Origin: Sulfitobacter sp. EhC04
GTDB lineage: Bacteria; Pseudomonadota; Alphaproteobacteria; Rhodobacterales; Rhodobacteraceae
Length of the DNA: 64,000 nt
Reading direction: 5' to 3'
NCBI RefSeq assembly: GCF_001650875.1
Contig: NZ_LXYI01000019.1
Coordinates: forward strand, 1-64,000
Under the pieces are notes generated by a model. It had not been told where the DNA came from. It ran no database searches and saw nothing but the letters and a program-made list of their open reading frames with translations. This document shows, in pieces, positions 1 to 64,000 of the stretch (within the stretch, counting starts at the first letter, position 1; every line of letters starts with the position of its first letter). Both the position numbers and the translations under genes were made by a program.

Positions 1-77
1 GATGCGGCCCCCCCCTGCCCCTTGCCCCGCTGCGCCAGATCGGCGATAGCACGGTCAGCCTGCAGGGAGTGAGATGA
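1..77 (+). CDS. 3' end of an unrecognised upstream gene (partial)
   Basis: One forward frame is open from the left edge and stops at 75-77. It gives about 24 residues ending STVSLQGVR and overlaps the xthA start region in an ATGATGA arrangement. Tight overlaps of this kind are common between real neighbouring genes in this window, which is the main reason to call it. Too little is visible to assign a family, and another frame is also open to position 72. Confidence 0.35.
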   Translation, partial: CGPPLPLAPLRQIGDSTVSLQGVR

Positions 78-886
78 TGAAAATTGCCACCTTCAACATC
101 AACGGCATCAAGGCCCGTGCCGAGGCCCTGCCCGCCTGGCTGGACGAGGCGCAGCCCGATGTGGTGCTTTTGCAAGAGATCAAGTCGGTTGATGAGACCT
201 TTCCCCGCGAATTGTTCGAGGATCGCGGCTATAATGTCGAAACCCATGGCCAAAAGTCATTCAACGGGGTCGCGATCCTGTCAAAACACCCGCTGGAGGA
301 CGTGACCCGCGGGTTGCCCGGCGATACGGCGGACGAACAGGCCCGCTATATCGAGGCAACGGTTGTCGGTGATCACGCGGCACTGCGCCTCTGCGGGCTG
401 TATCTGCCGAACGGGAACCCGGTGGAACTGGACGCAGGCGGCGCGCCGGTCGCGGGGGGCAAATTCGCCTATAAACTGGGCTGGATGGACCGGCTGCGCG
501 CCCGCGCCGAATGCCTGCTGGCCGAGGAAACGCCCTTTCTGATGGCAGGCGATTACAACATCATCCCCCAGGCCGAGGATGCGGCCAAACCGGAAAGCTG
601 GCGCGACGATGCGCTGTTCCGCCCCGAGTCGCGCGAAAAGTGGCGCAGGCTGGTGAACCTGGGCCTCACGGAAGCCTTCCGCGCCCGCACCCATGGCCCC
701 GGCCACTACAGTTTCTGGGATTACCAGGCCGGCGCCTGGAACCGCAACAACGGCATCCGAATCGACCATTTCCTGCTGTCCCCTGCCTGCGCCGACATGT
801 TGCGTGACTGCCAGATCGACCGCGACGTGCGCGGTCGGGACAAACCTTCGGACCACGTGCCGGTCTGGGTCAATCTGAACCTTTGA
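77..886 (+). CDS. xthA: Exodeoxyribonuclease III (AP endonuclease family)
   Basis: This encodes a 269-residue DNA repair nuclease of the exonuclease III/APE1 family, which cuts DNA at abasic sites and removes nucleotides from 3' ends of duplex DNA. The start MKIATFNINGIKAR is the family N-terminus. The metal-binding glutamate is in LLQEIKS at residue 34. The active-site Asp and Asn are in AGDYNIIP near residues 150-153, and the catalytic histidine is in SDHVPVW close to the C-terminus. Length matches the family. Two ATG codons lie in tandem at 74 and 77; the second is about 7 nt from an AGGGAG ribosome site and is preferred. The short overlap with the preceding frame suggests translational coupling. 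Confidence 0.95.
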   Translation: MKIATFNINGIKARAEALPAWLDEAQPDVVLLQEIKSVDETFPRELFEDRGYNVETHGQKSFNGVAILSKHPLEDVTRGLPGDTADEQARYIEATVVGDHAALRLCGLYLPNGNPVELDAGGAPVAGGKFAYKLGWMDRLRARAECLLAEETPFLMAGDYNIIPQAEDAAKPESWRDDALFRPESREKWRRLVNLGLTEAFRARTHGPGHYSFWDYQAGAWNRNNGIRIDHFLLSPACADMLRDCQIDRDVRGRDKPSDHVPVWVNLNL

Positions 887-905
887 AGGGGTGTGGGGGG
901 AAAGT

Positions 906-955
906 TCCCTATCATCTTGATCTGACGGTGAAGGATGGTGGGTCGTGAGAGGCTC
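906..955 (-). repeat. 50-bp direct repeat shared with the tRNA-Val(UAC) 3' end
   Basis: These 50 bp are identical to 2724-2773, and 49 of them to 2613-2661. The shared block covers the acceptor and part of the T-arm of tRNA-Val(UAC) plus about 30 bp of its downstream flank. Identity is perfect here although the tRNA sequence beyond it has decayed. That pattern fits an attachment-site core or recent recombination. The three copies frame a lower-GC islet. Confidence 0.8.
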
Positions 956-1013
956 AAACGCCAGACATCTTCGGTTTTAACGAAGTGTCTATCCCAATCT
1001 GCATAGGTCGACC
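936..1013 (-). pseudogene. Degenerate tRNA-Val copy
   Basis: Read on the minus strand, this matches the functional tRNA-Val(UAC) at 2754-2829. The 3' CCA, acceptor and anticodon stem are recognisable. The anticodon loop reads UUAAAAC, so the anticodon is lost, and the D-arm and 5' acceptor strand no longer pair with the 3' side. It is therefore a pseudo-tRNA, about 1.8 kb from the intact gene and in the same orientation. Confidence 0.65.
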
Positions 1014-1287
1014 GGCAACTGGGAAGAACGTGCCCGCAGTTGGGACGACAACCCGGACGACTAGGTCTATTCAGCAAGGCCTTTGGTCCCTGGTTGCCCA
1101 GACTGATTTGTGCGGCGCAGGCCGGACATGAAGGTGAGTTCCGGATTCCGGATGCGGGACCAGTTCTGTGTCGATCTTACGCGCTGTCGCGGCGAAGGTC
1201 CGGATTGAGACCATAACACAATATACTGCGGCTTGAACCATTGTCAGCTTATAGACATAGTCGTGCCCATTTGGATCGGAGCGGATA

Positions 1288-2058
1288 TTGGAACTTGCAG
1301 GCAGAATGACCCTTATCGGCATCCAGCTGCTGGGTTTGGTGATCTCCGTCCTGCTTGTCGCTGTTACCTTCTCAAACCCTGATCAAGTTGAAGAGCGCCT
1401 TCGACAGTTTGCTATTGAGGAAGTTGAACGCGCGGCGCAGGAGGTTTGGTCGAACCGAACAGTCGGACAGAGCGAAGGCAGTATGTCCGAGAAGCTCATG
1501 GCGCTTTCGGATCGCCTTGGGACGGATGCACAGGTTCTTGACGCACAGCGTAAAGAGGTTGTCCCCGCTATCCTCGCATTGGCAAAGTCAGAAACCTGCA
1601 ACGAAAATTGCGAATTCTGGGTCCTGGCCTCTCAGCTCACAAACCTTGCCATGGTAGAGCGCGTTGCTCAAATCAGAGTTGGGCAAAGCACGTTCGGCGA
1701 CCTCCTGGTAGAGCGCTACGAAACGTCCGTGCAAGGACTGTTGACCGATTTGCGCAGGTTTGGGCTCGTAAACGTTGTGGTCCTCTCTTTGATGCTCGGC
1801 CTGGTGGTGTTTCGAAACCACTTGAATTGGCGCTTCACGGCGTTTTCGGTCGCACTGACGGGTTACACCGCCTGGGCAGCCTATGGATATATTTACAATC
1901 AGAACTGGGCTCTTGCGATCCTCTTTCAGGATTGGGCATCGCCCGGATACCAAGCCGCGATGATTTTCTTTGCCCTCCTTTTCTTCGATTGGCTGTTCTT
2001 GCGCGGAAATGTCACCCAAGCGATCAGCAACTTTATCGCAAGCGCTTTATCGGGCTAG
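1288..2058 (+). CDS. Unrecognised membrane protein in a tRNA-flanked islet
   Basis: The 256-residue product has a hydrophobic segment near residues 9-27, a mostly polar region of about 130 residues, then three hydrophobic segments near 160-178, 183-200 and 222-240. The polar part carries two cysteines in SETCNENCEF and may be periplasmic. No family was recognised. A TTG start at 1288 has GGAG 6 nt upstream; ATG at 1306 is the alternative. Base and codon use are visibly less GC-rich than the neighbours, suggesting transfer. The stop codon TAG lies inside the CTAG that borders the adjacent MITE-like element, so the C-terminus could have been altered by that insertion. Confidence 0.65.
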   Translation: MELAGRMTLIGIQLLGLVISVLLVAVTFSNPDQVEERLRQFAIEEVERAAQEVWSNRTVGQSEGSMSEKLMALSDRLGTDAQVLDAQRKEVVPAILALAKSETCNENCEFWVLASQLTNLAMVERVAQIRVGQSTFGDLLVERYETSVQGLLTDLRRFGLVNVVVLSLMLGLVVFRNHLNWRFTAFSVALTGYTAWAAYGYIYNQNWALAILFQDWASPGYQAAMIFFALLFFDWLFLRGNVTQAISNFIASALSG

Positions 2059-2489
2059 CCTCTGGACCCATTAATCTTACATGCTCAGTTTGACAGATTT
2101 TTTTGTAGACCAGGAGCATCTGCGCAAGAATTCCCTCTCGTGCATTGCTTCGCAATACCCTGCCGGGCAGTGGTGGTTCTATTTCAAGCAGATGTGACGC
2201 CTCTTCTCGGGACATTGCTGCGCAATGCCCTGCCGGGCGATGGGACTGCGGGAAAATCCGTCAAACCCGTCACGCCGAAGGCGTGCCAGCATAACACGGC
2301 GCTCCTTCGGAGCGACGGGCGGCGATTTCACTTCATTTCAACGTCTTGGGTCGTTTGCAAATAGAACCTACCACTGCCCGGCAGTGCATTTGCTTGGCAA
2401 ATGTCACGAGAGGGGATTGGCTGCTCGCCCCAAACCCTTGAAATTGTGCGAAATCGCCGCTGAGCATATAAGATTAATGGGTCCAGAGC
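2059..2489. mobile_element. MITE-like element with 29-bp inverted ends and CTAG flanks
   Basis: Terminal inverted repeats at 2060-2088 and 2460-2488 match at 28 of 29 positions. CTAG is present immediately outside both ends (2055-2058 and 2490-2493), which fits a 4-bp target duplication like the YTAR sites of IS5-type elements. The interior has no transposase and is packed with perfect hairpins with 3-nt loops at 2144-2156, 2213-2227, 2271-2285, 2300-2314 and 2387-2403. Three of these are next to a TGCCGGGC or GCCCGGCA palindrome. A second, internal inverted repeat joins about 2130-2188 with about 2350-2415. A non-autonomous element is the best reading; the parent transposon is not in the window. 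Confidence 0.7.
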
Positions 2490-2580
2490 CTAGATCCGCA
2501 CGGGCAAGATGCTCGGCGTGAAGTGATCTAAAGCCACAAGTTACATCAGTTTGGAAGCGGTCGTTGCCACATCCAAAGCG

Positions 2581-2707
2581 GTGCGCGTCGGTCGGGCCTG
2601 CAAGGGAAAGCGTCCCTATCATCTTGATCTGACGGTGAAGGATGGTGGGTCGTGAGAGGCTTGTACTCCCGACCCAGAGTGCCGCACAGCGGCGCGCGTC
2701 GGTTGGG
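2581..2707 (-). repeat. Truncated tRNA-Val 3'-end copy with hairpin linker
   Basis: On the minus strand, about 33 nt of the tRNA-Val(UAC) 3' end, including CCA, and about 50 nt of its downstream flank are repeated with a period of 111 bp relative to the intact gene. The copy has two mismatches in the T-loop. It is joined to the upstream unit by a linker at 2668-2707. In gene orientation the linker reads a left arm, GACGCGC, the hairpin GCCGC-TGT-GCGGC, ACTCTG, then a right arm GGTCGGG that belongs to the tRNA sequence. A third linker begins at 2596 but breaks off after GACGCGC at 2583. No functional tRNA can form here. Confidence 0.85.
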
Positions 2708-2753
2708 CCTGCAAGGGAAAGCGTCCCTATCATCTTGATCTGACGGTGAAGGA

Positions 2754-2829
<76 letters not shown>

Positions 2830-2864
2830 GGTCCGGCTCTCTTAGCGCAAGGCGGGGGGCGGCT

Positions 2865-3431
2865 TCAAGCCCCTAAAGTCAGTCGGGATTGCACCCCTTC
2901 TTCGACGAAAAATACAACGCCCTGCCCGCCGTCGATGGCGCGCAGATCGCGCTGGGGGCGGCCCGTCAGGATCAGGCGCAGCATCCGCGATGTAATACCG
3001 TGGGTCACCAGCACCGAAGGCCGTGTGACCTGCGCCAGAAAGGCGCTGCAACGGCTGTGCAGCGCTGCCAGCCCCTCGCCGCCCGGTGCCAGATCATAGA
3101 GGTCGAAACCATCCCGCGCGCCGGTCTGCGCGATCAGATTGGCGCGGGATTCCCCGGCCCAATCGCCCAGCCCGACTTCGGCCAGCGCAACTTCGGTCCG
3201 CAAGGGGCCCTGCATGGCTTGCATCACGATCCGGGCGGTCTGCACCGCGCGGCCCTGCGGGCTGCTGAGGATCTGGAAACCCGTCAGATCACGCGCGGCG
3301 AGGATCTGGCGCTGGGTCTCGGCCTGGGCCCTGCCCCGGTCGGTCAGATCAGCATGGAAATGGCCCTGCAACCGGCCCGCAACATTCCAGGTCGTCTCGC
3401 CATGGCGCAGGATATAGAGCGGCGGCATCAT
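2865..3431 (-). CDS. Histidine phosphatase family protein
   Basis: A 188-residue member of the phosphoglycerate mutase-like superfamily, which transfers phosphate through a histidine. The signature LYILRHGETTWN is at residues 6-17 and the second conserved histidine is in LVTHGITSR near residue 143. The substrate cannot be told; the short single-domain form fits small-molecule phosphatases such as CobC- or GpmB-like enzymes. The start overlaps the stop of the upstream paralogue as ATGA, so the two are probably co-translated. The pair looks like an old tandem duplication: both keep LRHG, LQG and LTD.GR/LA motifs in the same order. Confidence 0.85.
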   Translation of the reverse strand: MMPPLYILRHGETTWNVAGRLQGHFHADLTDRGRAQAETQRQILAARDLTGFQILSSPQGRAVQTARIVMQAMQGPLRTEVALAEVGLGDWAGESRANLIAQTGARDGFDLYDLAPGGEGLAALHSRCSAFLAQVTRPSVLVTHGITSRMLRLILTGRPQRDLRAIDGGQGVVFFVEEGVQSRLTLGA

Positions 3432-4015
3432 ACCCGCTCCGGCATGTCCATCCGGGTTTCCACCCCGTTTTCAATCGCATAAACGCAACCCTGAAGGTTC
3501 GACAGACCGCCTGCTGCTGCCAGCGGCATCCCACGGGCCTCGGCCCGCAGCACCTGCCCCAGCAACCCATGCGCGACGATCACGCTGGGGCCATCGAGGC
3601 CGCGCATGAAGTCGCGGATGCGGGCGTGAAATGCTGTCAGCCCCTCGCCCCCCTCGGCGGCCTCGTAGATCTCCAGTGGCGTGGGGGACGTGGCGGCCCA
3701 ATCGGGATGGCGGGCCATGATCTCGTCCCGCAGCATGCCTTGCCAGTCACCTGCGTGGATTTCCATCAGACGTGGATCGGTCTGGTATGGCGTCTGGCAC
3801 AGCGCGATGTCTGCCGTCTGCCGCGCCCGCCCCAGCGGGGAGGCATAAAGAGCCGGTTTCAGCGCGAGGATCGGGGGCATCAGTTCCGCCTGCCGCCGGG
3901 CCTCTGCCAGCCCCTGATCGGTCAGCGGGGAATCGAGCTGACCTTGCAGCCTGTATTCTTTATTCCATTCCGTCTGGCCGTGCCGCAGGAACCAGATTTT
4001 CGGATAAGTCGTCAC
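3428..4015 (-). CDS. Histidine phosphatase family protein (second copy)
   Basis: A 195-residue paralogue of the next gene, with IWFLRHGQTEWNKEYRLQG at the N-terminus and VIVAHGLLGQVL carrying the second active-site histidine. A GTG start at 4015 is chosen because MTTYPKIWF aligns with the paralogue. A longer frame continues to an ATG at 4087 but its extra 24 residues have no family support. The substrate is unknown. It is first in a two-gene operon and overlaps the second gene by 4 bp. Confidence 0.85.
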   Translation of the reverse strand: MTTYPKIWFLRHGQTEWNKEYRLQGQLDSPLTDQGLAEARRQAELMPPILALKPALYASPLGRARQTADIALCQTPYQTDPRLMEIHAGDWQGMLRDEIMARHPDWAATSPTPLEIYEAAEGGEGLTAFHARIRDFMRGLDGPSVIVAHGLLGQVLRAEARGMPLAAAGGLSNLQGCVYAIENGVETRMDMPERV

Positions 4016-4432
4016 GTTATTGCCGCCTGCGTCGTTCCGTCGGGTGCCGACAGCCATATCCGGGGCGATGCCGGATGGAAATGCCAAATTCCAACGCAGG
4101 TGTGTCCGGCAACTGAGGTGGACCGGTCAGGCGCACACTGTCGGCGACGCCAGGTTGATCAATCACGTGCGGGCAAGCTGACCATGCGGAGATTGGAGCA
4201 GAGAGTGGCGGACGTCAGTTCTGAACCGGGTTTACCTATGGCTCAAGCCGGGTATCGCCCGACCTGGAGGGCGTTCCGATCCTGTGGGTGGTTGGAAACA
4301 TCTCAACCGGCGGGCCGATCGTGAGGTGACAGAGGAAGCAAAATCGCCCTCCTGGGGGAGGCCGGGCGGGTGCTTTTGCACCGGCGTATCGAAAACTCTG
4401 CCCGCCACCCGGTCAGATCATACGAAACGCAG
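4016..4432. other. Gene-free stretch with palindromic repeat
   Basis: No supported gene was found. An open frame crosses the segment but has no family features. The only structure seen is the dispersed palindromic repeat at 4247-4370, listed separately. Confidence 0.5.
4247..4370. repeat. Dispersed palindromic repeat, copy 1
   Basis: The left arm starts GCCGGGTATCGCCCGACCTG and runs into AGGGCG; the right arm is CGCCCTCC, a short G-run, then AGGCCGGGCGGG. This copy shares its order of blocks, including AACATCTCA and AAAATCGCCCTCC, with a second copy at 16573-16703. The arms are complementary to each other, so the unit can fold as one long hairpin. No coding content is seen. It resembles a short REP/MITE-type intergenic repeat. 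Confidence 0.65.
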
Positions 4433-4501
4433 GAAAAATGGTGGGTGATAAGAGATTTGAACTCCTGACCCAGAGTGCCCGCAGGGCGCGCGTCGGTCAG
4501 G
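4433..4501 (-). repeat. Truncated tRNA-Val(CAC) 3'-end copy with hairpin linker
   Basis: A 37-bp stretch (4433-4469) is identical to 4542-4578 in the intact tRNA-Val(CAC) locus, 109 bp away. It holds the 3' third of the tRNA with CCA. In gene orientation it is preceded by left arm CCTGACC, GACGCGC, hairpin GCCC-TGC-GGGC, ACTCTG and right arm GGTCAGG. This is the same linker design as at the tRNA-Val(UAC) and infC loci. The two 7-nt arms are perfectly complementary, and the right arm is mostly tRNA sequence. Confidence 0.85.
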
Positions 4502-4547
4502 TTCTCAGGATAAACGCGGCCTATCCGCCTGAACTAAGGTAGAAAAA

Positions 4548-4622
4548 TGGTGGGTGATAAGAGATTTGAACTCCTGACATCTTCGATGTGAACGAAGCGC
4601 TCTACCACTGAGCTAATCACCC
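4548..4622 (-). tRNA. tRNA-Val (anticodon CAC)
   Basis: A complete 75-nt cloverleaf with CCA encoded at 4548-4550. The acceptor pairs GGGUGAU with AUCACCC, the D-arm is GCUCAGUGGUAGAGC, the anticodon loop is UUCACAU and the T-loop is GUUCAAA. It differs at many positions from the tRNA-Val(UAC) 1.8 kb away, so the two are separate isoacceptors. Both have a truncated 3'-end copy on the downstream side. Confidence 0.95.
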
Positions 4623-4680
4623 TTGCCGCGCGAATTAGACAATCGCGCGGGTCGTTGCAAGAGGGGATGCGAAAAAGCTG

Positions 4681-5112
4681 TTATTCGGCAGCGTCGGGCA
4701 TCGTGTCAGACGGGCCGGCCTGCGGCGGTGTGGGCTGGCGCACCTTGACCACCATCACGCGGCCATTCGGCAACTGCTTTTCACGGCGCACCTTGACCTT
4801 GCCAAAGGGCGGCAGGACCAGTTCGCGGTTGTCGGCCAGCGCTTCACCCAGCACGGAGAGCATGGTTTCGACAACGGGCTTGGCGTCTTTCTTCTTGATA
4901 CCGGAGCGTTTCACGACCTGGTCGATCAGCTCTTTCTTGCGCATGACGGGGCCCAGGATCACCGACTGCGGTGCGTCCACGACGGTGGGCGTCGCTGCTG
5001 CGGCAGCGGCGGGTGCCTTGCCATCAATTGCGGTTACGGGGGCGGGAGTTGAGGATTTTGTTGCCACGGGGGTCTTTCTGGTCCGAGAGGACCGTGTTGA
5101 TTTGGTTGCCAT
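4681..5112 (-). CDS. HU-family DNA-binding protein with Ala/Pro-rich N-terminal extension
   Basis: The last ~90 residues of this 143-residue protein form an HU/IHF fold: MRKKELIDQVVKRSGIKKKD, then VLPPFGKVKVRREKQLPNGR, the beta-arm region that grips DNA. A basic Thr/Ser/Lys/Ala-rich extension of about 55 residues precedes it, so it is longer than the usual 90-residue HU. It should act as a nucleoid-associated protein; the tail may add DNA contacts. It is monocistronic, with tRNA-Val downstream and the lon terminator region upstream. Confidence 0.85.
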   Translation of the reverse strand: MATKSTRSSRTRKTPVATKSSTPAPVTAIDGKAPAAAAAATPTVVDAPQSVILGPVMRKKELIDQVVKRSGIKKKDAKPVVETMLSVLGEALADNRELVLPPFGKVKVRREKQLPNGRVMVVKVRQPTPPQAGPSDTMPDAAE

Positions 5113-5383
5113 TATACTGCCTCGTAGGTTTTTTGTGTTTTCCGTTTTCTACCATACCCCATGTTGTGTGAATATCAAAATCAGGCCCATGCCCCCAGAA
5201 TCCCGGCAACTGTGCCGATTTTGCGCGCATTTGGCTGAAAGCAGGCAAAAATGCCGATGCATCAGGTGGTTACGCCCCGTTTCCGCCGCGCGGATCACAG
5301 TGTTTCCTTGCCACGCAAGACGCAGGTCAGGCCATGGTTCACAGGCATGCGTCAGCCTGCGAATCCTGCGCGCAGGCAAAGAA

Positions 5384-5413
5384 AAAGCGCCCCGATGATG
5401 ATCGGGGCGCTTT
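5384..5413 (-). terminator. Rho-independent terminator of lon
   Basis: A perfect 13-bp stem (AAAGCGCCCCGAT with its complement) and a 4-nt loop are followed on the minus strand by a T-run. It lies 37 bp past the lon stop codon. Confidence 0.85.
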
Positions 5414-5449
5414 GGCGTTTCGAAAGGTGCAAACCTTAGGGTCAGGACC

Positions 5450-7861
5450 CTAATGCGCGGTGGCGCTGTCGCCGGACCCTTTTTGCGCGGCCAGCGTGGC
5501 AGCAGCAGCGGCGTCCTCGGCCTCCTGATCCCATTCGATGGGCTCAGGGACAGAGACCAGCGCGTGTTTCAGAACCTCTGACACATGGTTGACCGGGATG
5601 ATGGTCAACCCTTCCTTGACGTTGTCAGGGATGTCCGGCAGGTCCTTTTCGTTTTCCTGCGGGATCAGGACCGTGGTGATGCCCCCCCGCAGCGCCGCAA
5701 GCAGCTTTTCCTTCAGCCCGCCGATGGGCATGGCGTTGCCGCGCAGCGACACTTCGCCGGTCATGGCGATGTCCTTGCGCACCGGGATCTGCGTCAGCAC
5801 CGACACGATGGAGGTGACCATGGCCAGCCCCGCGCTTGGCCCGTCCTTGGGCGTGGCGCCGTCCGGGACGTGAACGTGGATGTCCAGCGTGTCGAACTTC
5901 GGCGGCTTCACCCCGATCCGGGGGCTGATCGACCGCACATAGCTGGAGGCCGCGTCGATGGATTCCTTCATCACATCGCCCAGTTTCCCGGTGGTCTTCA
6001 TCCGCCCCTTGCCCGGCAGGCGCAGCGCTTCGATCTGCAGCAGTTCGCCCCCGACAGAGGTATAGGCAAGGCCGGTCACAACCCCGATCTGGTCCTCTTT
6101 CTCGGCCAGACCGTAGCGGTGTTTGCGCACGCCCAGGAAATCCTCAAGGTTGTCGCCGGTCACGGTGATGTTGTCGGCCTCCTTGCGGATGATCTTGGTC
6201 AGCGATTTGCGCGCAACCTTGGCGATCTCACGCTCAAGGTTCCGCACGCCCGCCTCGCGGGTGTAATAGCGGATCATGCCGGTCAGCGCGGAATCCTCGA
6301 TCGAGAACTCCTTGGCCTTCAAACCGTGGTTCTTGATCTGCTTGGCCACCAGATGCTGCTTGGCAATCTCGCGCTTTTCGTCCTCGGTGTAGCCGGACAG
6401 CGGAATGATCTCCATCCGGTCCAGAAGCGGGCCCGGCATATTGTAGCTGTTGGACGTGGTCAGGAACATCACATTCGACAGGTCGTATTCGACCTCCAGA
6501 TAGTGATCCACAAAGGTGGAGTTCTGTTCCGGGTCCAGCACCTCAAGCATCGCCGACGCCGGGTCACCCCGGAAATCCTGCCCCATCTTGTCGATTTCAT
6601 CGAGCAGGATCAGCGGGTTGGTGGTTTTCGCCTTTTTCAGCGCCTGAATAATTTTGCCGGGCATGGAGCCGATATAGGTCCGGCGGTGGCCGCGGATCTC
6701 GCTCTCGTCCCGCACGCCGCCAAGGCTGATGCGGATGAACTCCCGGCCCGTCGCTTTCGCGACCGATTTGCCCAGGCTGGTCTTGCCCACGCCCGGCGGG
6801 CCGACAAGGCACATGATCGGGCCTTTCAGCTTGCTTGAGCGTTGCTGCACGGCCAGATATTCAACGATCCGCTCCTTGACCTTTTCAAGGCCATAGTGGT
6901 CGTCATCCAGCACCTTCTGCGCCTTGCCAAGGTCCTTTTTCACGCGGCTTTTCACGCCCCATGGAATCGACAGCATCCAGTCGAGGTAGTTGCGCACAAC
7001 GGTGGCTTCGGCAGACATCGGGCTCATGTTCTTGAGCTTCTTGATCTCGGCGTCGGCCTTTTCGCGGGCTTCCTTGCTCAGCTTGGTGTCGGCAATCTTG
7101 GCTTCAAGCTCGGCCACTTCGTTCTTGCCGTCCTCGCCATCGCCCAGCTCCTGCTGGATCGCCTTCATCTGTTCGTTCAGATAATATTCGCGCTGGGTCC
7201 GCTCCATCTGCGATTTCACGCGGGTCTTGATCTTTTTCTCGACCTGCAGAACGGACATTTCGCCCTGCATCAGACCATAGACCTTTTCCAGCCGCTCCGA
7301 GACCGAAAGCGTCTCAAGCAGGTCCTGCTTCTGTTCCACTTCGATGCCCAGGTGCCCGGCGACCAGATCGGCCAGCCGCGCTGGTTCTGCCGACTCGCCC
7401 ACGGCGGTCAGCGCCTCGTCGGGGACGTTTTTCTTGACCTTGGCATAGCGTTCGAATTCATCTGCCACGGTCTTGATCAGCGCCTGCGTGGTCGCGGCAT
7501 CGCCCGGCATCTCTGTCAGATATTCGGCGCGTGCTTCAAAGAAGTTTTCGTTTTCAAGGTATTCGGTGATGCGCACCCGCGCCTGCCCCTCGACCAGCAC
7601 CTTGACGGTGCCATCGGGCAATTTCAGCAGTTGCAGCACATTGGCCAGCACGCCCGCCTTGAAAATCCCCTTGCTATCGGGATCGTCCTCACCGGGGTCA
7701 ATCTGGCTCGACAGCAGAATCTGCTTGTCGTCTGACATCACTTCTTCCAGGGCGCGCACTGACTTTTCGCGGCCGACAAACAGCGGCACAATCATATGCG
7801 GGAACACCACGATATCGCGCAGCGGCAACACCGGGTAAGAAGCGTTCAATGGCTCTAACAT
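5450..7861 (-). CDS. lon: ATP-dependent protease Lon
   Basis: An 803-residue Lon protease that unfolds and degrades damaged and regulatory proteins in the cytoplasm. The N-terminal substrate-binding domain starts YPVLPLRDIVVFPHMIVPL. The AAA+ module has Walker A GPPGVGKTS near residue 355 and Walker B ILLDEIDKM. The C-terminal protease domain has the catalytic serine in PKDGPSAG near residue 677, with the dyad lysine in the following GGLKEKLLAA region. Length equals the E. coli type. It is monocistronic with its own terminator; a possible heat-shock promoter lies upstream. Confidence 0.98.
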   Translation of the reverse strand: MLEPLNASYPVLPLRDIVVFPHMIVPLFVGREKSVRALEEVMSDDKQILLSSQIDPGEDDPDSKGIFKAGVLANVLQLLKLPDGTVKVLVEGQARVRITEYLENENFFEARAEYLTEMPGDAATTQALIKTVADEFERYAKVKKNVPDEALTAVGESAEPARLADLVAGHLGIEVEQKQDLLETLSVSERLEKVYGLMQGEMSVLQVEKKIKTRVKSQMERTQREYYLNEQMKAIQQELGDGEDGKNEVAELEAKIADTKLSKEAREKADAEIKKLKNMSPMSAEATVVRNYLDWMLSIPWGVKSRVKKDLGKAQKVLDDDHYGLEKVKERIVEYLAVQQRSSKLKGPIMCLVGPPGVGKTSLGKSVAKATGREFIRISLGGVRDESEIRGHRRTYIGSMPGKIIQALKKAKTTNPLILLDEIDKMGQDFRGDPASAMLEVLDPEQNSTFVDHYLEVEYDLSNVMFLTTSNSYNMPGPLLDRMEIIPLSGYTEDEKREIAKQHLVAKQIKNHGLKAKEFSIEDSALTGMIRYYTREAGVRNLEREIAKVARKSLTKIIRKEADNITVTGDNLEDFLGVRKHRYGLAEKEDQIGVVTGLAYTSVGGELLQIEALRLPGKGRMKTTGKLGDVMKESIDAASSYVRSISPRIGVKPPKFDTLDIHVHVPDGATPKDGPSAGLAMVTSIVSVLTQIPVRKDIAMTGEVSLRGNAMPIGGLKEKLLAALRGGITTVLIPQENEKDLPDIPDNVKEGLTIIPVNHVSEVLKHALVSVPEPIEWDQEAEDAAAAATLAAQKGSGDSATAH

Positions 7862-7935
7862 GCTCTTTTCCTTATATTAGCAAGACGAAAAGGCCCCTAA
7901 CTAGGCAACCGCCGCCGTCTCCTGACATGGGGAGG

Positions 7936-7963
7936 ATATGGACACCTGCCCCGCCTGTTTCAA
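7936..7963 (-). promoter_or_regulatory. Possible RpoH-type promoter of lon
   Basis: On the minus strand TTGAAAC and CCATAT are separated by a distance compatible with alphaproteobacterial heat-shock promoters (CTTG and CYTAT elements), about 75 bp before the lon start. The match is imperfect and no experiment supports it; lon is a known heat-shock gene in many bacteria. Confidence 0.3.
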
Positions 7964-8137
7964 TCCCTTTGCGGGCTTTAGGTTATCATCGCCTGCCTGT
8001 CCGGTCATGGCAACCGGGGTTTTTACAGGAATTTGACGAAAAATTCACCTAAATGCCCCTGCCCGCGCAACAGGTGTCGCGCTGCGCGGGCATCATAGCG
8101 CAACCAACCGCGCGTTGCGTCGCGCGGCAAAGCATCG

Positions 8138-9235
8138 TTATTCAGCCGCCTCCGCGATGTATTCGGGATAATCGGTAAATCCCTCGCGACCGCCACCGTA
8201 ATAGGTGCTCTGATCGCCCTGCGCGATGGGCAGGTCGCGTTCATACCGCGCCACCAGGTCGGGGTTGGCAATGAACGGGCGGCCGATGGCGATGAAATCC
8301 GCGTCACCGTCCTTGACGGCTTGCAGCGCCATCTCCCGGTCATAGCCGTTGTTGGCCATGTAGGGGCCATCAAACAGCTTGCGCAGCTTGTCGATGCTCT
8401 GGCCGTCTTGCAGGTCGCGCGACCCGCCCGTGGCCCCTTCGACCATGTGCAGATAGGCTAGGTCAAAGCGGTTCAGTTCCTTGATCACATATTCGAAGGT
8501 GTCCTGCGGATTGTCGTCACTGATCCCGTTGGCGGGCGAGAACGGCGACAGGCGCAGGCCGACGCGACCGGCGTCCCAGACCTTTGTGACGGCCTCCATG
8601 ACCTCCAGCAGCAGCTTGGCGCGGTTCTCCACCGGCCCACCATAGGCATCGGTCCGGTGATTGCTGCCTGTCTTCAGGAACTGGTCCAGCAGATAGCCGT
8701 TGGCACCATGCACCTCGACCCCGTCAAAGCCCGCGTCCCTGGCCAGCTTTGCCGCATTGGCATAGTCGGCGACGATCCGGGGAACTTCCGCAAGCTCCAA
8801 GGCCCGCGGGTCCGAGGTGTTCTCGAACCCGTTCGCGGTGAAGGTCTTGACCCCGGCATTGATGGCAGAGGGGGCAACCGGCTGCTGGCCGTCTGGCTGC
8901 AACGAGGTATGGCTTATCCGGCCGACATGCCACAGCTGCACGACGATCTTGCCGCCCGCCTCGTGGACCGCATCCGTCACCCGGCGCCAGGCAGCGGCCT
9001 GTCCGGGGGTGTGGATGCCGGGGGTCTGGAGGTATCCCTTGCCCTCGGGGCTGATCTGGGTCGCCTCGGTGATGATGATCCCGGCCCCGGCGCGCTGGCG
9101 GTAGTAATCGACGTGCATGTCGCTGACTTTGCCGGTGTCATTGTCGGCACGGTTCCGGGTCAGCGGCGCCATCACAATCCGGTTGCTGGCCTCGATGGCC
9201 CCGGCCTTTGCGGGGGTGAAAAGAGGTTGTGTCAT
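8138..9235 (-). CDS. Old yellow enzyme family alkene reductase (NADH:flavin oxidoreductase)
   Basis: A 365-residue FMN-dependent ene-reductase related to NemA, reducing activated C=C bonds or electrophiles such as N-ethylmaleimide. The barrel opens with IVMAPLTRNRA, WHVGRISH follows, and FDGVEVHGANGYLLDQFLK with TDAYGGPVENR contributes FMN and substrate-binding residues. The end has AIGRPFIANPDLV and a YYGGG segment typical of the classical group. The start at 9235 gives MTQPLFTPAKAG, the usual N-terminus; an upstream extension of 78 codons is rejected. It stands alone between lon and tgt. Confidence 0.93.
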   Translation of the reverse strand: MTQPLFTPAKAGAIEASNRIVMAPLTRNRADNDTGKVSDMHVDYYRQRAGAGIIITEATQISPEGKGYLQTPGIHTPGQAAAWRRVTDAVHEAGGKIVVQLWHVGRISHTSLQPDGQQPVAPSAINAGVKTFTANGFENTSDPRALELAEVPRIVADYANAAKLARDAGFDGVEVHGANGYLLDQFLKTGSNHRTDAYGGPVENRAKLLLEVMEAVTKVWDAGRVGLRLSPFSPANGISDDNPQDTFEYVIKELNRFDLAYLHMVEGATGGSRDLQDGQSIDKLRKLFDGPYMANNGYDREMALQAVKDGDADFIAIGRPFIANPDLVARYERDLPIAQGDQSTYYGGGREGFTDYPEYIAEAAE

Positions 9236-9496
9236 GGTGGGAGTCCTTGATGAAGCTGTGGTGTTGGGAATGACAGCTAATCCGCTGAAACGTCGCTGCA
9301 AGACCTTGAAATTGCCTGGGTGCGGTCCCAAGACGCCAGCAACGGCATATAAAAACAAGCGCGCGCAGCCCTTTTTCCAAAGGTGAATTCCCGTTTGTGC
9401 CGAAATGCCAAATGATCGGGCAGTTTGGAAACCCTTGGTCATCGCCGCCGCGACGTGGGGTCGGATCAACCTGGGGTCGGGAAAGGCAGGTCGCCG

Positions 9497-10693
<1,197 letters not shown>

Positions 10694-10743
10694 TCACCGC
10701 GCCGTCCCGACCCATGGGCGGTGCTGCAAAGAACGGAGCAACC

Positions 10744-12105
10744 ATGGTTTTTCTTTTCTTGCTGGCACTTGGGCTGCCCTACCTGCTGGTCATCGCCGTG
10801 GTGCTTGTAGTGCGGTTGGGGGCCTTCGTGCTGCGGTTCGCGCAGGCGTTGCGCCCAAGGCCCGCACGGGTCGAGGAAGACGCCCCGCCCGCACCCGGTG
10901 CCATCGTGCTGCTGGTCCACGGCACTTTTGCACGCAGTGCGGCCTGGACCCTGCCGGGTTCGAAACTACGCCAGAGCATCACCGAAAGGGTGCAGACGCC
11001 CACCGCCTTTGTCCGGGTCAACTGGTCGGGGCGCAACACGCTGGCCGGGCGCCGCGCCGCCCTGAGCACATTGCGCGATGCCCTGGCCGCGTCGCAGCGC
11101 AGGCATCCCGATGTGCCGCATTTCATTGTCGCGCACAGCCATGGTGGCAACATTGCCCTGCAATGCCTGTCTCGCTGGCCGGATTTGCAGCACCGGTGCA
11201 GCCTGATCTGCCTGTCCACGCCCTTTCTGATCCCCCGGCCCCGCACCCCCGGTGCAACGATGGTCTGGATCAACTGGCTGTTGCCTTTCTTTGCCGTGAT
11301 GTTCGCGGGGATCGCACTGACGAATGCCGGATGGCTGCCGGATCGGGATGCGACCGGCGTGGTGACATTCTGGGTCGCGGTTGCTGCGGCCTGGGTCATC
11401 GCGCGCCGGGGCCTGGCCATCGCGCGTCAGACGCTTGAGGATTACGTGCCGCCGCATTTGCCCGCCAAACGCCTGCTGGTACTGCGCACGCTGGCGGATG
11501 AAGCGTCATCAGGCATCGCGGCGGCCAACCTGCTGGGCAAGGCAACCCATGTCCTGCTGGGCTTTCCGATGTCGATCTTCGAGGCCGCCCATGCGAGGGC
11601 CGAGGTCTTCCGCCTGCGGTTCGAGGGCCTGAGCCGCTTTTTCCTCGCAGCGCTGGCGCTCTCGATCGCGGGCGGTTTCCATCTATATGAACAGGCCTCC
11701 ACACTCGACCCCGGCTTGCTGGAAACCGCAACCTGGGCCTGTCTGGCCCTTGGGATCACCAGCTTTTTCGGTTGGGCCTTCCTGATCGGCGGAGCCGGTT
11801 TTGTGCTGGTGATCGCCACCGCACTTCTGGGCATTCTGACCGCGCCTTTCCTGCTGTTCATGTCGCTGTTGTCAATGGCAGCAGGCACCGAACTGGCATT
11901 GGCCGGATTCTACATCGAATTCACCGCCGAGAGCAGCCCGGTGGGCCGCTGGCAGGTCATCACCATCGACGACAGCCAGGATGACTGCGGCACGGCACAG
12001 GGATTGCAGCACAGCCTGACCTATCAAAGCGCTGCGGCGCTCAGGCACATGACCGGCTGGATGCAGCAGCGCCTGACGGCCGGGAACACGCGCCAAAGCG
12101 ATTGA
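10744..12105 (+). CDS. Alpha/beta hydrolase with membrane segments
   Basis: The 453-residue protein begins with a membrane segment (MVFLFLLALGLPYLLVIAVV), then has an alpha/beta hydrolase core. VLLVHGTFARSAAW is the oxyanion-loop region and FIVAHSHGGNIALQCL carries the GxSxG-type nucleophile elbow. Further hydrophobic segments follow around residues 175-225 and 300-400, so the enzyme is probably anchored in the inner membrane with a lipase- or esterase-like head. The substrate is unknown. ATG 10744 follows GGAG by a good distance; longer in-frame starts lie in the tgt promoter. The catalytic Asp and His were not placed. Confidence 0.75.
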   Translation: MVFLFLLALGLPYLLVIAVVLVVRLGAFVLRFAQALRPRPARVEEDAPPAPGAIVLLVHGTFARSAAWTLPGSKLRQSITERVQTPTAFVRVNWSGRNTLAGRRAALSTLRDALAASQRRHPDVPHFIVAHSHGGNIALQCLSRWPDLQHRCSLICLSTPFLIPRPRTPGATMVWINWLLPFFAVMFAGIALTNAGWLPDRDATGVVTFWVAVAAAWVIARRGLAIARQTLEDYVPPHLPAKRLLVLRTLADEASSGIAAANLLGKATHVLLGFPMSIFEAAHARAEVFRLRFEGLSRFFLAALALSIAGGFHLYEQASTLDPGLLETATWACLALGITSFFGWAFLIGGAGFVLVIATALLGILTAPFLLFMSLLSMAAGTELALAGFYIEFTAESSPVGRWQVITIDDSQDDCGTAQGLQHSLTYQSAAALRHMTGWMQQRLTAGNTRQSD

Positions 12106-12177
12106 AAAGCTGCGTATTCCGCCTGAGCCCGCGACATGCTATCACAGCACAGCATCACCGCTCTGAAAGGACCACTT

Positions 12178-13071
12178 GTGGACATCGAAAACCTCATCGT
12201 GGGACTGCTGGAAAACAACCTGGCATTCCTGTTGCTGGCCGCACTTGTCGTCATCGTCATCTTCAAGGCGGTCAAGATCGTTCCGCAATCCGAACAGCAT
12301 GTGGTCGAACGCTTTGGCAGATTGCGCAAGGTGATGGGACCGGGCATCAACATGATCGTGCCCTTCATCGACCGGATCGCGCACCGGGTGTCGATCCTGG
12401 AACGTCAGCTTCCCACCGCCAGCCAGGACGCGATCACCCGCGACAACGTGCTGACGCAGGTGGATACCTCCGTCTTCTACCGCATCACCGAACCGGAAAA
12501 GACCGTCTATCGCATCCGTGACGTGGACAGCGCGATTTCCACCACAGTGGCAGGGATCGTGCGGGCCGAGATCGGCAAGATGGACCTGGACGAGGTGCAG
12601 GCAAACCGGTCCTCCCTGATCACCACCATCAAGGCCAATGTCGAGGATGCGGTGGACAACTGGGGGATCGAGGTGACACGGGCCGAGATTCTGGACGTGA
12701 ACCTCGATACAGCCACCCGCGCCGCGATGATGCAGCAGCTCAACGCCGAGCGTGCCCGCCGCGCCCAGGTGACCGAGGCCGAGGGCAAGAAACGCGCCGT
12801 TGAACTGGCCGCCGACGCCGAGCTTTACGCGTCAGAACAAACCGCCAAGGCGCGCCGCGTGCTGGCCGAGGCCGAAGCCTATGCCACGCAGGTTGTGGCA
12901 GAGGCGATCAACGAGAACGGGCTGGAAGCGGCGCAATACCAGATTGCCCTGAAACAGGTGGAGGCGCTGAACGGCATGGGGTCCGGTCAGGGCAACCAGA
13001 CGATCATCGTCCCGGCAGAGGCGCTGGCCGCCTTTGGCGATGCCTTCAAACTGCTGAAAGGGCGCGGCTGA
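12178..13071 (+). CDS. SPFH/Band 7 (stomatin/QmcA-like) membrane protein
   Basis: A 297-residue stomatin-like protein. One membrane segment (FLLLAALVVIVIFKAVKIV) is followed by the SPFH core: EQHVVERFGRLRKVMGPGIN, VSILERQLPTASQDAITRDN and a long Ala/Glu-rich helical part around residues 185-245. Such proteins form large membrane rings and pair with NfeD. The GTG start at 12178 is preferred because AAAGGA lies 7 nt upstream; ATG 12136 would add 14 residues without family support. The next gene, NfeD-like, overlaps by one base, which is the usual partner arrangement. Confidence 0.92.
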   Translation: MDIENLIVGLLENNLAFLLLAALVVIVIFKAVKIVPQSEQHVVERFGRLRKVMGPGINMIVPFIDRIAHRVSILERQLPTASQDAITRDNVLTQVDTSVFYRITEPEKTVYRIRDVDSAISTTVAGIVRAEIGKMDLDEVQANRSSLITTIKANVEDAVDNWGIEVTRAEILDVNLDTATRAAMMQQLNAERARRAQVTEAEGKKRAVELAADAELYASEQTAKARRVLAEAEAYATQVVAEAINENGLEAAQYQIALKQVEALNGMGSGQGNQTIIVPAEALAAFGDAFKLLKGRG

Positions 13072-13346
13072 TGGCGGCCTATCTGACACTCTGGTGGGTC
13101 TGGATCTGCATCGCGCTGGCGCTTGGCGTGCTTGAACTGCTGGCACCGGGATTCATCTTTCTGGGCTTTGCCCTGGGGGCGCTGGCGATGGCGGGCCTTG
13201 TGCTGATCCTGCCGGCCATCGGCATTCCTGCCCTGCTCGCGCTCTTTGCGATCCTGTCTTTGCTGGGCTGGATCATCCTGCGCTTTGCCTTTCGCAGCCA
13301 GTCCAGCGGTGCGCGGATCGTCACCCGCGACATCAACGAAAACTGA
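13071..13346 (+). CDS. NfeD-like short membrane protein
   Basis: A 91-residue protein with hydrophobic segments near residues 6-22, 26-42 and 46-70 and a short polar tail. It matches the short NfeD form that accompanies SPFH proteins. The start codon shares a base with the stop of the SPFH gene (TGATG), so the two are almost certainly co-translated and act together in the membrane. The soluble OB-fold domain of longer NfeD proteins is missing, as expected for this class. Confidence 0.85.
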   Translation: MAAYLTLWWVWICIALALGVLELLAPGFIFLGFALGALAMAGLVLILPAIGIPALLALFAILSLLGWIILRFAFRSQSSGARIVTRDINEN

Positions 13347-13388
13347 AGCCAGACTTGACCGGGCGGAACGCGGGCTAGTTCCCAAACG

Positions 13389-15059
13389 ATGATTCTGCTC
13401 GTTTTCAAACCCTTTCTGCGGCCCCTTGCCGCCGCGCTGGCTGTGATGCTGGTCTGCCTTGCCCCCGCCGCGATGGCGCAGGAGCCGTGGTTTGAACAGG
13501 ACAGCCTGAACGCGGGCATGTCCTCTGCGCCCGCCACGCTGGACCGCGCCACGCCGATGGCCGCGCTGGAGACCTTCCTATACCTCGCGGACCATGGCCA
13601 TTTCAGCGCCGCCGCGCATCTGCTGGACCTGTCGGATGTGGCACCGGGCGACCAGCAGTTTGTCGGCACGGAACGGGCGCGGATGCTGTCGGTGATCCTG
13701 GAACGCAAGGTGGTGATCCCCTGGTCCTCGCTCGAAGACCGGCCCGACGGCTGGCTGTCCGGCAGTGCAGAGGACAATGACACCGGCAGGGTGCGCCGCT
13801 CGATCCTGATCGACCGGATGGAACGGGGCGGCCATCTGGTGCCCTTGCGGCTGAACCGGATCAAAGCCGCCGACAGTGACGAACCTGTCTGGGTGTTCTC
13901 ACGGCAAAGCGTGGACAACATCCCGGCACTCTACGCGCTTTACGGGCCGACCGATCTGGAACTGGCGCTGCCGGACTGGCTGCGCGCCCCGGCGTTCTGG
14001 GGCATGTTCCTGTGGGAGGTCCTGTTCCTGCCGCTTGTGGTTCTGGGGGCGTTGATCCTGGCCACCCTGGCCTACCGGATGCTGCGACGGCTGGGCGACA
14101 CCGCGCAGCGGCGCGCCGCGCGGTTCCTCGCAAGGTCGCTGAAATGGCCTGCCGCCATCACGATCTTTGCCGCCACCATCGGCACCGCCACCAGCCGGGT
14201 GCTGGTGGTGACGGGGATCATCGACGCCGTGGTGTCGCCATTGGTGCTGATCTCATATGTGGTGGCGATCACCCTGGCGGTGGTGCTGGTGATCGACGAG
14301 GTTTTCGACCGCATCAGCGTGTCCACCGCGACAGAACTGGCCGACCCGCAGAATGCCCATCTGCGCGCCGTGGCGACAACCATTTCCGCCGCGCGCAAGT
14401 TTGTCATCGTCATCGCAACCCTCGCCGCCTCGGGCGTCGTGCTCAGTTCGATCACCGCCTATGGCACGCTTGGCATCTCGCTGCTGGCCTCTGCCGGGGC
14501 GCTGACCATCGTGCTGGGCTTTGCCGCGCGCGAGGTGCTCGGCAATATCCTGGCCTCGGTCCAGATCGCGCTGAACCGCTCGGCCCGGATTGGCGATCAG
14601 CTGTTGTTCGAGGGGCATTTCTGCACGGTGGAGCGGATTGATTTCACCTATGTCCAGTTGATGATCTGGAACGGCACGCGGTTGATCGTGCCGGTCAGCA
14701 CCTTTGTGTCTGACCCGTTTGAGAACTGGTCGATCGAAGAGCCCGAGATGGTCCGCCCCATCGAACTGACCCTGGCCCATGGTGTCGATGTGGAGCGGTT
14801 GCGGCAGGTGTTCCTTGATCTGCTGAGCTATGAAGACCCCGCTGACGTGTCCCCGATGGACCGCGCCAAAGTCAATGTGACCGGCCAGGATGCCATCGGC
14901 ATCAAGGTCCGTTTCGAACTTCCCACGGCCAACCCGGCGACATTCTGGGATGTGGAGTGCCGGGTGCGCGAGGCCCTGCTGGCCGAGGCCGCGCGCATCG
15001 AGCGCGAGACCGGCGCACGGATTTTTCCGATCCTGCCACATGACGCAACACCAGCTTGA
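13389..15059 (+). CDS. MscS-family mechanosensitive ion channel
   Basis: A 556-residue protein with a signal peptide ending in AMAQ near residue 31, a periplasmic region of about 170 residues, several membrane segments from about residue 195 to 390, and an MscS core. The pore helix is GTLGISLLASAGALTIVLGF, followed by AAREVLGNILASVQI and the beta domain RIGDQLLFEGHFCTVERIDF with LIVPVSTFVSDPFENWS. It should release solutes under osmotic downshock. Longer than E. coli MscS; the extra periplasmic part places it in the larger MscS-like group. Confidence 0.92.
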   Translation: MILLVFKPFLRPLAAALAVMLVCLAPAAMAQEPWFEQDSLNAGMSSAPATLDRATPMAALETFLYLADHGHFSAAAHLLDLSDVAPGDQQFVGTERARMLSVILERKVVIPWSSLEDRPDGWLSGSAEDNDTGRVRRSILIDRMERGGHLVPLRLNRIKAADSDEPVWVFSRQSVDNIPALYALYGPTDLELALPDWLRAPAFWGMFLWEVLFLPLVVLGALILATLAYRMLRRLGDTAQRRAARFLARSLKWPAAITIFAATIGTATSRVLVVTGIIDAVVSPLVLISYVVAITLAVVLVIDEVFDRISVSTATELADPQNAHLRAVATTISAARKFVIVIATLAASGVVLSSITAYGTLGISLLASAGALTIVLGFAAREVLGNILASVQIALNRSARIGDQLLFEGHFCTVERIDFTYVQLMIWNGTRLIVPVSTFVSDPFENWSIEEPEMVRPIELTLAHGVDVERLRQVFLDLLSYEDPADVSPMDRAKVNVTGQDAIGIKVRFELPTANPATFWDVECRVREALLAEAARIERETGARIFPILPHDATPA

Positions 15060-15110
15060 AGCCGCCCGGCCAAGCCGATAGGCAGGTTGTTCAGCAAGAG
15101 GGACAGACCA

Positions 15111-16490
15111 ATGAACGAACTGACTTTCGGATGGGAAGAATGGGTCTCCTTGCCCGATCTGGGCCTGCCCGCCATCAAGGCCAAGGTCGACACCGGCGCG
15201 CGCACCTCTGCCCTGCATGCCCATGACATCGAGACTTTCGGATCTGCCGCCAAACCCAAGGTCCGCTTTAACGTACATCCGATTCCGGGGCGCGAGGACA
15301 TCTCCATCACCTGCTCGGCCCCGCTGATCGACCGGCGCGAGGTCACCTCCTCGAACGGCGAAAGCGAACAGCGGCTTGTGATCGCCTCGACGCTGGAGGT
15401 CGGCGGCCAAAGCTGGCCCATCGAAATCACCCTGACAAACCGTGCCGGCATGACCAGCCGCATGTTGCTGGGCCGTCAGGCGCTGGGGGATCACATCATC
15501 ATTTCCGCCACCGAGCGGCGCCTGCAACCGGACCTCAGCTATGATGTCTATCATTCCGCCAGGGTGCGCCATGCCGCCCCGGTTCGGGCCCTGCGCATCG
15601 CGGTGCTCAGCCGGGAAGACAATTATTCCACCCGCCGTCTGGTCGAGGCCGGAGAGGCGCGCGGGCATACTGTCGAGGTGATCGACACCACGCGCTGCTA
15701 TATGGCGATCAATTCGCTGGCCCCCGAGGTGCATTATGACGGCAAACGCCTGCCCCGCTATGACGCGGTGATCCCGCGCATCGGGGCCTCTGTCACGCCC
15801 TATGGCTGCGCGGTGATCCGCCAGTTCGAAACCATCGGCACCTATTGCGTGAACGGGTCGGCGGGCATTCTGGCCAGCCGCGACAAACTGCACGCCCATC
15901 AGGTGCTTGCGGGCAAGAAGATCGGCATGCCCACCACCGCCTTTGCGGCCTCGCCCAAGGACACCAGCAACCTGATGGCACTGGTCGGCACCGCGCCGCT
16001 GATCGTGAAACTGCTGGAATCGACCCAGGGCAAGGGCGTGGTGCTGGCCGAGACAAAGAAAGCCGCCGAATCCGTGATTGATGCCTTCCGGGGCCTCAAG
16101 GCCAACTTTCTGGTGCAGGATTTCGTGAAAGAGGCGGCGGGCGAGGATATCCGCTGTCTGGTGGTCGCGGGCAAGGTTGTCGCGGCGATGAAACGCACCG
16201 GGGCGGAGGGGGATTTCAGGTCCAACCTGCACCGCGGCGGCTCGGCCAAGGTTGTGCGCATCTCGAAAGAGGAGCGCGACACCGCCGTGCGCGCCGCCCG
16301 TGCCTTTGGCCTGGGCAAGGCGGGCGTCGACCTGCTGCGTTCTGAGAGCGGGCCAAAGGTGCTGGAGGTCAATTCCTCCCCCGGATTCGAAGGCATCGAA
16401 AAGGCCACCGGCAAGGACATCGTCGGCAAGGTCTATGACGAGATCGAAGCGCGGGTAAAACCGCAACCGGTGCGGCGGCGGAAGGGGTGA
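15111..16490 (+). CDS. rimK: RimB-like zinc protease domain fused to RimK-like ATP-grasp ligase
   Basis: Two modules are fused in 459 residues. Residues about 1-145 are the retropepsin-like family called ATP-dependent zinc protease (DUF785/PF05618, RimB type), with the motif [14 protein letters not shown]. Residues about 160-450 are a RimK-type ATP-grasp ligase: [54 protein letters not shown] and the metal-binding [18 protein letters not shown]. RimK adds glutamates to ribosomal protein S6 in E. coli; the substrate here is unproven. RimB and RimK are separate genes in gammaproteobacteria. ATG 15111 follows a GAGGG site. Confidence 0.88.
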
Positions 16491-16572
16491 TTTGGGGGGA
16501 ACGGCCCGAAGCGGACACGCGCAGCAGGCGCAGCCAATGGCAGCGATGGGGCCAAAGTGACATGAGGCGTCG

Positions 16573-16703
16573 GCCGGGTATCGCCCGACCTGGAGGGCGT
16601 TCCAAACCTATGAGTGGTAGGGAACATCTCAGCCCGCAGGCCGGTCATGGCTTGGAGGAGGCTGCAAAATCGCCCTCCGGGGGGAGGTCGGGCGATGCCC
16701 GGC
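16573..16703. repeat. Dispersed palindromic repeat, copy 2
   Basis: A 131-bp unit begins GCCGGGTATCGCCCGACCTG and runs into AGGGCG; it ends with CGCCCTCC, a G-run and AGGTCGGGCGATGCCCGGC. The ends are inverted repeats of about 27 nt broken by a small bulge, so the whole folds on itself. Copy 1 is at 4247-4370. The rest of the 397-bp gap between the rimK-like gene and the sufT-like gene shows no gene. Confidence 0.7.
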
Positions 16704-16887
16704 TGACGCCGGGCGGGGGCGCTTGGGGCTATGCACCGCGCCAATGGAACGGCAGCAAAGCCCCCATACCCGACCTCTCTGCAAACCACTGCAAACTTCC
16801 GCAACCCCGCCCATCATGTTACCCCCCACTGGACGTCGCGCCCCGCTATCCCTATATAAACAGTCAGGAACCAGAGCAGAGGCCGAC

Positions 16888-17250
16888 ATGACCGACAATA
16901 CCCAACCGCTCGAAGGCACACCGCTGATTGCGCCCTCCAGCACCGATCACCCGCTCTACGATCAGGTGGTCGAGGCCTGTCGCACGGTTTATGACCCTGA
17001 AATCCCAGTGAATATCTACGAGTTGGGCCTGATCTACACCATTGACATCGACCCCGAAAACGCCGTGGACATCAAGATGTCGCTGACCGCCCCCGGTTGC
17101 CCTGTCGCGGGCGAAATGCCCGGCTGGGTCGCCGATGCGGTGGAACCGCTGCCCGGTGTGAAACAGGTCAATGTGGAACTGGTCTGGGAGCCGCCCTGGG
17201 GCATGGACATGATGTCGGACGAGGCGCGGCTCGAACTGGGCTTCATGTAG
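16888..17250 (+). CDS. sufT: Iron-sulfur assembly protein, SufT/MIP18 (DUF59) family
   Basis: A 120-residue DUF59 protein. VYDPEIPVNIYELGLIY and LTAPGCPVAGEMP are the family signatures, the latter with the conserved cysteine. SufT proteins help mature Fe-S clusters. Only the ATG at 16888 gives a normal N-terminus, after GCAGAGG; longer in-frame codons fall in the repeat-bearing gap. A HesB/IscA carrier lies 1.5 kb downstream, but the main suf genes are not adjacent. Confidence 0.9.
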   Translation: MTDNTQPLEGTPLIAPSSTDHPLYDQVVEACRTVYDPEIPVNIYELGLIYTIDIDPENAVDIKMSLTAPGCPVAGEMPGWVADAVEPLPGVKQVNVELVWEPPWGMDMMSDEARLELGFM

Positions 17251-17369
17251 CCGAAATACAAGAGGCAGGTGTCGTGAAACCGTCACCCACCTGTCATCTG
17301 CGCTTCGTCATACCGTTACAGGCTGCCGTCAGAACAGACGCGACGACATCCTGAATTTACGGAGCTTTC

Positions 17370-18581
17370 ATGCGCAGTCTTGCGGCCCTCGCGGCCTTTT
17401 CCCTCATCCCCCTCGCCGCTTGGGCCGAGGATCATCTGGGTGCCAATGGTTATGGCTATGGCCCCCGCCCGGCCTTCCTGATCTCCCGACTTGCCGAAGG
17501 CGATCTCAAGTCCCGGCTGACCTCCTGCCTGGGCCAGCAGGCCGAACCGACGCTGTTTTCCATCGGCCACCGGGGCGCGCCGATGATGTTCCCCGAACAT
17601 ACCGTGCAATCCAATGTCGCTGCCGCCGGGATGGGCGCGGGCATTCTGGAATGCGACGTGACCTTTACCGCCGATCACGAATTGGTCTGTCGTCACGCGC
17701 AGAACGACCTGCACACCACCACCAACATCCTGACCACCGATCTTGCGGCCAAATGCACCACGGGTTTCACCCCCGCCACGGCGGACACGCCCGCCAGCGC
17801 CGAATGCCGCACATCCGACCTGACCCTGGCGGAATTCCGCAGCCTTGCCCCCAAGATGGATAGCGCCGACACTTCCGCCACGACTCCCGAAGCCTATCAG
17901 GGCGGCGTCGCAGGCTGGCGCACCGACCTTTATACCGCTGGCAGCCAGACCATGACCCACGCCGAGTCGATTGCACTCTTCGCCTCGCTGGGTGCCCGGT
18001 TCACCCCCGAACTGAAATCCCCCGCTGTCGAAATGCCGCACGAGGGTTTCACTCAGGCAGATTACGCCCAGAAGATGATCGACGACTACAAGGCCGCAGG
18101 TGTTCCCGCGTCCGACGTCTGGGCGCAGTCGTTCAATCTGGATGACGTGATTTACTGGATCGCGAACGAGCCTGCGTTCGGCGCGCAGGCGGTCTATCTT
18201 GTCGAATGGTCCGACGGCTTCGACGAACAGAACCCCGACAGCTGGAGTCAGGATTTTGCCGGGTTGAAGGCCGCAGGCGTCAATTACATCGGTGCCTCGC
18301 TCAACATGTTGCTGACCAATGCGGATGGCACATTGGCGGCATCGGATTATGCCAGGTCCGCGCGTGAGGCCGGGATCACCCTGATCGCATGGACACTGGA
18401 ACGCTCCGGGCCGCTGGCATCGGGCGGCGGCTGGTACTTCCGGTCGGTGAACGACATCATCACCGATGACAGCGATTACCTCGTCGCGCTCGACGTGCTT
18501 GCTCAGGACGTCAAGGTTGCGGGCGTCTTCTCCGACTGGCCTGCAACCGTCACCTTCTACGCCAACTGCATGGGTCTGTAG
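17370..18581 (+). CDS. Periplasmic glycerophosphodiester phosphodiesterase
   Basis: A 403-residue exported GDPD. A signal peptide of about 19 residues ends AWAEDH. The catalytic barrel starts [20 protein letters not shown], with the active-site His and Arg, followed by [21 protein letters not shown], whose Glu, Asp and second His complete the metal and catalytic site. It should split glycerophosphodiesters from membrane lipids into glycerol-3-phosphate and an alcohol. Length and signal fit the GlpQ-like periplasmic class. It is monocistronic with a clear terminator. Confidence 0.9.
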
Positions 18582-18611
18582 TCCCCCCGTCCACACGGGA
18601 CCCGCGCAGCA

Positions 18612-18644
18612 GGCCGCCTCCCTTCCCCGGAGGCGGCCATTTTG
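18612..18644 (+). terminator. Terminator after the GDPD gene
   Basis: A 10-bp GC stem (GGCCGCCTCC and complement) with a 7-nt loop is followed by ATTTTG, 30 bp past the stop codon. Confidence 0.75.
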
Positions 18645-18727
18645 CTGCAATGCGGAGCGATTTGACGTCAACCGCTTGAGAATACCGCCCAAGGCCCTTA
18701 TCTTCACCGTAACAGGAGAAAACACCC

Positions 18728-19090
18728 ATGTTCGGCATTCCCGGAAAACAAGCTGTCACCATGACGCCCAGGGCGTCCGCCCAGATTTCCAAGCTGATGG
18801 CATCGGCAGGCCACGCGGGCCTGCGCATCGGCATCAAGAAGGGCGGCTGCGCGGGCATGGAATATACCATGGAATACGTCGATTTCGCCGACCCCAATGA
18901 CGAGGTGGTGGAACAGGACGGCGCGCGCGTGATGATCGCGCCGATGGCGCAGATGTTCCTGTTCGGCACGCAGATCGACTATGAAACCACGCTTCTGGAA
19001 AGCGGGTTCAAGTTTTCCAACCCCAATGTGACCGAAGCCTGCGGCTGCGGCGAATCCATCAAGTTCGACGAATCCCTCGGCGCGAAGTGA
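18728..19090 (+). CDS. HesB/IscA-family iron-sulfur carrier
   Basis: A 120-residue A-type Fe-S carrier. The three conserved cysteines are in KKGGCAGMEY and TEACGCGESIKF. The N-terminus PGKQAVTMTPRASAQISKLM is typical of SufA/IscA. It would receive clusters from the SUF scaffold and pass them to apo-enzymes. The stop overlaps the GTG start of the next gene. Confidence 0.93.
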   Translation: MFGIPGKQAVTMTPRASAQISKLMASAGHAGLRIGIKKGGCAGMEYTMEYVDFADPNDEVVEQDGARVMIAPMAQMFLFGTQIDYETTLLESGFKFSNPNVTEACGCGESIKFDESLGAK

Positions 19091-19413
19091 GCCTGTCACG
19101 GGCCGATATCGACTTTGCCAGTGACCTGTTTTCAGACATTCCAGACCTTTCGACCCGCCGCATGTTCGGCGGGCTGGGCATCTATTGCGGCGATACGATT
19201 TTTGGGCTGATGCTGTCGGACGGTCGCCTGATGCTCAAGGCACAGGGCGATTTCGCGCAGCGTCTGGCCGGGGATGGGGCCGAACAATGGACCTATACCC
19301 GCAAGAACGGTGCCAGCGCCGCCATGCCCTACTGGACCCTGCCAGAGGCCGCGATGGAGGATCCCGAGCAGGCGCTGGCACTTGCCCGCGACGCAATTGA
19401 CGCGCTGCGTTAG
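19087..19413 (+). CDS. TfoX N-terminal domain protein
   Basis: A 108-residue protein with the TfoX N-terminal fold: STRRMFGGLGIYCGDTIFGL and GRLMLKA, then a Gly/Asp-rich loop and MPYWTLPEAAMEDPEQALAL. Stand-alone versions occur widely and have no settled role; the competence function of Haemophilus TfoX should not be assumed. The GTG start overlaps the preceding stop as GTGA, indicating co-translation with the HesB/IscA protein. Confidence 0.8.
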   Translation: MSLSRADIDFASDLFSDIPDLSTRRMFGGLGIYCGDTIFGLMLSDGRLMLKAQGDFAQRLAGDGAEQWTYTRKNGASAAMPYWTLPEAAMEDPEQALALARDAIDALR

Positions 19414-19415
19414 GC

Positions 19416-20348
19416 TCACCCCTTGGCGAGGTGCAGATAGGTCTCGTTATAGCGTTTCGACAGGTGATCACCTGCGCTGATCATCCGGTCCGACCCCGGC
19501 GGGGCCACATTGGTTTCCCGCGCAGGGTTAAAGAACAGCGGCACGGAGATGCGCTCAGACGTGCTGCCGATGACCCGGTGCGGAGTCGCGATGACCTTGC
19601 CATCACTCCAGAACTGCAACATCTCGCCAAAGTTGATGACAAAAGCCCCAGGTGCCGCCGTGACCGGTATCCAGCCGCCGCCACGCTTGCGCACCTCCAG
19701 CCCCGGCGTGCCGTCGGTGGCCAGCAGCGTCAGGCAGCCATAGTCGGTATGGGTGGCGATGCCGAAATCCTTGGCGCTGGCCGATGCGGGTCTTTGCGGA
19801 TAGTAATTGCCGCGCAGCAGCGCCATCGGCGCGTCAAAGGCTGCATCAAAGGCGTCACGCCGCTGGCCGATCGCCTCTGCCACGCCGCGCAGCACTTCCA
19901 GACCCACGGCGCAGGCGGCAGTGTAATAGCCTTCAATCGTCTGGCGAAAATCATTGGGTGTGTTGGGCCAGACGTTGGGCGCATAAAAGGGATCTTCGAG
20001 GCGCGGATCGCCGGGGGGCAGTGTCACGCCGCAGTCAAAGACCTGTTTGTAATCCGGGTTGGCGTCGGGATCGACCCGCTCTGCCCCCGACCGGCCCCAA
20101 CCCCGGTTTGACCCGGTGGCGGCCATGTCAACGGCGGCTTTCTCCTCCTCCGGCAGTTGAAAGAAGGCGCGGTAGGTTTCGATCACATGGCTGACTTGGG
20201 CCCTGGGCAGCGCGGTGTTGTACACGGTGGCAAAACCCACATCCGTGGCCGCCACCTGCATCGCGTCAAGCGCGGCCGGATCGCTGGCGCGCAGCGCCTG
20301 AAGGTCGATGCGGGGAATCACCCCCGATGTGTCAGCGTGCTCATTCAT
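19416..20348 (-). CDS. Isopenicillin N synthase-like 2-oxoglutarate/Fe(II) dioxygenase
   Basis: A 310-residue non-haem iron oxygenase. The iron ligands are the His and Asp of IATHTDYGCLTLL and the His of IATPHRVIGST; R.S in STSERISVPLFFNP is the 2-oxoglutarate contact. The N-terminal DIOX_N part starts IPRIDLQALRA. Substrate unknown. It converges with the TfoX-like gene (2 bp apart) and diverges from tpiA. Confidence 0.9.
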   Translation of the reverse strand: MNEHADTSGVIPRIDLQALRASDPAALDAMQVAATDVGFATVYNTALPRAQVSHVIETYRAFFQLPEEEKAAVDMAATGSNRGWGRSGAERVDPDANPDYKQVFDCGVTLPPGDPRLEDPFYAPNVWPNTPNDFRQTIEGYYTAACAVGLEVLRGVAEAIGQRRDAFDAAFDAPMALLRGNYYPQRPASASAKDFGIATHTDYGCLTLLATDGTPGLEVRKRGGGWIPVTAAPGAFVINFGEMLQFWSDGKVIATPHRVIGSTSERISVPLFFNPARETNVAPPGSDRMISAGDHLSKRYNETYLHLAKG

Positions 20349-20443
20349 CGGGCAAGCCTAGCCCCGGTCGCACCAGCAGCAAAGCCTTTCGTTGCCGCCC
20401 CGGTTGTCGGCTGGTAAGTCTGTTCAAAAATCAGGAGAATTTC

Positions 20444-21187
20444 ATGCGCCCCAAGATCGCCGCCGGAAACTGGAAGATGAACGGCACGCAATCCGCCCTC
20501 GACGAACTCGATGCTCTGGCCGGGATGCTGCCGGGCGGCAGCACCCAGGTGGTGATCTGCCCGCCCGCGCCTCTGCTGATCCCCGCCGTTGCGCGCGCAG
20601 GCGGCATCGCCATCGGCGCACAGGATTGCCATGCGGCGGAAAAAGGCGCGCATACAGGGGATATTTCAGCCGCCATGGTGGCGGATAGCGGCGCGACACA
20701 CGTGATCCTTGGCCATTCCGAACGCCGGGTGGACCATGGGGAGAGCGACGCAGATGTCAGCGCCAAGGTCGATGCCGCCTGGGCCGCGGGGCTGACCGCG
20801 ATCCTCTGTCTGGGTGAAAGCGAAGCGGACCGCGTGGCGGGGCGCACGCTGGATGTGATCGGCGCGCAGCTGGCAGGCTCCCTGCCCGACGCCGCCCGCA
20901 CTGAAAACACCGTTGTCGCCTACGAACCCATTTGGGCCATCGGCACCGGCAAGGTGCCCACGCTGGAACAGATCATCGAGGTGCATGATTTCCTGCGCGC
21001 CGCGCTGATCGATCGCTTCGGCGCAGAGATGGGCGATGCGATCCCGCTGCTCTACGGCGGCTCGGTCAAGGCCGACAATGCGGCCACCATCTTTGAGGCG
21101 GAGAATGTCGATGGCGCGCTGGTCGGCGGTGCCAGTCTCAAGGCCAGCGACTTCGCCCCAATCGTCGCGGCCCTTGCAGTATCCTGA
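20444..21187 (+). CDS. tpiA: Triosephosphate isomerase
   Basis: A 247-residue glycolytic enzyme that interconverts dihydroxyacetone phosphate and glyceraldehyde-3-phosphate. AAGNWKMNG carries Asn and Lys of the active site, VILGHSERR the electrophilic His, and VVAYEPIWAIGTGKVPT the catalytic Glu and flexible loop 6. LLYGGSVKADN and GALVGGASLK bind phosphate. ATG 20444 follows AGGAG. Confidence 0.97.
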   Translation: MRPKIAAGNWKMNGTQSALDELDALAGMLPGGSTQVVICPPAPLLIPAVARAGGIAIGAQDCHAAEKGAHTGDISAAMVADSGATHVILGHSERRVDHGESDADVSAKVDAAWAAGLTAILCLGESEADRVAGRTLDVIGAQLAGSLPDAARTENTVVAYEPIWAIGTGKVPTLEQIIEVHDFLRAALIDRFGAEMGDAIPLLYGGSVKADNAATIFEAENVDGALVGGASLKASDFAPIVAALAVS

Positions 21188-21228
21188 GCTTCTTTATGCC
21201 CAAAATACTCTGAATGAATGGTCGCAAA

Positions 21229-21257
21229 GGGCGGCGCACCGACGGGGTGCGCCGCCC
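21229..21257 (-). terminator. Hairpin between tpiA and dctM
   Basis: A 12-bp perfect GC stem with a 5-nt loop lies just past the dctM stop. On the minus strand it is followed by TTT only, so it may terminate weakly or protect the mRNA 3' end; it could serve both converging genes. Confidence 0.55.
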
Positions 21258-21262
21258 GATTG

Positions 21263-22639
21263 TCATTTCGTGATGATCTCCGGCCCCATCATCATTGTCG
21301 GCAACCAGGTCGAGATGATCGGGATATAGGTCACCATGATCAGGAAGACGAAGAGCACGGCGGTGAAGGGCAGCGCGGCCCTGACCACCTTCATCATCGG
21401 CATGTTCGCCACCCCCGAGGTCACAAAGAGGTTGAGCCCCACAGGTGGCGTGATCATCCCGATCTCCATGTTCACCACCATGATGATGCCAAGGTGAATG
21501 GGGTCGATGCCCAGCTCGATGGCAATCGGGAACACCAGCGGTGCCACGATGACCAAGAGGCCCGAGGGCTCCATGAACTGGCCCCCGATCAGCAGGATCA
21601 CGTTGACAATGATCAGGAACATGATCGGCCCAAAACCCGCATCCAGCATGATCGCGGAAATCCGCTGCGGGATCTGTTCGTCTGTCAGCACATGTTTCAG
21701 GATCAGCGCGTTGGCGATGATGAACATCAGCGTCACCGTCAGCTTGCCCGCCTCGAACAGCGTGTGGCGGGTGTCAGGGTGCCAGAACACGCTGAAGATC
21801 GCCATCGGCTTGCGCAGTAGCGACAGGTTGCGGCCCTCGCCCTCCATATGCAGTGGCCCCATGTCGCGATAGACAAAACTGGCAATCAGGAAGGCATAGA
21901 CCGCAGCCACCGCAGCCGCCTCTGTCGGGGTGAAGATCCCGCCATAGATGCCGCCCAGGATGATCACGATCAGGAACAGGCCCCAGCCCGCCTCCCGGCC
22001 CGAGGACCAGACTTCGCCCCAGCCGCGCCATTCACCCTGCGGCAGCTTGCGCACCTTGGCCATGATGTAGATCGTCACCATCAGCATGGTGCCGGCCATC
22101 AGACCCGGAATCACACCGGCCAGGAACATCCGGCCCACGGAAACATCCGTGGCGCTGGCATAGACCACCATCACGATAGAGGGCGGGATCAGAATGCCCA
22201 GGGTGCCCGCGTTGGCGATCACACCTGCGGCGAAATCCTTGGTATAGCCAACCTGCCGCATCCCCGCGATCACGATGGAGCCGATGGCAACCACCGTCGC
22301 GGGCGAAGAGCCGCTGAGGGCCGCGAAAAGCATACAGGCAAAGACACCCGCAATCGCCAGACCTCCCGGCAGGTGTCCCACCAGGGCGATGGAGAAACGG
22401 ATGATCCGCTTGGCCACGCCGCCGGTCGACATGAAGCTTGAGGCAAGAATGAAAAACGGGATCGCCAGCAGGGTATAGTGACCGGCCATCGCCTGAAACA
22501 ACGTCTGCGCAATCGAGGCGAGCGATGTGTCAGACAGCACCAGCAGGAACAGGATCGACGACATGCCGAGCGAGACCGCAATCGGCACCCCGATCAGCAT
22601 CAGCCCCACGACCATCGCGAATAGAATTGCTACTTCCAT
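21263..22639 (-). CDS. dctM: TRAP transporter large permease DctM
   Basis: A 458-residue integral membrane protein with about 12-13 hydrophobic segments, the ion-coupled permease of a TRAP system. Typical sequences include LFAALSGSSPATVVAIGSI, GILIPPSIVMVVYA and IGMITPPVGLNLFV. It has an inserted loop around residues 255-295 (MGPLHMEGEGRNLSLL) not seen in the shortest members. It is last in dctPQM and begins 4 bp after dctQ. Confidence 0.95.
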   Translation of the reverse strand: MEVAILFAMVVGLMLIGVPIAVSLGMSSILFLLVLSDTSLASIAQTLFQAMAGHYTLLAIPFFILASSFMSTGGVAKRIIRFSIALVGHLPGGLAIAGVFACMLFAALSGSSPATVVAIGSIVIAGMRQVGYTKDFAAGVIANAGTLGILIPPSIVMVVYASATDVSVGRMFLAGVIPGLMAGTMLMVTIYIMAKVRKLPQGEWRGWGEVWSSGREAGWGLFLIVIILGGIYGGIFTPTEAAAVAAVYAFLIASFVYRDMGPLHMEGEGRNLSLLRKPMAIFSVFWHPDTRHTLFEAGKLTVTLMFIIANALILKHVLTDEQIPQRISAIMLDAGFGPIMFLIIVNVILLIGGQFMEPSGLLVIVAPLVFPIAIELGIDPIHLGIIMVVNMEIGMITPPVGLNLFVTSGVANMPMMKVVRAALPFTAVLFVFLIMVTYIPIISTWLPTMMMGPEIITK

Positions 22640-22643
22640 GGGA

Positions 22644-23324
22644 TCAACGCTCCGCGTTCATGTGTTTGACGTCCTCGATGGCGTCTTCGGCCTCGTGGCT
22701 GACGATCAGGCTGTCGGCCCTGCCACGCAGCAGGTGGATGAAAGCCTGGATGAACCGGAACAGCAGCAGCGCCATGCCGATGGGCAGGATCGCGTAAGGG
22801 ATGAAACGGGGCAGCTTGTCATAGCTCTCGCCCTCGTTCATCACCGGCTCGATAAAGCGCAGCCAGTCGGGCATGGGCAGGTCGACAACCTCGTACCAGG
22901 CCTGATCGCGGCTGTTGGCAAAACCGGTCGGGAACCAGCGCCCGGTGGTGGCATCGAGGCCCGCGAAAGGGGCCCAGTAATCCCAGGCACCTTTCAGCAG
23001 AAACGCGGCATAGACGATACAGACAACGCCCGCGACCAGCGCCAGCACCCGGCGCAGCGGCTTGTCGAACAGGTTGATCACCGCATCCACACCCAGATGC
23101 GCCGTGACCTTGACCGCATAGCTGACACCCAGCAGGACCAGCCAGGCAAAGAGGAAGGTCACCGCCTCCAGCCCCCAGATCAGGCCCGTGTTGAACCCGT
23201 AGCGCAGGACCACGTTGATGAATGTGATGATTGTCATGAGCCCGAGGATCACGGCAATCGCCGTTTCCTCGAACTCGTGCACGAAACGCCCCAGCCCCGT
23301 GCGTGCTTCGTAATGCGATGCCAT
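22644..23324 (-). CDS. dctQ: TRAP transporter small permease DctQ
   Basis: A 226-residue membrane protein with four hydrophobic segments, the small permease partner of DctM. The first has AVILGLMTIITFINVVLRYG, with the family's NV..RY motif. A polar loop of roughly 50 residues between the third and fourth segments (residues 115-165) is longer than in minimal DctQ proteins. It follows dctP after an intergenic hairpin. Confidence 0.92.
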   Translation of the reverse strand: MASHYEARTGLGRFVHEFEETAIAVILGLMTIITFINVVLRYGFNTGLIWGLEAVTFLFAWLVLLGVSYAVKVTAHLGVDAVINLFDKPLRRVLALVAGVVCIVYAAFLLKGAWDYWAPFAGLDATTGRWFPTGFANSRDQAWYEVVDLPMPDWLRFIEPVMNEGESYDKLPRFIPYAILPIGMALLLFRFIQAFIHLLRGRADSLIVSHEAEDAIEDVKHMNAER

Positions 23325-23355
23325 CGCCCAGCCCCTCCCGAGAAATGCAGGTAAT

Positions 23356-23390
23356 GGGTGGCCGACCCCAAGGTCAGGAACCGGCCACCC
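23356..23390 (-). other. Hairpin between dctP and dctQ
   Basis: A 9-bp GC stem (GGGTGGCCG and its complement) with a 17-nt loop lies between the binding-protein and permease genes. Hairpins here usually stabilise or partly terminate the abundant dctP message; no T-run is present. Confidence 0.5.
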
Positions 23391-23406
23391 GCAAGCTACG
23401 AAAAGC

Positions 23407-24408
23407 TTAGTGCTTTTCGTTGATCGCCTGTGCGGCGTCGATGTTTTCCTGGCCCACGTCCGCGACGAATTCCTCCCAGACGGGCTTCATCGCGTTGACC
23501 CAGGCTTCGCGCTGCTCTGCGTCCAGCGTGCGAATCTCGGCACCGGCATCCAGGATCGCCTGGCGCGCTTCTGCGTCCACTTCCGCCACGGCGGCGTTCC
23601 GCTCGGCGGTCACTTCGTCCACGATGGTGGCAAGCTGGCTGCGCACGTCCTCGGGCAGGCTGTCCCACCAGTCGGTGGACACAACGACCATGTAATCCAG
23701 AACGCCGTGGTTGGTTTCGGTCGAACCGTCCTGCACCTCAAAGAACTTCTGGCCATAGATGTTGGACCAGGTGTTTTCCTGACCGTCGACAACGCCGGTT
23801 TGCAGCGCGCCGTAAACTTCGGAGAAGGCCATCGGCTGCGGGCTGACGCCAATCGCTTCCATCTGCGCCTTGATCACTTCTGACGGCTGCACGCGGAACT
23901 TGAGGCCCGCAGCATCGCTGGGCAGCAACAGCGGCTTGTTCGCCGACATCTGCTTCATCCCGTTGTGCCAGAACCCCAGCCCCAGCAGGCCACGGCGCGT
24001 CATGGATTCCTTCATCGCGGCACCGGCTTCGGAGTTCTGGAACTCGTCCACGGCCTCGATGTTCTTGAAGACGAACGGCAGGTCGAACAGGCGGAAAACC
24101 TTGGTGAACTGTTCGAACTTCGACAGCGAAGGCGCGCCCATCTGGACATCGCCCTGAAGCATCGCTTCCAGCAGTTTGTCGTCGTCATAAAGCGTGGAGT
24201 TCGGGAACACTTCGACGCAGGCCTTGCCGTCCATCTCGTCATTGACGCGCTGCTCAAGCAGCGAGGCGGCGATGCCCTTGGGATGCTTGTCGGTGTTGGT
24301 GACATGGCTGAACTTGATGACGATCTCGCCGTCATCACAGGCAGCGGCGACGGCGCCTGCGCTGACGGACAGTGTCAGGGCGACGGCAGTGGCGGTGAAA
24401 AACTTCAT
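23407..24408 (-). CDS. dctP: TRAP transporter solute-binding protein DctP
   Basis: A 333-residue periplasmic binding protein. A signal peptide ends near GAVAAAC at residue 20. The mature protein has IKFSHVTNTDKHPKG, the substrate-carboxylate arginine region LKFRVQPSEVIK and GVVDGQENTWSNI. This is the DctP branch, so a C4-dicarboxylate or similar organic acid is likely. ATG 24408 follows a GGAG site; an upstream extension of 29 codons is rejected because it precedes the signal peptide. Confidence 0.93.
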   Translation of the reverse strand: MKFFTATAVALTLSVSAGAVAAACDDGEIVIKFSHVTNTDKHPKGIAASLLEQRVNDEMDGKACVEVFPNSTLYDDDKLLEAMLQGDVQMGAPSLSKFEQFTKVFRLFDLPFVFKNIEAVDEFQNSEAGAAMKESMTRRGLLGLGFWHNGMKQMSANKPLLLPSDAAGLKFRVQPSEVIKAQMEAIGVSPQPMAFSEVYGALQTGVVDGQENTWSNIYGQKFFEVQDGSTETNHGVLDYMVVVSTDWWDSLPEDVRSQLATIVDEVTAERNAAVAEVDAEARQAILDAGAEIRTLDAEQREAWVNAMKPVWEEFVADVGQENIDAAQAINEKH

Positions 24409-24595
24409 AGGTGTCTCCTCCCAGAGATTTGGAATCAAATCGTCGCACCTTTTCGGCGCGCTGAGGCAAGGAGCCATATTTTCGCATGTCATCACAAGTG
24501 CGTGTGATCCGCGCTGGGCTCGTTCATCTAAATCGTTATATTACAGATATTTGACAGCCTCTCCTGATCCACGCATTTACCACCGCCACGAGGGA

Positions 24596-24646
24596 TGTGC
24601 GATTTCCCGCACAGGCCCAACCCGCATTTGTGCGAAAATCCGCACA
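24596..24646 (-). promoter_or_regulatory. Twin 18-bp palindromes upstream of dctP
   Basis: Two near-identical inverted repeats, TGTGCGATTTCCCGCACA (24596-24613) and TGTGCGAAAATCCGCACA (24629-24646), are centred 33 bp apart, about three helical turns. They lie 190-240 bp before the dctP start and immediately after the dctD stop. The shared half-sites TGTGCG and CGCACA suggest a dimer-binding operator, most simply for the adjacent DctD-type regulator. This role is inferred. Confidence 0.65.
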
Positions 24647-24650
24647 TGTC

Positions 24651-25880
24651 TCAGGCGCGAAAATCCTCGGGGCGGATGCCGTAGCGGGTCAACTTGTCGT
24701 AAAAGGTCTTGCGCGGCAGCTTGAGCGCCTCTGCGGCGGCAGAGGCCTGCCCCCCCGACCGACGCAGCGCTGCCTCCAGCAGGGATTGTTCGACCCGCGC
24801 CATCTGTTCGGCCAGCCCCAGCGAGGCATCCGGGGCAATATCGTCGTTCAGCCCCAGCACAAAACGCATCGCCACCGACATCAGCGCCCGCGCATTGCCC
24901 GGCCAGTCGCGGCGCATCAGCGATGCCACCACATCAGGCGTGACTTCGGGTGCGCGCAGCCCGGCCTGCTCTGCCGCCTGATCGACGTAGCGCCGGAACA
25001 TCACCGGAATGTCCTCCGGCCGTTCCGCCAGGCTTGGGATGCGCACGCTCAACCCTTCCAACCGCCAATAAAGTTCGGCGTTGAAACGGCCCGCCTCGAC
25101 CTCGGCGGGCAGATCACGGGTATTGCCCGCGATCAACCGCACCGGGTTCTGGGTGTCCGCCGCCTCGCTCAGGATCAATTGCACCTGCCGGGGCAGTTGC
25201 GCGATCTCGTCCAGGAACAGGCTGCCGCCATCCGCCTCCTTCAGGGCATCCGGCAGGGTTTCAGGCGTCAGGCCCGAGGCCGCCTGTTTGACAAAGGGTG
25301 CCTTGGAGCGTGCGGAACTCAGGTGCAGCACCTCTGCGATCTTGGAAATGCCGGTGCCGGGCGCGCCGCTGATCAGCGCATCCCCTTCCGCCTGTGCCAC
25401 CAGCCGCACCCGCTTGCGCAGCCCTTCCGAAAGGTCCGAAGTGCCAAAGATCATCCGCGCCGCCGGATCGCCGGTTTCCACCAGATCGCGCAGGCGGCGG
25501 TTGTCCAGCACCAGCGCGCGGGTCTTCAGCGCGCGTTCCAGCACCGCCAGCAGATCGGCAGGCGCGCAGGGCTTTTCCAGAAATCCGAAGGCACCCTGCC
25601 CCATGGCGGCAACCGCCATCGGAATATCGCCTTCGCCGGTCAGCAGGATCACCGGCAGGTCCGGGTCCTGCGCACGCGCATAATCCAGCAGATGAAAGCC
25701 GTCCCGCCCCGGCATCCGGATGTCCGACAGGATCACCCCGTCAAAAGACCGGGTAATCCGGTCCTTGGCGGCCACAAATGACCCCGCCGTCAGCGCGGTG
25801 ATCTGCGCCAGCTCAAGGGTCTGGGCCAGCGCCTCGCGCACAGCGGCATCGTCATCGACCAGCAGGACCTTGCCCATCAT
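24651..25880 (-). CDS. dctD: NtrC/DctD-type response regulator lacking GAFTGA
   Basis: A 409-residue regulator with a receiver domain (phospho-acceptor in VILSDIRMPG, Asp53; Lys103 in FLEKP), an AAA+ domain (about 140-340) and a Fis-type helix-turn-helix at the end (EALKLPRKTFYDKLTRYGI). The AAA+ part is unusual: Walker A reads GAPGTGISK with Ile where Lys is expected, and the ELFGHEKGAFTGA segment that contacts sigma-54 is absent, PFVKQAASGLTPETL running straight into EADGGSLFLDEIAQLP. A Walker B remains. By analogy with Rhodobacter capsulatus NtrC it may activate without sigma-54. It overlaps dctB as ATGA. Confidence 0.88.
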   Translation of the reverse strand: MMGKVLLVDDDAAVREALAQTLELAQITALTAGSFVAAKDRITRSFDGVILSDIRMPGRDGFHLLDYARAQDPDLPVILLTGEGDIPMAVAAMGQGAFGFLEKPCAPADLLAVLERALKTRALVLDNRRLRDLVETGDPAARMIFGTSDLSEGLRKRVRLVAQAEGDALISGAPGTGISKIAEVLHLSSARSKAPFVKQAASGLTPETLPDALKEADGGSLFLDEIAQLPRQVQLILSEAADTQNPVRLIAGNTRDLPAEVEAGRFNAELYWRLEGLSVRIPSLAERPEDIPVMFRRYVDQAAEQAGLRAPEVTPDVVASLMRRDWPGNARALMSVAMRFVLGLNDDIAPDASLGLAEQMARVEQSLLEAALRRSGGQASAAAEALKLPRKTFYDKLTRYGIRPEDFRA

Positions 25881-27643
25881 GCCGCCACCGCGTCCTTTGC
25901 ATGTCGTTCAAGTGTCACGGTAAAAAGCGCCCCGCCCGCATAGTTGCTGCCCCTGATCTGCCCGCCAAAGCTTTGCACGATGCCATAGCTGATCGACAGG
26001 CCCAAACCCATCCCCGCTGAGGGCCCCTGCGATTTGGTGGTGTAGAAAGGATCGAACACCTTGTCCGGCATCTCGATCCCCGGTCCGGTGTCGCGAAAGC
26101 TGACAGTGACCGCCTCGCCTTCGACCACTTCGATTTCAAGTCTCTTTTCGGGCCGGGTTTCAGACGCCTCCGCCATCGCATCCACCGCGTTGGTGATCAG
26201 ATTGACAAACACCTGCCCCAGCCGCACCTCGCCGCCCCGCACCCAGGTCGGCGCTTGCAGCGGCTCATATATCAGCCGGACCCCCGCATCCGCCACATGG
26301 GCGCGTGTCAGGTCCAGCGCGCTTTCCAGCGCTTTGCGCAGATCGACACCATCGTCGGTCTGCTGGTCCTGCCGGGCAAAGGCGCGCAGGTTCTGGATGA
26401 TCCGCGCCATCCGCTGCGCCAGTTCGGAGATCCGGGTCAGGTTCTCTGCCGCCCGCTCCGGCGTGCCGCGGCGCATGAACTGCACCCCGTTCTCGGCAAA
26501 GGACCGGATCGCCATCAGCGGCTGGTTCAACTCGTGACTGATCCCGGCCGACATCTGCCCCAGCGCGCTCAGCTTGCCCGCCTGCACCAGCTCATCCTGC
26601 GCCCGGCGCAGGGCGGCCTGCGCCTCTTCGCGCTCTGCCGCCTCTGCCAGCAGCTTCGCATTGGTGTCGCGCAGGGCATGGGTGCGCGCGGCCACGCGGT
26701 CCTCCAGCCGGGCATTGGCGCTGGCCAGCGTGCGCCGCCGCTCCGCCGCCAGAAACAGCAATGACCCGAAGGCCAGACAAAGCGCAGCCACCGCCCCGGC
26801 CTGTGCTGCCGCAAGCCTGCGCGCGGGCGCGGTATCCAGCAGCACCTCGCCGGTCAGGCCGATCACCGGCAAACCCTGGGTCAGATGCAGCGCGGACCGG
26901 GGCAGATAGGGCCCCCAGTCCAGCCGCCAGATTTCATGCCCGCCCACAAGACGGGCCTCGAAGGGCGGCGCGGGCCCCACCGGCGGCACCAGCCCGGATG
27001 ACTCCCCTGGCCTGCGCCAGAACAGCAGCTCCGACCGGTTCGCGATCAGGACCTCGCCGGTGCTGTCGGTGAAAAACGCCGCCGGGTTGCTGCCGCGCCA
27101 GTTGTAGTCGATCCCGTTCAGGTCGGTCACCACAACAACCGCGCCCAGCACGCGCCCCGGCGTGGCGAAAACCGGTGCCGCATGAAAATAGGCACGCGCC
27201 GACAGCGGCATCGCCTCGCCATGCCCCCATCCCAGCGCCCCCCGCAGCGCCCGCCGTACAAAGGGCTGACCGGCCAGCTCCATCGGCGCGTCCAACCCCA
27301 GCGCCGAGGCGCGCAGATGCCCCGCCGCGTCGATCACCAGCACATCCAGCGCCGCCGTCTTGTCCGCGACCTCCAGCAGCAGATCGCCCAGATCCTGCCC
27401 ATCGCCCTCCAACAGCACCGCCCGTACTGCCGGATGATTCCCCATCAGCACCGCCAGATCCCGGTAGCGCTGCAACTGGCCCACCAGCCGGTCCCCGGCA
27501 AGGGCAAGGTCCGCGCGCCCACGTTCTGCCAGCAGGTCCAGACCCTGTTCATGGAAATACCGCCAGACACCGCCCGACAGCGCCGCCACAACCGCCAGGA
27601 AGGCCAACATCACCGCCGCTCTTTGCCGTATTCCGCTTATCAT
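25877..27643 (-). CDS. dctB: DctB-like sensor histidine kinase
   Basis: A 588-residue membrane kinase. An N-terminal membrane segment (residues 8-28) and a second near residue 280 flank a periplasmic sensor region of about 250 residues of the DctB/Cache type. A coiled coil leads to the HisKA box LGQMSAGISHELNQPLMAIR with the phospho-acceptor His, then the ATPase N-box FVNLITNAVDAM, VSFRDTGPGI and MGLGLSISYGIVQ. It should sense an organic acid and phosphorylate DctD. ATG 27643 starts just before the first membrane segment. A longer frame would overlap the divergent P450 gene. Confidence 0.92.
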   Translation of the reverse strand: MISGIRQRAAVMLAFLAVVAALSGGVWRYFHEQGLDLLAERGRADLALAGDRLVGQLQRYRDLAVLMGNHPAVRAVLLEGDGQDLGDLLLEVADKTAALDVLVIDAAGHLRASALGLDAPMELAGQPFVRRALRGALGWGHGEAMPLSARAYFHAAPVFATPGRVLGAVVVVTDLNGIDYNWRGSNPAAFFTDSTGEVLIANRSELLFWRRPGESSGLVPPVGPAPPFEARLVGGHEIWRLDWGPYLPRSALHLTQGLPVIGLTGEVLLDTAPARRLAAAQAGAVAALCLAFGSLLFLAAERRRTLASANARLEDRVAARTHALRDTNAKLLAEAAEREEAQAALRRAQDELVQAGKLSALGQMSAGISHELNQPLMAIRSFAENGVQFMRRGTPERAAENLTRISELAQRMARIIQNLRAFARQDQQTDDGVDLRKALESALDLTRAHVADAGVRLIYEPLQAPTWVRGGEVRLGQVFVNLITNAVDAMAEASETRPEKRLEIEVVEGEAVTVSFRDTGPGIEMPDKVFDPFYTTKSQGPSAGMGLGLSISYGIVQSFGGQIRGSNYAGGALFTVTLERHAKDAVAA

Positions 27644-27702
27644 GGGGCCAGATTGCACAAGCGCCCTTGCCTTGACCAGAGCCGCTCGGGCATCTGATCG
27701 GG

Positions 27703-28881
27703 ATGAAGCACCTCTCACAATCCCCGCTTGACCCTGAATTCATCCAGAACCCCTATGCCGTCTACGACGCGGCGCGCGGGCGCGGGCCGGTGCTCTATTG
27801 GGAGGACTACGGCATGCTGGCCGCCTTTGACGCGGCCACCGTCACCGCGCTGTTGCGCGACCGCAGGCTGGGTCGGCAGAACCCGGAACCGGCCCCGGTC
27901 CCCGATCATCTGATCCAGTGGCACAGGGTCGATGCCCATTCCATGCTGGAACTGGAACCGCCCCGGCACACGCGGCTCAGGGGCCATGTGCTGCGCGCCT
28001 TCACATCGCGCCGGATCGCGAACCTGCAACCGGACATCGAACAGATCATGCAGGAATTGCTCGCCGCCCTACCCGCCAAAGGGCCCATCGACCTGATCCC
28101 CCAGGTCTGCACGCAACTGCCGGTGCGCATCATCGCGCGGCTGCTGGGGGTGCCCGAAGACAACTGGCCCGACCTGCTGCGCTGGTCCAATACCATGGTG
28201 GCAATGTATATGGCCGGCCGCACCCGCGCCGTTGAGGACGCCGCCGAAGCCGCAACAGGCGAATTCGTCAGCTACCTCACAGAATACATCGACCGCCGTC
28301 GTGGCGATCCGGGCAATGACCTGATCTCGGAACTGATCGCCGCCGAAAGCGCGGGCGAGAGCCTGAGCACGCAAGAACTGATCGCCACCTGCATCCTGCT
28401 GCTGAACGCGGGCCATGAGGCAACGGTGCACGCCATGGGCAACGCGGTGAAATGCCTGCTGGAACACCAGACCGATCCACTGGCCCTGGCCCCGCACAAC
28501 ATCGCCGCCACGGTCGAGGAACTGCTGCGATACGATCCGCCCCTGCATATGTTCACCCGCTACGCCTATGCCGATATCGAGCTGGGCGATGTGACGCTGA
28601 AGAAAGGCGATGAAATCGCGCTGATCCTGGGCGCGGCGGGCCACGATCCCGACATCCACGTCGCCCCCGACCTTTTCAACCCGCAACGCCCCGGCAGGCC
28701 CCATGCGGCCTTTGGCGGCGGGTTGCATTTCTGCGTCGGCGCGCCGCTGGCCCGGCTGGAATTGCAAATCGCCCTGCCCGCGCTTTTTGCCCATCTGCCC
28801 GAGATGACCCTGACCGAAACACCGCGCTATGCCGCCACCTACCATTTCCACAGGCTCGAACGTCTGCTGATCAACCCGTGA
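27703..28881 (+). CDS. Cytochrome P450
   Basis: A 392-residue soluble bacterial P450. The haem-thiolate motif FGGGLHFCVGAPLARLELQ has its Cys at residue 344. ELLRYDPPLHMFTRYA contains the ExxR pair of the K-helix. The I-helix reads LNAGHEATVHAMGNAV, with AGHEA instead of the common AGxET. HTRLRGHVLRAFTSRRI binds haem propionates. Redox partners are not adjacent. Substrate unknown. It is divergently transcribed from dctB with 59 bp between. Confidence 0.93.
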   Translation: MKHLSQSPLDPEFIQNPYAVYDAARGRGPVLYWEDYGMLAAFDAATVTALLRDRRLGRQNPEPAPVPDHLIQWHRVDAHSMLELEPPRHTRLRGHVLRAFTSRRIANLQPDIEQIMQELLAALPAKGPIDLIPQVCTQLPVRIIARLLGVPEDNWPDLLRWSNTMVAMYMAGRTRAVEDAAEAATGEFVSYLTEYIDRRRGDPGNDLISELIAAESAGESLSTQELIATCILLLNAGHEATVHAMGNAVKCLLEHQTDPLALAPHNIAATVEELLRYDPPLHMFTRYAYADIELGDVTLKKGDEIALILGAAGHDPDIHVAPDLFNPQRPGRPHAAFGGGLHFCVGAPLARLELQIALPALFAHLPEMTLTETPRYAATYHFHRLERLLINP

Positions 28882-29111
28882 GTCGGTCCGGGGTCAAGGA
28901 GGCCGCAGGCCCCGCGCAGCGGCTTGTCCTTGAGGCCGGAGCGACTCGCCCAACCCTTGATAAAGGTCGTTCAGGACGCACTGCGCCCTGAACACCGTCT
29001 CAGCATCCATAACCACAGATCCGCAAACGCCCCCGCCACCGCGAGGGGCTCAGCCCCGCAACATGCACCTATAGAATCGCGTCGCGGCGCAGCCGCGTCC
29101 GGCAGATCACG

Positions 29112-29573
29112 TCACAGCGGCAGGGCCACGGTCGATTTGATCTCTTCCATCGACAGCAGCGCGGTGACGTTATGCACCCGCACTTCGGAAATCAGCGCCT
29201 GATAGAACGCGTCATAGGCCCGCGCGTTTTTCACCCGCACCTTCAGGATATAGTCGATATCCCCCGCCAGCCGGTGCGCCTCCTGCACCTCGGGGCGGTC
29301 GCGCAGCGCCTTGAGAAAGGCCGCCTGCCATTCCGCCTCATGCTCGGAGGTGCGGATCAGGACAAAGAAACAGGCCTCGAACCCCAGCGCCTCCGCATCC
29401 AGGATCACGGTCTGCTGGCCGATGATCCCGGCCTCGCGCATCTTGCGGATGCGATTCCACACAGGCGTCTTGGAAGAGCCCACCGCCTTGGCAATATCAT
29501 CCAGCGATTGCGCCGCATCGCGTTGCAACTGGCCAAGAATTTTCCGATCTGTCTCATCTATCCGAACAGACAT
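29112..29573 (-). CDS. Lrp/AsnC-family regulator
   Basis: A 153-residue regulator with an N-terminal helix-turn-helix (ILGQLQRDAAQSLDDIAKAV, then SSKTPVWNRIRKM) and a C-terminal ligand-binding ferredoxin-like domain (LAGDIDYILKVRVKNARAYD). Start 29573 gives MSVRIDETDRKIL, the family N-terminus; ATG 29609 has no ribosome site. It diverges from the siroheme/sulfite operon, so control of that operon is a reasonable inference. The effector is unknown. Confidence 0.9.
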   Translation of the reverse strand: MSVRIDETDRKILGQLQRDAAQSLDDIAKAVGSSKTPVWNRIRKMREAGIIGQQTVILDAEALGFEACFFVLIRTSEHEAEWQAAFLKALRDRPEVQEAHRLAGDIDYILKVRVKNARAYDAFYQALISEVRVHNVTALLSMEEIKSTVALPL

Positions 29574-29660
29574 CCTGCGATCTTCCCTTTCATCAAACCA
29601 TTGTTCCATCAGGCGCGGAAATCAGAACACTATTCCTTATCTGCGCAGGCATATGGCCCA

Positions 29661-29680
29661 ATACAGGGAATATTTCCTAT
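29661..29680. promoter_or_regulatory. AT-rich dyad before cysG
   Basis: GGAATATTTCC (29667-29677) is a small dyad inside an AT-rich segment 50-70 bp before the cysG start, in the divergent region shared with the Lrp gene. Lrp-type proteins favour AT-rich dyads. The assignment is tentative. Confidence 0.25.
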
Positions 29681-29729
29681 ATAGAGAGGTAAGTCAACGC
29701 ATCACACCAACCGCAGCAAGGGGCAAACC

Positions 29730-31124
29730 ATGGACCATTTTCCCATCTTCCTCGCCACCGAGGGCCAGCGCATCGCGCTGTCGGGCGGCGGTGATGCGGC
29801 GCTGGCCAAGCTGCGGCTGCTGCTCAAGACCCGCGCCCATCTCCATGTCTACGCCGCGACCCCCGCGCCCGAGATTGTAACCTGGGCCGAGGCAGGCAAG
29901 CTGACCCTGCACCGCCGCGCGTTTGCGGTTGGCGATGCGCGGGACACAAGGCTGTTCTATGCCGCCGATGAGGACGCAGTCAAAGACGCCCGCACCGCCG
30001 CCATCGCCCGCGCCGAGGGGGCGCTGGTCAACATCGTGGACAATCTTGCCGACAGCGCCTTCATCACCCCCGCCATCGTGGACCGTGACCCGGTGACCGT
30101 GGCCATCGGCACCGAGGGGGCCGCCCCGGTGCTGGCCCGCGCCATCAAGGCCGATCTGGAAGAACGCCTGCCCGTCACGCTGGGCAATCTGGCGCGGATC
30201 GGCAAGGGGTTCCGCAAGATGGCCGATGCCCTGCCCTTTGGCCGCGCACGCCGCGATTTCTGGCGGGATTACTATTTCAACACCGGCCCCCGCGCCATCA
30301 CCGCAGGCGAGGACCAGGTCGAGGACAGCCTCAACACCCTGCTGGACGATCACCTGACCCGCGCCGCCCGCGCGGGCCATGTCGCCTTTGTCGGCGGCGG
30401 ACCGGGCGATCCGGAACTGCTGACCCTCAAGGCCCGCCGCGCATTGGACGAGGCAGACGTGGTGGTCTACGACCGGCTGATTTCACCTCAGATCCTCGAA
30501 CTGGCCCGCCGGGAAGCGGTGATGATCGACGTCGGCAAGGAAGGCTTCGGCCCCTCCACCAGCCAGGACACCATCAACGCCCTGCTGGTCGAACACGCGA
30601 AATCGGGCGCTCAGGTCGTGCGGCTGAAATCCGGTGACGCCACCGTCTTTGGCCGCCTGGACGAGGAAATCGACGCCATCGACGCCCATGGCATCACCTG
30701 GCACATCGTGCCGGGCATCACCTCGGCCTCTGCCGCCGTGGCCACCATCGGGCAAAGCCTGACACGCCGCGGGCGCAATGCCTCTGTCCGGTTCCTGACC
30801 GGCCACGACATGAAGGGATTCGCGGATCACGACTGGGCCGCACTTGCCCGCCCGAACGAGGTCGCCGCGATCTACATGGGCAAGAAGTCCGCCCGTTTCG
30901 TGCAGGGCCGCCTGATCATGCATGGCGCAGACCGCGCCACGCCTGTCACCGTCATCGAAAACGCCTCCCGCCCCGAACAGCGGGTGCTGGCAACCACGCT
31001 GGACCGGATGGCCACGGACATCACAGAGGCGCAGATGACCGGCCCCGCGCTGACCTTTTACGGACTTGCCCCGCGCGCCGCCGCGCAAGCCGCCACCGAC
31101 ATGCCGATCGAGGAGATGGCCTGA
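29730..31124 (+). CDS. cysG: Siroheme synthase CysG
   Basis: A 464-residue multifunctional enzyme. The N-terminal half is precorrin-2 dehydrogenase/ferrochelatase (IALSGGGDAALAKLRLLLK; VNIVDNLADSAF). The C-terminal half is uroporphyrinogen III methyltransferase (HVAFVGGGPGDPELLTLKA, VVVYDRLISP, VRLKSGDATVFGRLDEE, VPGITSASAAVATIGQSLTR). It makes siroheme for the sulfite reductase two genes downstream. Within the N-terminal motif GGG replaces the usual GxGxxA spacing slightly. It shares one base with the next gene. Confidence 0.95.
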   Translation: MDHFPIFLATEGQRIALSGGGDAALAKLRLLLKTRAHLHVYAATPAPEIVTWAEAGKLTLHRRAFAVGDARDTRLFYAADEDAVKDARTAAIARAEGALVNIVDNLADSAFITPAIVDRDPVTVAIGTEGAAPVLARAIKADLEERLPVTLGNLARIGKGFRKMADALPFGRARRDFWRDYYFNTGPRAITAGEDQVEDSLNTLLDDHLTRAARAGHVAFVGGGPGDPELLTLKARRALDEADVVVYDRLISPQILELARREAVMIDVGKEGFGPSTSQDTINALLVEHAKSGAQVVRLKSGDATVFGRLDEEIDAIDAHGITWHIVPGITSASAAVATIGQSLTRRGRNASVRFLTGHDMKGFADHDWAALARPNEVAAIYMGKKSARFVQGRLIMHGADRATPVTVIENASRPEQRVLATTLDRMATDITEAQMTGPALTFYGLAPRAAAQAATDMPIEEMA

Positions 31125-31435
31125 TGCCCAAACCCTTCACCCCCAAAGTGGTCACAGCCAACGCCCTGCTTGAAGGCGATGTGATCTATATGACCACCAG
31201 CGGCTGGACCCGTGACCTGGCGCAGGCCGAAGTGCTGACCGACGAGGCCGACGCCGACCTGCGCCTGATCGAGGCTCAGTCGCAGCCGGGCAGCATCGTC
31301 GGCGCCTATCTGGCCGATGTCACCGTGCAGGACGGCGTGCCGCACCCCACCCACTTCCGCGAGGATTTCCGCGCCACCGGGCCTTCGAACTATGCCCATG
31401 GCAAGCAGGAAACCGTGAAACAGGAGCGTTTCTGA
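31124..31435 (+). CDS. DUF2849 protein of the sulfite assimilation operon
   Basis: A 103-residue protein that starts at the last base of cysG and ends at the first base of the reductase gene. FTPKVVTANALLEGDVIYMT and QAEVLTDEADADLRL match the DUF2849 family, regularly found between cysG and the siroheme reductase in alphaproteobacteria. No catalytic motif is visible; a helper role in reductase assembly or electron transfer is only a guess. Confidence 0.85.
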   Translation: MPKPFTPKVVTANALLEGDVIYMTTSGWTRDLAQAEVLTDEADADLRLIEAQSQPGSIVGAYLADVTVQDGVPHPTHFREDFRATGPSNYAHGKQETVKQERF

Positions 31436-33111
31436 TGTACCATTATACCGACTTCGACGCCGATTTCCTGACCGAGCGCAACGCCCAGTTCCGCGCCCAG
31501 GTCGAGCGCCGCATCGACGGCAGCCTGACCGAGGATGAATTCAAGCCACTGCGCCTGATGAACGGGCTTTACCTGCAATTGCATGCCTACATGCTGCGGG
31601 TCGCGATCCCCTATGGCACGCTGAATTCCCGCCAGATGGACCAGCTCGCCATGATCGCCGAGAAGTGGGACAAGGGCTATGGCCATTTCACCACCCGCCA
31701 GAACATCCAGTACAACTGGCCTGAACTGCGCGATGTGCCCGATATGCTGGACGCGCTGGCGGCGGTGAACATGCACGCCATCCAGACCAGCGGGAACACC
31801 ATCCGCAATGTGACCGCCGACCATTTCGCCGGTGCCGCCGCGGATGAGGTCGCAGACCCGCGCCCGGTGGCCGAACTGATCCGCCAGTGGTCCACCGACC
31901 ACCCGGAATTCCAGTTCCTGCCGCGCAAGTTCAAGGTTGCCGTGACCGGGGCGCAAGCCGACCGCGCGGTGATCAAGGCGCATGACATCGGGTTGCGCAT
32001 CGTCGAACGCGACGGTGTGATCGGCTATGAGGTCATTGTGGGCGGGGGCCTCGGCCGCACGCCGATGATCGGCAAGGTGCTCTATGACTTTGTGGCAGAA
32101 GAAGACCTGCTGCCCACGCTGGAGGCGATTGTCAGCGTCTACAACCTGCTGGGCCGCCGCGACAACAAATACAAGGCCCGCATCAAGATCACCGTGCACG
32201 AGAACGGGATCGAGGATATCCGCGCCCGCGTCGATGCGCGTTATGCGCTGATCCGTCCGCAGTTCACCGGGGTGGACCAGCAGATGCTGGCCCGGATCAA
32301 GGCCGACTTTGCCGCGCCGCAGTTCCGCCGCGCGGATGATGCGACCTATCGCGCTGCCTACCAGAACGACCCGCTGTTCCGCAGCTGGGCCGATACCAAC
32401 CTGGCCGCGCACCGCGTCGAAGGCTATGCCATTGTCTCGATCAGCCTTAAAGCGCATGGCAAGACACCCGGCGATGCCTCTGCCCGGCAGATGCGCCTGA
32501 TGGCGGCACTGGCGAAACGCTATGGCCATGACGAATTGCGCATCAGCCACGAGCAGAACGTGATCCTGCCGCATGTGCATAAATCCGACCTGCCCTCGGT
32601 CTTTGCCGCGCTGCGCGCCGAGGGGCTGGGCACCGCCAACATCGGGCTGATCAGTGATATCATCGCCTGCCCCGGCATGGATTACTGCGCGCTGGCCACC
32701 GCGCGTTCGATCCCCATCGCGCAGGAGATCGCCACCCGCTTTGACGAGCTGAAGCTGGAGCACGAGGTCGGACCGCTCAAGATCAAGATTTCGGGCTGCA
32801 TCAACGCCTGCGGTCACCACCATGTCGGCCATATCGGCATCCTGGGGCTGGACCGCGCAGGCGTGGAAAACTACCAGATCACCCTGGGCGGTGACGGCAC
32901 CGAGGATGCAACCATCGGCACACGGGCAGGCCCCGGTTTCTCCGCCGATGAGATCATCCCGGCTGTCGAACGGCTGGTGCTGGCCTATCTCGACCTGCGC
33001 GACGAACCTGCAGAGACCTTCCTGCAAACCTATCGCCGTCTGGGGATGGCCCCGTTCAAGGCGGCCCTCTACCCCGAGGCAGAAAGCAAGGACCGGGCAG
33101 ATGCCGCTTGA
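31435..33111 (+). CDS. Siroheme nitrite/sulfite reductase
   Basis: A 558-residue haemoprotein of the sulfite/nitrite reductase family. The [4Fe-4S]-siroheme cysteines are C412 and C418 (CPGMDYC) and C455 and C459 (CINAC, followed by GHHHVGHIGILG). The two ferredoxin-like halves and TRQNIQYNW are typical. Because cysH and siroheme synthesis are in the same operon, sulfite reduction to sulfide is more likely than nitrite reduction. It overlaps cysH by 11 bp. Confidence 0.93.
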   Translation: MYHYTDFDADFLTERNAQFRAQVERRIDGSLTEDEFKPLRLMNGLYLQLHAYMLRVAIPYGTLNSRQMDQLAMIAEKWDKGYGHFTTRQNIQYNWPELRDVPDMLDALAAVNMHAIQTSGNTIRNVTADHFAGAAADEVADPRPVAELIRQWSTDHPEFQFLPRKFKVAVTGAQADRAVIKAHDIGLRIVERDGVIGYEVIVGGGLGRTPMIGKVLYDFVAEEDLLPTLEAIVSVYNLLGRRDNKYKARIKITVHENGIEDIRARVDARYALIRPQFTGVDQQMLARIKADFAAPQFRRADDATYRAAYQNDPLFRSWADTNLAAHRVEGYAIVSISLKAHGKTPGDASARQMRLMAALAKRYGHDELRISHEQNVILPHVHKSDLPSVFAALRAEGLGTANIGLISDIIACPGMDYCALATARSIPIAQEIATRFDELKLEHEVGPLKIKISGCINACGHHHVGHIGILGLDRAGVENYQITLGGDGTEDATIGTRAGPGFSADEIIPAVERLVLAYLDLRDEPAETFLQTYRRLGMAPFKAALYPEAESKDRADAA

Positions 33112-33889
33112 TCGACACCAATTGGCCGCTTCGGGCAGCGCGGCGCGGGATCAACTGCCCGTGCAATCGGTGCAGGACCGGGTAACGGCGCTGAATGATG
33201 AACTGCGCCACCACAGCGCCACGGATGTGCTGCGCCGCGCGGTAGAAGAGATCCCGCATCTCGCGCTGGTCTCAAGCTTTGGGGCGGAATCGGTGGTGCT
33301 GCTGCATCTCGCCTCCATGGTGAACCGCGACCTGCCGGTGGTGTTCATCGACACCGAACTGCTGTTCACTGAAACGCTGGTCTATCAGCAGGAGTTGACC
33401 GAACGTCTGGGCCTGCGCAATGTCACGATCCTGCGCTCGGGCAACATCCGCGCGGTGGACCCGGACAACACGCTGCACCAGCGCGATACCGACGCCTGCT
33501 GCAACCTGCGCAAGACCGTGCCGCTGCAAACCGCCCTGCGCGGTTTCGATGGCTGGATTTCGGGCCGCAAACGGTTCCAGTCGGGCACCCGCGCCGCGCT
33601 GGAGCATTTCGAGCTGGAGCAGCGCGGCAATGGCGTGCCGGACCGGATCAAGGTGAACCCGCTGGCCTATTGGGACCCTGCCGATGTGCAGACCTATATG
33701 ACCGAGAACCGTTTGCCCCGCCATCCGCTGGTGGCGCAAGGATACCCCTCCATCGGCTGCGCGCCGTGCACATCGCCGGTGAAGCCGGGTGAAGATCCCC
33801 GTGCAGGCCGTTGGAGAGACAGCGAAAAAGACGAATGCGGCATTCATTTTGTCGATGGCAAGATGGTGCGAACCGGAGGCAAGACATGA
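33101..33889 (+). CDS. cysH: Phosphoadenylyl/adenylyl-sulfate reductase
   Basis: A 262-residue reductase that turns APS or PAPS into sulfite. SSFGAESVVLLHLAS binds the nucleotide. C133-C134 and C220/C223 (CC and CAPC) are the [4Fe-4S] ligands, so this is the cluster-bearing type that prefers APS. The catalytic Cys is in DECGIHF near the C-terminus. ATG 33101 lies inside the end of the reductase gene. Confidence 0.94.
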   Translation: MPLDRHQLAASGSAARDQLPVQSVQDRVTALNDELRHHSATDVLRRAVEEIPHLALVSSFGAESVVLLHLASMVNRDLPVVFIDTELLFTETLVYQQELTERLGLRNVTILRSGNIRAVDPDNTLHQRDTDACCNLRKTVPLQTALRGFDGWISGRKRFQSGTRAALEHFELEQRGNGVPDRIKVNPLAYWDPADVQTYMTENRLPRHPLVAQGYPSIGCAPCTSPVKPGEDPRAGRWRDSEKDECGIHFVDGKMVRTGGKT

Positions 33890-34284
33890 CCCAATTGATC
33901 AATGACAGCGGCTTTGTGGCCGACGACTGGACTGGCGGCTTTTGCGCCACCTGCGCGGCCAACGACTGTGTGGCGCTTGATCTGCCCTCCGATGCCGACC
34001 CCGAAGCGGTCGATCTGGCGGGGCTCAAGGTCATCCGGGTGGATTTCCCCTCCTCCGCAGACGGGCGCGGCTTTACCATCGCGCGCGCCCTGCGCCTGCG
34101 CGGCTTCACCGGGCGGCTGCGGGCCAAGGGGCATGTGATCGCTGACCAATACGCAATGGCCCGCCGGGCGGGTTTTGACGAGGTCGAAGTCCATGACGAG
34201 ATCGCCGCACGGCAACCGCAAGAGCAATGGCAGTTCCGCGCCAATTGGCAGGCACACAACTATCAGTCGCGCCTGCGCGGCTGA
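33886..34284 (+). CDS. DUF934 protein of the sulfite assimilation operon
   Basis: A 132-residue protein of the DUF934 family, with GRGFTIARALRLRGFTGRLRA (split here as GRGFTIARALRLRGF and TGRLRAKGHVIADQ) and FDEVEVHDE. It accompanies siroheme reductases in many proteobacteria; its function is unproven. Three cysteines near the start (FCATCAANDC) could bind metal. Its ATG overlaps the cysH stop as ATGA. Confidence 0.88.
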   Translation: MTQLINDSGFVADDWTGGFCATCAANDCVALDLPSDADPEAVDLAGLKVIRVDFPSSADGRGFTIARALRLRGFTGRLRAKGHVIADQYAMARRAGFDEVEVHDEIAARQPQEQWQFRANWQAHNYQSRLRG

Positions 34285-34366
34285 ACGGTGCCCAAGGCAA
34301 AGATTGCCCTGACCCCAATCATCTTCTAAGAAGGGAACGCAAGCAATCGCTTGTGTACATGTGATT

Positions 34367-35209
34367 ATGACCGAGCAAACCCCCGTGAACCAGACCACAG
34401 CCCAGCCCGCCCTGCCTGACGCGCAGACCGTGACATCGGTAAAGCACTGGACAGACAAGCTTTTCTCTTTCCGCGTCTCCCGCCCCGCTTCGCTGCGGTT
34501 CCGGTCGGGTGAATTTGTGATGATCGGCCTGATGGGCGATCCGCACCCCGAGACCGGCAAGCAGAAGCCGCTGCTGCGGGCCTATTCCATCGCCTCGCCC
34601 GCCTGGGATGACGAATTGGAGTTCTATTCGATCAAGGTGCAGGACGGCCCGCTGACCAGCAAACTGCAGCACATCCAGCCCGGCGACCATATCATCCTGC
34701 GCCCCAAACCCGTGGGCACTTTGGTGCATGACGCGCTCTTGCCGGGCAAACGCCTGTGGCTTTTCGCCACCGGCACCGGCTTTGCCCCCTTTGCGTCCCT
34801 GCTGCGCGAGCCGGAAACCTATGAGAAATTCGACGAAGTGGTGATGATGCACACCTGCCGCGACGTGGCAGAGCTGGAGTACAGCCGCCAGTTGATCGCT
34901 GATCTGAAGTCCGACGAGATCATGCAGGAACTGATCGGCACCGACAATCTGGCCAAGATCCGCTATTATCCCACCACAACACGTGAACAAAGCCCCAAGA
35001 TGGGCCGCATCACGACCCTGTTGCAGGATGGAACCGTCTTTGCCGACCTCGGGATCGACGGGATCAACAAGGAAACCGACCGTGGCATGGTCTGCGGCAG
35101 CCTTGATTTCAACAAGGACATGATGAAAACGCTTGAGAGCTTTGGCCTTGAGGAAGGTGCAAATTCGGACCCCAAGCATTTCGTGGTCGAAAAGGCCTTT
35201 GTCGGTTAG
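34367..35209 (+). CDS. fpr: Ferredoxin-NADP+ reductase
   Basis: A 280-residue flavoprotein of the bacterial FPR type. LRAYSIASPAWDDELEFYSI binds FAD, PLTSKLQHIQPGD and LFATGTGFAPFASLLRE bind NADP(H), and the tail FVVEKAFVG stacks on the flavin as in Rhodobacter FPR. It likely moves electrons between NADPH and the ferredoxin that feeds the sulfite reductase, and defends against oxidative stress. ATG 34367 is chosen; GTG 34361 is possible. It is 82 bp after the DUF934 gene and may have its own promoter. Confidence 0.93.
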   Translation: MTEQTPVNQTTAQPALPDAQTVTSVKHWTDKLFSFRVSRPASLRFRSGEFVMIGLMGDPHPETGKQKPLLRAYSIASPAWDDELEFYSIKVQDGPLTSKLQHIQPGDHIILRPKPVGTLVHDALLPGKRLWLFATGTGFAPFASLLREPETYEKFDEVVMMHTCRDVAELEYSRQLIADLKSDEIMQELIGTDNLAKIRYYPTTTREQSPKMGRITTLLQDGTVFADLGIDGINKETDRGMVCGSLDFNKDMMKTLESFGLEEGANSDPKHFVVEKAFVG

Positions 35210-35244
35210 GCTCAGGCCCCATTAAGCCTGCTTCTGAAATGAAA

Positions 35245-35275
35245 AAACCGCGCCCTGTTCACCAGGGCGCGGTTT
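35245..35275. terminator. Bidirectional terminator between fpr and the Ala-rich gene
   Basis: A 13-bp stem (AAACCGCGCCCTG and complement) with a 5-nt loop has an A-run on one side and TTTCTTTT on the other, so it can end transcripts from both converging genes. Confidence 0.88.
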
Positions 35276-35297
35276 CTTTTGTGCCGTTAGAACCCGG

Positions 35298-36233
35298 TCA
35301 GAGGTTCAGCGCCTCGCGGATTTTTTCCAAAGCCACTTTCAGCAGTTCCGGATTGTCCTGCGCCGCTTTCAGACCTGCGGTGAGGGTGGTCTTTTGCAGG
35401 GTGCCCAGATCGGACGCCTCGACCATCTCGCTGACCTTGTCGAGGTCGAAGCCTTCCACTGTCAGCAGTTCATCCACCATTGACGGCTCAACGCCCTCGA
35501 CGCCAGCGGCAGCCTCTGCTTCCGCGGTTTCGCCGGTTGTGGCATCGGCTGTTGCTTCTGCCGCGTCGGTGGTTGCCTCTGCTGCGGTTTCCGCTGTCTG
35601 CTCTGTGCTGTCGGCAGCGGCCTCTGCGGCTTGCTCCGTTGTCTCGGCCGCGCTATCTGCGGCGTCGGCTGTTGCGTCCGCAGCATCTTCGGCTGCTTCG
35701 GCTGTGTCTGCGGTGGTATCCGCAACCGCATCGGCAGTGTCGGAAGCCGCTTCAGCGGTTGCCTCGGCAGTGTCAGAAGCCGCGTCTGCGGTTGCATCGG
35801 CAGCGTCAGAGGCCGCGTCGGCGGTAGCATCCGCCGCATCGGCAGCGGTGTCGCCCGCCGCATCCGCCGCATCGGTTGCCGCTTCGGTTGTGGCCGTCAC
35901 GGCGTCCGAGGTCGCCTCGGCGGCATCGCTGGCCGCGTTCTCGACTGCCTCAACAGCCCCTTCGGTCGCATCCGCAATCGCTTCACCGGCGGCACTCGCG
36001 GCGTCTGCGGTCGCATCAACGGCATCGCTTACCGCGCCCTGCACCGCGTCAGCGGCCTCACCAGCGGTTTCGGAAGCATTGTCCAGCGCTTCGGGCGCAT
36101 TGACCGTTTCGGAGGCCTCGCTTGCCGCTTCGGAGGCGTCATTGGCCAGTTCAGATGGTGACTTGCCAGAGTACAGCATGTAGCCGCCGACGGCGACAAG
36201 TGCCGCGACAATGATCCAGATCAGGTTTTTCAT
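35298..36233 (-). CDS. Membrane-anchored Ala/Thr/Asp/Glu-rich repeat protein
   Basis: A 311-residue protein in three parts. One membrane segment at the start is IWIIVAALVAVGGYMLY. About 215 residues follow made almost only of Ala, Asp, Glu, Thr and Ser in irregular units such as ADAADATADAASD. A C-terminal domain of about 65 residues (VDELLTVEGFDLDKVSEMVE through EKIREALNL) looks folded. The middle would form long acidic helices, resembling LEA-like or coiled-coil spacer proteins. No family was recognised. The second ATG of a close pair (36233) has GAGGG 7 nt upstream. The nucleotide sequence is itself repetitive, so length variation between strains is likely. Confidence 0.8.
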   Translation of the reverse strand: MKNLIWIIVAALVAVGGYMLYSGKSPSELANDASEAASEASETVNAPEALDNASETAGEAADAVQGAVSDAVDATADAASAAGEAIADATEGAVEAVENAASDAAEATSDAVTATTEAATDAADAAGDTAADAADATADAASDAADATADAASDTAEATAEAASDTADAVADTTADTAEAAEDAADATADAADSAAETTEQAAEAAADSTEQTAETAAEATTDAAEATADATTGETAEAEAAAGVEGVEPSMVDELLTVEGFDLDKVSEMVEASDLGTLQKTTLTAGLKAAQDNPELLKVALEKIREALNL

Positions 36234-36424
36234 ATTCATTCCCTCTTTGACAGCGCCGGGGCCAATACCAGCCCTGCACACCTTGTCGGCCCAAATGCGG
36301 AACAACCCCGATACATTCAAGGGGAAATTGGCGCGAAAGACGTCCATTGCCCCAATTTACCGGCTTGAAGAAGGCGGTTGCCGCGTCTACCTTGCAACTT
36401 CGAAAATACAGCAACAACCAAAGG

Positions 36425-36985
36425 ATGACCACCATCGCTCGCAGACCTCATAACGCGCCACCGCAACGTGATACCGGACCGCGCGTCAACGAAAACATAC
36501 GTTCCCCGGAAATCCGCCTGATCGGCGCAGATGGCGAAAACGTCGGCGTTGTGACGCCCGCCCGCGCCATGGATATGGCCGAAGAGGCCGGGCTGGACCT
36601 GGTCGAGATTTCGCCCAATGCCAACCCGCCGGTCTGCAAGATCATGGATTTTGGCAAGTTCAAGTACGAACAGCAAAAGCGCGAATCCGAAGCCCGCAAG
36701 AAACAGAAAATCATCGAGATCAAAGAGGTCAAGTTCCGTCCCAACACGGATACCAACGACTATGATGTCAAGATGCGCAATGTCTTCAAGTTTCTTGAGA
36801 ACGGCGACAAGGTCAAGATCACCCTGCGTTTCCGGGGCCGCGAGATGGCGCACCAGAACCTCGGCCGCGAGTTGCTGGAACGGGTGGCAGAGGACACCAA
36901 GGAGCATGGCAAGGTCGAGAACTTCCCCAAGATGGAAGGCCGCCAGATGGTCATGCTGATCGGGCCCCTGCCTAACAAGGCATGA
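36425..36985 (+). CDS. infC: Translation initiation factor IF-3
   Basis: A 186-residue IF-3 that binds the 30S subunit and checks start-codon pairing. [20 protein letters not shown] and [20 protein letters not shown] are the N-domain; [16 protein letters not shown] is the linker; [19 protein letters not shown] and [14 protein letters not shown] are the C-domain. The ATG at 36425 touches the AAAGGA ribosome site and is badly spaced. The ATC at 36434, 8 nt from that site, may be the real start, matching the rare AUU/AUC starts known for infC. The last ~17 codons are copied twice downstream. rpmI and rplT are not adjacent. Confidence 0.96.
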
Positions 36986-37241
36986 GTTCGGCACAACGTC
37001 GCAACAAAGAGCGGCCTTCTGACGCGCCCGGCAAAGCCGGACTCTGAGAAGGCCGCCAGATGGTCATGCTGATCGGGCCCCGGCCCAACAAGGCCTGAGC
37101 TCGGCACATCGTCGCAACAAAGAGCGGCCTTCTGACGCGCCCGGCAAAGCCGGACTCTGAGAAGGCCGCCAGATGGTCATGCTGATCGGGCCCCTGCCCA
37201 ACAAGGCATGAGTTCGGCACATCGTCGCAACAAAGAGCGGC
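36935..37241 (+). repeat. Tandem 113-bp repeats of the infC 3' end
   Basis: Units start at 36935 (inside infC), 37048 and 37161; the third is cut after about 80 bp. Each carries the last ~17 codons and stop of infC with ~30 bp of downstream sequence, nearly identical. Units are joined by a 33-bp linker: CCTTCT, GACGCGC, the hairpin CCGGC-AAA-GCCGG, ACTCTG, then AGAAGG, the last arm belonging mostly to infC sequence. The same linker core occurs in the two tRNA-Val loci. The final unit continues into the native flank and terminator. Confidence 0.92.
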
Positions 37242-37282
37242 CCCTGCCCGCCAAACAGGCCTTCAGCCCCGACCGAAACGAA

Positions 37283-37311
37283 AAACCCCCGCAAACGCAT
37301 TGCGGGGGTTT
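37283..37311. terminator. Bidirectional terminator between infC and the OmpA-like gene
   Basis: A 12-bp stem (AAACCCCCGCAA and complement) with a 5-nt loop, A-rich on the left and followed by TCTTATT on the right. It serves infC on the plus strand and the OmpA-like gene on the minus strand. Confidence 0.85.
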
Positions 37312-37342
37312 CTTATTGTCGGTCAGAAATTCTGTGACTGGC

Positions 37343-39202
37343 TCAGCGCAGCAACCCGGTGATGTTGCGCACCACTGCGCGGCGGTTGGACGGTTCCGCA
37401 ACAAGCGTCGCGACCTTGAGGTCGGATTCGCCATAGCCCTGGGTCACGAGGTTTTGCGCGGGCACGTTGAAGTACTCCGTCAGCGCCAGGGCCACGGTTT
37501 CGGCCCGACGGTCTGACAGGGCCAGGTTATAGGTGGCACTGCCGACAGCATCGGTATGCCCTTCAACGAGGATCACGGTACGGGGGTCCTGTGCAATCTG
37601 TTCGCGCAGGGCTGTCCCGATCCGTGCCAGGCTTTGGGCCTGTTCCGGCCGGATCGCGGCTGAACCTGTTTCGAACCGCACGGCATCAAGCTCCAGTTGC
37701 GGCGCCAATGCGCGCACCTGCCGGATGTCACGGACCTGACGCAGAGAGAACGTGCGGTTGGTGTCTGCCGCCAACTCGCGTTGCAGCGCCGCACGCAGGG
37801 CCTCTTCGTTCTGGTTGCTCACCACTTCAACCTGCTGCTGCCGGTTCACTTGCGGCAGTTCGTTCACCACGACCTGCTGTTCTTCCACAAGGTCATCGAA
37901 CAACACCACCTGATTGCCATTCTTATCCACGGACACCCGGCGCAATACAGCGCCGTCGCGGGCACGAATGGTGATGATCTGCGAACCGTCCGGCTTGGTC
38001 ACGATGCTGCGGCTGGACCCGTCGTCGAATGTCTGGGTCCGCACTTCGTCACCGGCCTGGCGGATCAGCGCATCTTCGTCCTTCAACACGCGCAGGTCAC
38101 CATTGGGGTTTTCGACCACAACCCGGTCCCCCGACCGGCTGACCACCTTGTCACCGTTCTTGAGCACGGAGCCCACGACAACGGCGCCAAGACCCAAAAG
38201 CAGCGCTTTCTCGAATTTGCTCAATCCGCTGTCGTTGCTGGCGGCGGCAGCCGGTTGATCTCCGGTCACGGCGGTCTGGAATTCCTCGTCGGAGGACCGC
38301 ACGTTTTCCTCGGTGATCTCTTCGGTCACGACCTCGGCATTGCTGCTTTCCGTCTCCGCCGCAGCAGCGGCGGCGGCAATGGCCTGACGTTCGGCTTCGC
38401 GGTCGGCGGCGCGTTGGGCTTCAAGCTCGGCGGCCTGACGATCCGCTTCTGCCTGCGCTTCGGCGGAAAGCGCGGCCTCTGCTTCGGAAGTCGCCTGTGC
38501 ATCAGCAGCAGCCTGTGCATCAGCAGCAGCCTGTGCATCAGCGGCAGCCTGGGCGTCGGCGGCAGCTTGTGCGTCTGCGGCAGCCTGATCTTGCTCGGCC
38601 TGAGTTTGTGCAGCAGCTGCGCTTTCCGCGGCCTGCGCCTCGGCTGCGGCCTCATCCTGCGCGGCCTGCGCCTCGGCAGCAGCCTGGCTTTCCTCTTCCT
38701 GCGCGGCAGCCGCCGCAGCAGCCTGCTCATCGGCAGCAGCTTGTGCATCCGCCGCCGCTTGTGCATCAGCCGCAGCCTGGGCATCCGCAGCAGCTTGTGC
38801 ATCAGCAGCGGCCTGATCCTGCGCGGCTTGGGCATCGGCAGCAGCCTGGCTTTCCGCTTCCTGCGCCGCAGCGGCCGCAGCAGCCTGCTCTTCAGCAGCA
38901 GCTTGAGCATCAGCGGCGGCTTGAGCATCAGCGGCGGCTTGCGCCTCGGCCTCGGACTGGGCCTGTTGCTCTTCATTCGCCCCCTGGGACCGCTCTGTCG
39001 CAGCGGGGTCCTCTTTCATGGCTCGCCGTACAACCAATTCCTCAGCGGACTTCACAGCCTGATCGTCAAACATGCAGGGAAAGGTGACTTCCCCGCCGGT
39101 CAGATCACAGGCCGGGGTTTCGCTCTGTGCAAAAGCGCCGCTCGGCAGGGCCAGAAGCAGGCTCATGCTCAGCGATGTGGTGGATTTGAATAGCGTCTTC
39201 AT
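37343..39202 (-). CDS. OmpA-family protein with long Ala/Gln repeat region
   Basis: A 619-residue exported protein. A signal peptide ends near GAFAQS (residue 26). Residues about 75-270 are low-complexity Ala/Gln/Glu, with blocks of QAAADA repeated in tandem. A hydrophobic stretch FEKALLLGLGAVVVGSVLKN follows near residue 330. The C-terminal OmpA domain (from about residue 500) has VRFETGSAAIRPEQAQSLAR, ILVEGHTDAVGSATYNLALS, RRAETVALAL and SNRRAVVRN, the peptidoglycan-binding residues. It probably ties the envelope to peptidoglycan; the helical arm would span the periplasm. Confidence 0.88.
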   Translation of the reverse strand: MKTLFKSTTSLSMSLLLALPSGAFAQSETPACDLTGGEVTFPCMFDDQAVKSAEELVVRRAMKEDPAATERSQGANEEQQAQSEAEAQAAADAQAAADAQAAAEEQAAAAAAAQEAESQAAADAQAAQDQAAADAQAAADAQAAADAQAAADAQAAADEQAAAAAAAQEEESQAAAEAQAAQDEAAAEAQAAESAAAAQTQAEQDQAAADAQAAADAQAAADAQAAADAQAAADAQATSEAEAALSAEAQAEADRQAAELEAQRAADREAERQAIAAAAAAAETESSNAEVVTEEITEENVRSSDEEFQTAVTGDQPAAAASNDSGLSKFEKALLLGLGAVVVGSVLKNGDKVVSRSGDRVVVENPNGDLRVLKDEDALIRQAGDEVRTQTFDDGSSRSIVTKPDGSQIITIRARDGAVLRRVSVDKNGNQVVLFDDLVEEQQVVVNELPQVNRQQQVEVVSNQNEEALRAALQRELAADTNRTFSLRQVRDIRQVRALAPQLELDAVRFETGSAAIRPEQAQSLARIGTALREQIAQDPRTVILVEGHTDAVGSATYNLALSDRRAETVALALTEYFNVPAQNLVTQGYGESDLKVATLVAEPSNRRAVVRNITGLLR

Positions 39203-39302
39203 TTGTTGTTCCTCACATTGTTCCGAACGCCGTTCGGGCAGCGCTTGTGAGATAACGTCTGGTGATGATTACGGTTCCCCCGACGCGCCACCGGATACGC
39301 AA

Positions 39303-39334
39303 AAATCCGCGCACCCCTGCGGATGCGCGGATTT
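39303..39334 (-). terminator. Terminator of the cox operon
   Basis: An 11-bp stem (AAATCCGCGCA and complement) with a 10-nt loop and a T-run on the minus strand, 23 bp after the coxM stop. Confidence 0.8.
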
Positions 39335-39356
39335 CAGTTCAGGCAATGGCCCGTAT

Positions 39357-40145
39357 TCAGGCGATGGCGGCAACCGCCCGTTTGGTCATCACGCCGACCA
39401 GATGGGCGCGATATTCGGCAGTGCCGTGCAGATCGCTGATCATGTCGCCTTCGGCCTTCAGCCCCGCCACCGCATCGGCAGAGAAATTGGCCGAAAGCGC
39501 CTCCTCGGCCTCGGTCCAGCGGAACACACCGTCATTGGAGGCACCCGTCACCGCCACGCGCACCCCGTCGCTGAACTTTGCGACAAAGACTGCAACCAGC
39601 GGAAACCGCGAGGCAGGCTGGATGAATTTTTCGTAATGCGACGCCTGCGGGATCGGGAATTTCACTTCCGTGACAATCTCGCCCTCTTCCAGCGCGGTGG
39701 TGAACATGCCGAGGAAATAGTCATCCGCCGCAATCTCGCGGCTGTTGGTGACAATGGTGGCCCCGGACCCAAGGGCCGCCGCCGGATAGCAGGCAGAGGG
39801 GTCGTTGTTGGCCAGCGAGCCGCCGATGGTGCCCCGGTTGCGCACCGCCGGGTCGCCGATCCGTGCGGCCACGGACGCAAGCCCCGGATAATGCGCCGCC
39901 GCCTCTGCCGCCACCGCGCTATGGGTGGTTCCGCCCCCGATACAGAGCCTGCCGTCGTCGGACATGCAGACGCCCTTCATTTCCTCGATGCCTGTCAGGG
40001 ACACCAGCACCGAAGGGGCGGCCAGCCGCGCCTTCAGTGTTGGAATCAGGGTCTGCCCCCCCGAAATCGGCTGGGCTTCTTCCTTGCTCATCGCCTGCAC
40101 CGCATCGGCAATGCTGGTGGGGCGTTCGACGTCGAAATTATACAT
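39357..40145 (-). CDS. coxM: Form II carbon monoxide dehydrogenase, FAD subunit (CoxM)
   Basis: A 262-residue FAD-binding subunit of a molybdenum hydroxylase. QPISGGQTLIPTLKARLAAP and the second FAD motif, AARIGDPAVRNRGTIGGSLAN, are present. It passes electrons from the Fe-S subunit to FAD. ATG 40145 follows AAGGAAAG and gives MYNFDVERPTS; an upstream extension is rejected. It is last in the operon, after coxL. Confidence 0.92.
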   Translation of the reverse strand: MYNFDVERPTSIADAVQAMSKEEAQPISGGQTLIPTLKARLAAPSVLVSLTGIEEMKGVCMSDDGRLCIGGGTTHSAVAAEAAAHYPGLASVAARIGDPAVRNRGTIGGSLANNDPSACYPAAALGSGATIVTNSREIAADDYFLGMFTTALEEGEIVTEVKFPIPQASHYEKFIQPASRFPLVAVFVAKFSDGVRVAVTGASNDGVFRWTEAEEALSANFSADAVAGLKAEGDMISDLHGTAEYRAHLVGVMTKRAVAAIA

Positions 40146-40265
40146 CTTCTTTCCTTTCGAACCCGGCACCGCCTGCGCTGTTTCGCGGGGTGCCTGCTTC
40201 TTTATGCCAAAAATAGCGCTGGAGGGTCCGGGGGGCAACGCCCCCCGATTCCGCCCGTCTCACCC

Positions 40266-42629
40266 TTATCCCTGCATCGCGGCCCAGACGCGCGAGGGCG
40301 TCACGGGCATGTCGATATGGGCCACGTCCTTGCCGCCGGAACGCATCGCGTCCAGCACCGCGTTGACCACAGCCGGAGGCGATCCGATGGCCCCCGCCTC
40401 GCCGCAGCCCTTCACCCCAAGAGGGTTGTGCGTACAGGGCGTCTGGCAGGAATGGTCCACGTCATAGAACGGCACATCGCTGGCCCGTGGCATCGCGTAG
40501 TCCATGTAGGACGCGCTCAGCAACTGGCCGTCGCTGTCATAGGTGCAGTTCTCCATCAGCGCCTGGCCGATCCCCTGCGCCAGCCCGCCATGGACCTGGC
40601 CGGAGACGATCATCGGGTTGATGATATTGCCGAAATCATCCGCAGCCGAGAACCGCTCGATGGTGACCTGTCCGGTTTCCGGGTCCAGTTCCACCTCGCA
40701 GGCATAGGCACCCGACGGGTAGGTAAAGTTCGACGGATCGTAGAATGCCGTCTCTTCCAGCCCCGGCTCGATGTCTTCCAGCGGGTAGTTGTGCGGCACA
40801 TAGGCCGCCAGCGTCACATCGCCCCAGGCCACGGACTTGTCGGTGCCCGCCACGCTGAACGCGCCGTCCTTCAGCTCGATATCGCTTTCCGAGGCTTCCA
40901 GCAGGTGCGAGGCGATCTTCTTGGCCTTGGCGATGATCTTTTCCGTCGCCCGGACCATGGCCGATCCGCCCACCGCGATGGAGCGGGAACCGTAGGTGCC
41001 CATGCCCATCGGTGTGCGCGCGGTGTCGCCATGCACGATCTCGACCATGGAAGCGTCGATGCCGATCATTTCCGCAATCACCTGGGGAAAGGCGGTCTCA
41101 TGCCCTTGCCCGTGGCTGTGGCTGCCGGTCATCACAACCAGCCCGCCGGTGGCGTTGACCCGCACCGTGGCGCTTTCATAAAGGCCCGCTCGCGCGCCAA
41201 GTTGCCCCACAAGGTTCGACGGCGCGATGCCGCAGGCCTCGATATAGCAGTTCACGCCAAAGCCGCGCAGTTTGCCCTTGGCCTCGCTCTCCTTGCGGCG
41301 TGCCGCAAAACCCGCGAGGTCCGACATCTCTTCGAGCTTGTCCATCGTGGCCACGTAATCGCCGGTGTCATATTCCACCGCCACCGGGGTGGCATAGGGG
41401 AATTCGGTGATGAAGTTCTGACGCCGCAGCTTGATCGGGTCGACGCCCAGCTCATGCGCCGCCTTGTCCACCAGACGTTCAAGCTGATAGGTCGCCTCGG
41501 GCCGTCCGGCCCCGCGATAGGCGTCAACCGGCACGGTATTGGTGAACACCGCCTTCACGTTCACATAGATCAGCGGAGTCTTGTAGTTGCCCGCCATCAG
41601 GATTCCGTGCAGCCATGTCGGCACCGAGGGGGCGAAGGTCGACAGATAGGCGCCCATATTGGCATAGGTATCGGTGCGGATCGCCTTGAAGTTGTTCTCG
41701 GCATCCAGCGCCAGTTCGATCTTGGTCACATGGTCGCGGCCATGGGCATCCGACATGAAGGCCTCCGACCGGCTGGAGGTCCATTTCACCGGACGGTTGC
41801 AGGCCTTGGCGGCAAAGGTGCAGAACGCTTCTTCCTGGTAGTGGAAGATCTTGGTGCCGAAACCGCCGCCCACATCAGGGGCCACGACGCGCAGCTTGTG
41901 CTCTGGAATGCCCAGCACAAAGGCCCCCATCAACAGCCGGATCACATGCGGGTTCTGAGAGGTGGTATACAGCGTATGTTCGCCGTCAGAGCGGTTGTAA
42001 TCACCCACCGCCACGCGCGGCTCCATCGGGTTGGCCACCAGACGGTTGTTGACCAGTTCAAGGGTGGTCACATGCGCCGCCTCTTCAAAGGCCTTGTTCA
42101 CCGCATCCTTGTTTTCCTCGACGAACCCCCAGTCATAGCAAAGGTTCGAGGTCAGGTCGTCATGCACCTTGGTGGCGCCGTCCTTGACCGCATCCTTCAT
42201 GTTGATGACGGCGGGCAGTTCCTCGATGTCCAGCACGATCGCCTCGGCGGCATCACGGGCCTGACCAAGGGTTTCGGCCACAACGGCGGCGATCGGTTCA
42301 CCCACATGCCGCACCTTGCCCTGTGCCAGCACCGGATGGCCCGGTTCCTGCATCGGCTGGCCGTGTTTGTCGGTGACCTGCCAGCCGCAGGGAATGCTGC
42401 CGACGCCCTCAAAGTCCTTGCCGGTGAAAATCTTTACAACCCCGTCCATGCCTTCGGCCGCCGAGGTGTCGACATTCGTCAGCTTGCCATGCGCCACGTC
42501 CGAGCGCAGGAAAAAGACATATGCCTGTCCCCGCAGGTTGATATCGTCGGTGTATCGTCCGTTCCCTGTCAGAAACCGGACGTCCTCGCGCCGCTTCGTG
42601 CTGGCACCAATTCCGCCGTCTTTAGGCAT
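40266..42629 (-). CDS. coxL: Form II carbon monoxide dehydrogenase, molybdenum subunit (CoxL)
   Basis: A 787-residue molybdopterin-cytosine-dinucleotide subunit of the xanthine oxidase family. The active-site loop reads [15 protein letters not shown], the form II (BMS) signature, rather than AYxCSFR of true aerobic CO dehydrogenase. [30 protein letters not shown] and [20 protein letters not shown] are other family segments. The substrate is uncertain; many form II enzymes do not support growth on CO. ATG 42629 is about 7 nt from GGGAGG. Confidence 0.93.
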
Positions 42630-42712
42630 CTTCATTCCTCCCGAATGTGTTGGGTGGCCCCCACCCTACATCTCCTCCTGCAGGGTGGGTCCGACCCCAC
42701 GCGTTGATGTGC

Positions 42713-43198
42713 TTATTCTGCTGCGATCGCGCTGACGTCCTGGCCGGATGCGGCCATGATCGCCTTGACGATGTTGTGATAGCCCGTGCACCGGCAGATG
42801 TTGCCGTCAAGGTAATGGCGCACCTCGGCTTCCGTCGGCTTCGGGTTATCCTTGAGCAGTGCCGCCGCAGACATCACCATGCCGGGGGTGCAGAAACCGC
42901 ACTGAAGCCCGTGGTGGTCCTGAAACGCCTGCTGGATAACATTCAGCGATCCATCCGCATTGGCCTGCCCCTCGATCGTGTCGACAGTGGCACCGTCCGC
43001 CTCGATGGCCAGCATGGTGCAGGCCTTGACCGCCTGCCCGTTCACATGGACCACACAGGCCCCGCACTGGCTGGTGTCGCAACCGACATGTGTGCCGGTC
43101 AGGCCCTGATCATCGCGCAGGAATTGTGCCAACAGCGTGCGGCCCTCCACGTCGCCGGACGCGGTTTTGCCGTTCACGGTCATTTTGACCTGTGTCAT
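42713..43198 (-). CDS. coxS: Form II carbon monoxide dehydrogenase, Fe-S subunit (CoxS)
   Basis: A 161-residue subunit with two [2Fe-2S] clusters. The plant-type cluster uses [16 protein letters not shown] plus a later Cys in KACTM; the second uses CGFCTPGM and [15 protein letters not shown]. It is first in the S-L-M order, which is usual for form II. ATG 43198 gives [10 protein letters not shown]. Confidence 0.94.
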
Positions 43199-43318
43199 GT
43201 AATCCTCCCATTTGTGACCTTGTTTGAGCATGAGTTAAACACGCACAGCATTCATTGAGAATAGATAAAAACAGATATCACGGGATATTGGACTAAAGTA
43301 CCAAGGGCGCGCAGCCGC

Positions 43319-44317
43319 TCACGTCCTGCGGCCCCGGCGCGGCTGCGGACGGGTCGGAATTTCCTTGAGCAGCCCGCCCACCCCCATGCCCGCAATATCG
43401 GCAGAGCTGACCGGAACGCCGCAGATCACCCGTGCCAGCACCCAGTCGGCCCCATTCAACGCGGGCGCGCGCGCGCAGCCCGGCAGCCCGATCACCGGGC
43501 GGTCGTTCAGCGCCCCCAGGAACAGCAGGTTACCCGGATCGACCGGCATGCCGAAGCGGGTCACCTCTCCACCGGCCTCGCGCAGTGCGGCGGGTGCCAC
43601 GTCTTCACTGTCAGAGGTGGCAGAGCCGGTCAGGATCAGCACGAGGTCCGACGTCGCCGCCGCCAGCGCCTCTGCCAGCGCGGCACGGCGGTGGGGCACC
43701 AGTTGCACCAACTCCAATGTCACCCCCAGCGCCTCCAGCCTGCCGGCAATGGCGTCGCGGCCCTTGTCCCCGACGCCGCCGGGGATCTCTGTGACGATCA
43801 ATGTGGCGGTCTTCAATACCGGCTGGCGCAGGGTGATTGCACCGGCGCTGGCGACCGCTGCGCAGGCCTGCGCCAGGTCACCCTCCGGCACCGCGTAGGA
43901 GATGATCTTGACCGTTGCCACCATGCCCCCGTCGCGCATCTGCTGCCAGCGCGGCACGGTGGCGATGGTGATCATCGGATGCACCGCGTTCACCGCCTCA
44001 AGTGCCGCCACGTCCAGTTCCACTACCCCCGGCCCCTCGGCCAGCAGATTGACCCGGCCCGTAAACGGGCGCGTCTGTTTCAGCCCCTTGCCCTGCCCCA
44101 GCACAGCGCTGGCCAGCCGTTCCGCCGCCAGATCCTCGCCCAGGTCATCAGGCCCCAGGCGCGCCACGATCACCTCTGCAATGCCGGTGTCCGCCAAGGC
44201 CGTCACATCCGCGCCCGACAGCACGCGGCCCTTGCGCAACCGCCCGTCCTGTGTCGGCACGGAATGGGCCAGCACGGCCCCCTCGGCCCGATCAAGGGGG
44301 ACCGGGCCAAACTTCAC
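43319..44317 (-). CDS. Molybdopterin-binding (MoeA/CinA-like) protein
   Basis: A 332-residue protein with an N-terminal MoeA-like part (AEGAVLAHSVPTQDGRLRKG; ALADTGIAEVIVARLGPDD) and a C-terminal MoCF/MogA-type domain (LVLILTGSATSDSEDVAPAA, then FGMPVDPGNLLFLGALNDRP and VIGLPGCARAPALNGADWVL). It likely handles molybdenum cofactor for the neighbouring hydroxylase. The start overlaps the xdhC-like stop as ATGA. Confidence 0.85.
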   Translation of the reverse strand: MKFGPVPLDRAEGAVLAHSVPTQDGRLRKGRVLSGADVTALADTGIAEVIVARLGPDDLGEDLAAERLASAVLGQGKGLKQTRPFTGRVNLLAEGPGVVELDVAALEAVNAVHPMITIATVPRWQQMRDGGMVATVKIISYAVPEGDLAQACAAVASAGAITLRQPVLKTATLIVTEIPGGVGDKGRDAIAGRLEALGVTLELVQLVPHRRAALAEALAAATSDLVLILTGSATSDSEDVAPAALREAGGEVTRFGMPVDPGNLLFLGALNDRPVIGLPGCARAPALNGADWVLARVICGVPVSSADIAGMGVGGLLKEIPTRPQPRRGRRT

Positions 44318-45279
44318 GACTGCCTCAGCGTCTGGATCATCTCGGCCAGGATCGCCACCGCGATCTCTGCCGGGCCCGCGGCCCCGATGTTCAGCCCGAT
44401 GGGGCCGTGAATGCGGCCGATCTCATGTTCGGCAAATCCCGCCTCTGCCAGCCGCGCCACCCGCGCGCCATGGGTCCGGGTGCTGCCAAGCGCCCCGATG
44501 TAGAAAGCCTTTGAGCGCAGCGCGCAGGTGATTGCGGGATCGTCCAGCTTGGGGTCATGGGTCAGCAGCACCACCGCGCAGCGGGCATCCAGCCCGATCG
44601 CCTCCAGCGCCGCATCGGGCCAATCGTTGATCACCCGCGCATCCGGAAAGCGCGCCTGCGCGCCAAAGGCCTCGCGCGGGTCCACCACCACGGGGTCAAA
44701 CCCCGTGCTGCGCGCCATGCCGACCAGATGCTGCGCGATATGCACCCCGCCCACCACGATCAGCCGCAGCGGCGGATTGTGAATGGCGATAAAGGTCTTG
44801 CCATCCTCTTCGACGCCGGAACGGTCCTTGCGGAACCTGTCGCCGTGGCCGTCAAACGCCAACCGGCGCGCGCTGCCGTCCAGCGCCACCTCATAGGCCA
44901 CGGCACGGCGCGCGGCACGGGCCGCGACCATATCGCGCAACATCGCCTCGGGCATGCCAGGCTCGCCCACCGGTTCGACCAGTATGCGAATGTTGCCGCC
45001 ACAAGCCAGCCCCACGGCAAAGGCATCGCCATCGCTGACGCCGTATTCCAGCACGCGGCTGCCGCCCTGTTCCAGCGCCTCAAGCGCCTCGATCACCACC
45101 GCGCCCTCGACACAACCGCCGGAAACAGACCCCTCCATCCGGCCATCCCCCGCCACGACCAGTTGCGCGCCCACCCGGCGCGGGGCGGAGCCCCAGGTCT
45201 CGATCACCGTGGCAAGGGCCACACGCTGGCCCGCCTCGATCCACGCCAGGGCCTGTTCCGGTACTGTCTGCGCTGCCAT
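44314..45279 (-). CDS. XdhC/CoxI-family molybdenum cofactor maturation protein
   Basis: A 321-residue protein. The N-terminal XdhC_CoxI domain has ALATVIETWGSAPRRVGAQL and GSVSGGCVEGAVV; the C-terminal XdhC_C Rossmann part has LIVVGGVHIAQHLVGMARS and VVLLTHDPKLDDPAI. Family members bind the sulfurated cofactor and insert it into xanthine dehydrogenase-type enzymes. With the next gene and coxSLM on the same strand, it probably serves that enzyme. ATG 45279 starts at MAAQTVPEQ. Confidence 0.9.
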   Translation of the reverse strand: MAAQTVPEQALAWIEAGQRVALATVIETWGSAPRRVGAQLVVAGDGRMEGSVSGGCVEGAVVIEALEALEQGGSRVLEYGVSDGDAFAVGLACGGNIRILVEPVGEPGMPEAMLRDMVAARAARRAVAYEVALDGSARRLAFDGHGDRFRKDRSGVEEDGKTFIAIHNPPLRLIVVGGVHIAQHLVGMARSTGFDPVVVDPREAFGAQARFPDARVINDWPDAALEAIGLDARCAVVLLTHDPKLDDPAITCALRSKAFYIGALGSTRTHGARVARLAEAGFAEHEIGRIHGPIGLNIGAAGPAEIAVAILAEMIQTLRQS

Positions 45280-45498
45280 GCTGCCTGTCCTTCTTGCCGC
45301 CGGACCAGTGGTCCAATGCCGTCTACCCCGGAATGTAGTGCGCGGGGCAGCCGCGCTCAATCAGATAAGAACACCCTTGACCGCGCATAGGTCCACCGCG
45401 ACCATGGTCACAGATGGGTCAAACCGCAGCAGGTGGCTTGCACTGGACCGCTGCGGCAACTACATCTGTCGCGTCGACACAATAACCGGAGACCTGCC

Positions 45499-45735
45499 AT
45501 GCCGATGCAAGCCAGTGAGATCGAAGATCTGATCCGCGCGGCCTTCCCAGATGCCCATATCGTGGTCGAGGGGAACGACGGCGTCCATATGGCAGCGATG
45601 GTCGAAGACGCCTCTTTCAAGGGGATGAACCGGGTGCAACAGCAACGCGCGGTCTATGCCGCGCTAAAGGGCAAGATGGACGGGGCGAATGGCGAATTGC
45701 ACGCCCTGGCGCTGACCACGCGCGCGCCCGCCTGA
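45499..45735 (+). CDS. bolA: BolA-family protein
   Basis: A 78-residue BolA fold protein: [40 protein letters not shown] and [10 protein letters not shown] with a cluster-ligand His in LHALALTT. BolA proteins share [2Fe-2S] clusters with CGFS glutaredoxins, and such a glutaredoxin is encoded 26 bp downstream. ATG 45499 follows GGAG. Confidence 0.94.
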
Positions 45736-45760
45736 ACAGGATTTATCGAGGATGAAAACG

Positions 45761-46123
45761 ATGAGCGATGTAACAACGCAGATCAAGGACACCATCACCT
45801 CAAACGATGTGGTGCTCTTCATGAAAGGCACCAAGGAGATGCCGCAATGCGGGTTCTCTTCCCGTGTGGCCGGGGTCCTGAATTACATGGGCGTGACCTA
45901 TTCGGACGTGAATGTGCTGGCAGACCAGAATATCCGCCAGGGCATCAAGGATTTTTCGGACTGGCCAACCGTCCCGCAACTTTACGTCAAGGGCGAGTTC
46001 GTCGGCGGATGCGACATCATCACCGAGATGACGCTGTCAGGCGAGCTGGACACGCTGTTCGAGGAAAACGGCGTGACCTATGACAAGGACGCTGCCGACA
46101 AGATCCGCGAAGCGAACGGCTAA
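45761..46123 (+). CDS. grxD: Monothiol glutaredoxin Grx4 type
   Basis: A 120-residue CGFS glutaredoxin. [16 protein letters not shown] has the active-site Cys, and [20 protein letters not shown] binds glutathione. It carries or stores [2Fe-2S] clusters, probably as a complex with the BolA protein encoded just upstream. Of two starts, ATG 45761 has the better spacing from GAGG than ATG 45752. Confidence 0.95.
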
Positions 46124-46144
46124 GACCCGGTCACTGCCGGAAAC

Positions 46145-46175
46145 ACCTGCGCGGCTGTTCGCCGGCCACGCAGGT
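46145..46175 (+). terminator. Probable terminator after grxD
   Basis: ACCTGCG and CGCAGGT flank a smaller inner dyad, followed by TCTTGTCC, about 20 bp past the grxD stop. Confidence 0.5.
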
Positions 46176-46211
46176 TCTTGTCCTTTGCAGGTCTGTATCT
46201 TTCAGGTCGTA

Positions 46212-46478
46212 TTACGGAACTGCACCCGTCTGGCCACGTCCTGACTGACCGCCGCCCGGCAAACATTGCGCGCCAGTCGATCCGTCCGCACAGGTCGGTG
46301 GAGGCGTACAGGGTTGTGCACCGGCCACATCGGTACAGGGTTGGCCGCCACCCCCGGAATCATACTTGCCCGTAAACACGGGTTCGGCATAGACGACAGC
46401 CGGTTCGCGCTGTGCGGCACATGCGCTGAGGGTAAGGCCACAAATCGTTACAATTAGGCTCTTCTGGAATAGCGTCAC
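46212..46478 (-). CDS. Small putative lipoprotein
   Basis: An 88-residue product with a lipoprotein signal: IVTICGLTLSACAAQ contains the lipobox LSAC, cleaving before Cys20. The mature part is Gly/Pro/Cys-rich (SGGGGQPCTDVAGAQPCTPP) with four cysteines that could form disulfides. A GTG start at 46478 has AAGGAG 8 nt upstream, which is the main support that it is translated. Family and function are not recognised. Confidence 0.6.
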   Translation of the reverse strand: MTLFQKSLIVTICGLTLSACAAQREPAVVYAEPVFTGKYDSGGGGQPCTDVAGAQPCTPPPTCADGSTGAQCLPGGGQSGRGQTGAVP

Positions 46479-46642
46479 AGGATTGGCTCCTTTGCTGAAT
46501 TTTCGGGCGCAGGCGCGACCGGCCTGAAACAGTTAGCCCAGATCAATTCAGAAAAATAGCTTTCTGATGGACCTGCCCATTTTCGGCATCGCATCTTCCC
46601 CGACCGCCGTCGCCTTGCCATGGGGGGACAGTGGCAAATGCG

Positions 46643-46996
46643 TCAATTGCGCTCGCAGGCCTCCAGCAGGGTCTTTTCCGATCCATCTGTGCCGTCATGC
46701 CAGAGCAGCAACGCGGTATCGTCCTTGGTCCACCAGACATAATGCGAACCGTCTGACGGATAGCCATAGCGCGCACCCGAGGCGCTTTGCTCCAACTGGA
46801 GGTTGTACATTCCGCCCTCGACCTGGATCACGGCGATCCCCGGCCCGGTTTCGTCATTGACGTAGACCACCGGCACCTCGACGCCACGCTCGCAGGTATA
46901 GCGCATCGCCTGCACCTGCATCTCTGCTTGTGCAATTGCGGGCAGCACAAACGCCGCGAGGCACGCCGCACGGCGGACCAGGGCGCGGCTGATCAC
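46643..46996 (-). CDS. MliC-like C-type lysozyme inhibitor domain protein
   Basis: A 117-residue exported protein. A signal peptide ends at AIAQAE (residue 24). The mature part matches the MliC fold: MRYTCERGVEVPVVYVND, GGMYNLQLEQSASGARYG, HYVWWTKDDTALL, and a final Cys that would pair with the first. Such proteins block host or predator lysozymes in the periplasm. It lacks a lipobox, so a soluble periplasmic form. The GTG start overlaps the zapA stop. Confidence 0.78.
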   Translation of the reverse strand: MISRALVRRAACLAAFVLPAIAQAEMQVQAMRYTCERGVEVPVVYVNDETGPGIAVIQVEGGMYNLQLEQSASGARYGYPSDGSHYVWWTKDDTALLLWHDGTDGSEKTLLEACERN

Positions 46997-47382
46997 GCGG
47001 TCTTCTCCTCGACCTCGGCGGCCAACGCCTCTGCCCTTGCGGCCAGTTCGGCCAGCGTGTCCCTGACCGATTGCGGCACCACCGGCACCTCGACGCGCTC
47101 CGGCTCGATCTTGACGTTGCGCAGCCCGGCCAGTTCGGCCTCGCGCTCTGCCAGTTCGGCCTTCACCTCGGCAATGCGGTCCTCGACGCTGGCGGTCTTG
47201 TCCGCCAGCAGCAAGCCCGCCATCAGCAGCATCCGCGCCTCGGGCATCCGCCCGACCTGATCGGAGAGCACCTGGGCCTCGTCATCCAGCATCTTGGCGG
47301 CCGAATGCAGATAGCTTTCCTCGCCCTCCTGGCAGGCGACTTCGAACTGGCGTCCGCCGATTGTGATCCGTACCTCTGGCAT
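46993..47382 (-). CDS. zapA: Cell division protein ZapA
   Basis: A 129-residue ZapA that bundles FtsZ filaments at midcell. PEVRITIGGRQFEVAC and EESYLHSAAKMLDDEAQVLS form the globular head, and ARMLLMAGLLLADKT leads into a coiled coil (residues 65-90). The last ~35 residues are a second Ala/Glu-rich helix. It shares one base with the upstream coiled-coil gene. Confidence 0.93.
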   Translation of the reverse strand: MPEVRITIGGRQFEVACQEGEESYLHSAAKMLDDEAQVLSDQVGRMPEARMLLMAGLLLADKTASVEDRIAEVKAELAEREAELAGLRNVKIEPERVEVPVVPQSVRDTLAELAARAEALAAEVEEKTA

Positions 47383-47882
47383 CAGGCGTCCTCCTCTGCT
47401 TCGTTCGTGTCGGCACTGTCACCTGCGCTGTCCAGCAAGGGACCAAGGGCCGCAAGGATGGCGCTGCTTTCGGCCACATCGGCGGCGCGGGCCGCGCGCA
47501 GCCCTTCAAGTTCGGCCAGCATCGCCTTGTTGATCAGATGCGCATCTCCCACCCCTTCGGCGTTGGCCTCCTGCAAGGCGGCGCAGGCATCGGTCAACTG
47601 CGCATTGGCACGGCGGACGCGCTGCAATTCGATATCAAGCTGGGCCATCCGGGCCTGCGATTCCTCAACCTGGGTGCGCAGCGTCGCGGTCTCTGACTCC
47701 GCGCGGGTTTTCAGGATGCGCACACGCTCGGACAATTGCGCGTTTGCCGTGCGCTCATCCTCCAGCGCCTGGACCATCTCGGGGTCCGGCCCGGCAGCGC
47801 CTTTGTCCAACCCTTCAAGACCAGCCGCGACCCGGTCCATGGCCGCAGTGATGCGGCGTTGCAGTTCATCTATGTCACTCAT
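47382..47882 (-). CDS. Coiled-coil protein encoded upstream of zapA
   Basis: A 166-residue, nearly all-helical protein with a continuous heptad pattern from about residue 38 to 110 (ALEDERTANAQLSERVRILK and TRAESETATLRTQVEESQAR), an Ala-rich part, and an acidic tail. No catalytic motif is seen. The TGATG junction with zapA suggests a partner in the same process, perhaps a ZapB-like division factor; that role is inferred from position and shape only. Confidence 0.75.
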   Translation of the reverse strand: MSDIDELQRRITAAMDRVAAGLEGLDKGAAGPDPEMVQALEDERTANAQLSERVRILKTRAESETATLRTQVEESQARMAQLDIELQRVRRANAQLTDACAALQEANAEGVGDAHLINKAMLAELEGLRAARAADVAESSAILAALGPLLDSAGDSADTNEAEEDA

Positions 47883-48131
47883 TCCCCGGTTCCCTCACGT
47901 CTGTCTGTCACCGACCGTCACAATCCCCCACATATATCGGGCGAATCGCCTCTGTGCAGGGGTTTTTATTATCCTAACCAAAGGATCAGACAAATGCGCC
48001 CCCCTTTCAGATCAGCAACTTGACCGGCGAAGTTGATCCGCAGGACACGCGCGCGTGCCTGTTGCGCTTGAACTTTGCCCCTTGACTGGTATGCACTGGC
48101 GCAACCCTGAAGCGCTATAAGGAAGCCTCCC

Positions 48132-50147
48132 TTGGATCTTGACGCCCTTGCCAAAGCACACCCGGACCATTGGTCCAAAGCCACCGCCATCCGCGCCCTG
48201 GCCCTGGATGCGGTCGCCGCCGCGAACTCCGGCCACTCCGGCATGCCCATGGGCATGGCCGATGTCGCCACCGTATTGTTTGAAAAGCACCTGAAATTCG
48301 ACGCTGCCAACCCGCTGTGGCCGGACCGGGACCGGTTCATCCTCTCCGCCGGTCACGGCTCGATGCTGATCTATGCGCTGCTGCATCTGGTAGGCGACAC
48401 GCAATTCCCCATCGAAGAGCTGAAGAATTTCCGCCAGATGGGCGCGCGCACCGCCGGGCACCCCGAGAATTTCCTTGCCGATGCGATCGAGACCACCACC
48501 GGTCCGCTGGGTCAGGGTATCGCCAACTCGGTCGGCTTTGCCATGGCCGAAGAGATCCAGCGCGCCACCTATGGCCGCAAGATCGTCGATCACCACACCT
48601 ATGTCATTGCGGGCGACGGTTGCCTGATGGAAGGCATCAGCCAGGAGGCGATCACCCTTGCCGGGCGCCACAAGCTGAGCAAGCTGATCGTGCTCTGGGA
48701 CAACAACAACATCACCATCGACGGACCTGTCAGCCTGTCCGACCGTACTGACCAGATTGGCCGTTTCACCGCCGCCGGCTGGCATTGCATCGAAATCGAC
48801 GGCCACAACCCCGATGAAATCGACGCGGCCCTGACCGAGGCGCGCAAATCCGACAAGCCCACGATGATCGCCTGCAAGACCCATATCGCCCTGGGCCACG
48901 CGGCGCAGGACACATCGAAAGGCCATGGCGCATTGACCGACGCGGGCCAGTTGGCGGATGCCAAGGCCGCTTATGGCTGGTCCTACGGGCCATTCGAAAT
49001 TCCGGCGGATGTGAAATCCGCCTGGGAAGCGATTGGCAAGCGCGGCGCGGATGAACGCCGCACCTGGGAGGAACGCTTTGACGCGATGTCGCGCAGCAAA
49101 CGCGAAACTTTCAACCGCGCCCTTGCGCTGGACCCGCCCAAGAAACTGAGCGCAACGATCAAGGCCTTCAAAAAGCAGACATCGGAAGCCGCGCCCAAGC
49201 TGGCCACCCGCGCCTCTTCGGAGAAAGTGCTGGAAGTGCTGAACCCGATCATGCCGGAAACCGTGGGCGGCTCTGCCGATCTGACCGGGTCGAACAACAC
49301 CAAGACCGGCGATCTGGGTGTCTTTGACGTAGATAACCGCGCCGGGCGCTATGTCTATTGGGGTATCCGCGAACACGGCATGGCGGCGGCGATGAACGGC
49401 ATGGCCCTGCACGGCGGTGTGCGCCCCTATGGCGGCACCTTCATGTGTTTCACCGACTACGCCCGCCCCGCCATGCGTCTGGCAGCACTGATGCAGATCC
49501 CGACAGTCTTTGTCATGACCCATGATTCCATCGGTCTGGGCGAAGACGGGCCGACCCACCAGCCGGTCGAACATCTGGCGATCAGCCGCGCGACCCCCAA
49601 CACCTATGTCTTCCGCCCCGCCGACACGGTGGAGACGGCAGAGGCCTGGGAAATCGCGCTGACATCCAGGAATACCCCATCGGTGCTGTCGCTGACCCGT
49701 CAGGGCCTGCCGACCGTGCGCAAGGACCACAAGAACAACAACATGGTCGAAAAAGGCGCCTATGTGCTGGCCGAGGCCGAAGGCAAGCGTCAGGTGATCC
49801 TGATCGCCAGCGGCTCGGAGGTGAGCGTGGCGCTTGAGGCGCGCGCGCTGTTGCAGGCCGAAGATATCGGCGTTCGCGTGGTCTCCATGCCCTGTATGGA
49901 ACTCTTTGCCGCGCAGGATGACGCCTATCGCAAACGCATCCTGCCCGGTGGTGCTGTCCGTGTCGGCATCGAGGCCGGTGTGCGCCAGGGCTGGGACCAG
50001 TGGTTGCTGGGCGAGCGCGGCAAGTTCGGCAAGGCCGATTTTGTCGGCATGGACCGTTTCGGTGCCTCCGCCCCGGCGGAGGAATTGTTCGAGAAATTCG
50101 GCATCACCGCGCAGAACGTGGCGGACAAGGCCAAGGCGCTGCTTTGA
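48132..50147 (+). CDS. tkt: Transketolase
   Basis: A 671-residue thiamine-diphosphate enzyme of the pentose phosphate and Calvin-type pathways. [34 protein letters not shown], the cofactor motif [20 protein letters not shown] with [10 protein letters not shown], and [20 protein letters not shown] are all present. A TTG start at 48132 follows AAGGA by 9 nt and gives the normal N-terminus. It diverges from the zapA operon. Confidence 0.97.
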
Positions 50148-50170
50148 GCCTGAGGTAGACGGAAAAGAAA

Positions 50171-50216
50171 CCGGCCCATCCGCCAGCCCTCTGGGGTAGA
50201 TGGTGGATTGGGCCGG
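50171..50216. other. Long hairpin downstream of tkt
   Basis: CCGGCCCATCC pairs, with one bulge on the right side, with GGATTGGGCCGG, and the stem extends inward (CCA with TGG). No T-run follows. It may protect the tkt mRNA end or act with Rho. Confidence 0.45.
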
Positions 50217-50329
50217 ACGACGACCAACTGAACCAGGATGCCTGGCGGACAGGGCCTGCGGACAACCATCTTCCGCCACCCGCGCGAGACGGCGTTGGAA
50301 TAGCCTGTCGCGGATGTTATGCGCAGGCC

Positions 50330-50857
50330 ATGAAATTCACTGCACTCTCGGGCAGCGCGCGAAGCCTGTCGACAAATACGGCGATGTTGCGGGCCGTGGC
50401 CGCCATCACCCAACCGGACCACGCAATCAGTGTTTTCGACAAGATCGGTGACCTGCCGGTGTTCTCGCCGGATCTGGAAGGCGGCCCCCTGCCCGAAGCG
50501 GTTCGCGATTTTGTCACGCAGGTCGGGGGCTGCGACGGGCTGATCCTCTCAAGCCCCGAATATGTCAGGGCGATTCCCGGCGGGTTGAAAAACGCCATAG
50601 ACTGGCTGGTGTCGCGTGACGAGATCATCGACAAGCCCATCGTTCTGATGCATGCCTCGCATCGGGGGGACGACATGCTGGCTCAGATCCGCCTTGTGTT
50701 GTCGACGGTGAGCACGCGGTTCTGCGAAGACCTGTTCCTGCGGTTCGAGCTTATGAACAAATCTCAGTCCGAGATTGAAAGCCATCTGAGCCTGCCTGCG
50801 CACAGCCGGGCCATCGCTGGTTTCGTCGGAGAGTTCGCGGCCTTCTGCCGCCGGTAG
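50330..50857 (+). CDS. NADPH-dependent FMN reductase-like protein
   Basis: A 175-residue flavodoxin-fold protein. FTALSGSARSLSTNTAMLRA is the phosphate-binding loop and LSSPEYVRAIPGGLKNAIDW is the FMN ring-binding segment. Such enzymes reduce flavins, quinones or azo compounds; the substrate is not indicated. The C-terminal third departs from the common chromate/azo reductase pattern. It is alone, between tkt and DUF808. Confidence 0.87.
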   Translation: MKFTALSGSARSLSTNTAMLRAVAAITQPDHAISVFDKIGDLPVFSPDLEGGPLPEAVRDFVTQVGGCDGLILSSPEYVRAIPGGLKNAIDWLVSRDEIIDKPIVLMHASHRGDDMLAQIRLVLSTVSTRFCEDLFLRFELMNKSQSEIESHLSLPAHSRAIAGFVGEFAAFCRR

Positions 50858-50979
50858 AGGCCGATCGCCAATATTTCCCGCCGGAATGGCCAGTGCCTGC
50901 CGGTTTCACAGGAACGACTGGCCGGGCGTTTGTGGATCAGACGGCGGACCCGCACACCGCAGAGGCCCCCTGCACCCGA

Positions 50980-51957
50980 TCAGACCGTCTGTCTGCCGAA
51001 GGGCAGCGCGCGCCACAGCGGCGTGACCAGCTTTTCGCCCACCGGGATCAGCAACAGGCCCAGCAACAGGCCGAAAACACCATCCATCGCCGCCTTCGCC
51101 GCCCATTCCGTGGCGCCCTCGATCCCCGCCGGAACCAAATGCGCGACCGCAACAGCCGCGTCATGAATCCAGTGGCCCAGCGTGCCGAACCCCAGTTCCT
51201 CAAGCCCGTGAATGATGATCGACCCGCCAACCCAAAGCATCGCGGCGGTGCCGACAATGGTCAGCAACCGCAGGAACCCCGGCATCCCCTTCACCAGCAG
51301 CCGCCCTATCGCGCGGGTCACGGACAGACGGCCCCGCCTGGCCATGGCAAGGCCCAGGTCGTCCATCTTCACGATCAGGCCCACCGCGCCGTAGACGGCG
51401 ACCGTGATCATGATGGCGACCACCGCCAGCGTCGCGGCCTCCATCCAGAAATTGCTGGGCGGGATGGCTGCAAGGGCAATGGTCATGATCTCTGCCGACA
51501 GGATGAAATCGGTCTTGATCGCGCCTTGCGCCTTCTGCTCTTCCAGATGCGCGGGGTCCTCCACCACGGCCTCCTTGCCGGGATAATCCTCGTGCCCGGC
51601 AGACAGGCCCACCGCATGGGCAACCTTCTCGGCCCCCTCAAAACACAGATAGGCCCCGCCCAGCATCAGCAGCGGCGAGATCGCCCAGGGCGCGAAATTC
51701 GACAGGGCCAGACCGGCAGGCAGCAGAAACACCAGCTTGTTGCGCAGCGACCCCTTGGTGATGCGCCAGACCACCGGCAATTCGCGCGCGGCCTCGAAGC
51801 CATGAAGGTACTTCGGCGTGACCGCCGCGTCGTCGATCACCGCACCTGCTGCCTTGCTGCCCGCCTTGGCCGCCTGCCCGATCACGTCATCGACAGAGGC
51901 CGCCGCCACCTTGGCGATGGCTGCCACGTCGTCCAGCAATGCAATCAATCCGCTCAT
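50980..51957 (-). CDS. DUF808 (YedI-like) membrane protein
   Basis: A 325-residue inner-membrane protein. SGLIALLDDVAAIAKVAAAS is the family start, and DDAAVTPKYLHGFEAARELP, then IAPPL-like segments with FEGAEKVAHA follow. Six or so hydrophobic segments lie between residues 75 and 320. The function of DUF808 proteins is unknown. ATG 51957 gives the standard N-terminus; a longer frame is rejected. Confidence 0.88.
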   Translation of the reverse strand: MSGLIALLDDVAAIAKVAAASVDDVIGQAAKAGSKAAGAVIDDAAVTPKYLHGFEAARELPVVWRITKGSLRNKLVFLLPAGLALSNFAPWAISPLLMLGGAYLCFEGAEKVAHAVGLSAGHEDYPGKEAVVEDPAHLEEQKAQGAIKTDFILSAEIMTIALAAIPPSNFWMEAATLAVVAIMITVAVYGAVGLIVKMDDLGLAMARRGRLSVTRAIGRLLVKGMPGFLRLLTIVGTAAMLWVGGSIIIHGLEELGFGTLGHWIHDAAVAVAHLVPAGIEGATEWAAKAAMDGVFGLLLGLLLIPVGEKLVTPLWRALPFGRQTV

Positions 51958-52145
51958 CTTGCGCCCCTTGTTGTTCTGGCTCAAATAGCCTGCCCGCACC
52001 GCGTGGCAAATGCAAAGCTGCCATGCCTTTACCGCTAACATAAAGGTTTATCGCTAACATGCAGAAAACACGGGCGTTTGCCCCTTTCGCATCCGCAGCA
52101 CAGCCCGCTATAGAACGCCCAACGCTGCACCCAAAGGATGACCCA

Positions 52146-53147
52146 ATGACCATCAAAGTCGGTATCAACGGATTTGGCCGGATCGGCCGCTGCACCCTGA
52201 GCCATATCGCCGCCAGCGGGCGCGACGACATCGAAGTGGTCAAGATCAACGCAACCGGGCCGCTGGAAACCGCAGCACATCTGCTGAAATACGACTCTGT
52301 CCATGGCCGTTTCCCCGGCGAGATCACCATCGACGACGGCTATCTGAACCTGGGCCAGAACGATATCGAGGTCATGTCGACCTACAACCTTGAAGAACTG
52401 GACTGGCACGGCTGCGACGTGGTGCTGGAATGTACCGGCAAATTCAACGACGGCAACAAGGCCAATGTGCACCTGGAACAGGGTGCGAAACGGGTCCTGC
52501 TGTCGGCGCCGGGCAAGAACGTGGACAAGACCATTGTCTATGGCGTCAATCACGACACGCTGGTCAAAACCGACCGGATGATCTCCAACGGGTCCTGCAC
52601 CACCAATTGCCTCGCGCCGATGGCAAAGGTCATGCATGACGCGGTGGGCATCGAAAGCGGGCTGATGACCACCATCCACAGCTATACCGGCGACCAGCCG
52701 ACGCTGGACCGCCGCCACAAGGATCTGTACCGCGCGCGGGCCGCTGCCATGGCGCTGATCCCCACCTCCACCGGTGCCGCCAAGGCCCTGGGCGAGGTGC
52801 TGCCGGCGCTCAAGGGCAAGCTGGACGGCACCGCGATGCGGGTGCCGACGCCAAACGTCTCGGCTGTCGATCTGACCTTTCAGGCCAGCCGCGACGTCAC
52901 GGTCGAAGAGATCAACCTGGCCGCCAAGACTGCCGCCGACGGCGCGATGAAGCGGGTGCTGGGCTATGATCCGGAGCAGAAAGTCTCCATCGACTTCAAC
53001 CACACCGAGGAAAGCTGCATTTTCGCCCCCGACCAGACCATCGTGGTTGCAGGCCGGACCGTGCGCGTTCTGGGCTGGTACGACAACGAATGGGCGTTTT
53101 CGGTGCGGATGGCGGATGTCGCCGTGGCGATGGGCGAACTGGGCTGA
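52146..53147 (+). CDS. gap: Glyceraldehyde-3-phosphate dehydrogenase, type I
   Basis: A 333-residue GAPDH. The NAD fold starts KVGINGFGRIGRCTL; the catalytic Cys is in SNGSCTTNCLAP (near residue 153) and the partner His is in TIHSYTGDQ. WYDNEWAFSVRM is the C-terminal signature. ATG 52146 is the family start. A second, diverged GAPDH gene lies 0.4 kb downstream on the same strand, with a small membrane ORF between. Confidence 0.96.
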   Translation: MTIKVGINGFGRIGRCTLSHIAASGRDDIEVVKINATGPLETAAHLLKYDSVHGRFPGEITIDDGYLNLGQNDIEVMSTYNLEELDWHGCDVVLECTGKFNDGNKANVHLEQGAKRVLLSAPGKNVDKTIVYGVNHDTLVKTDRMISNGSCTTNCLAPMAKVMHDAVGIESGLMTTIHSYTGDQPTLDRRHKDLYRARAAAMALIPTSTGAAKALGEVLPALKGKLDGTAMRVPTPNVSAVDLTFQASRDVTVEEINLAAKTAADGAMKRVLGYDPEQKVSIDFNHTEESCIFAPDQTIVVAGRTVRVLGWYDNEWAFSVRMADVAVAMGELG

Positions 53148-53213
53148 CGCTTGCGCGGGCGGCGCGGGGCTGTCATATCGTTCAGACCTGATGCACAAAG
53201 GCAGACGCGCCCC

Positions 53214-53357
53214 GTGACCAACCGTATCGCCATCTTCCTCGGCCTGTTCCTGATCGCGGCCCTCATCATGGACGTGATGTGGTTCGGCAACGAGCACCTG
53301 ATCTACCTGGGCAAAAAGCTGTTCGAACTGATCGAATGGATCGCCTTCTGGCGCTGA
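53214..53357 (+). CDS. Small single-span membrane protein
   Basis: A 47-residue product with a GTG start. One hydrophobic segment (IAIFLGLFLIAALIMDVMWF) is followed by an amphipathic tail ending LFELIEWIAFWR. Its place between two gap genes and the sensible membrane topology support it, although no family or clear ribosome site was recognised. Function unknown. Confidence 0.6.
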   Translation: MTNRIAIFLGLFLIAALIMDVMWFGNEHLIYLGKKLFELIEWIAFWR

Positions 53358-53520
53358 CGCCGGACTTTGCAAAGCACTGGCGTGGGTTTTGCAAACGCCA
53401 CCCTGCGCCGCTTCCCCCAGGATATTGTATCGGTACTTGTTTCTGCCCCTGTCCCCGTTGACTCGGCCCCGCGAGGGCGCAATCTAGGGGCGTATCTGAA
53501 TATGATCAAAAGGTGTCGTG

Positions 53521-54522
53521 ATGACAATCAGGCTGGGGATCAACGGGTTCGGCCGCATCGGGCGCAGCGTGTTGCGCAGCCTGATGGCCCAGGCACCAGG
53601 GCAGTTCGAAGTGGTGGCGATCAACGACCTGGCCCCGCTGGAAACGGCTGCGCATCTGTTCGAATTCGATTCCGTGCATGGCATCTATCCCGGCACCGTA
53701 ACCCTGGGCGATGGCACCATGGATCTGGGCCGAGGCCCGATCCGTGTCACCGCCGAGCCCCGGCCGGAGCGGCTGAACTGGCAGGACGTGGACATCGCGC
53801 TGGAATGTACCGGCCATATGACCGACCCGGTTCATGCCGAGGCGCATCTGCGCAACGGCGCGGGACGTGTGCTGATTTCCGGCCCGGCCAAGGGCGAGGC
53901 AAAGACGATTGTCTACGGCATCAACCATGACAGCCTGACCGCCGCGGACGCGGTGGTGTCGAACGGGTCCTGCACCACCAATTGCCTGGTGCCGATGGTG
54001 CATGTCCTTGATCAGGCCTTTGGCATCCGGCACGGCATGATGACCACGGTGCATTGCTATACCAACTCGCAAAACCTGACCGATGCCGCGCATGAGGACC
54101 TTTACCGCGCGCGCGCCGGGGCGCTGTCGATGGTGCCGACCTCGACCAGCGCGTCACGGACGCTGGACCATGTGCTGCCGCATCTGGCCGGGCGGATCAC
54201 CAGCCATGCGATCCGGGTGCCGACGCCGGACGTCTCCTGCTGCGATCTGGTGGTGACGCTGGACCGGCCCACCACGACAGAGGCGGTCAACGACGCCTTT
54301 CGCGCAGCGGCGGCGGGGCCGCTCAAGGGCGTGGTCGGGGTGACCGACCGCAAACTGGTCTCCACCGATTTCAGAGGCAATCCGCATTCCGCCGTCTTTG
54401 CCACCGACCAGACGCGGATACAGGACGGCACCCTGCTGCGGGTGCTGGCCTGGTATGACAATGAATGGGCGTTTTCCAACCGGATGCTGGACACGGCAGC
54501 GGTACTTCATGCCGCGAGGTAG
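53521..54522 (+). CDS. Second glyceraldehyde-3-phosphate dehydrogenase
   Basis: A 333-residue GAPDH paralogue: IRLGINGFGRIGRSVLRSL, SNGSCTTNCLVPMVHV with the catalytic Cys, TVHCYTNSQ with the His, and WYDNEWAFSNRML. It differs widely from the first copy, so this is an old duplication with likely different use, for instance gluconeogenic GAPDH or erythrose-4-phosphate dehydrogenase. ATG 53521 is 8 nt from AAGG; GTG 53518 is the alternative. Confidence 0.93.
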   Translation: MTIRLGINGFGRIGRSVLRSLMAQAPGQFEVVAINDLAPLETAAHLFEFDSVHGIYPGTVTLGDGTMDLGRGPIRVTAEPRPERLNWQDVDIALECTGHMTDPVHAEAHLRNGAGRVLISGPAKGEAKTIVYGINHDSLTAADAVVSNGSCTTNCLVPMVHVLDQAFGIRHGMMTTVHCYTNSQNLTDAAHEDLYRARAGALSMVPTSTSASRTLDHVLPHLAGRITSHAIRVPTPDVSCCDLVVTLDRPTTTEAVNDAFRAAAAGPLKGVVGVTDRKLVSTDFRGNPHSAVFATDQTRIQDGTLLRVLAWYDNEWAFSNRMLDTAAVLHAAR

Positions 54523-54530
54523 CTGCCACA

Positions 54531-54544
54531 AGTTTGCGCAAACT
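54531..54544. other. Perfect 14-bp palindrome after the second gap gene
   Basis: AGTTTGCGCAAACT lies 9 bp past the stop codon. It has no T-run and could be an operator for the methyltransferase gene or a weak terminator. Confidence 0.3.
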
Positions 54545-54663
54545 GCGACAAGCATCTGATCTATATATTTGAAACAGTTGCGCCATCCCAGTGGGTTATC
54601 ATACGGTCGCAAGAAGAACAGCAGCGAGTTTGATACCGGCAAAAGTGATATTGGAGAAATACC

Positions 54664-55380
54664 TTGGCAAAATGTAACATCTGTGGCTCCGCCCGGTGGC
54701 GGGATGAAAAGGCGAAAACAGCATTTATGTGCGCAGAGTGTCATTCACGGGACAGAACACGTGTCATGAGGATGTTTCTTGGACAAGCCGCAATCACATC
54801 AGAAACAAGAATCCTCCATATCGCGCCCGAAAAGGGTCTTGCCAACTATCTTTCGGCCATTTCAGACAATTACATGGCAGCAGATATCGAAACCACGCGT
54901 TACAAACATATTGTCAATCACAACGAGCGCGTCGACAAGATACACTTTGTCGATCTTTGCGACAGAAGCACGCTTGAAAAGTTCGGTGACGTCGACCTGA
55001 TTATTCACTCGCATGTGATGGAGCATGTTCCGTGTAATGTCGGATCTGTATTATTAAACCTCCACAACATGTTGCGTCCCGGCGGCATGCAGATTTTTGC
55101 CTTTCCGATCAAGAATTCGCCGGGATACGCCGAGTATCTGGGGCCCATGACAGCCGCAGAAGCGGAAGAGCGGTTTGGTCAATTCGATCATGTTCGCCAG
55201 TTTTCGTCCAAGGATCTTGATCGGACTTTGGGGTCCTTCTTTGTTCTCCCCAAGAAATACGATCTGTTGGACGACTTCACGAAAGAGGAACTGGAGGATG
55301 CCAACGTGCGCCCAAAGTGCTGGAAAGGCTTCACAGGAAATACCGTTTTCAGGATGAAGAAAGAAGACTGCCTGTTCTAG
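54664..55380 (+). CDS. Zinc-ribbon SAM-dependent methyltransferase, atypical base use
   Basis: A 238-residue protein. The N-terminus has two Cys pairs (CNIC and CAEC, residues 4-26), a likely zinc ribbon. A class I methyltransferase follows: ILHIAPEKGLANYLS near motif I, YMAADIETTRYKHIVNHNER, DVDLIIHSHVMEHVPCNVGS and LHNMLRPGGMQIFAFPI. Substrate unknown; similar proteins occur near polysaccharide genes. The coding sequence and its upstream flank are clearly lower in GC than all neighbours, pointing to horizontal gain. A TTG start at 54664 follows GGAG. Confidence 0.82.
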   Translation: MAKCNICGSARWRDEKAKTAFMCAECHSRDRTRVMRMFLGQAAITSETRILHIAPEKGLANYLSAISDNYMAADIETTRYKHIVNHNERVDKIHFVDLCDRSTLEKFGDVDLIIHSHVMEHVPCNVGSVLLNLHNMLRPGGMQIFAFPIKNSPGYAEYLGPMTAAEAEERFGQFDHVRQFSSKDLDRTLGSFFVLPKKYDLLDDFTKEELEDANVRPKCWKGFTGNTVFRMKKEDCLF

Positions 55381-55476
55381 TGCGGATACCGGTCAAGGCG
55401 TGATGTCACGATAATCCCAGGCGGCCTGCCCTCAGGCAGGTTGTAGGAACGGTGTCATCGCCAGCCGGATGTAGCC

Positions 55477-55968
55477 TCAGCCAAAGCGTTCCAACAGTTT
55501 GGCATTCACGCTGGGAGTCACGAATTTGCTGACATCCCCGTCCAGGCGGGCGATTTCCTTGACCAGTTTGCTGGCAATCGCCTGATGCTGCGCCTCGGCC
55601 ATCAGGAACACGGTCTCGATGCTGTCATCAAGCTGCCGGTTCATGCCGACCATCTGGTATTCGTATTCAAAATCCGCCACCGCGCGCAGGCCCCGGATGA
55701 TGATCTGCGCGCCGACGTCACGCGCGCAGTTGATCAGCAGGTTCTCAAAGGGATGCACCGCAATCTCGACCCCGGTTTGCCGGGCCAGATCGGCGCATTC
55801 GTCCTCGATCATCTGCACCCTTTCGGCCAGATCGAACAGTGGTCCCTTGTCGCCATTGATGGCCACGCCGATCACCAGCTTGTCCACCAGCGTCGTCGCC
55901 CGGCGAATGATATCAATATGGCCCAGAGTGATGGGGTCAAAGGTGCCGGGGTAAAGGCCAATGCGCAT
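55477..55968 (-). CDS. coaD: Phosphopantetheine adenylyltransferase
   Basis: A 163-residue enzyme of coenzyme A synthesis that makes dephospho-CoA from phosphopantetheine and ATP. MRIGLYPGTFDPITLGHIDI has the nucleotidyl-transferase motif, IIRGLRAVADFEYEYQM and the tail VSKFVTPSVNAKL are conserved. ATG 55968 is preferred over a longer frame. Confidence 0.97.
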   Translation of the reverse strand: MRIGLYPGTFDPITLGHIDIIRRATTLVDKLVIGVAINGDKGPLFDLAERVQMIEDECADLARQTGVEIAVHPFENLLINCARDVGAQIIIRGLRAVADFEYEYQMVGMNRQLDDSIETVFLMAEAQHQAIASKLVKEIARLDGDVSKFVTPSVNAKLLERFG

Positions 55969-56033
55969 GGGACTTCCTAGATCTGGTCGTTTGTCGCGCG
56001 CAAGCAATCATGTGCGCGCGAAAGGCGCAAGCG

Positions 56034-56468
56034 CTAGTGCCCCATAATCATGCCTTCAAGGGCATCTTTCTCCATCGAGAGTTCGGACAGGCGCGCCTTG
56101 ACCACGTCACCCAGCGAGATCAGACCCACGAGCACGCCGTCATCCAGCACCGGCATGTGGCGGAACCTGCCATGTGTCATCTGCTGCAGGATCGCATCGG
56201 CGCGGTCGTCGCGGCTGCAGGTCACCAGCTTGGTTGTCATCAGCTTGTCCACGGTCATGGTCAGGCAACCCGCGCCCTGACGGCCCAGTTCGCGCACGAT
56301 GTCACGCTCTGACAGGATGCCGATCGGGGTCTTGCCGTCCTTGGAGATCACCAATGTGCCGATCCGCTTCTCCGACAACATCCTTGCCGCGTCGGAAATC
56401 AGCATGGTTGGCGCGGAGGTCACCACCGCATCATCCGATTTCGACCTGAGAATTTGTGACACCAGCAT
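56034..56468 (-). CDS. Tandem CBS-domain protein
   Basis: A 144-residue protein made of two CBS domains: SAPTMLISDAARMLSEKRIG with GTLVISKDGKTPIGILSERD, and DRADAILQQMTHGRFRHMPV with GVLVGLISLGDVVKARL. Such pairs bind adenosine nucleotides and act as energy sensors; the target is not known. ATG 56468 follows AGGAGG. It lies between coaD and the LysR gene on the same strand. Confidence 0.92.
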   Translation of the reverse strand: MLVSQILRSKSDDAVVTSAPTMLISDAARMLSEKRIGTLVISKDGKTPIGILSERDIVRELGRQGAGCLTMTVDKLMTTKLVTCSRDDRADAILQQMTHGRFRHMPVLDDGVLVGLISLGDVVKARLSELSMEKDALEGMIMGH

Positions 56469-56528
56469 GGCGTTCCTCCTATATTGACGCACCCCGTAAG
56501 GCCAGCGTCACCAGAAAGCGCATAGCTG

Positions 56529-57422
56529 TCAAGCTTTTGCCTCCAGCCGCGCCAGTTCTGAGCGGATCGCGGTGCCAAAGAGGTCGGCAAAGCGGCTCAA
56601 CCGACGGTTGGACTGATCATCGGCGTGCCGGATCAGGTAAAAGGACCGTTTCAAACTGACCTCGGCGGTCAGGATGCGCTGCACCTGGGGCGCGAAGGGC
56701 AGCACGAAATCATGGACCACGCCGATGCCCCCGCCCCGCGCCACCATCTGAAGCTGGACCGAGACGGAGTTCGACGCCAGCGGCACCCGCGACAGCCCGA
56801 GATCGGCAAGATAATCCAGCTCGCGGTCAAAGATCATGTCGGGAATGTAGCCCACGATGCGATGGTGCTTCAGGTCAGCCACCGATTGCGGCGCGCCCTG
56901 CGCGTCGAGGTAGCCGCTGGAGGCCGCCAGATGCAGGTGGTAATCGCTGACCTTCTGCACGATCAGCCGCCCGGCCGTGGGGGCCGAGACGCCGATGGCC
57001 ATATCCGCCTCGCGCCGCGACAGGTTGAAGACGCGCGGCAGGGCGACAATCTGGATGTCCAGCTCGGGATGGTCGTGCCCCAGTGCGGCACAGACCTGCG
57101 GCAACAGGAAATTCGCGGCCCCGTCCGGCGCGCCGATGCGAATCTGTCCGGTCATCCGGTCGCTGGGCACCGCCACCCCGGCAGAGGCCAGCCGCATCGC
57201 CTGTTCCACCGCCTCCGCCCGTTCCAGCAGCTGCGCGCCCGCCTCCGTCAGCGCATAGCCCTGTGGCGATTTCACGAAGAGGCCGACCTCAAGCGTCTTT
57301 TCCAGCCGCGCCACCCGGCGGCCCAGCGTGGCCGGGTCCAGCCGCAGCACCTTGCCCGCGCCGGACAGGCTGCGTTCGCGCGCGACGGCCAGAAACAGGC
57401 GAATGTCGTCCCAATTGTCCAT
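56529..57422 (-). CDS. LysR-family regulator of the valine-degradation cluster
   Basis: A 297-residue LysR regulator with an N-terminal winged helix (DIRLFLAVARERSLSGAGKV, LDPATLGRRVARLEKTL) and a periplasmic-binding-like effector domain. It diverges from mmsA, with 114 bp between that contain two TTGC palindromes, so control of mmsA and the genes after it is a strong inference. The effector might be a valine catabolite. ATG 57422 gives MDNWDDIRLFL. Confidence 0.92.
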   Translation of the reverse strand: MDNWDDIRLFLAVARERSLSGAGKVLRLDPATLGRRVARLEKTLEVGLFVKSPQGYALTEAGAQLLERAEAVEQAMRLASAGVAVPSDRMTGQIRIGAPDGAANFLLPQVCAALGHDHPELDIQIVALPRVFNLSRREADMAIGVSAPTAGRLIVQKVSDYHLHLAASSGYLDAQGAPQSVADLKHHRIVGYIPDMIFDRELDYLADLGLSRVPLASNSVSVQLQMVARGGGIGVVHDFVLPFAPQVQRILTAEVSLKRSFYLIRHADDQSNRRLSRFADLFGTAIRSELARLEAKA

Positions 57423-57446
57423 ATGCGCGGCCCTTATTGCTCCGTC

Positions 57447-57503
57447 TTGCAGAAATGCAAAACCATTTTGAAAACTTGCCTCTTTAGCTTGCCTTTTTGC
57501 AAG
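57447..57503. promoter_or_regulatory. Probable LysR operator region
   Basis: TTGCA-GAAA-TGCAA (57447-57460) and CTTGC-CTTTTT-GCAAG (57488-57503) are two inverted repeats with similar half-sites, in the divergent lysR-mmsA gap. A further CTTGCC lies between them. The first resembles the T-N11-A box of LysR proteins. Confidence 0.55.
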
Positions 57504-57536
57504 ACTAATCTGCCGCCAACCCAAGGGAGATCTGAC

Positions 57537-59036
57537 ATGCAAGAACTGACCCACTATCTTAACGGTGCCCACGTCAAAGGCACCTCCGGCCGCTTTGCCG
57601 ACGTGATGAACCCCGCCACCGGCGAGGTGCAGGCCCGCGTGCCGCTGGCCAATGGTGAAGAAATGGCCCAGGCCGTGGCCTATGCGCAGGCCGCACAACC
57701 TGCATGGGCCGCGACAAACCCGCAGCGCCGCGCGCGGGTCCTGATGAAACTGGTCGACCTGCTGAACCGCGACATGGACAAGCTGGCCGAGGCGCTGAGC
57801 CGCGAACACGGCAAGACCATGCCCGATGCCGCCGGTGACGTGCAGCGCGGTCTTGAAGTGGTCGAATACTGCGTCGGCGCGCCGCAACTGCTGAAAGGTG
57901 AATACACCGATTCGGCGGGCCCCGGCATCGACATGTATTCCATGCGTCAGGCGCTGGGTGTCACCGCGGGCATCACGCCCTTCAACTTCCCGGCGATGAT
58001 CCCGATGTGGATGTTCGCGCCCGCCATCGCCTGCGGCAACGCCTTTATCCTCAAACCTTCCGAACGCGACCCTTCCGTCCCGCTGATGCTGGCCGAACTG
58101 GCCGAGGAAGCGGGCCTGCCCAAAGGCATCCTTCAGGTCGTCAATGGCGACAAGGAAGCGGTGGACGCGATCCTGCATGATCCGATCATCCAGTCGGTGG
58201 GCTTTGTCGGCTCCACCCCGATCGCGGAATACATCTATGCCACCGGCTGTGCCAACGGCAAACGGGTGCAATGCTTTGGCGGGGCCAAGAACCACATGAT
58301 CATCATGCCCGACGCCGACATGGACCAGGCCGCCGATGCGCTGGTGGGTGCAGGCTATGGCGCGGCTGGTGAACGCTGCATGGCGATCTCTGTTGCCGTG
58401 CCGGTGGGCGACGACACCGCCGACCGCCTGATCGAAAAACTGGTGCCGCGCATCGAAAGCCTCAAGGTCGGTCCCTACACCGCCGGCAAGGACGTGGATT
58501 ACGGCCCCGTCGTGACCGCCGCCGCCAAGGCCAACATCGAACGGCTGGTGCAGACCGGCATCGACCAGGGCGCGGAACTGGTTGTCGACGGGCGCGATTT
58601 CAAATTGCAGGGCTATGAGGATGGCTATTTCGTCGGCCCGCACCTCTTTGACCGCGCGACCAAGGACATGGACATCTACAAGCACGAGATTTTCGGCCCC
58701 GTGCTGACCTGCGTGCGCGCCCAGACCTATGAGGAAGCGCTGGGTCTCGCCATGGACCACGAATACGGCAATGGCACCGCGATCTTTACCCGCGACGGCG
58801 ACGCCGCACGTGATTTCGCCAACCGGATCAACATCGGCATGGTGGGCATCAACGTGCCGATCCCGGTGCCGCTGGCCTACCACACCTTCGGCGGCTGGAA
58901 AAAATCCGTCTTTGGCGACCTGAACCAGCATGGCCCGGACGCGTTCAAGTTCTACACCCGGACCAAGACCGTGACCGCGCGCTGGCCCTCGGGCATCAAG
59001 GAGGGTGGCGAATTCTCCATCCCTGTGATGGAGTAA
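57537..59036 (+). CDS. mmsA: Methylmalonate-semialdehyde dehydrogenase (CoA-acylating)
   Basis: A 499-residue aldehyde dehydrogenase that turns methylmalonate semialdehyde into propionyl-CoA, the last step of valine breakdown. The start LTHYLNGAHVKGTSGRFADV, the segment GITPFNFPAMIPMWMFAPAI and the catalytic Cys in GAAGERCMAIS are typical of MmsA/IolA. IFGPVLTCVR and GGWKKSVFGD follow. ATG 57537 follows AAGGGAG. Confidence 0.96.
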   Translation: MQELTHYLNGAHVKGTSGRFADVMNPATGEVQARVPLANGEEMAQAVAYAQAAQPAWAATNPQRRARVLMKLVDLLNRDMDKLAEALSREHGKTMPDAAGDVQRGLEVVEYCVGAPQLLKGEYTDSAGPGIDMYSMRQALGVTAGITPFNFPAMIPMWMFAPAIACGNAFILKPSERDPSVPLMLAELAEEAGLPKGILQVVNGDKEAVDAILHDPIIQSVGFVGSTPIAEYIYATGCANGKRVQCFGGAKNHMIIMPDADMDQAADALVGAGYGAAGERCMAISVAVPVGDDTADRLIEKLVPRIESLKVGPYTAGKDVDYGPVVTAAAKANIERLVQTGIDQGAELVVDGRDFKLQGYEDGYFVGPHLFDRATKDMDIYKHEIFGPVLTCVRAQTYEEALGLAMDHEYGNGTAIFTRDGDAARDFANRINIGMVGINVPIPVPLAYHTFGGWKKSVFGDLNQHGPDAFKFYTRTKTVTARWPSGIKEGGEFSIPVME

Positions 59037-59107
59037 CCATCACACGACAGCAAAGACCGAAGGCGGGCCGCGCTGCGGCCCCCTGAGCCACCCGAACGGA
59101 GGAACCG

Positions 59108-60265
59108 ATGCGCCATTTCGCCAGGACCTTGCTGCTGGCCCTGCCCTGTGTCGCCCTGATGGCAGGCCCGCCTGCCGCCCAGAACAGCCCGGCGATGACG
59201 ATGAATGGCGTCACCTTCTCGGTCTCCGGCGGACACGAACAAGCGCTTAATCCCATCGAGGGCGGGGTCGAGCTGCTGTTGGATGATCGCCGTATCCAGC
59301 TGAAAGGCACCCAAGTGATCGTGAACGGCGCATCTTACCCCACCAGCAGCGATGCGCGGATCGACATCGACGCGACCTCAGGACGGCTCCGGATCAGTGC
59401 GGCGGGGCGGCTGATCATGGAAGAGAGCGAGATCGACGTATTGGCCCGCGCCGCAGCGGCGGGCGATACGCTGGCGATGAACAACCTGGCGATTCACCTG
59501 CTGACCGGCGCGCAGACAGAGGTGGATGTGCCCCGCGCCATCGACCTGCTGGAACGCGCCGCCGGCCTGGGTGTGGCCCAGTCGATGCGCAACCTTGCCC
59601 TGCTCTATTACGAAGGCACTGCCGTGCCTGCCGACCTGCCCCGCGCCCATGGGTTTGCGATGCAGGCGGCAGAGCTGGGCGACGGCCCCGGGCAGCGGTT
59701 GGTTGGCATCTTTCTGTCCGAGGGATTGCTGCAAGACCCCGATCCCGCCGCAGCGGCGCAATGGTTCGCCCGCGCCGCAGCCCAGGGCGATGCAGAGGCG
59801 CAGAACCGCCTTGGCGAAGCCTATCGCGATGCGCGCGGGGTGGCCGCCGACCTGACCCGCGCCGCAAGCCTGTTCCGGCAGGCCACCGCCGCCAGACACC
59901 AGGCCGGGACATGCAACTATGCCCAGGCCCTTTGGGACGGTGACGGCCTGCCCGGGGACCGGGCAGCGGCCTATCAGACAGCCCTGCAACAGGCGCATTT
60001 CGGCGGGCGCGCCTGCCAGTTCCTGCTGGGCAAGGCCAGCTATGACGGCGATGGCACCGCACAGAACCGGCGCACGGCGGCGCAATGGTTCTGGGACGCG
60101 GCCAATGAAGGCCATGCAGAGGCCGCGCGGCGATTGGGCGAGATGTACCGCGACGCGGACGGCCTGCCGCGCGACCTGTTTCAGGCCCGCCATTGGTTCG
60201 CCACCGCCGTCAGGCTGGGCGACACTACCGCCGCGGATGCGCTGGCCGGGATTTCTGCTGACTGA
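59108..60265 (+). CDS. Exported Sel1-repeat protein
   Basis: A 385-residue protein. A signal peptide of about 25 residues is followed by a beta-rich part (GVTFSVSGGHEQALNPIEGG, VELLLDDRRIQLKGT) and then several Sel1-like helical repeats from about residue 115, for example AAAGDTLAMNNLAIHLLTGA, AAAQGDAEAQNRLGEAYRDA and ANEGHAEAARRLGEMYRDA. Such repeats bind other proteins. Its position inside the valine cluster is unexpected, and a link to that pathway is not evident. Confidence 0.85.
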   Translation: MRHFARTLLLALPCVALMAGPPAAQNSPAMTMNGVTFSVSGGHEQALNPIEGGVELLLDDRRIQLKGTQVIVNGASYPTSSDARIDIDATSGRLRISAAGRLIMEESEIDVLARAAAAGDTLAMNNLAIHLLTGAQTEVDVPRAIDLLERAAGLGVAQSMRNLALLYYEGTAVPADLPRAHGFAMQAAELGDGPGQRLVGIFLSEGLLQDPDPAAAAQWFARAAAQGDAEAQNRLGEAYRDARGVAADLTRAASLFRQATAARHQAGTCNYAQALWDGDGLPGDRAAAYQTALQQAHFGGRACQFLLGKASYDGDGTAQNRRTAAQWFWDAANEGHAEAARRLGEMYRDADGLPRDLFQARHWFATAVRLGDTTAADALAGISAD

Positions 60266-60343
60266 CCCCCGGACCGGTCGCAATATTTCTGCAAGGAATT
60301 AAACTTAACAAGCGTTCAATAACGTGAAACGGGAGAGGGCACG

Positions 60344-61486
60344 ATGGACTTTGCACTGACAGAGGAGCAAACAGCGATCTTCGATATGGCGCATGATTTC
60401 GGCCACGATCAGATCGCGCCCCACGCCCATGCCTGGGAAAAGGACGGCACCATCCCCAAGGATCTGTGGCCGCGCGTCGGCGCATTGGGTTTTGGCGGTC
60501 TCTACGTCTCCGAAGACTCCGGCGGATCGGGGCTCAGCCGTCTGGATGCGACACTGGTGTTCGAAGCGCTTTCAATGGCCTGCCCCTCTGTTGCGGCCTT
60601 TCTGTCGATCCACAACATGTGCGCCAAGATGATCGACGCCTTTGGCAGCGACGACCTGAAAGGCCGGGTGCTGGCGGATGTCGTCGCCATGAACACCGTG
60701 CTCAGCTATTGCCTGACCGAACCCGGTGCCGGTTCGGATGCGGCGGCGCTCAAGACCCGCGCGGAACGCACCAACGAGGGATACCGCCTGAACGGCACCA
60801 AGGCCTTTATCTCTGGCGGCAGTTATTCGGACGCCTATGTGGTGATGGCGCGCACCTCTGACGACGGAGCGGCGGGTGTGTCCACCCTGCTGGTCGAGGA
60901 CGGGGCAAAGGGCCTCAGCTTTGGCGGGCTGGAGGACAAGATGGGCTGGCGCAGCCAACCCACGGCACAGGTCCAGTTCGACAATTGCGACGTCCCTGCC
61001 GCCGATCTTGTGGGCGAAGAAGGCAAAGGCTTCAAATATGCGATGATGGGTCTTGACGGGGGCCGGTTGAACATTGCCGCCTGTTCGCTGGGGGCCGCAC
61101 AGATCGCCCTGACCAAAACGCTGGACTACATGGGCGACCGCAAGGCCTTTGGCCAGGCCATCGACCAGTTCCAGGGATTGCAGTTTCGCCTGGCCGACAT
61201 GGAGATCGAGCTTCAGGCCGCGCGCATCTTTCTGCGTCAGGCCGCCTGGAAGCTGGACAACAAGGCCCCCGATGCGACCAAGTTCTGCGCCATGGCCAAG
61301 AAATTCGTGACCGAAACGGGCAGCAAGGTTGTGGACCAATGCCTGCAACTGCACGGCGGCTACGGCTATCTTGCGGATTACGGCATCGAAAAGCTGGTGC
61401 GCGATCTGCGGGTGCATCAGATACTTGAAGGCACCAATGAAATCATGCGCGTGATCGTCGCGCGTGACATGCTGAAAAACCGCTGA
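60344..61486 (+). CDS. Acyl-CoA dehydrogenase, probably isobutyryl-CoA dehydrogenase
   Basis: A 380-residue FAD enzyme. YCLTEPGAGSDAAALKTRAE, GFKYAMMGLDGGRLNIAACS, LHGGYGYLADYGIEKLVRDL and the catalytic Glu in HQILEGTNEIMRVIV are clear. Context (mmsA, hydroxyisobutyryl-CoA hydrolase, mmsB) indicates isobutyryl-CoA to methacrylyl-CoA in valine breakdown. It begins 10 bp before the next gene's ribosome site region, so co-transcription is likely. Confidence 0.92.
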   Translation: MDFALTEEQTAIFDMAHDFGHDQIAPHAHAWEKDGTIPKDLWPRVGALGFGGLYVSEDSGGSGLSRLDATLVFEALSMACPSVAAFLSIHNMCAKMIDAFGSDDLKGRVLADVVAMNTVLSYCLTEPGAGSDAAALKTRAERTNEGYRLNGTKAFISGGSYSDAYVVMARTSDDGAAGVSTLLVEDGAKGLSFGGLEDKMGWRSQPTAQVQFDNCDVPAADLVGEEGKGFKYAMMGLDGGRLNIAACSLGAAQIALTKTLDYMGDRKAFGQAIDQFQGLQFRLADMEIELQAARIFLRQAAWKLDNKAPDATKFCAMAKKFVTETGSKVVDQCLQLHGGYGYLADYGIEKLVRDLRVHQILEGTNEIMRVIVARDMLKNR

Positions 61487-61495
61487 GGAACCGGG

Positions 61496-62521
61496 ATGAG
61501 CGACATCAACATTCGTATCACAGGGCGCGCCGGGCGCATCACCCTGACACGGCCCAAGGCGCTGAACGCCATGACCTATGACATGTGTCTGGCAATCGAG
61601 GCGGCGCTGGACAGTTGGGCCAGGGATGATGCCGTGGCGCTGGTGGTGATCGACGCCGAGGGCGAGCGCGCCTTCTGTTCCGGCGGCGACATTGCAGAGC
61701 TGTACGAGACCGGGACCAAGGGCGATTACGGCTATGGGCGGCAATTCTGGGCCGATGAATACCGGCTGAACAACAAGATCTTCCAGTATCCCAAACCTGT
61801 CGTCTCCTTCATGCAGGGTTTCACCATGGGTGGCGGGGTTGGTATCGGCTGCCACGGGTCGCACCGCATTGTCGGGGAAAGCAGTCAGATCGCCATGCCC
61901 GAATGCGGCATCGGGCTGGTGCCCGACGTGGGCGGCACATTTATTCTGGCAAAGGCCCCCGGCAGGCTGGGCGCATACCTGGGCACCACGGCGACACGCT
62001 TGGGGCCGGATGACGCGATATTTGCAGGGTTTGCAGATGTTTTTATGCCGGAAAGCACCTGGCCGGAGATCATTGGAAAACTGGAAAACACCGGCGATGC
62101 ATCTGAAATCAAAGGGGAAACGCCGCCTGCGGGAGACCTGCGCAACCAGATGCCCGAGATTGACAGGCATTTTGCGGGCGACAGTCTGGCGGCGGTGACA
62201 AGCAGTTTGCAAAATGCAGATACCGACTTTGCAAAGGACGCGCTCAAAAAACTTTCCCGCGTCTCGCCACTATCGGCGGCCTGCACGATCGAAATCATCC
62301 ACCGTCTGCGCGACAGCGGCCCCACAATGGCAAATGCGCTGGATCTGGAGTACCGATTTACCTACCGCGCGATGGAGCACGGCGATTTCCTCGAAGGGAT
62401 CCGCGCCGCGATCATCGACAAGGACCGCAACCCGCAGTGGCAACATGCCGATGGCATTGTGCCACCGGCGGCAATCTCTGACATGCTGCATCCGCTTGGT
62501 GCGGATGCCGTGAAACTCTGA
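61496..62521 (+). CDS. 3-hydroxyisobutyryl-CoA hydrolase (crotonase family)
   Basis: A 341-residue crotonase-fold protein. ITLTRPKALNAMTYDMCLAI and AFCSGGDIAEL form the oxyanion hole; GFTMGGGVGIGCHGSHRIV and PECGIGLVPDVGGTFILAKA match the HIBYL-CoA hydrolase group, with the acidic residue in PECGIG. It is longer than simple enoyl-CoA hydratases, as expected. It frees 3-hydroxyisobutyrate for MmsB. Confidence 0.9.
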   Translation: MSDINIRITGRAGRITLTRPKALNAMTYDMCLAIEAALDSWARDDAVALVVIDAEGERAFCSGGDIAELYETGTKGDYGYGRQFWADEYRLNNKIFQYPKPVVSFMQGFTMGGGVGIGCHGSHRIVGESSQIAMPECGIGLVPDVGGTFILAKAPGRLGAYLGTTATRLGPDDAIFAGFADVFMPESTWPEIIGKLENTGDASEIKGETPPAGDLRNQMPEIDRHFAGDSLAAVTSSLQNADTDFAKDALKKLSRVSPLSAACTIEIIHRLRDSGPTMANALDLEYRFTYRAMEHGDFLEGIRAAIIDKDRNPQWQHADGIVPPAAISDMLHPLGADAVKL

Positions 62522-62532
62522 AAGGACATTCT

Positions 62533-63417
62533 ATGGCCGCGCTCAAAATTGGATTCATCGGTCTTGGCAACATGGGGGGGCCGATGGCGGCGAACCTGGC
62601 CAAGGCGGGGCACGAGGTCGCGGGGTATGACGTGGCCGGAACCACCGCCAAGGGCGTGAGCACCGCCGACAGCATTGCCGCTGCCGTCACCGGGGCTGAT
62701 GTGGTGATCACCATGCTGCCCAACGGGTCGATCCTGCGCCAGGTCGCGGCAGAGGCGATTGGCCAGATGCGCGCGGGCGCGCTGTTCATTGATTGCTCCA
62801 CCGTGGATGTGGAAAGCGCCCGGAACACCTCGGAAGCGGCTGAAAATGCGGGGCTTCTTGCTGTGGACGCACCTGTGTCGGGCGGTGTCGGCGGGGCCGA
62901 AGGCGGCACGCTGACCTTCATGGCGGGTGGATCGGAATCCGCCTTTGCCGCTGCCGAACCGCTGTTCGACATCATGGGCCAAAAGGCGGTCCATTGCGGC
63001 GATGCGGGCGCAGGCCAGGCCGCCAAGATCTGCAACAACATGATTCTGGGTGCCACGATGATCGCCACCTGCGAGGCCTTTGCCCTGGCCGACAAGCTTG
63101 GCCTTGACCGCCAGCGCATGTTTGACGTGGTCAGCACCTCATCTGGGTATTCCTGGTCGATGAACGCCTATTGCCCGGCGCCGGGGGTCGGCCTGAAGTC
63201 ACCCGCCGACAATGGATATAAACCCGGTTTTGCCGCCGAACTGATGCTCAAGGACCTTGGCCTGTCGCAGCAGGCCGCCGAACTGGTGGATGCCGACACC
63301 CCGATGGGCGCGCGGGCGCTGGAAATTTACAAAACCTTCGTCGAAGATGAAGACGGCAAGGGCCGCGATTTTTCCGCCATGCTGCCGCGTCTGGCCGGGC
63401 GTGGTCGCAGCGACTGA
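62533..63417 (+). CDS. mmsB: 3-hydroxyisobutyrate dehydrogenase
   Basis: A 294-residue NAD-dependent beta-hydroxyacid dehydrogenase. IGFIGLGNMGGPMAANLAKA binds NAD; DAPVSGGVGGAEGGTLTFMA binds substrate; the catalytic Lys is in GAGQAAKICNNMILG; LKDLGLSQQAAEL is conserved near the end. It makes methylmalonate semialdehyde for MmsA and closes the cluster. Confidence 0.95.
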   Translation: MAALKIGFIGLGNMGGPMAANLAKAGHEVAGYDVAGTTAKGVSTADSIAAAVTGADVVITMLPNGSILRQVAAEAIGQMRAGALFIDCSTVDVESARNTSEAAENAGLLAVDAPVSGGVGGAEGGTLTFMAGGSESAFAAAEPLFDIMGQKAVHCGDAGAGQAAKICNNMILGATMIATCEAFALADKLGLDRQRMFDVVSTSSGYSWSMNAYCPAPGVGLKSPADNGYKPGFAAELMLKDLGLSQQAAELVDADTPMGARALEIYKTFVEDEDGKGRDFSAMLPRLAGRGRSD

Positions 63418-63428
63418 CCCCGGACAGC

Positions 63429-63454
63429 CCCGTCGGCGGTGCCACGCCGACGGG
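63429..63454 (+). terminator. Terminator after mmsB
   Basis: A 10-bp perfect stem (CCCGTCGGCG and complement) with a 6-nt loop, followed by CAAAATCC; the T-run is weak, so it may be partly Rho-dependent. Confidence 0.6.
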
Positions 63455-63541
63455 CAAAATCCTCCGGAACTCCCCTCCCTCCCATCTGGTTGAAATGGTA
63501 ACGGCGGAACTTGATCGCCAGCCAAGTGGGAAGGAACACCA

Positions 63542-64000
63542 ATGCGAAATTTGATGACAGCCGCACTCTTGAGCGCAGGCATGGTCACCTCTGCTGCCGC
63601 AGCAACGGTCATTGCAGCCCCCGTTGCCGTCTCATCCATCAACGCCCTGACAGCCGGTAACCACAGCGCGCAGCTTTGGCTCGCCAAGGACAATGGCAAG
63701 GGGAACCGCAAGGGCGCGAAAGCCGAAAAGCCCGCCAAGGGCGGCAAGGCAAAAGGCCCCGGCAAGGACAAGCAGGCCAAGGCCAACCGCGGCAATGACA
63801 AGCCGGGCAAGGGCAATGGGCCGGACAAGGTGAAGGGCAAGCCGGAAAAGGCTGGGAAAGCCCAGCAAAAGCAGGCCAAGGCTGACAAACCCGCCAAGAA
63901 CGACAAACCCGCCAAGGGGATGAAAGCGGACAAAGGCAAAATGCGCGGACCCGACTGGGACAGGCGTGCGGAGGAAATCCTGCGCGTCCGCGCCCCTGCG
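63542..64000 (+). CDS. Exported Lys/Gly/Ala-rich basic protein (cut by window edge)
   Basis: The frame opens at ATG 63542, after AAGGA, and runs to the window edge (153 codons, no stop). A signal peptide (MTAALLSAGMVTSAAAATVI) is followed by about 85 residues of Lys/Gly/Pro/Asn/Ala repeats such as AKGGKAKGPGKDKQAKANRG and NDKPAKGMKADKGK. The visible end, GPDWDRRAEEILRVRA, looks like the beginning of another domain. The basic stretch suggests binding to nucleic acid, polyphosphate or acidic polymers outside the membrane; no family recognised. Confidence 0.75.
   Translation, partial: MRNLMTAALLSAGMVTSAAAATVIAAPVAVSSINALTAGNHSAQLWLAKDNGKGNRKGAKAEKPAKGGKAKGPGKDKQAKANRGNDKPGKGNGPDKVKGKPEKAGKAQQKQAKADKPAKNDKPAKGMKADKGKMRGPDWDRRAEEILRVRAPA

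Follow-up and report, generated by a model that had tools for sequence, protein, structure and literature searches.

Gene-free insertions of about 80-175 bp at the 3' ends of conserved genes in marine Rhodobacteraceae look like a family of very small mobile elements

Repeats that lie downstream of a tRNA gene and include its 3' end occur at tyrT of Escherichia coli, and the palindromic repeats of the REP/RAYT type are short, gene-free and non-autonomous sequences scattered between genes; none of the REP or Y1 elements known to us copies the end of a gene. In the relevant part of PMC4986893, the RtT of E. coli is described as an RNA. Islands in tRNA genes, which enter by means of tyrosine integrases, measure kilobases, and crossovers in the T-stem region are known for them, according to the sections of the Islander description considered here (PMC4383910). 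The same sections state that candidates shorter than 2 kb or without an integrase are discarded, so that inserts of the kind reported below would be missed there (PMC4383910). The attC sites of integrons are marked by use of the bottom strand, which is the active one, and have the core sites RYYYAAC and GTTRRRY and a length of 57-141 bp, in the corresponding sections of PMC3053210.

The analysis of a window of 64,000 nucleotides from Sulfitobacter sp. EhC04 (contig NZ_LXYI01000019.1, positions 1 to 64,000) and of related genomes revealed insertions of about 80-175 bp at the 3' ends of conserved genes in marine Rhodobacteraceae, which look like a family of very small mobile elements. As in tRNA islands as the Islander text portrays them, an incoming copy of the 3' end restores the target, a displaced fragment marks the far end and tandem arrays occur, but here the inserts measure about 81-174 bp instead of kilobases, hold no gene, carry a hairpin linker with a target-matched arm and use at least seven kinds of target. 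With integron attC arrays that lack an integrase they share an imperfect DNA hairpin with a variable tip, a bottom strand that folds best by computed energy and a cassette-like succession, whereas the linker has neither the consensus core sites nor the size nor the integrase, and its arms follow the target gene. Like REP/RAYT repeats, the linker elements are short, gene-free, palindromic and non-autonomous, although they sit on duplicated gene 3' ends and not scattered between genes. The likeness to tyrT (rtT) pointed out in the initial annotation holds for the presence of 3'-end repeats behind a tRNA gene and is otherwise superficial, since no Rfam RtT match was obtained and hardly any G-U pairs occur; protein genes are also targeted here, the covariation is of DNA type and the core is common to many genes. 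To our knowledge, no family joins target-matched arms, a covarying DNA hairpin, the lack of any gene and several unrelated restored targets, and because of this combination the family is rated as new in kind.

In the window, the infC gene (IF-3, 186 aa; 36425..36985, + strand) hosts an array that a tandem-repeat search delimited as 2.7 copies of a 113-bp period at 36935-37242. Copies of the gene end begin at 36935, 37048 and 37161, the repeated part being the last 51 nt plus the trailer: the first is the end of the gene itself (36935-36985), the second, including the stop codon, occupies 37048..37098 (+) and the third 37161..37211 (+), and units 1 and 2 are identical at 108 of 113 positions. 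Linker 1 (37011..37056, +) consists of a left arm (37011-37020), the core GACGCGC-CCGGC/AAA/GCCGG-ACTCTG (37021-37046; E 1.2e-9 with covariance model R1, described below) and a right arm (37047-37056), and linker 2 (37124..37169, +) repeats this arrangement with left arm 37124-37133, core 37134-37159 and right arm 37160-37169. Downstream of copy 3 there is what looks like the native flank followed by a terminator-like hairpin, and the trailer within the 113-bp inserts resembles native flank when compared with that of G285. Short tandem repeats of 18, 36 and 33 bp were also observed on both sides of infC (38493-38941 and 35728-35831).

Both tRNA-Val genes of the window, on the minus strand, display the same design, with 3'-end repeats of period 111 bp for tRNA-Val(UAC) and 109 bp for tRNA-Val(CAC). 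The intact tRNA-Val(UAC) gene (2754..2829) is followed by a body of 46 nt that reaches to the left arm (2708..2753), by a linker (2667..2709; core 2675-2700, GACGCGC-GCCGC/TGT/GCGGC-ACTCTG, E 1.7e-11) and by a displaced copy of the 3' end (2643..2673) identical to the gene at 26 of 28 nt; a second, truncated linker at 2578..2597 retains the left arm and GACGCGC and diverges beyond. At the intact tRNA-Val(CAC) gene (4548..4622), the body, also of 46 nt up to the left arm, occupies 4502..4547, the linker 4463..4503 (core 4471-4494, GACGCGC-GCCC/TGC/GGGC-ACTCTG, E 1.6e-10) and the displaced copy, identical over 28/28 nt, 4439..4469. Thus, the 3'-end duplications annotated initially at these three loci were recovered with their periods of 113, 111 and 109, and the linker layout and hairpin pairing proved to be as described. 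A further tRNA-Val(UAC) fragment, from the anticodon arm to CCA plus 3' flank, lies at 902-993 (-), and together with the array it encloses about 1.6 kb (902-2597, -) with one ORF (1288-2058, +; 256 aa) that gave no Pfam match over the cut-off; a closely similar ORF sits between two arrays in locus L108 (G299:C42). This stretch is probably an ordinary island, of small size, at that tRNA.

The linkers read arm, GACGCGC, variable hairpin, ACTCTG, complementary arm, with a core that takes the form GACGCnC / AnKCTG across genes, and their arms derive from the target (for example CCTGACC/GGTCAGG and GCCTTCT/AGAAGGC). Counted with 7-nt arms, arms and core span 38-43 nt in a set of 49 linkers; the arms at sodB may be longer. 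Pairing is maintained by covariation: in alignment A1, 97.7% of 129 cells were paired, with 28 two-sided changes and none of 500 shuffles as good, and in alignment A4, made up of 22 distinct linkers, two-sided changes appeared in 49 of 302 cells with no one-sided G-U, a pairing level again reached by 0/500 shuffles. Alignments A1, A3 and A4 consist of hand-chosen linkers, and owing to the common descent of the linkers neither these counts nor those given next represent independent events. In the wider set of 49, the 537 arm and stem cells contained 3 G.T and 12 A.C when read on the coding strand. The core itself contributes a pair between left base 6 and right base 2 (L6-R2), which is left unmodelled in R1 and is G-C, C-G or T-A in 40 of 42 distinct linkers, one of these rows being a misaligned truncated linker; in the 49-linker set, selection required this pair, so that its count there holds by construction. 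A C.A mismatch adjoining the stem is fixed in 47/49 linkers and becomes G.T only on the opposite strand, and with DNA folding parameters the bottom strand was the more stable in 47 of the 49 for the intended fold and in 41 when folding was unconstrained. The compensatory changes with almost no G-U, together with the better fold of the bottom strand, indicate that the structure is probably read as DNA, and these features would suit either a site formed by folding of single-stranded DNA or a cruciform; the bottom strand would presumably carry an extrahelical base.

The sequence pattern alone is a poor guide to these linkers, as only 4 of its 7 matches in the genome of EhC04 (GACGCGC-N8-20-ACTCTG) were real and the reversed control gave 4 matches. 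In the motif search in relatives suggested by the initial annotation, the bare pattern showed, over 248 genomes of the family, no clear excess over the reversed control among the matches listed, as judged by eye and without summing, whereas the full structure with its flanking duplication was found repeatedly. In 58 genomes of the genus, real arrays could be recognised by the regular spacing of their linkers, such as the five linkers in G259 and the three in G292 behind tRNA-Ala(GGC), with arrays also in G299 and G285. The covariance model likewise envisaged there was built (R1; 43 positions, 12 linkers, threshold E<=0.01). It matched the loci of EhC04 with E values of 1.7e-11 to 1.2e-9, these same loci having helped to build it, and it matched 22 of 62 Sulfitobacter genomes, including loci outside the training set (e.g., G303, E 2.1e-8, and G275, E 1.4e-8) where the gene-end duplication is present too. 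At least one locus was inspected in each of the 22 carriers, and all of them showed either a duplicated gene end or an array of this kind that was displaced or had decayed; with G250, added through its sodB locus, the carriers amount to at least 23 of 62.

Beyond the genus, a second model (R2) matched 8 of 345 family genomes, EhC04 included, and a linker with a duplicated gene end was found in G070, G049, G240 and G187, that is, in 4 of the 344 other genomes sampled. One tRNA-type pattern searched over 84,980 species genomes yielded 8 stretches, all in Rhodobacteraceae, which add Tateyamaria and an uncultured member of the Rhodobacteraceae to the list, and a third model (R3), run on 385 genomes of the class, found only EhC04 itself and a chance-like match inside a reading frame of G562. 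Matches at random positions and without duplication were not the rule: they are confined to this last one, to the R2 matches in G220, G133 and G244, which fall within unrelated reading frames, and to two weak matches in rRNA operons of G292. All these distribution counts are lower bounds, since the large searches used strict filters.

Seven kinds of target were identified beside duplicated 3' ends, namely tRNA-Val(UAC), tRNA-Val(CAC), tRNA-Ala(GGC), tRNA-Met(CAU), the latter represented by two different genes, tRNA-Thr(GGU), infC and sodB, which bears out the proposal that one element family is common to unrelated genes, a protein gene among them. In the arrays inspected, the linkers lie downstream of the gene and in a single orientation relative to it. 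In tRNA targets the copied part begins near the border between variable loop and T-stem. The start of the copy directly after AAGAT(G), put forward as general, applies to infC and both tRNA-Val genes, where the tRNA copies are preceded by GAAGAT, but not to tRNA-Ala (AGGAG) nor to Met, Thr and sodB, where the preceding bases differ. Just 5' of the T-stem some linkers depart from the gene sequence (AGAC in some Ala, AGTG in Thr and one Met), and these divergent bases place the junction a few bases after CTG. Besides, a second hairpin type was noticed by eye, with conserved flanks of roughly GACAGYG-stem-TCACGAGA within paired arms (L088, L139, L097, L084 and L073); it lies behind tRNA-Ala(GGC) genes and, less strictly conserved in form, in an rRNA operon between tRNA-Ile and tRNA-Ala, and matched no Rfam family.

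A total of 34 tRNA arrays was listed, from which tRNA-Thr of G291 (masked bases), tRNA-Ala of G252 and decayed copies in G250, G269, G296 and G275 were left out. In all of them the gene is intact, and the 61 displaced copies lie in the same orientation; 37 of the 61 show no difference from the gene over 28 nt, the others being changed, as expected for copies that are not needed. The first displaced copy starts 79-88 nt past the gene in 30 of the 34 arrays, covering five kinds of tRNA, the exceptions being tRNA-Val(CAC) of G291, whose first copy fell below the threshold, and three tRNA-Ala arrays in which the copy sits 137-146 nt out, behind apparently native flank. Bodies of different target genes resemble one another more than shuffled sequences would, though weakly: among 490 pairs, p<=0.01 was obtained for 25 and p<=0.05 for 55, vs 24.5 expected at the latter level; the highest similarity, that of tRNA-Val(CAC) in G291 to tRNA-Ala in G275, was matched by none of 20000 shuffles, and three of seven re-tested pairs stayed at <=0.05 after correction for 490 tests. 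Some arrays hold near-identical units, and at one tRNA of G285 two units in succession differ in body but hardly in body length, which points to separate insertions and not to amplification.

The clearest view of an insertion came from sodB, at which G271 carries a clean insertion of 122 bp that its sister genomes G293 and G306 do not have. When compared with the native ends in G293 and G306, the distal gene-end copy of G271 with its flank scored 176 and 178, respectively, the trailer of copy 1 scored only 23 and 22, and copy 1 differs from the native sodB end by one synonymous base. On this comparison, it is the incoming copy that ends the gene, with the native end and its terminator displaced downstream, which runs against the earlier notion of a mechanism that appends gene 3' ends. 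EhC04 has its own sodB array outside the window (G000:C25), with three gene-end copies; the peptide encoded by copies 1 and 2 is the same, their differences being synonymous, copy 3 carries two amino-acid changes, and copies 1 and 3 have a common trailer start. Insert sizes at sodB (loci L159-L183) were 81-86 or 120-122 bp in the 11 loci measured out of 12, copy 1 of G250 going undetected. As observed by eye, the longer class (120-122 bp) holds an extra inverted repeat in the trailer. Among the 28 typed loci of the genus (out of 30, with G274 and G303 dropped as unparsable), 10 carry the element, and its distribution requires 8 changes on the sodB tree vs a shuffled mean of 8.4; this tree is poorly resolved (7/25 inner branches starred), and its well-supported branches force at least 3 changes.

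The inserts, at 81-174 bp, are too short for an integrase gene. The integron integrase model TIGR02249 scored over its cut-off in none of the 62 genus genomes, weaker matches being present in all 62 as well as in 14/14 control genomes, and Y1_Tnp did so in three of the 22 R1 carriers (G000, with one match, G294 and G252), two of them partial. No match to four linker patterns was found in viral contigs, and one tRNA-Val query yielded only gene-end-sized matches among phages and plasmids, as did the infC region among plasmids. Arrays L106 (G260:C6), L107 (G298:C2) and L108 consist of tRNA-Val 3' ends with linkers and no matching intact tRNA in the stretch examined, and are displaced or orphan arrays; they were considered as larger carriers and rejected, as a Pfam scan of 17 of the neighbouring reading frames revealed no site-specific recombinase. 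In G260, where the displaced copy stands without its gene, an IS66 transposase lies less than 1 kb away with truncated genes alongside, so that the locus looks rearranged. Rfam searches of the window (gathering scores) and of nine loci (E<=1) gave nothing beyond tRNA, rRNA and, below threshold, weak matches to other families, with no RtT. In keeping with the initial annotation, which knew of no named family with this core, no Rfam family matched it, and among the open-licence papers listed for a narrow range of terms no title or abstract opening names an element of this kind.

The main rival to a mobile element is local tandem duplication of gene ends, in which slippage or template switching at hairpins would create the copies, recombination would amplify them and homologous recombination, through transformation or gene transfer agents, would spread them between species with no site-specific enzyme. 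We regard it as unlikely, yet as deserving serious attention. The native-looking trailer at infC, the trailer start shared by copies 1 and 3 at sodB of EhC04 and the distance of 137-146 nt to the copies in three tRNA-Ala arrays speak for it and against the element model, and from their sequences these loci appear to resemble local duplications with a linker at the junction; the near-identical units of some arrays point the same way. Local duplication, nevertheless, leaves unaccounted for a conserved core GACGCnC / AnKCTG with compensatory changes at seven kinds of gene, the non-native trailer at sodB of G271, the different bodies of equal length in successive units and the similarity of bodies across targets. 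If it were true, the claim of a wholly new kind would no longer hold.

The downstream position of the linkers in one orientation relative to the gene, together with the strong compensatory changes, would also suit an RNA element, that is, a processing or regulatory hairpin in the trailer of a tRNA or mRNA whose repeats release small RNAs, as is reported for RtT of E. coli; in the same sense, the sodB unit of G271 precedes the native terminator and therefore is probably transcribed, to judge from its position. An RNA role is nonetheless improbable, given the lack of one-sided G-U in the 302 cells of A4 and the few G.T and A.C cells (3 and 12 of 537) in the wider set, the C.A mismatch beside the stem with its G.T only on the other strand, the better folding of the bottom DNA strand and the lack of a fitting Rfam family; moreover, such a role has no need of the copied gene tail. 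The imperfect hairpin with a variable tip and the bottom-strand preference recall integrons, in which the linker would be a true attC and the units very short cassettes moved by an integron integrase, but this is very improbable, as RYYYAAC and GTTRRRY are absent, a linker of 38-43 nt with 7-nt arms contrasts with 57-141 bp, and no integrase passed the cut-off in 62 genomes. It is likewise scarcely credible that REP-like repeats were moved by RAYT or by a Y1 transposase of IS200/IS605 type acting on the hairpin: a hairpin of single-strand type with conserved bases at its foot and the Y1_Tnp match of EhC04 agree with it, whereas the other carriers with such a match are only G294 and G252.

We therefore favour, with a probability of roughly 60%, a family of gene-free, non-autonomous micro-integrative elements that restore the gene they enter and use an attC-like hairpin and a recombinase from elsewhere. 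According to this model, the unit at a tRNA would comprise a body of about 45 nt and a linker (left arm, core hairpin and right arm), usually 79-88 bp, plus a tail copy of about 30 nt; the gene would then end in the incoming tail copy, and its native end and terminator would remain downstream. The linker, folded as single-stranded DNA, may provide the recombination site through its bottom strand, its left arm being presumably matched to the target tail, and the reaction would be performed by a recombinase encoded elsewhere, since an insert that holds no gene must have its enzyme supplied from outside. Arrays would arise by repeated insertion at one gene together with ordinary amplification of identical units. 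The patchy distribution and the synonymous differences would also be explained by transfer through homologous recombination, and the data would be compatible with a mixed history, in which the elements insert rarely, are amplified locally and are spread by homologous recombination. More tentatively, and with doubt on our part, the elements may form a re-targetable minimal system, in which single-stranded DNA folds into a hairpin whose left arm matches the target tail, a recombinase acting in trans inserts an element of about 85 bp at many gene 3' ends while keeping the genes intact, and new targets are gained as the arm changes.

If the existence of these elements is confirmed as true, gene-free inserts of about 81-174 bp that follow the logic of islands would constitute a size class that island searches cannot see. 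Should the left arm set the target, they would represent a natural way of adding DNA behind essential genes without breaking them, and they may offer an origin, open to testing, for repeats of tRNA 3' ends like those in the tyrT operon of E. coli.
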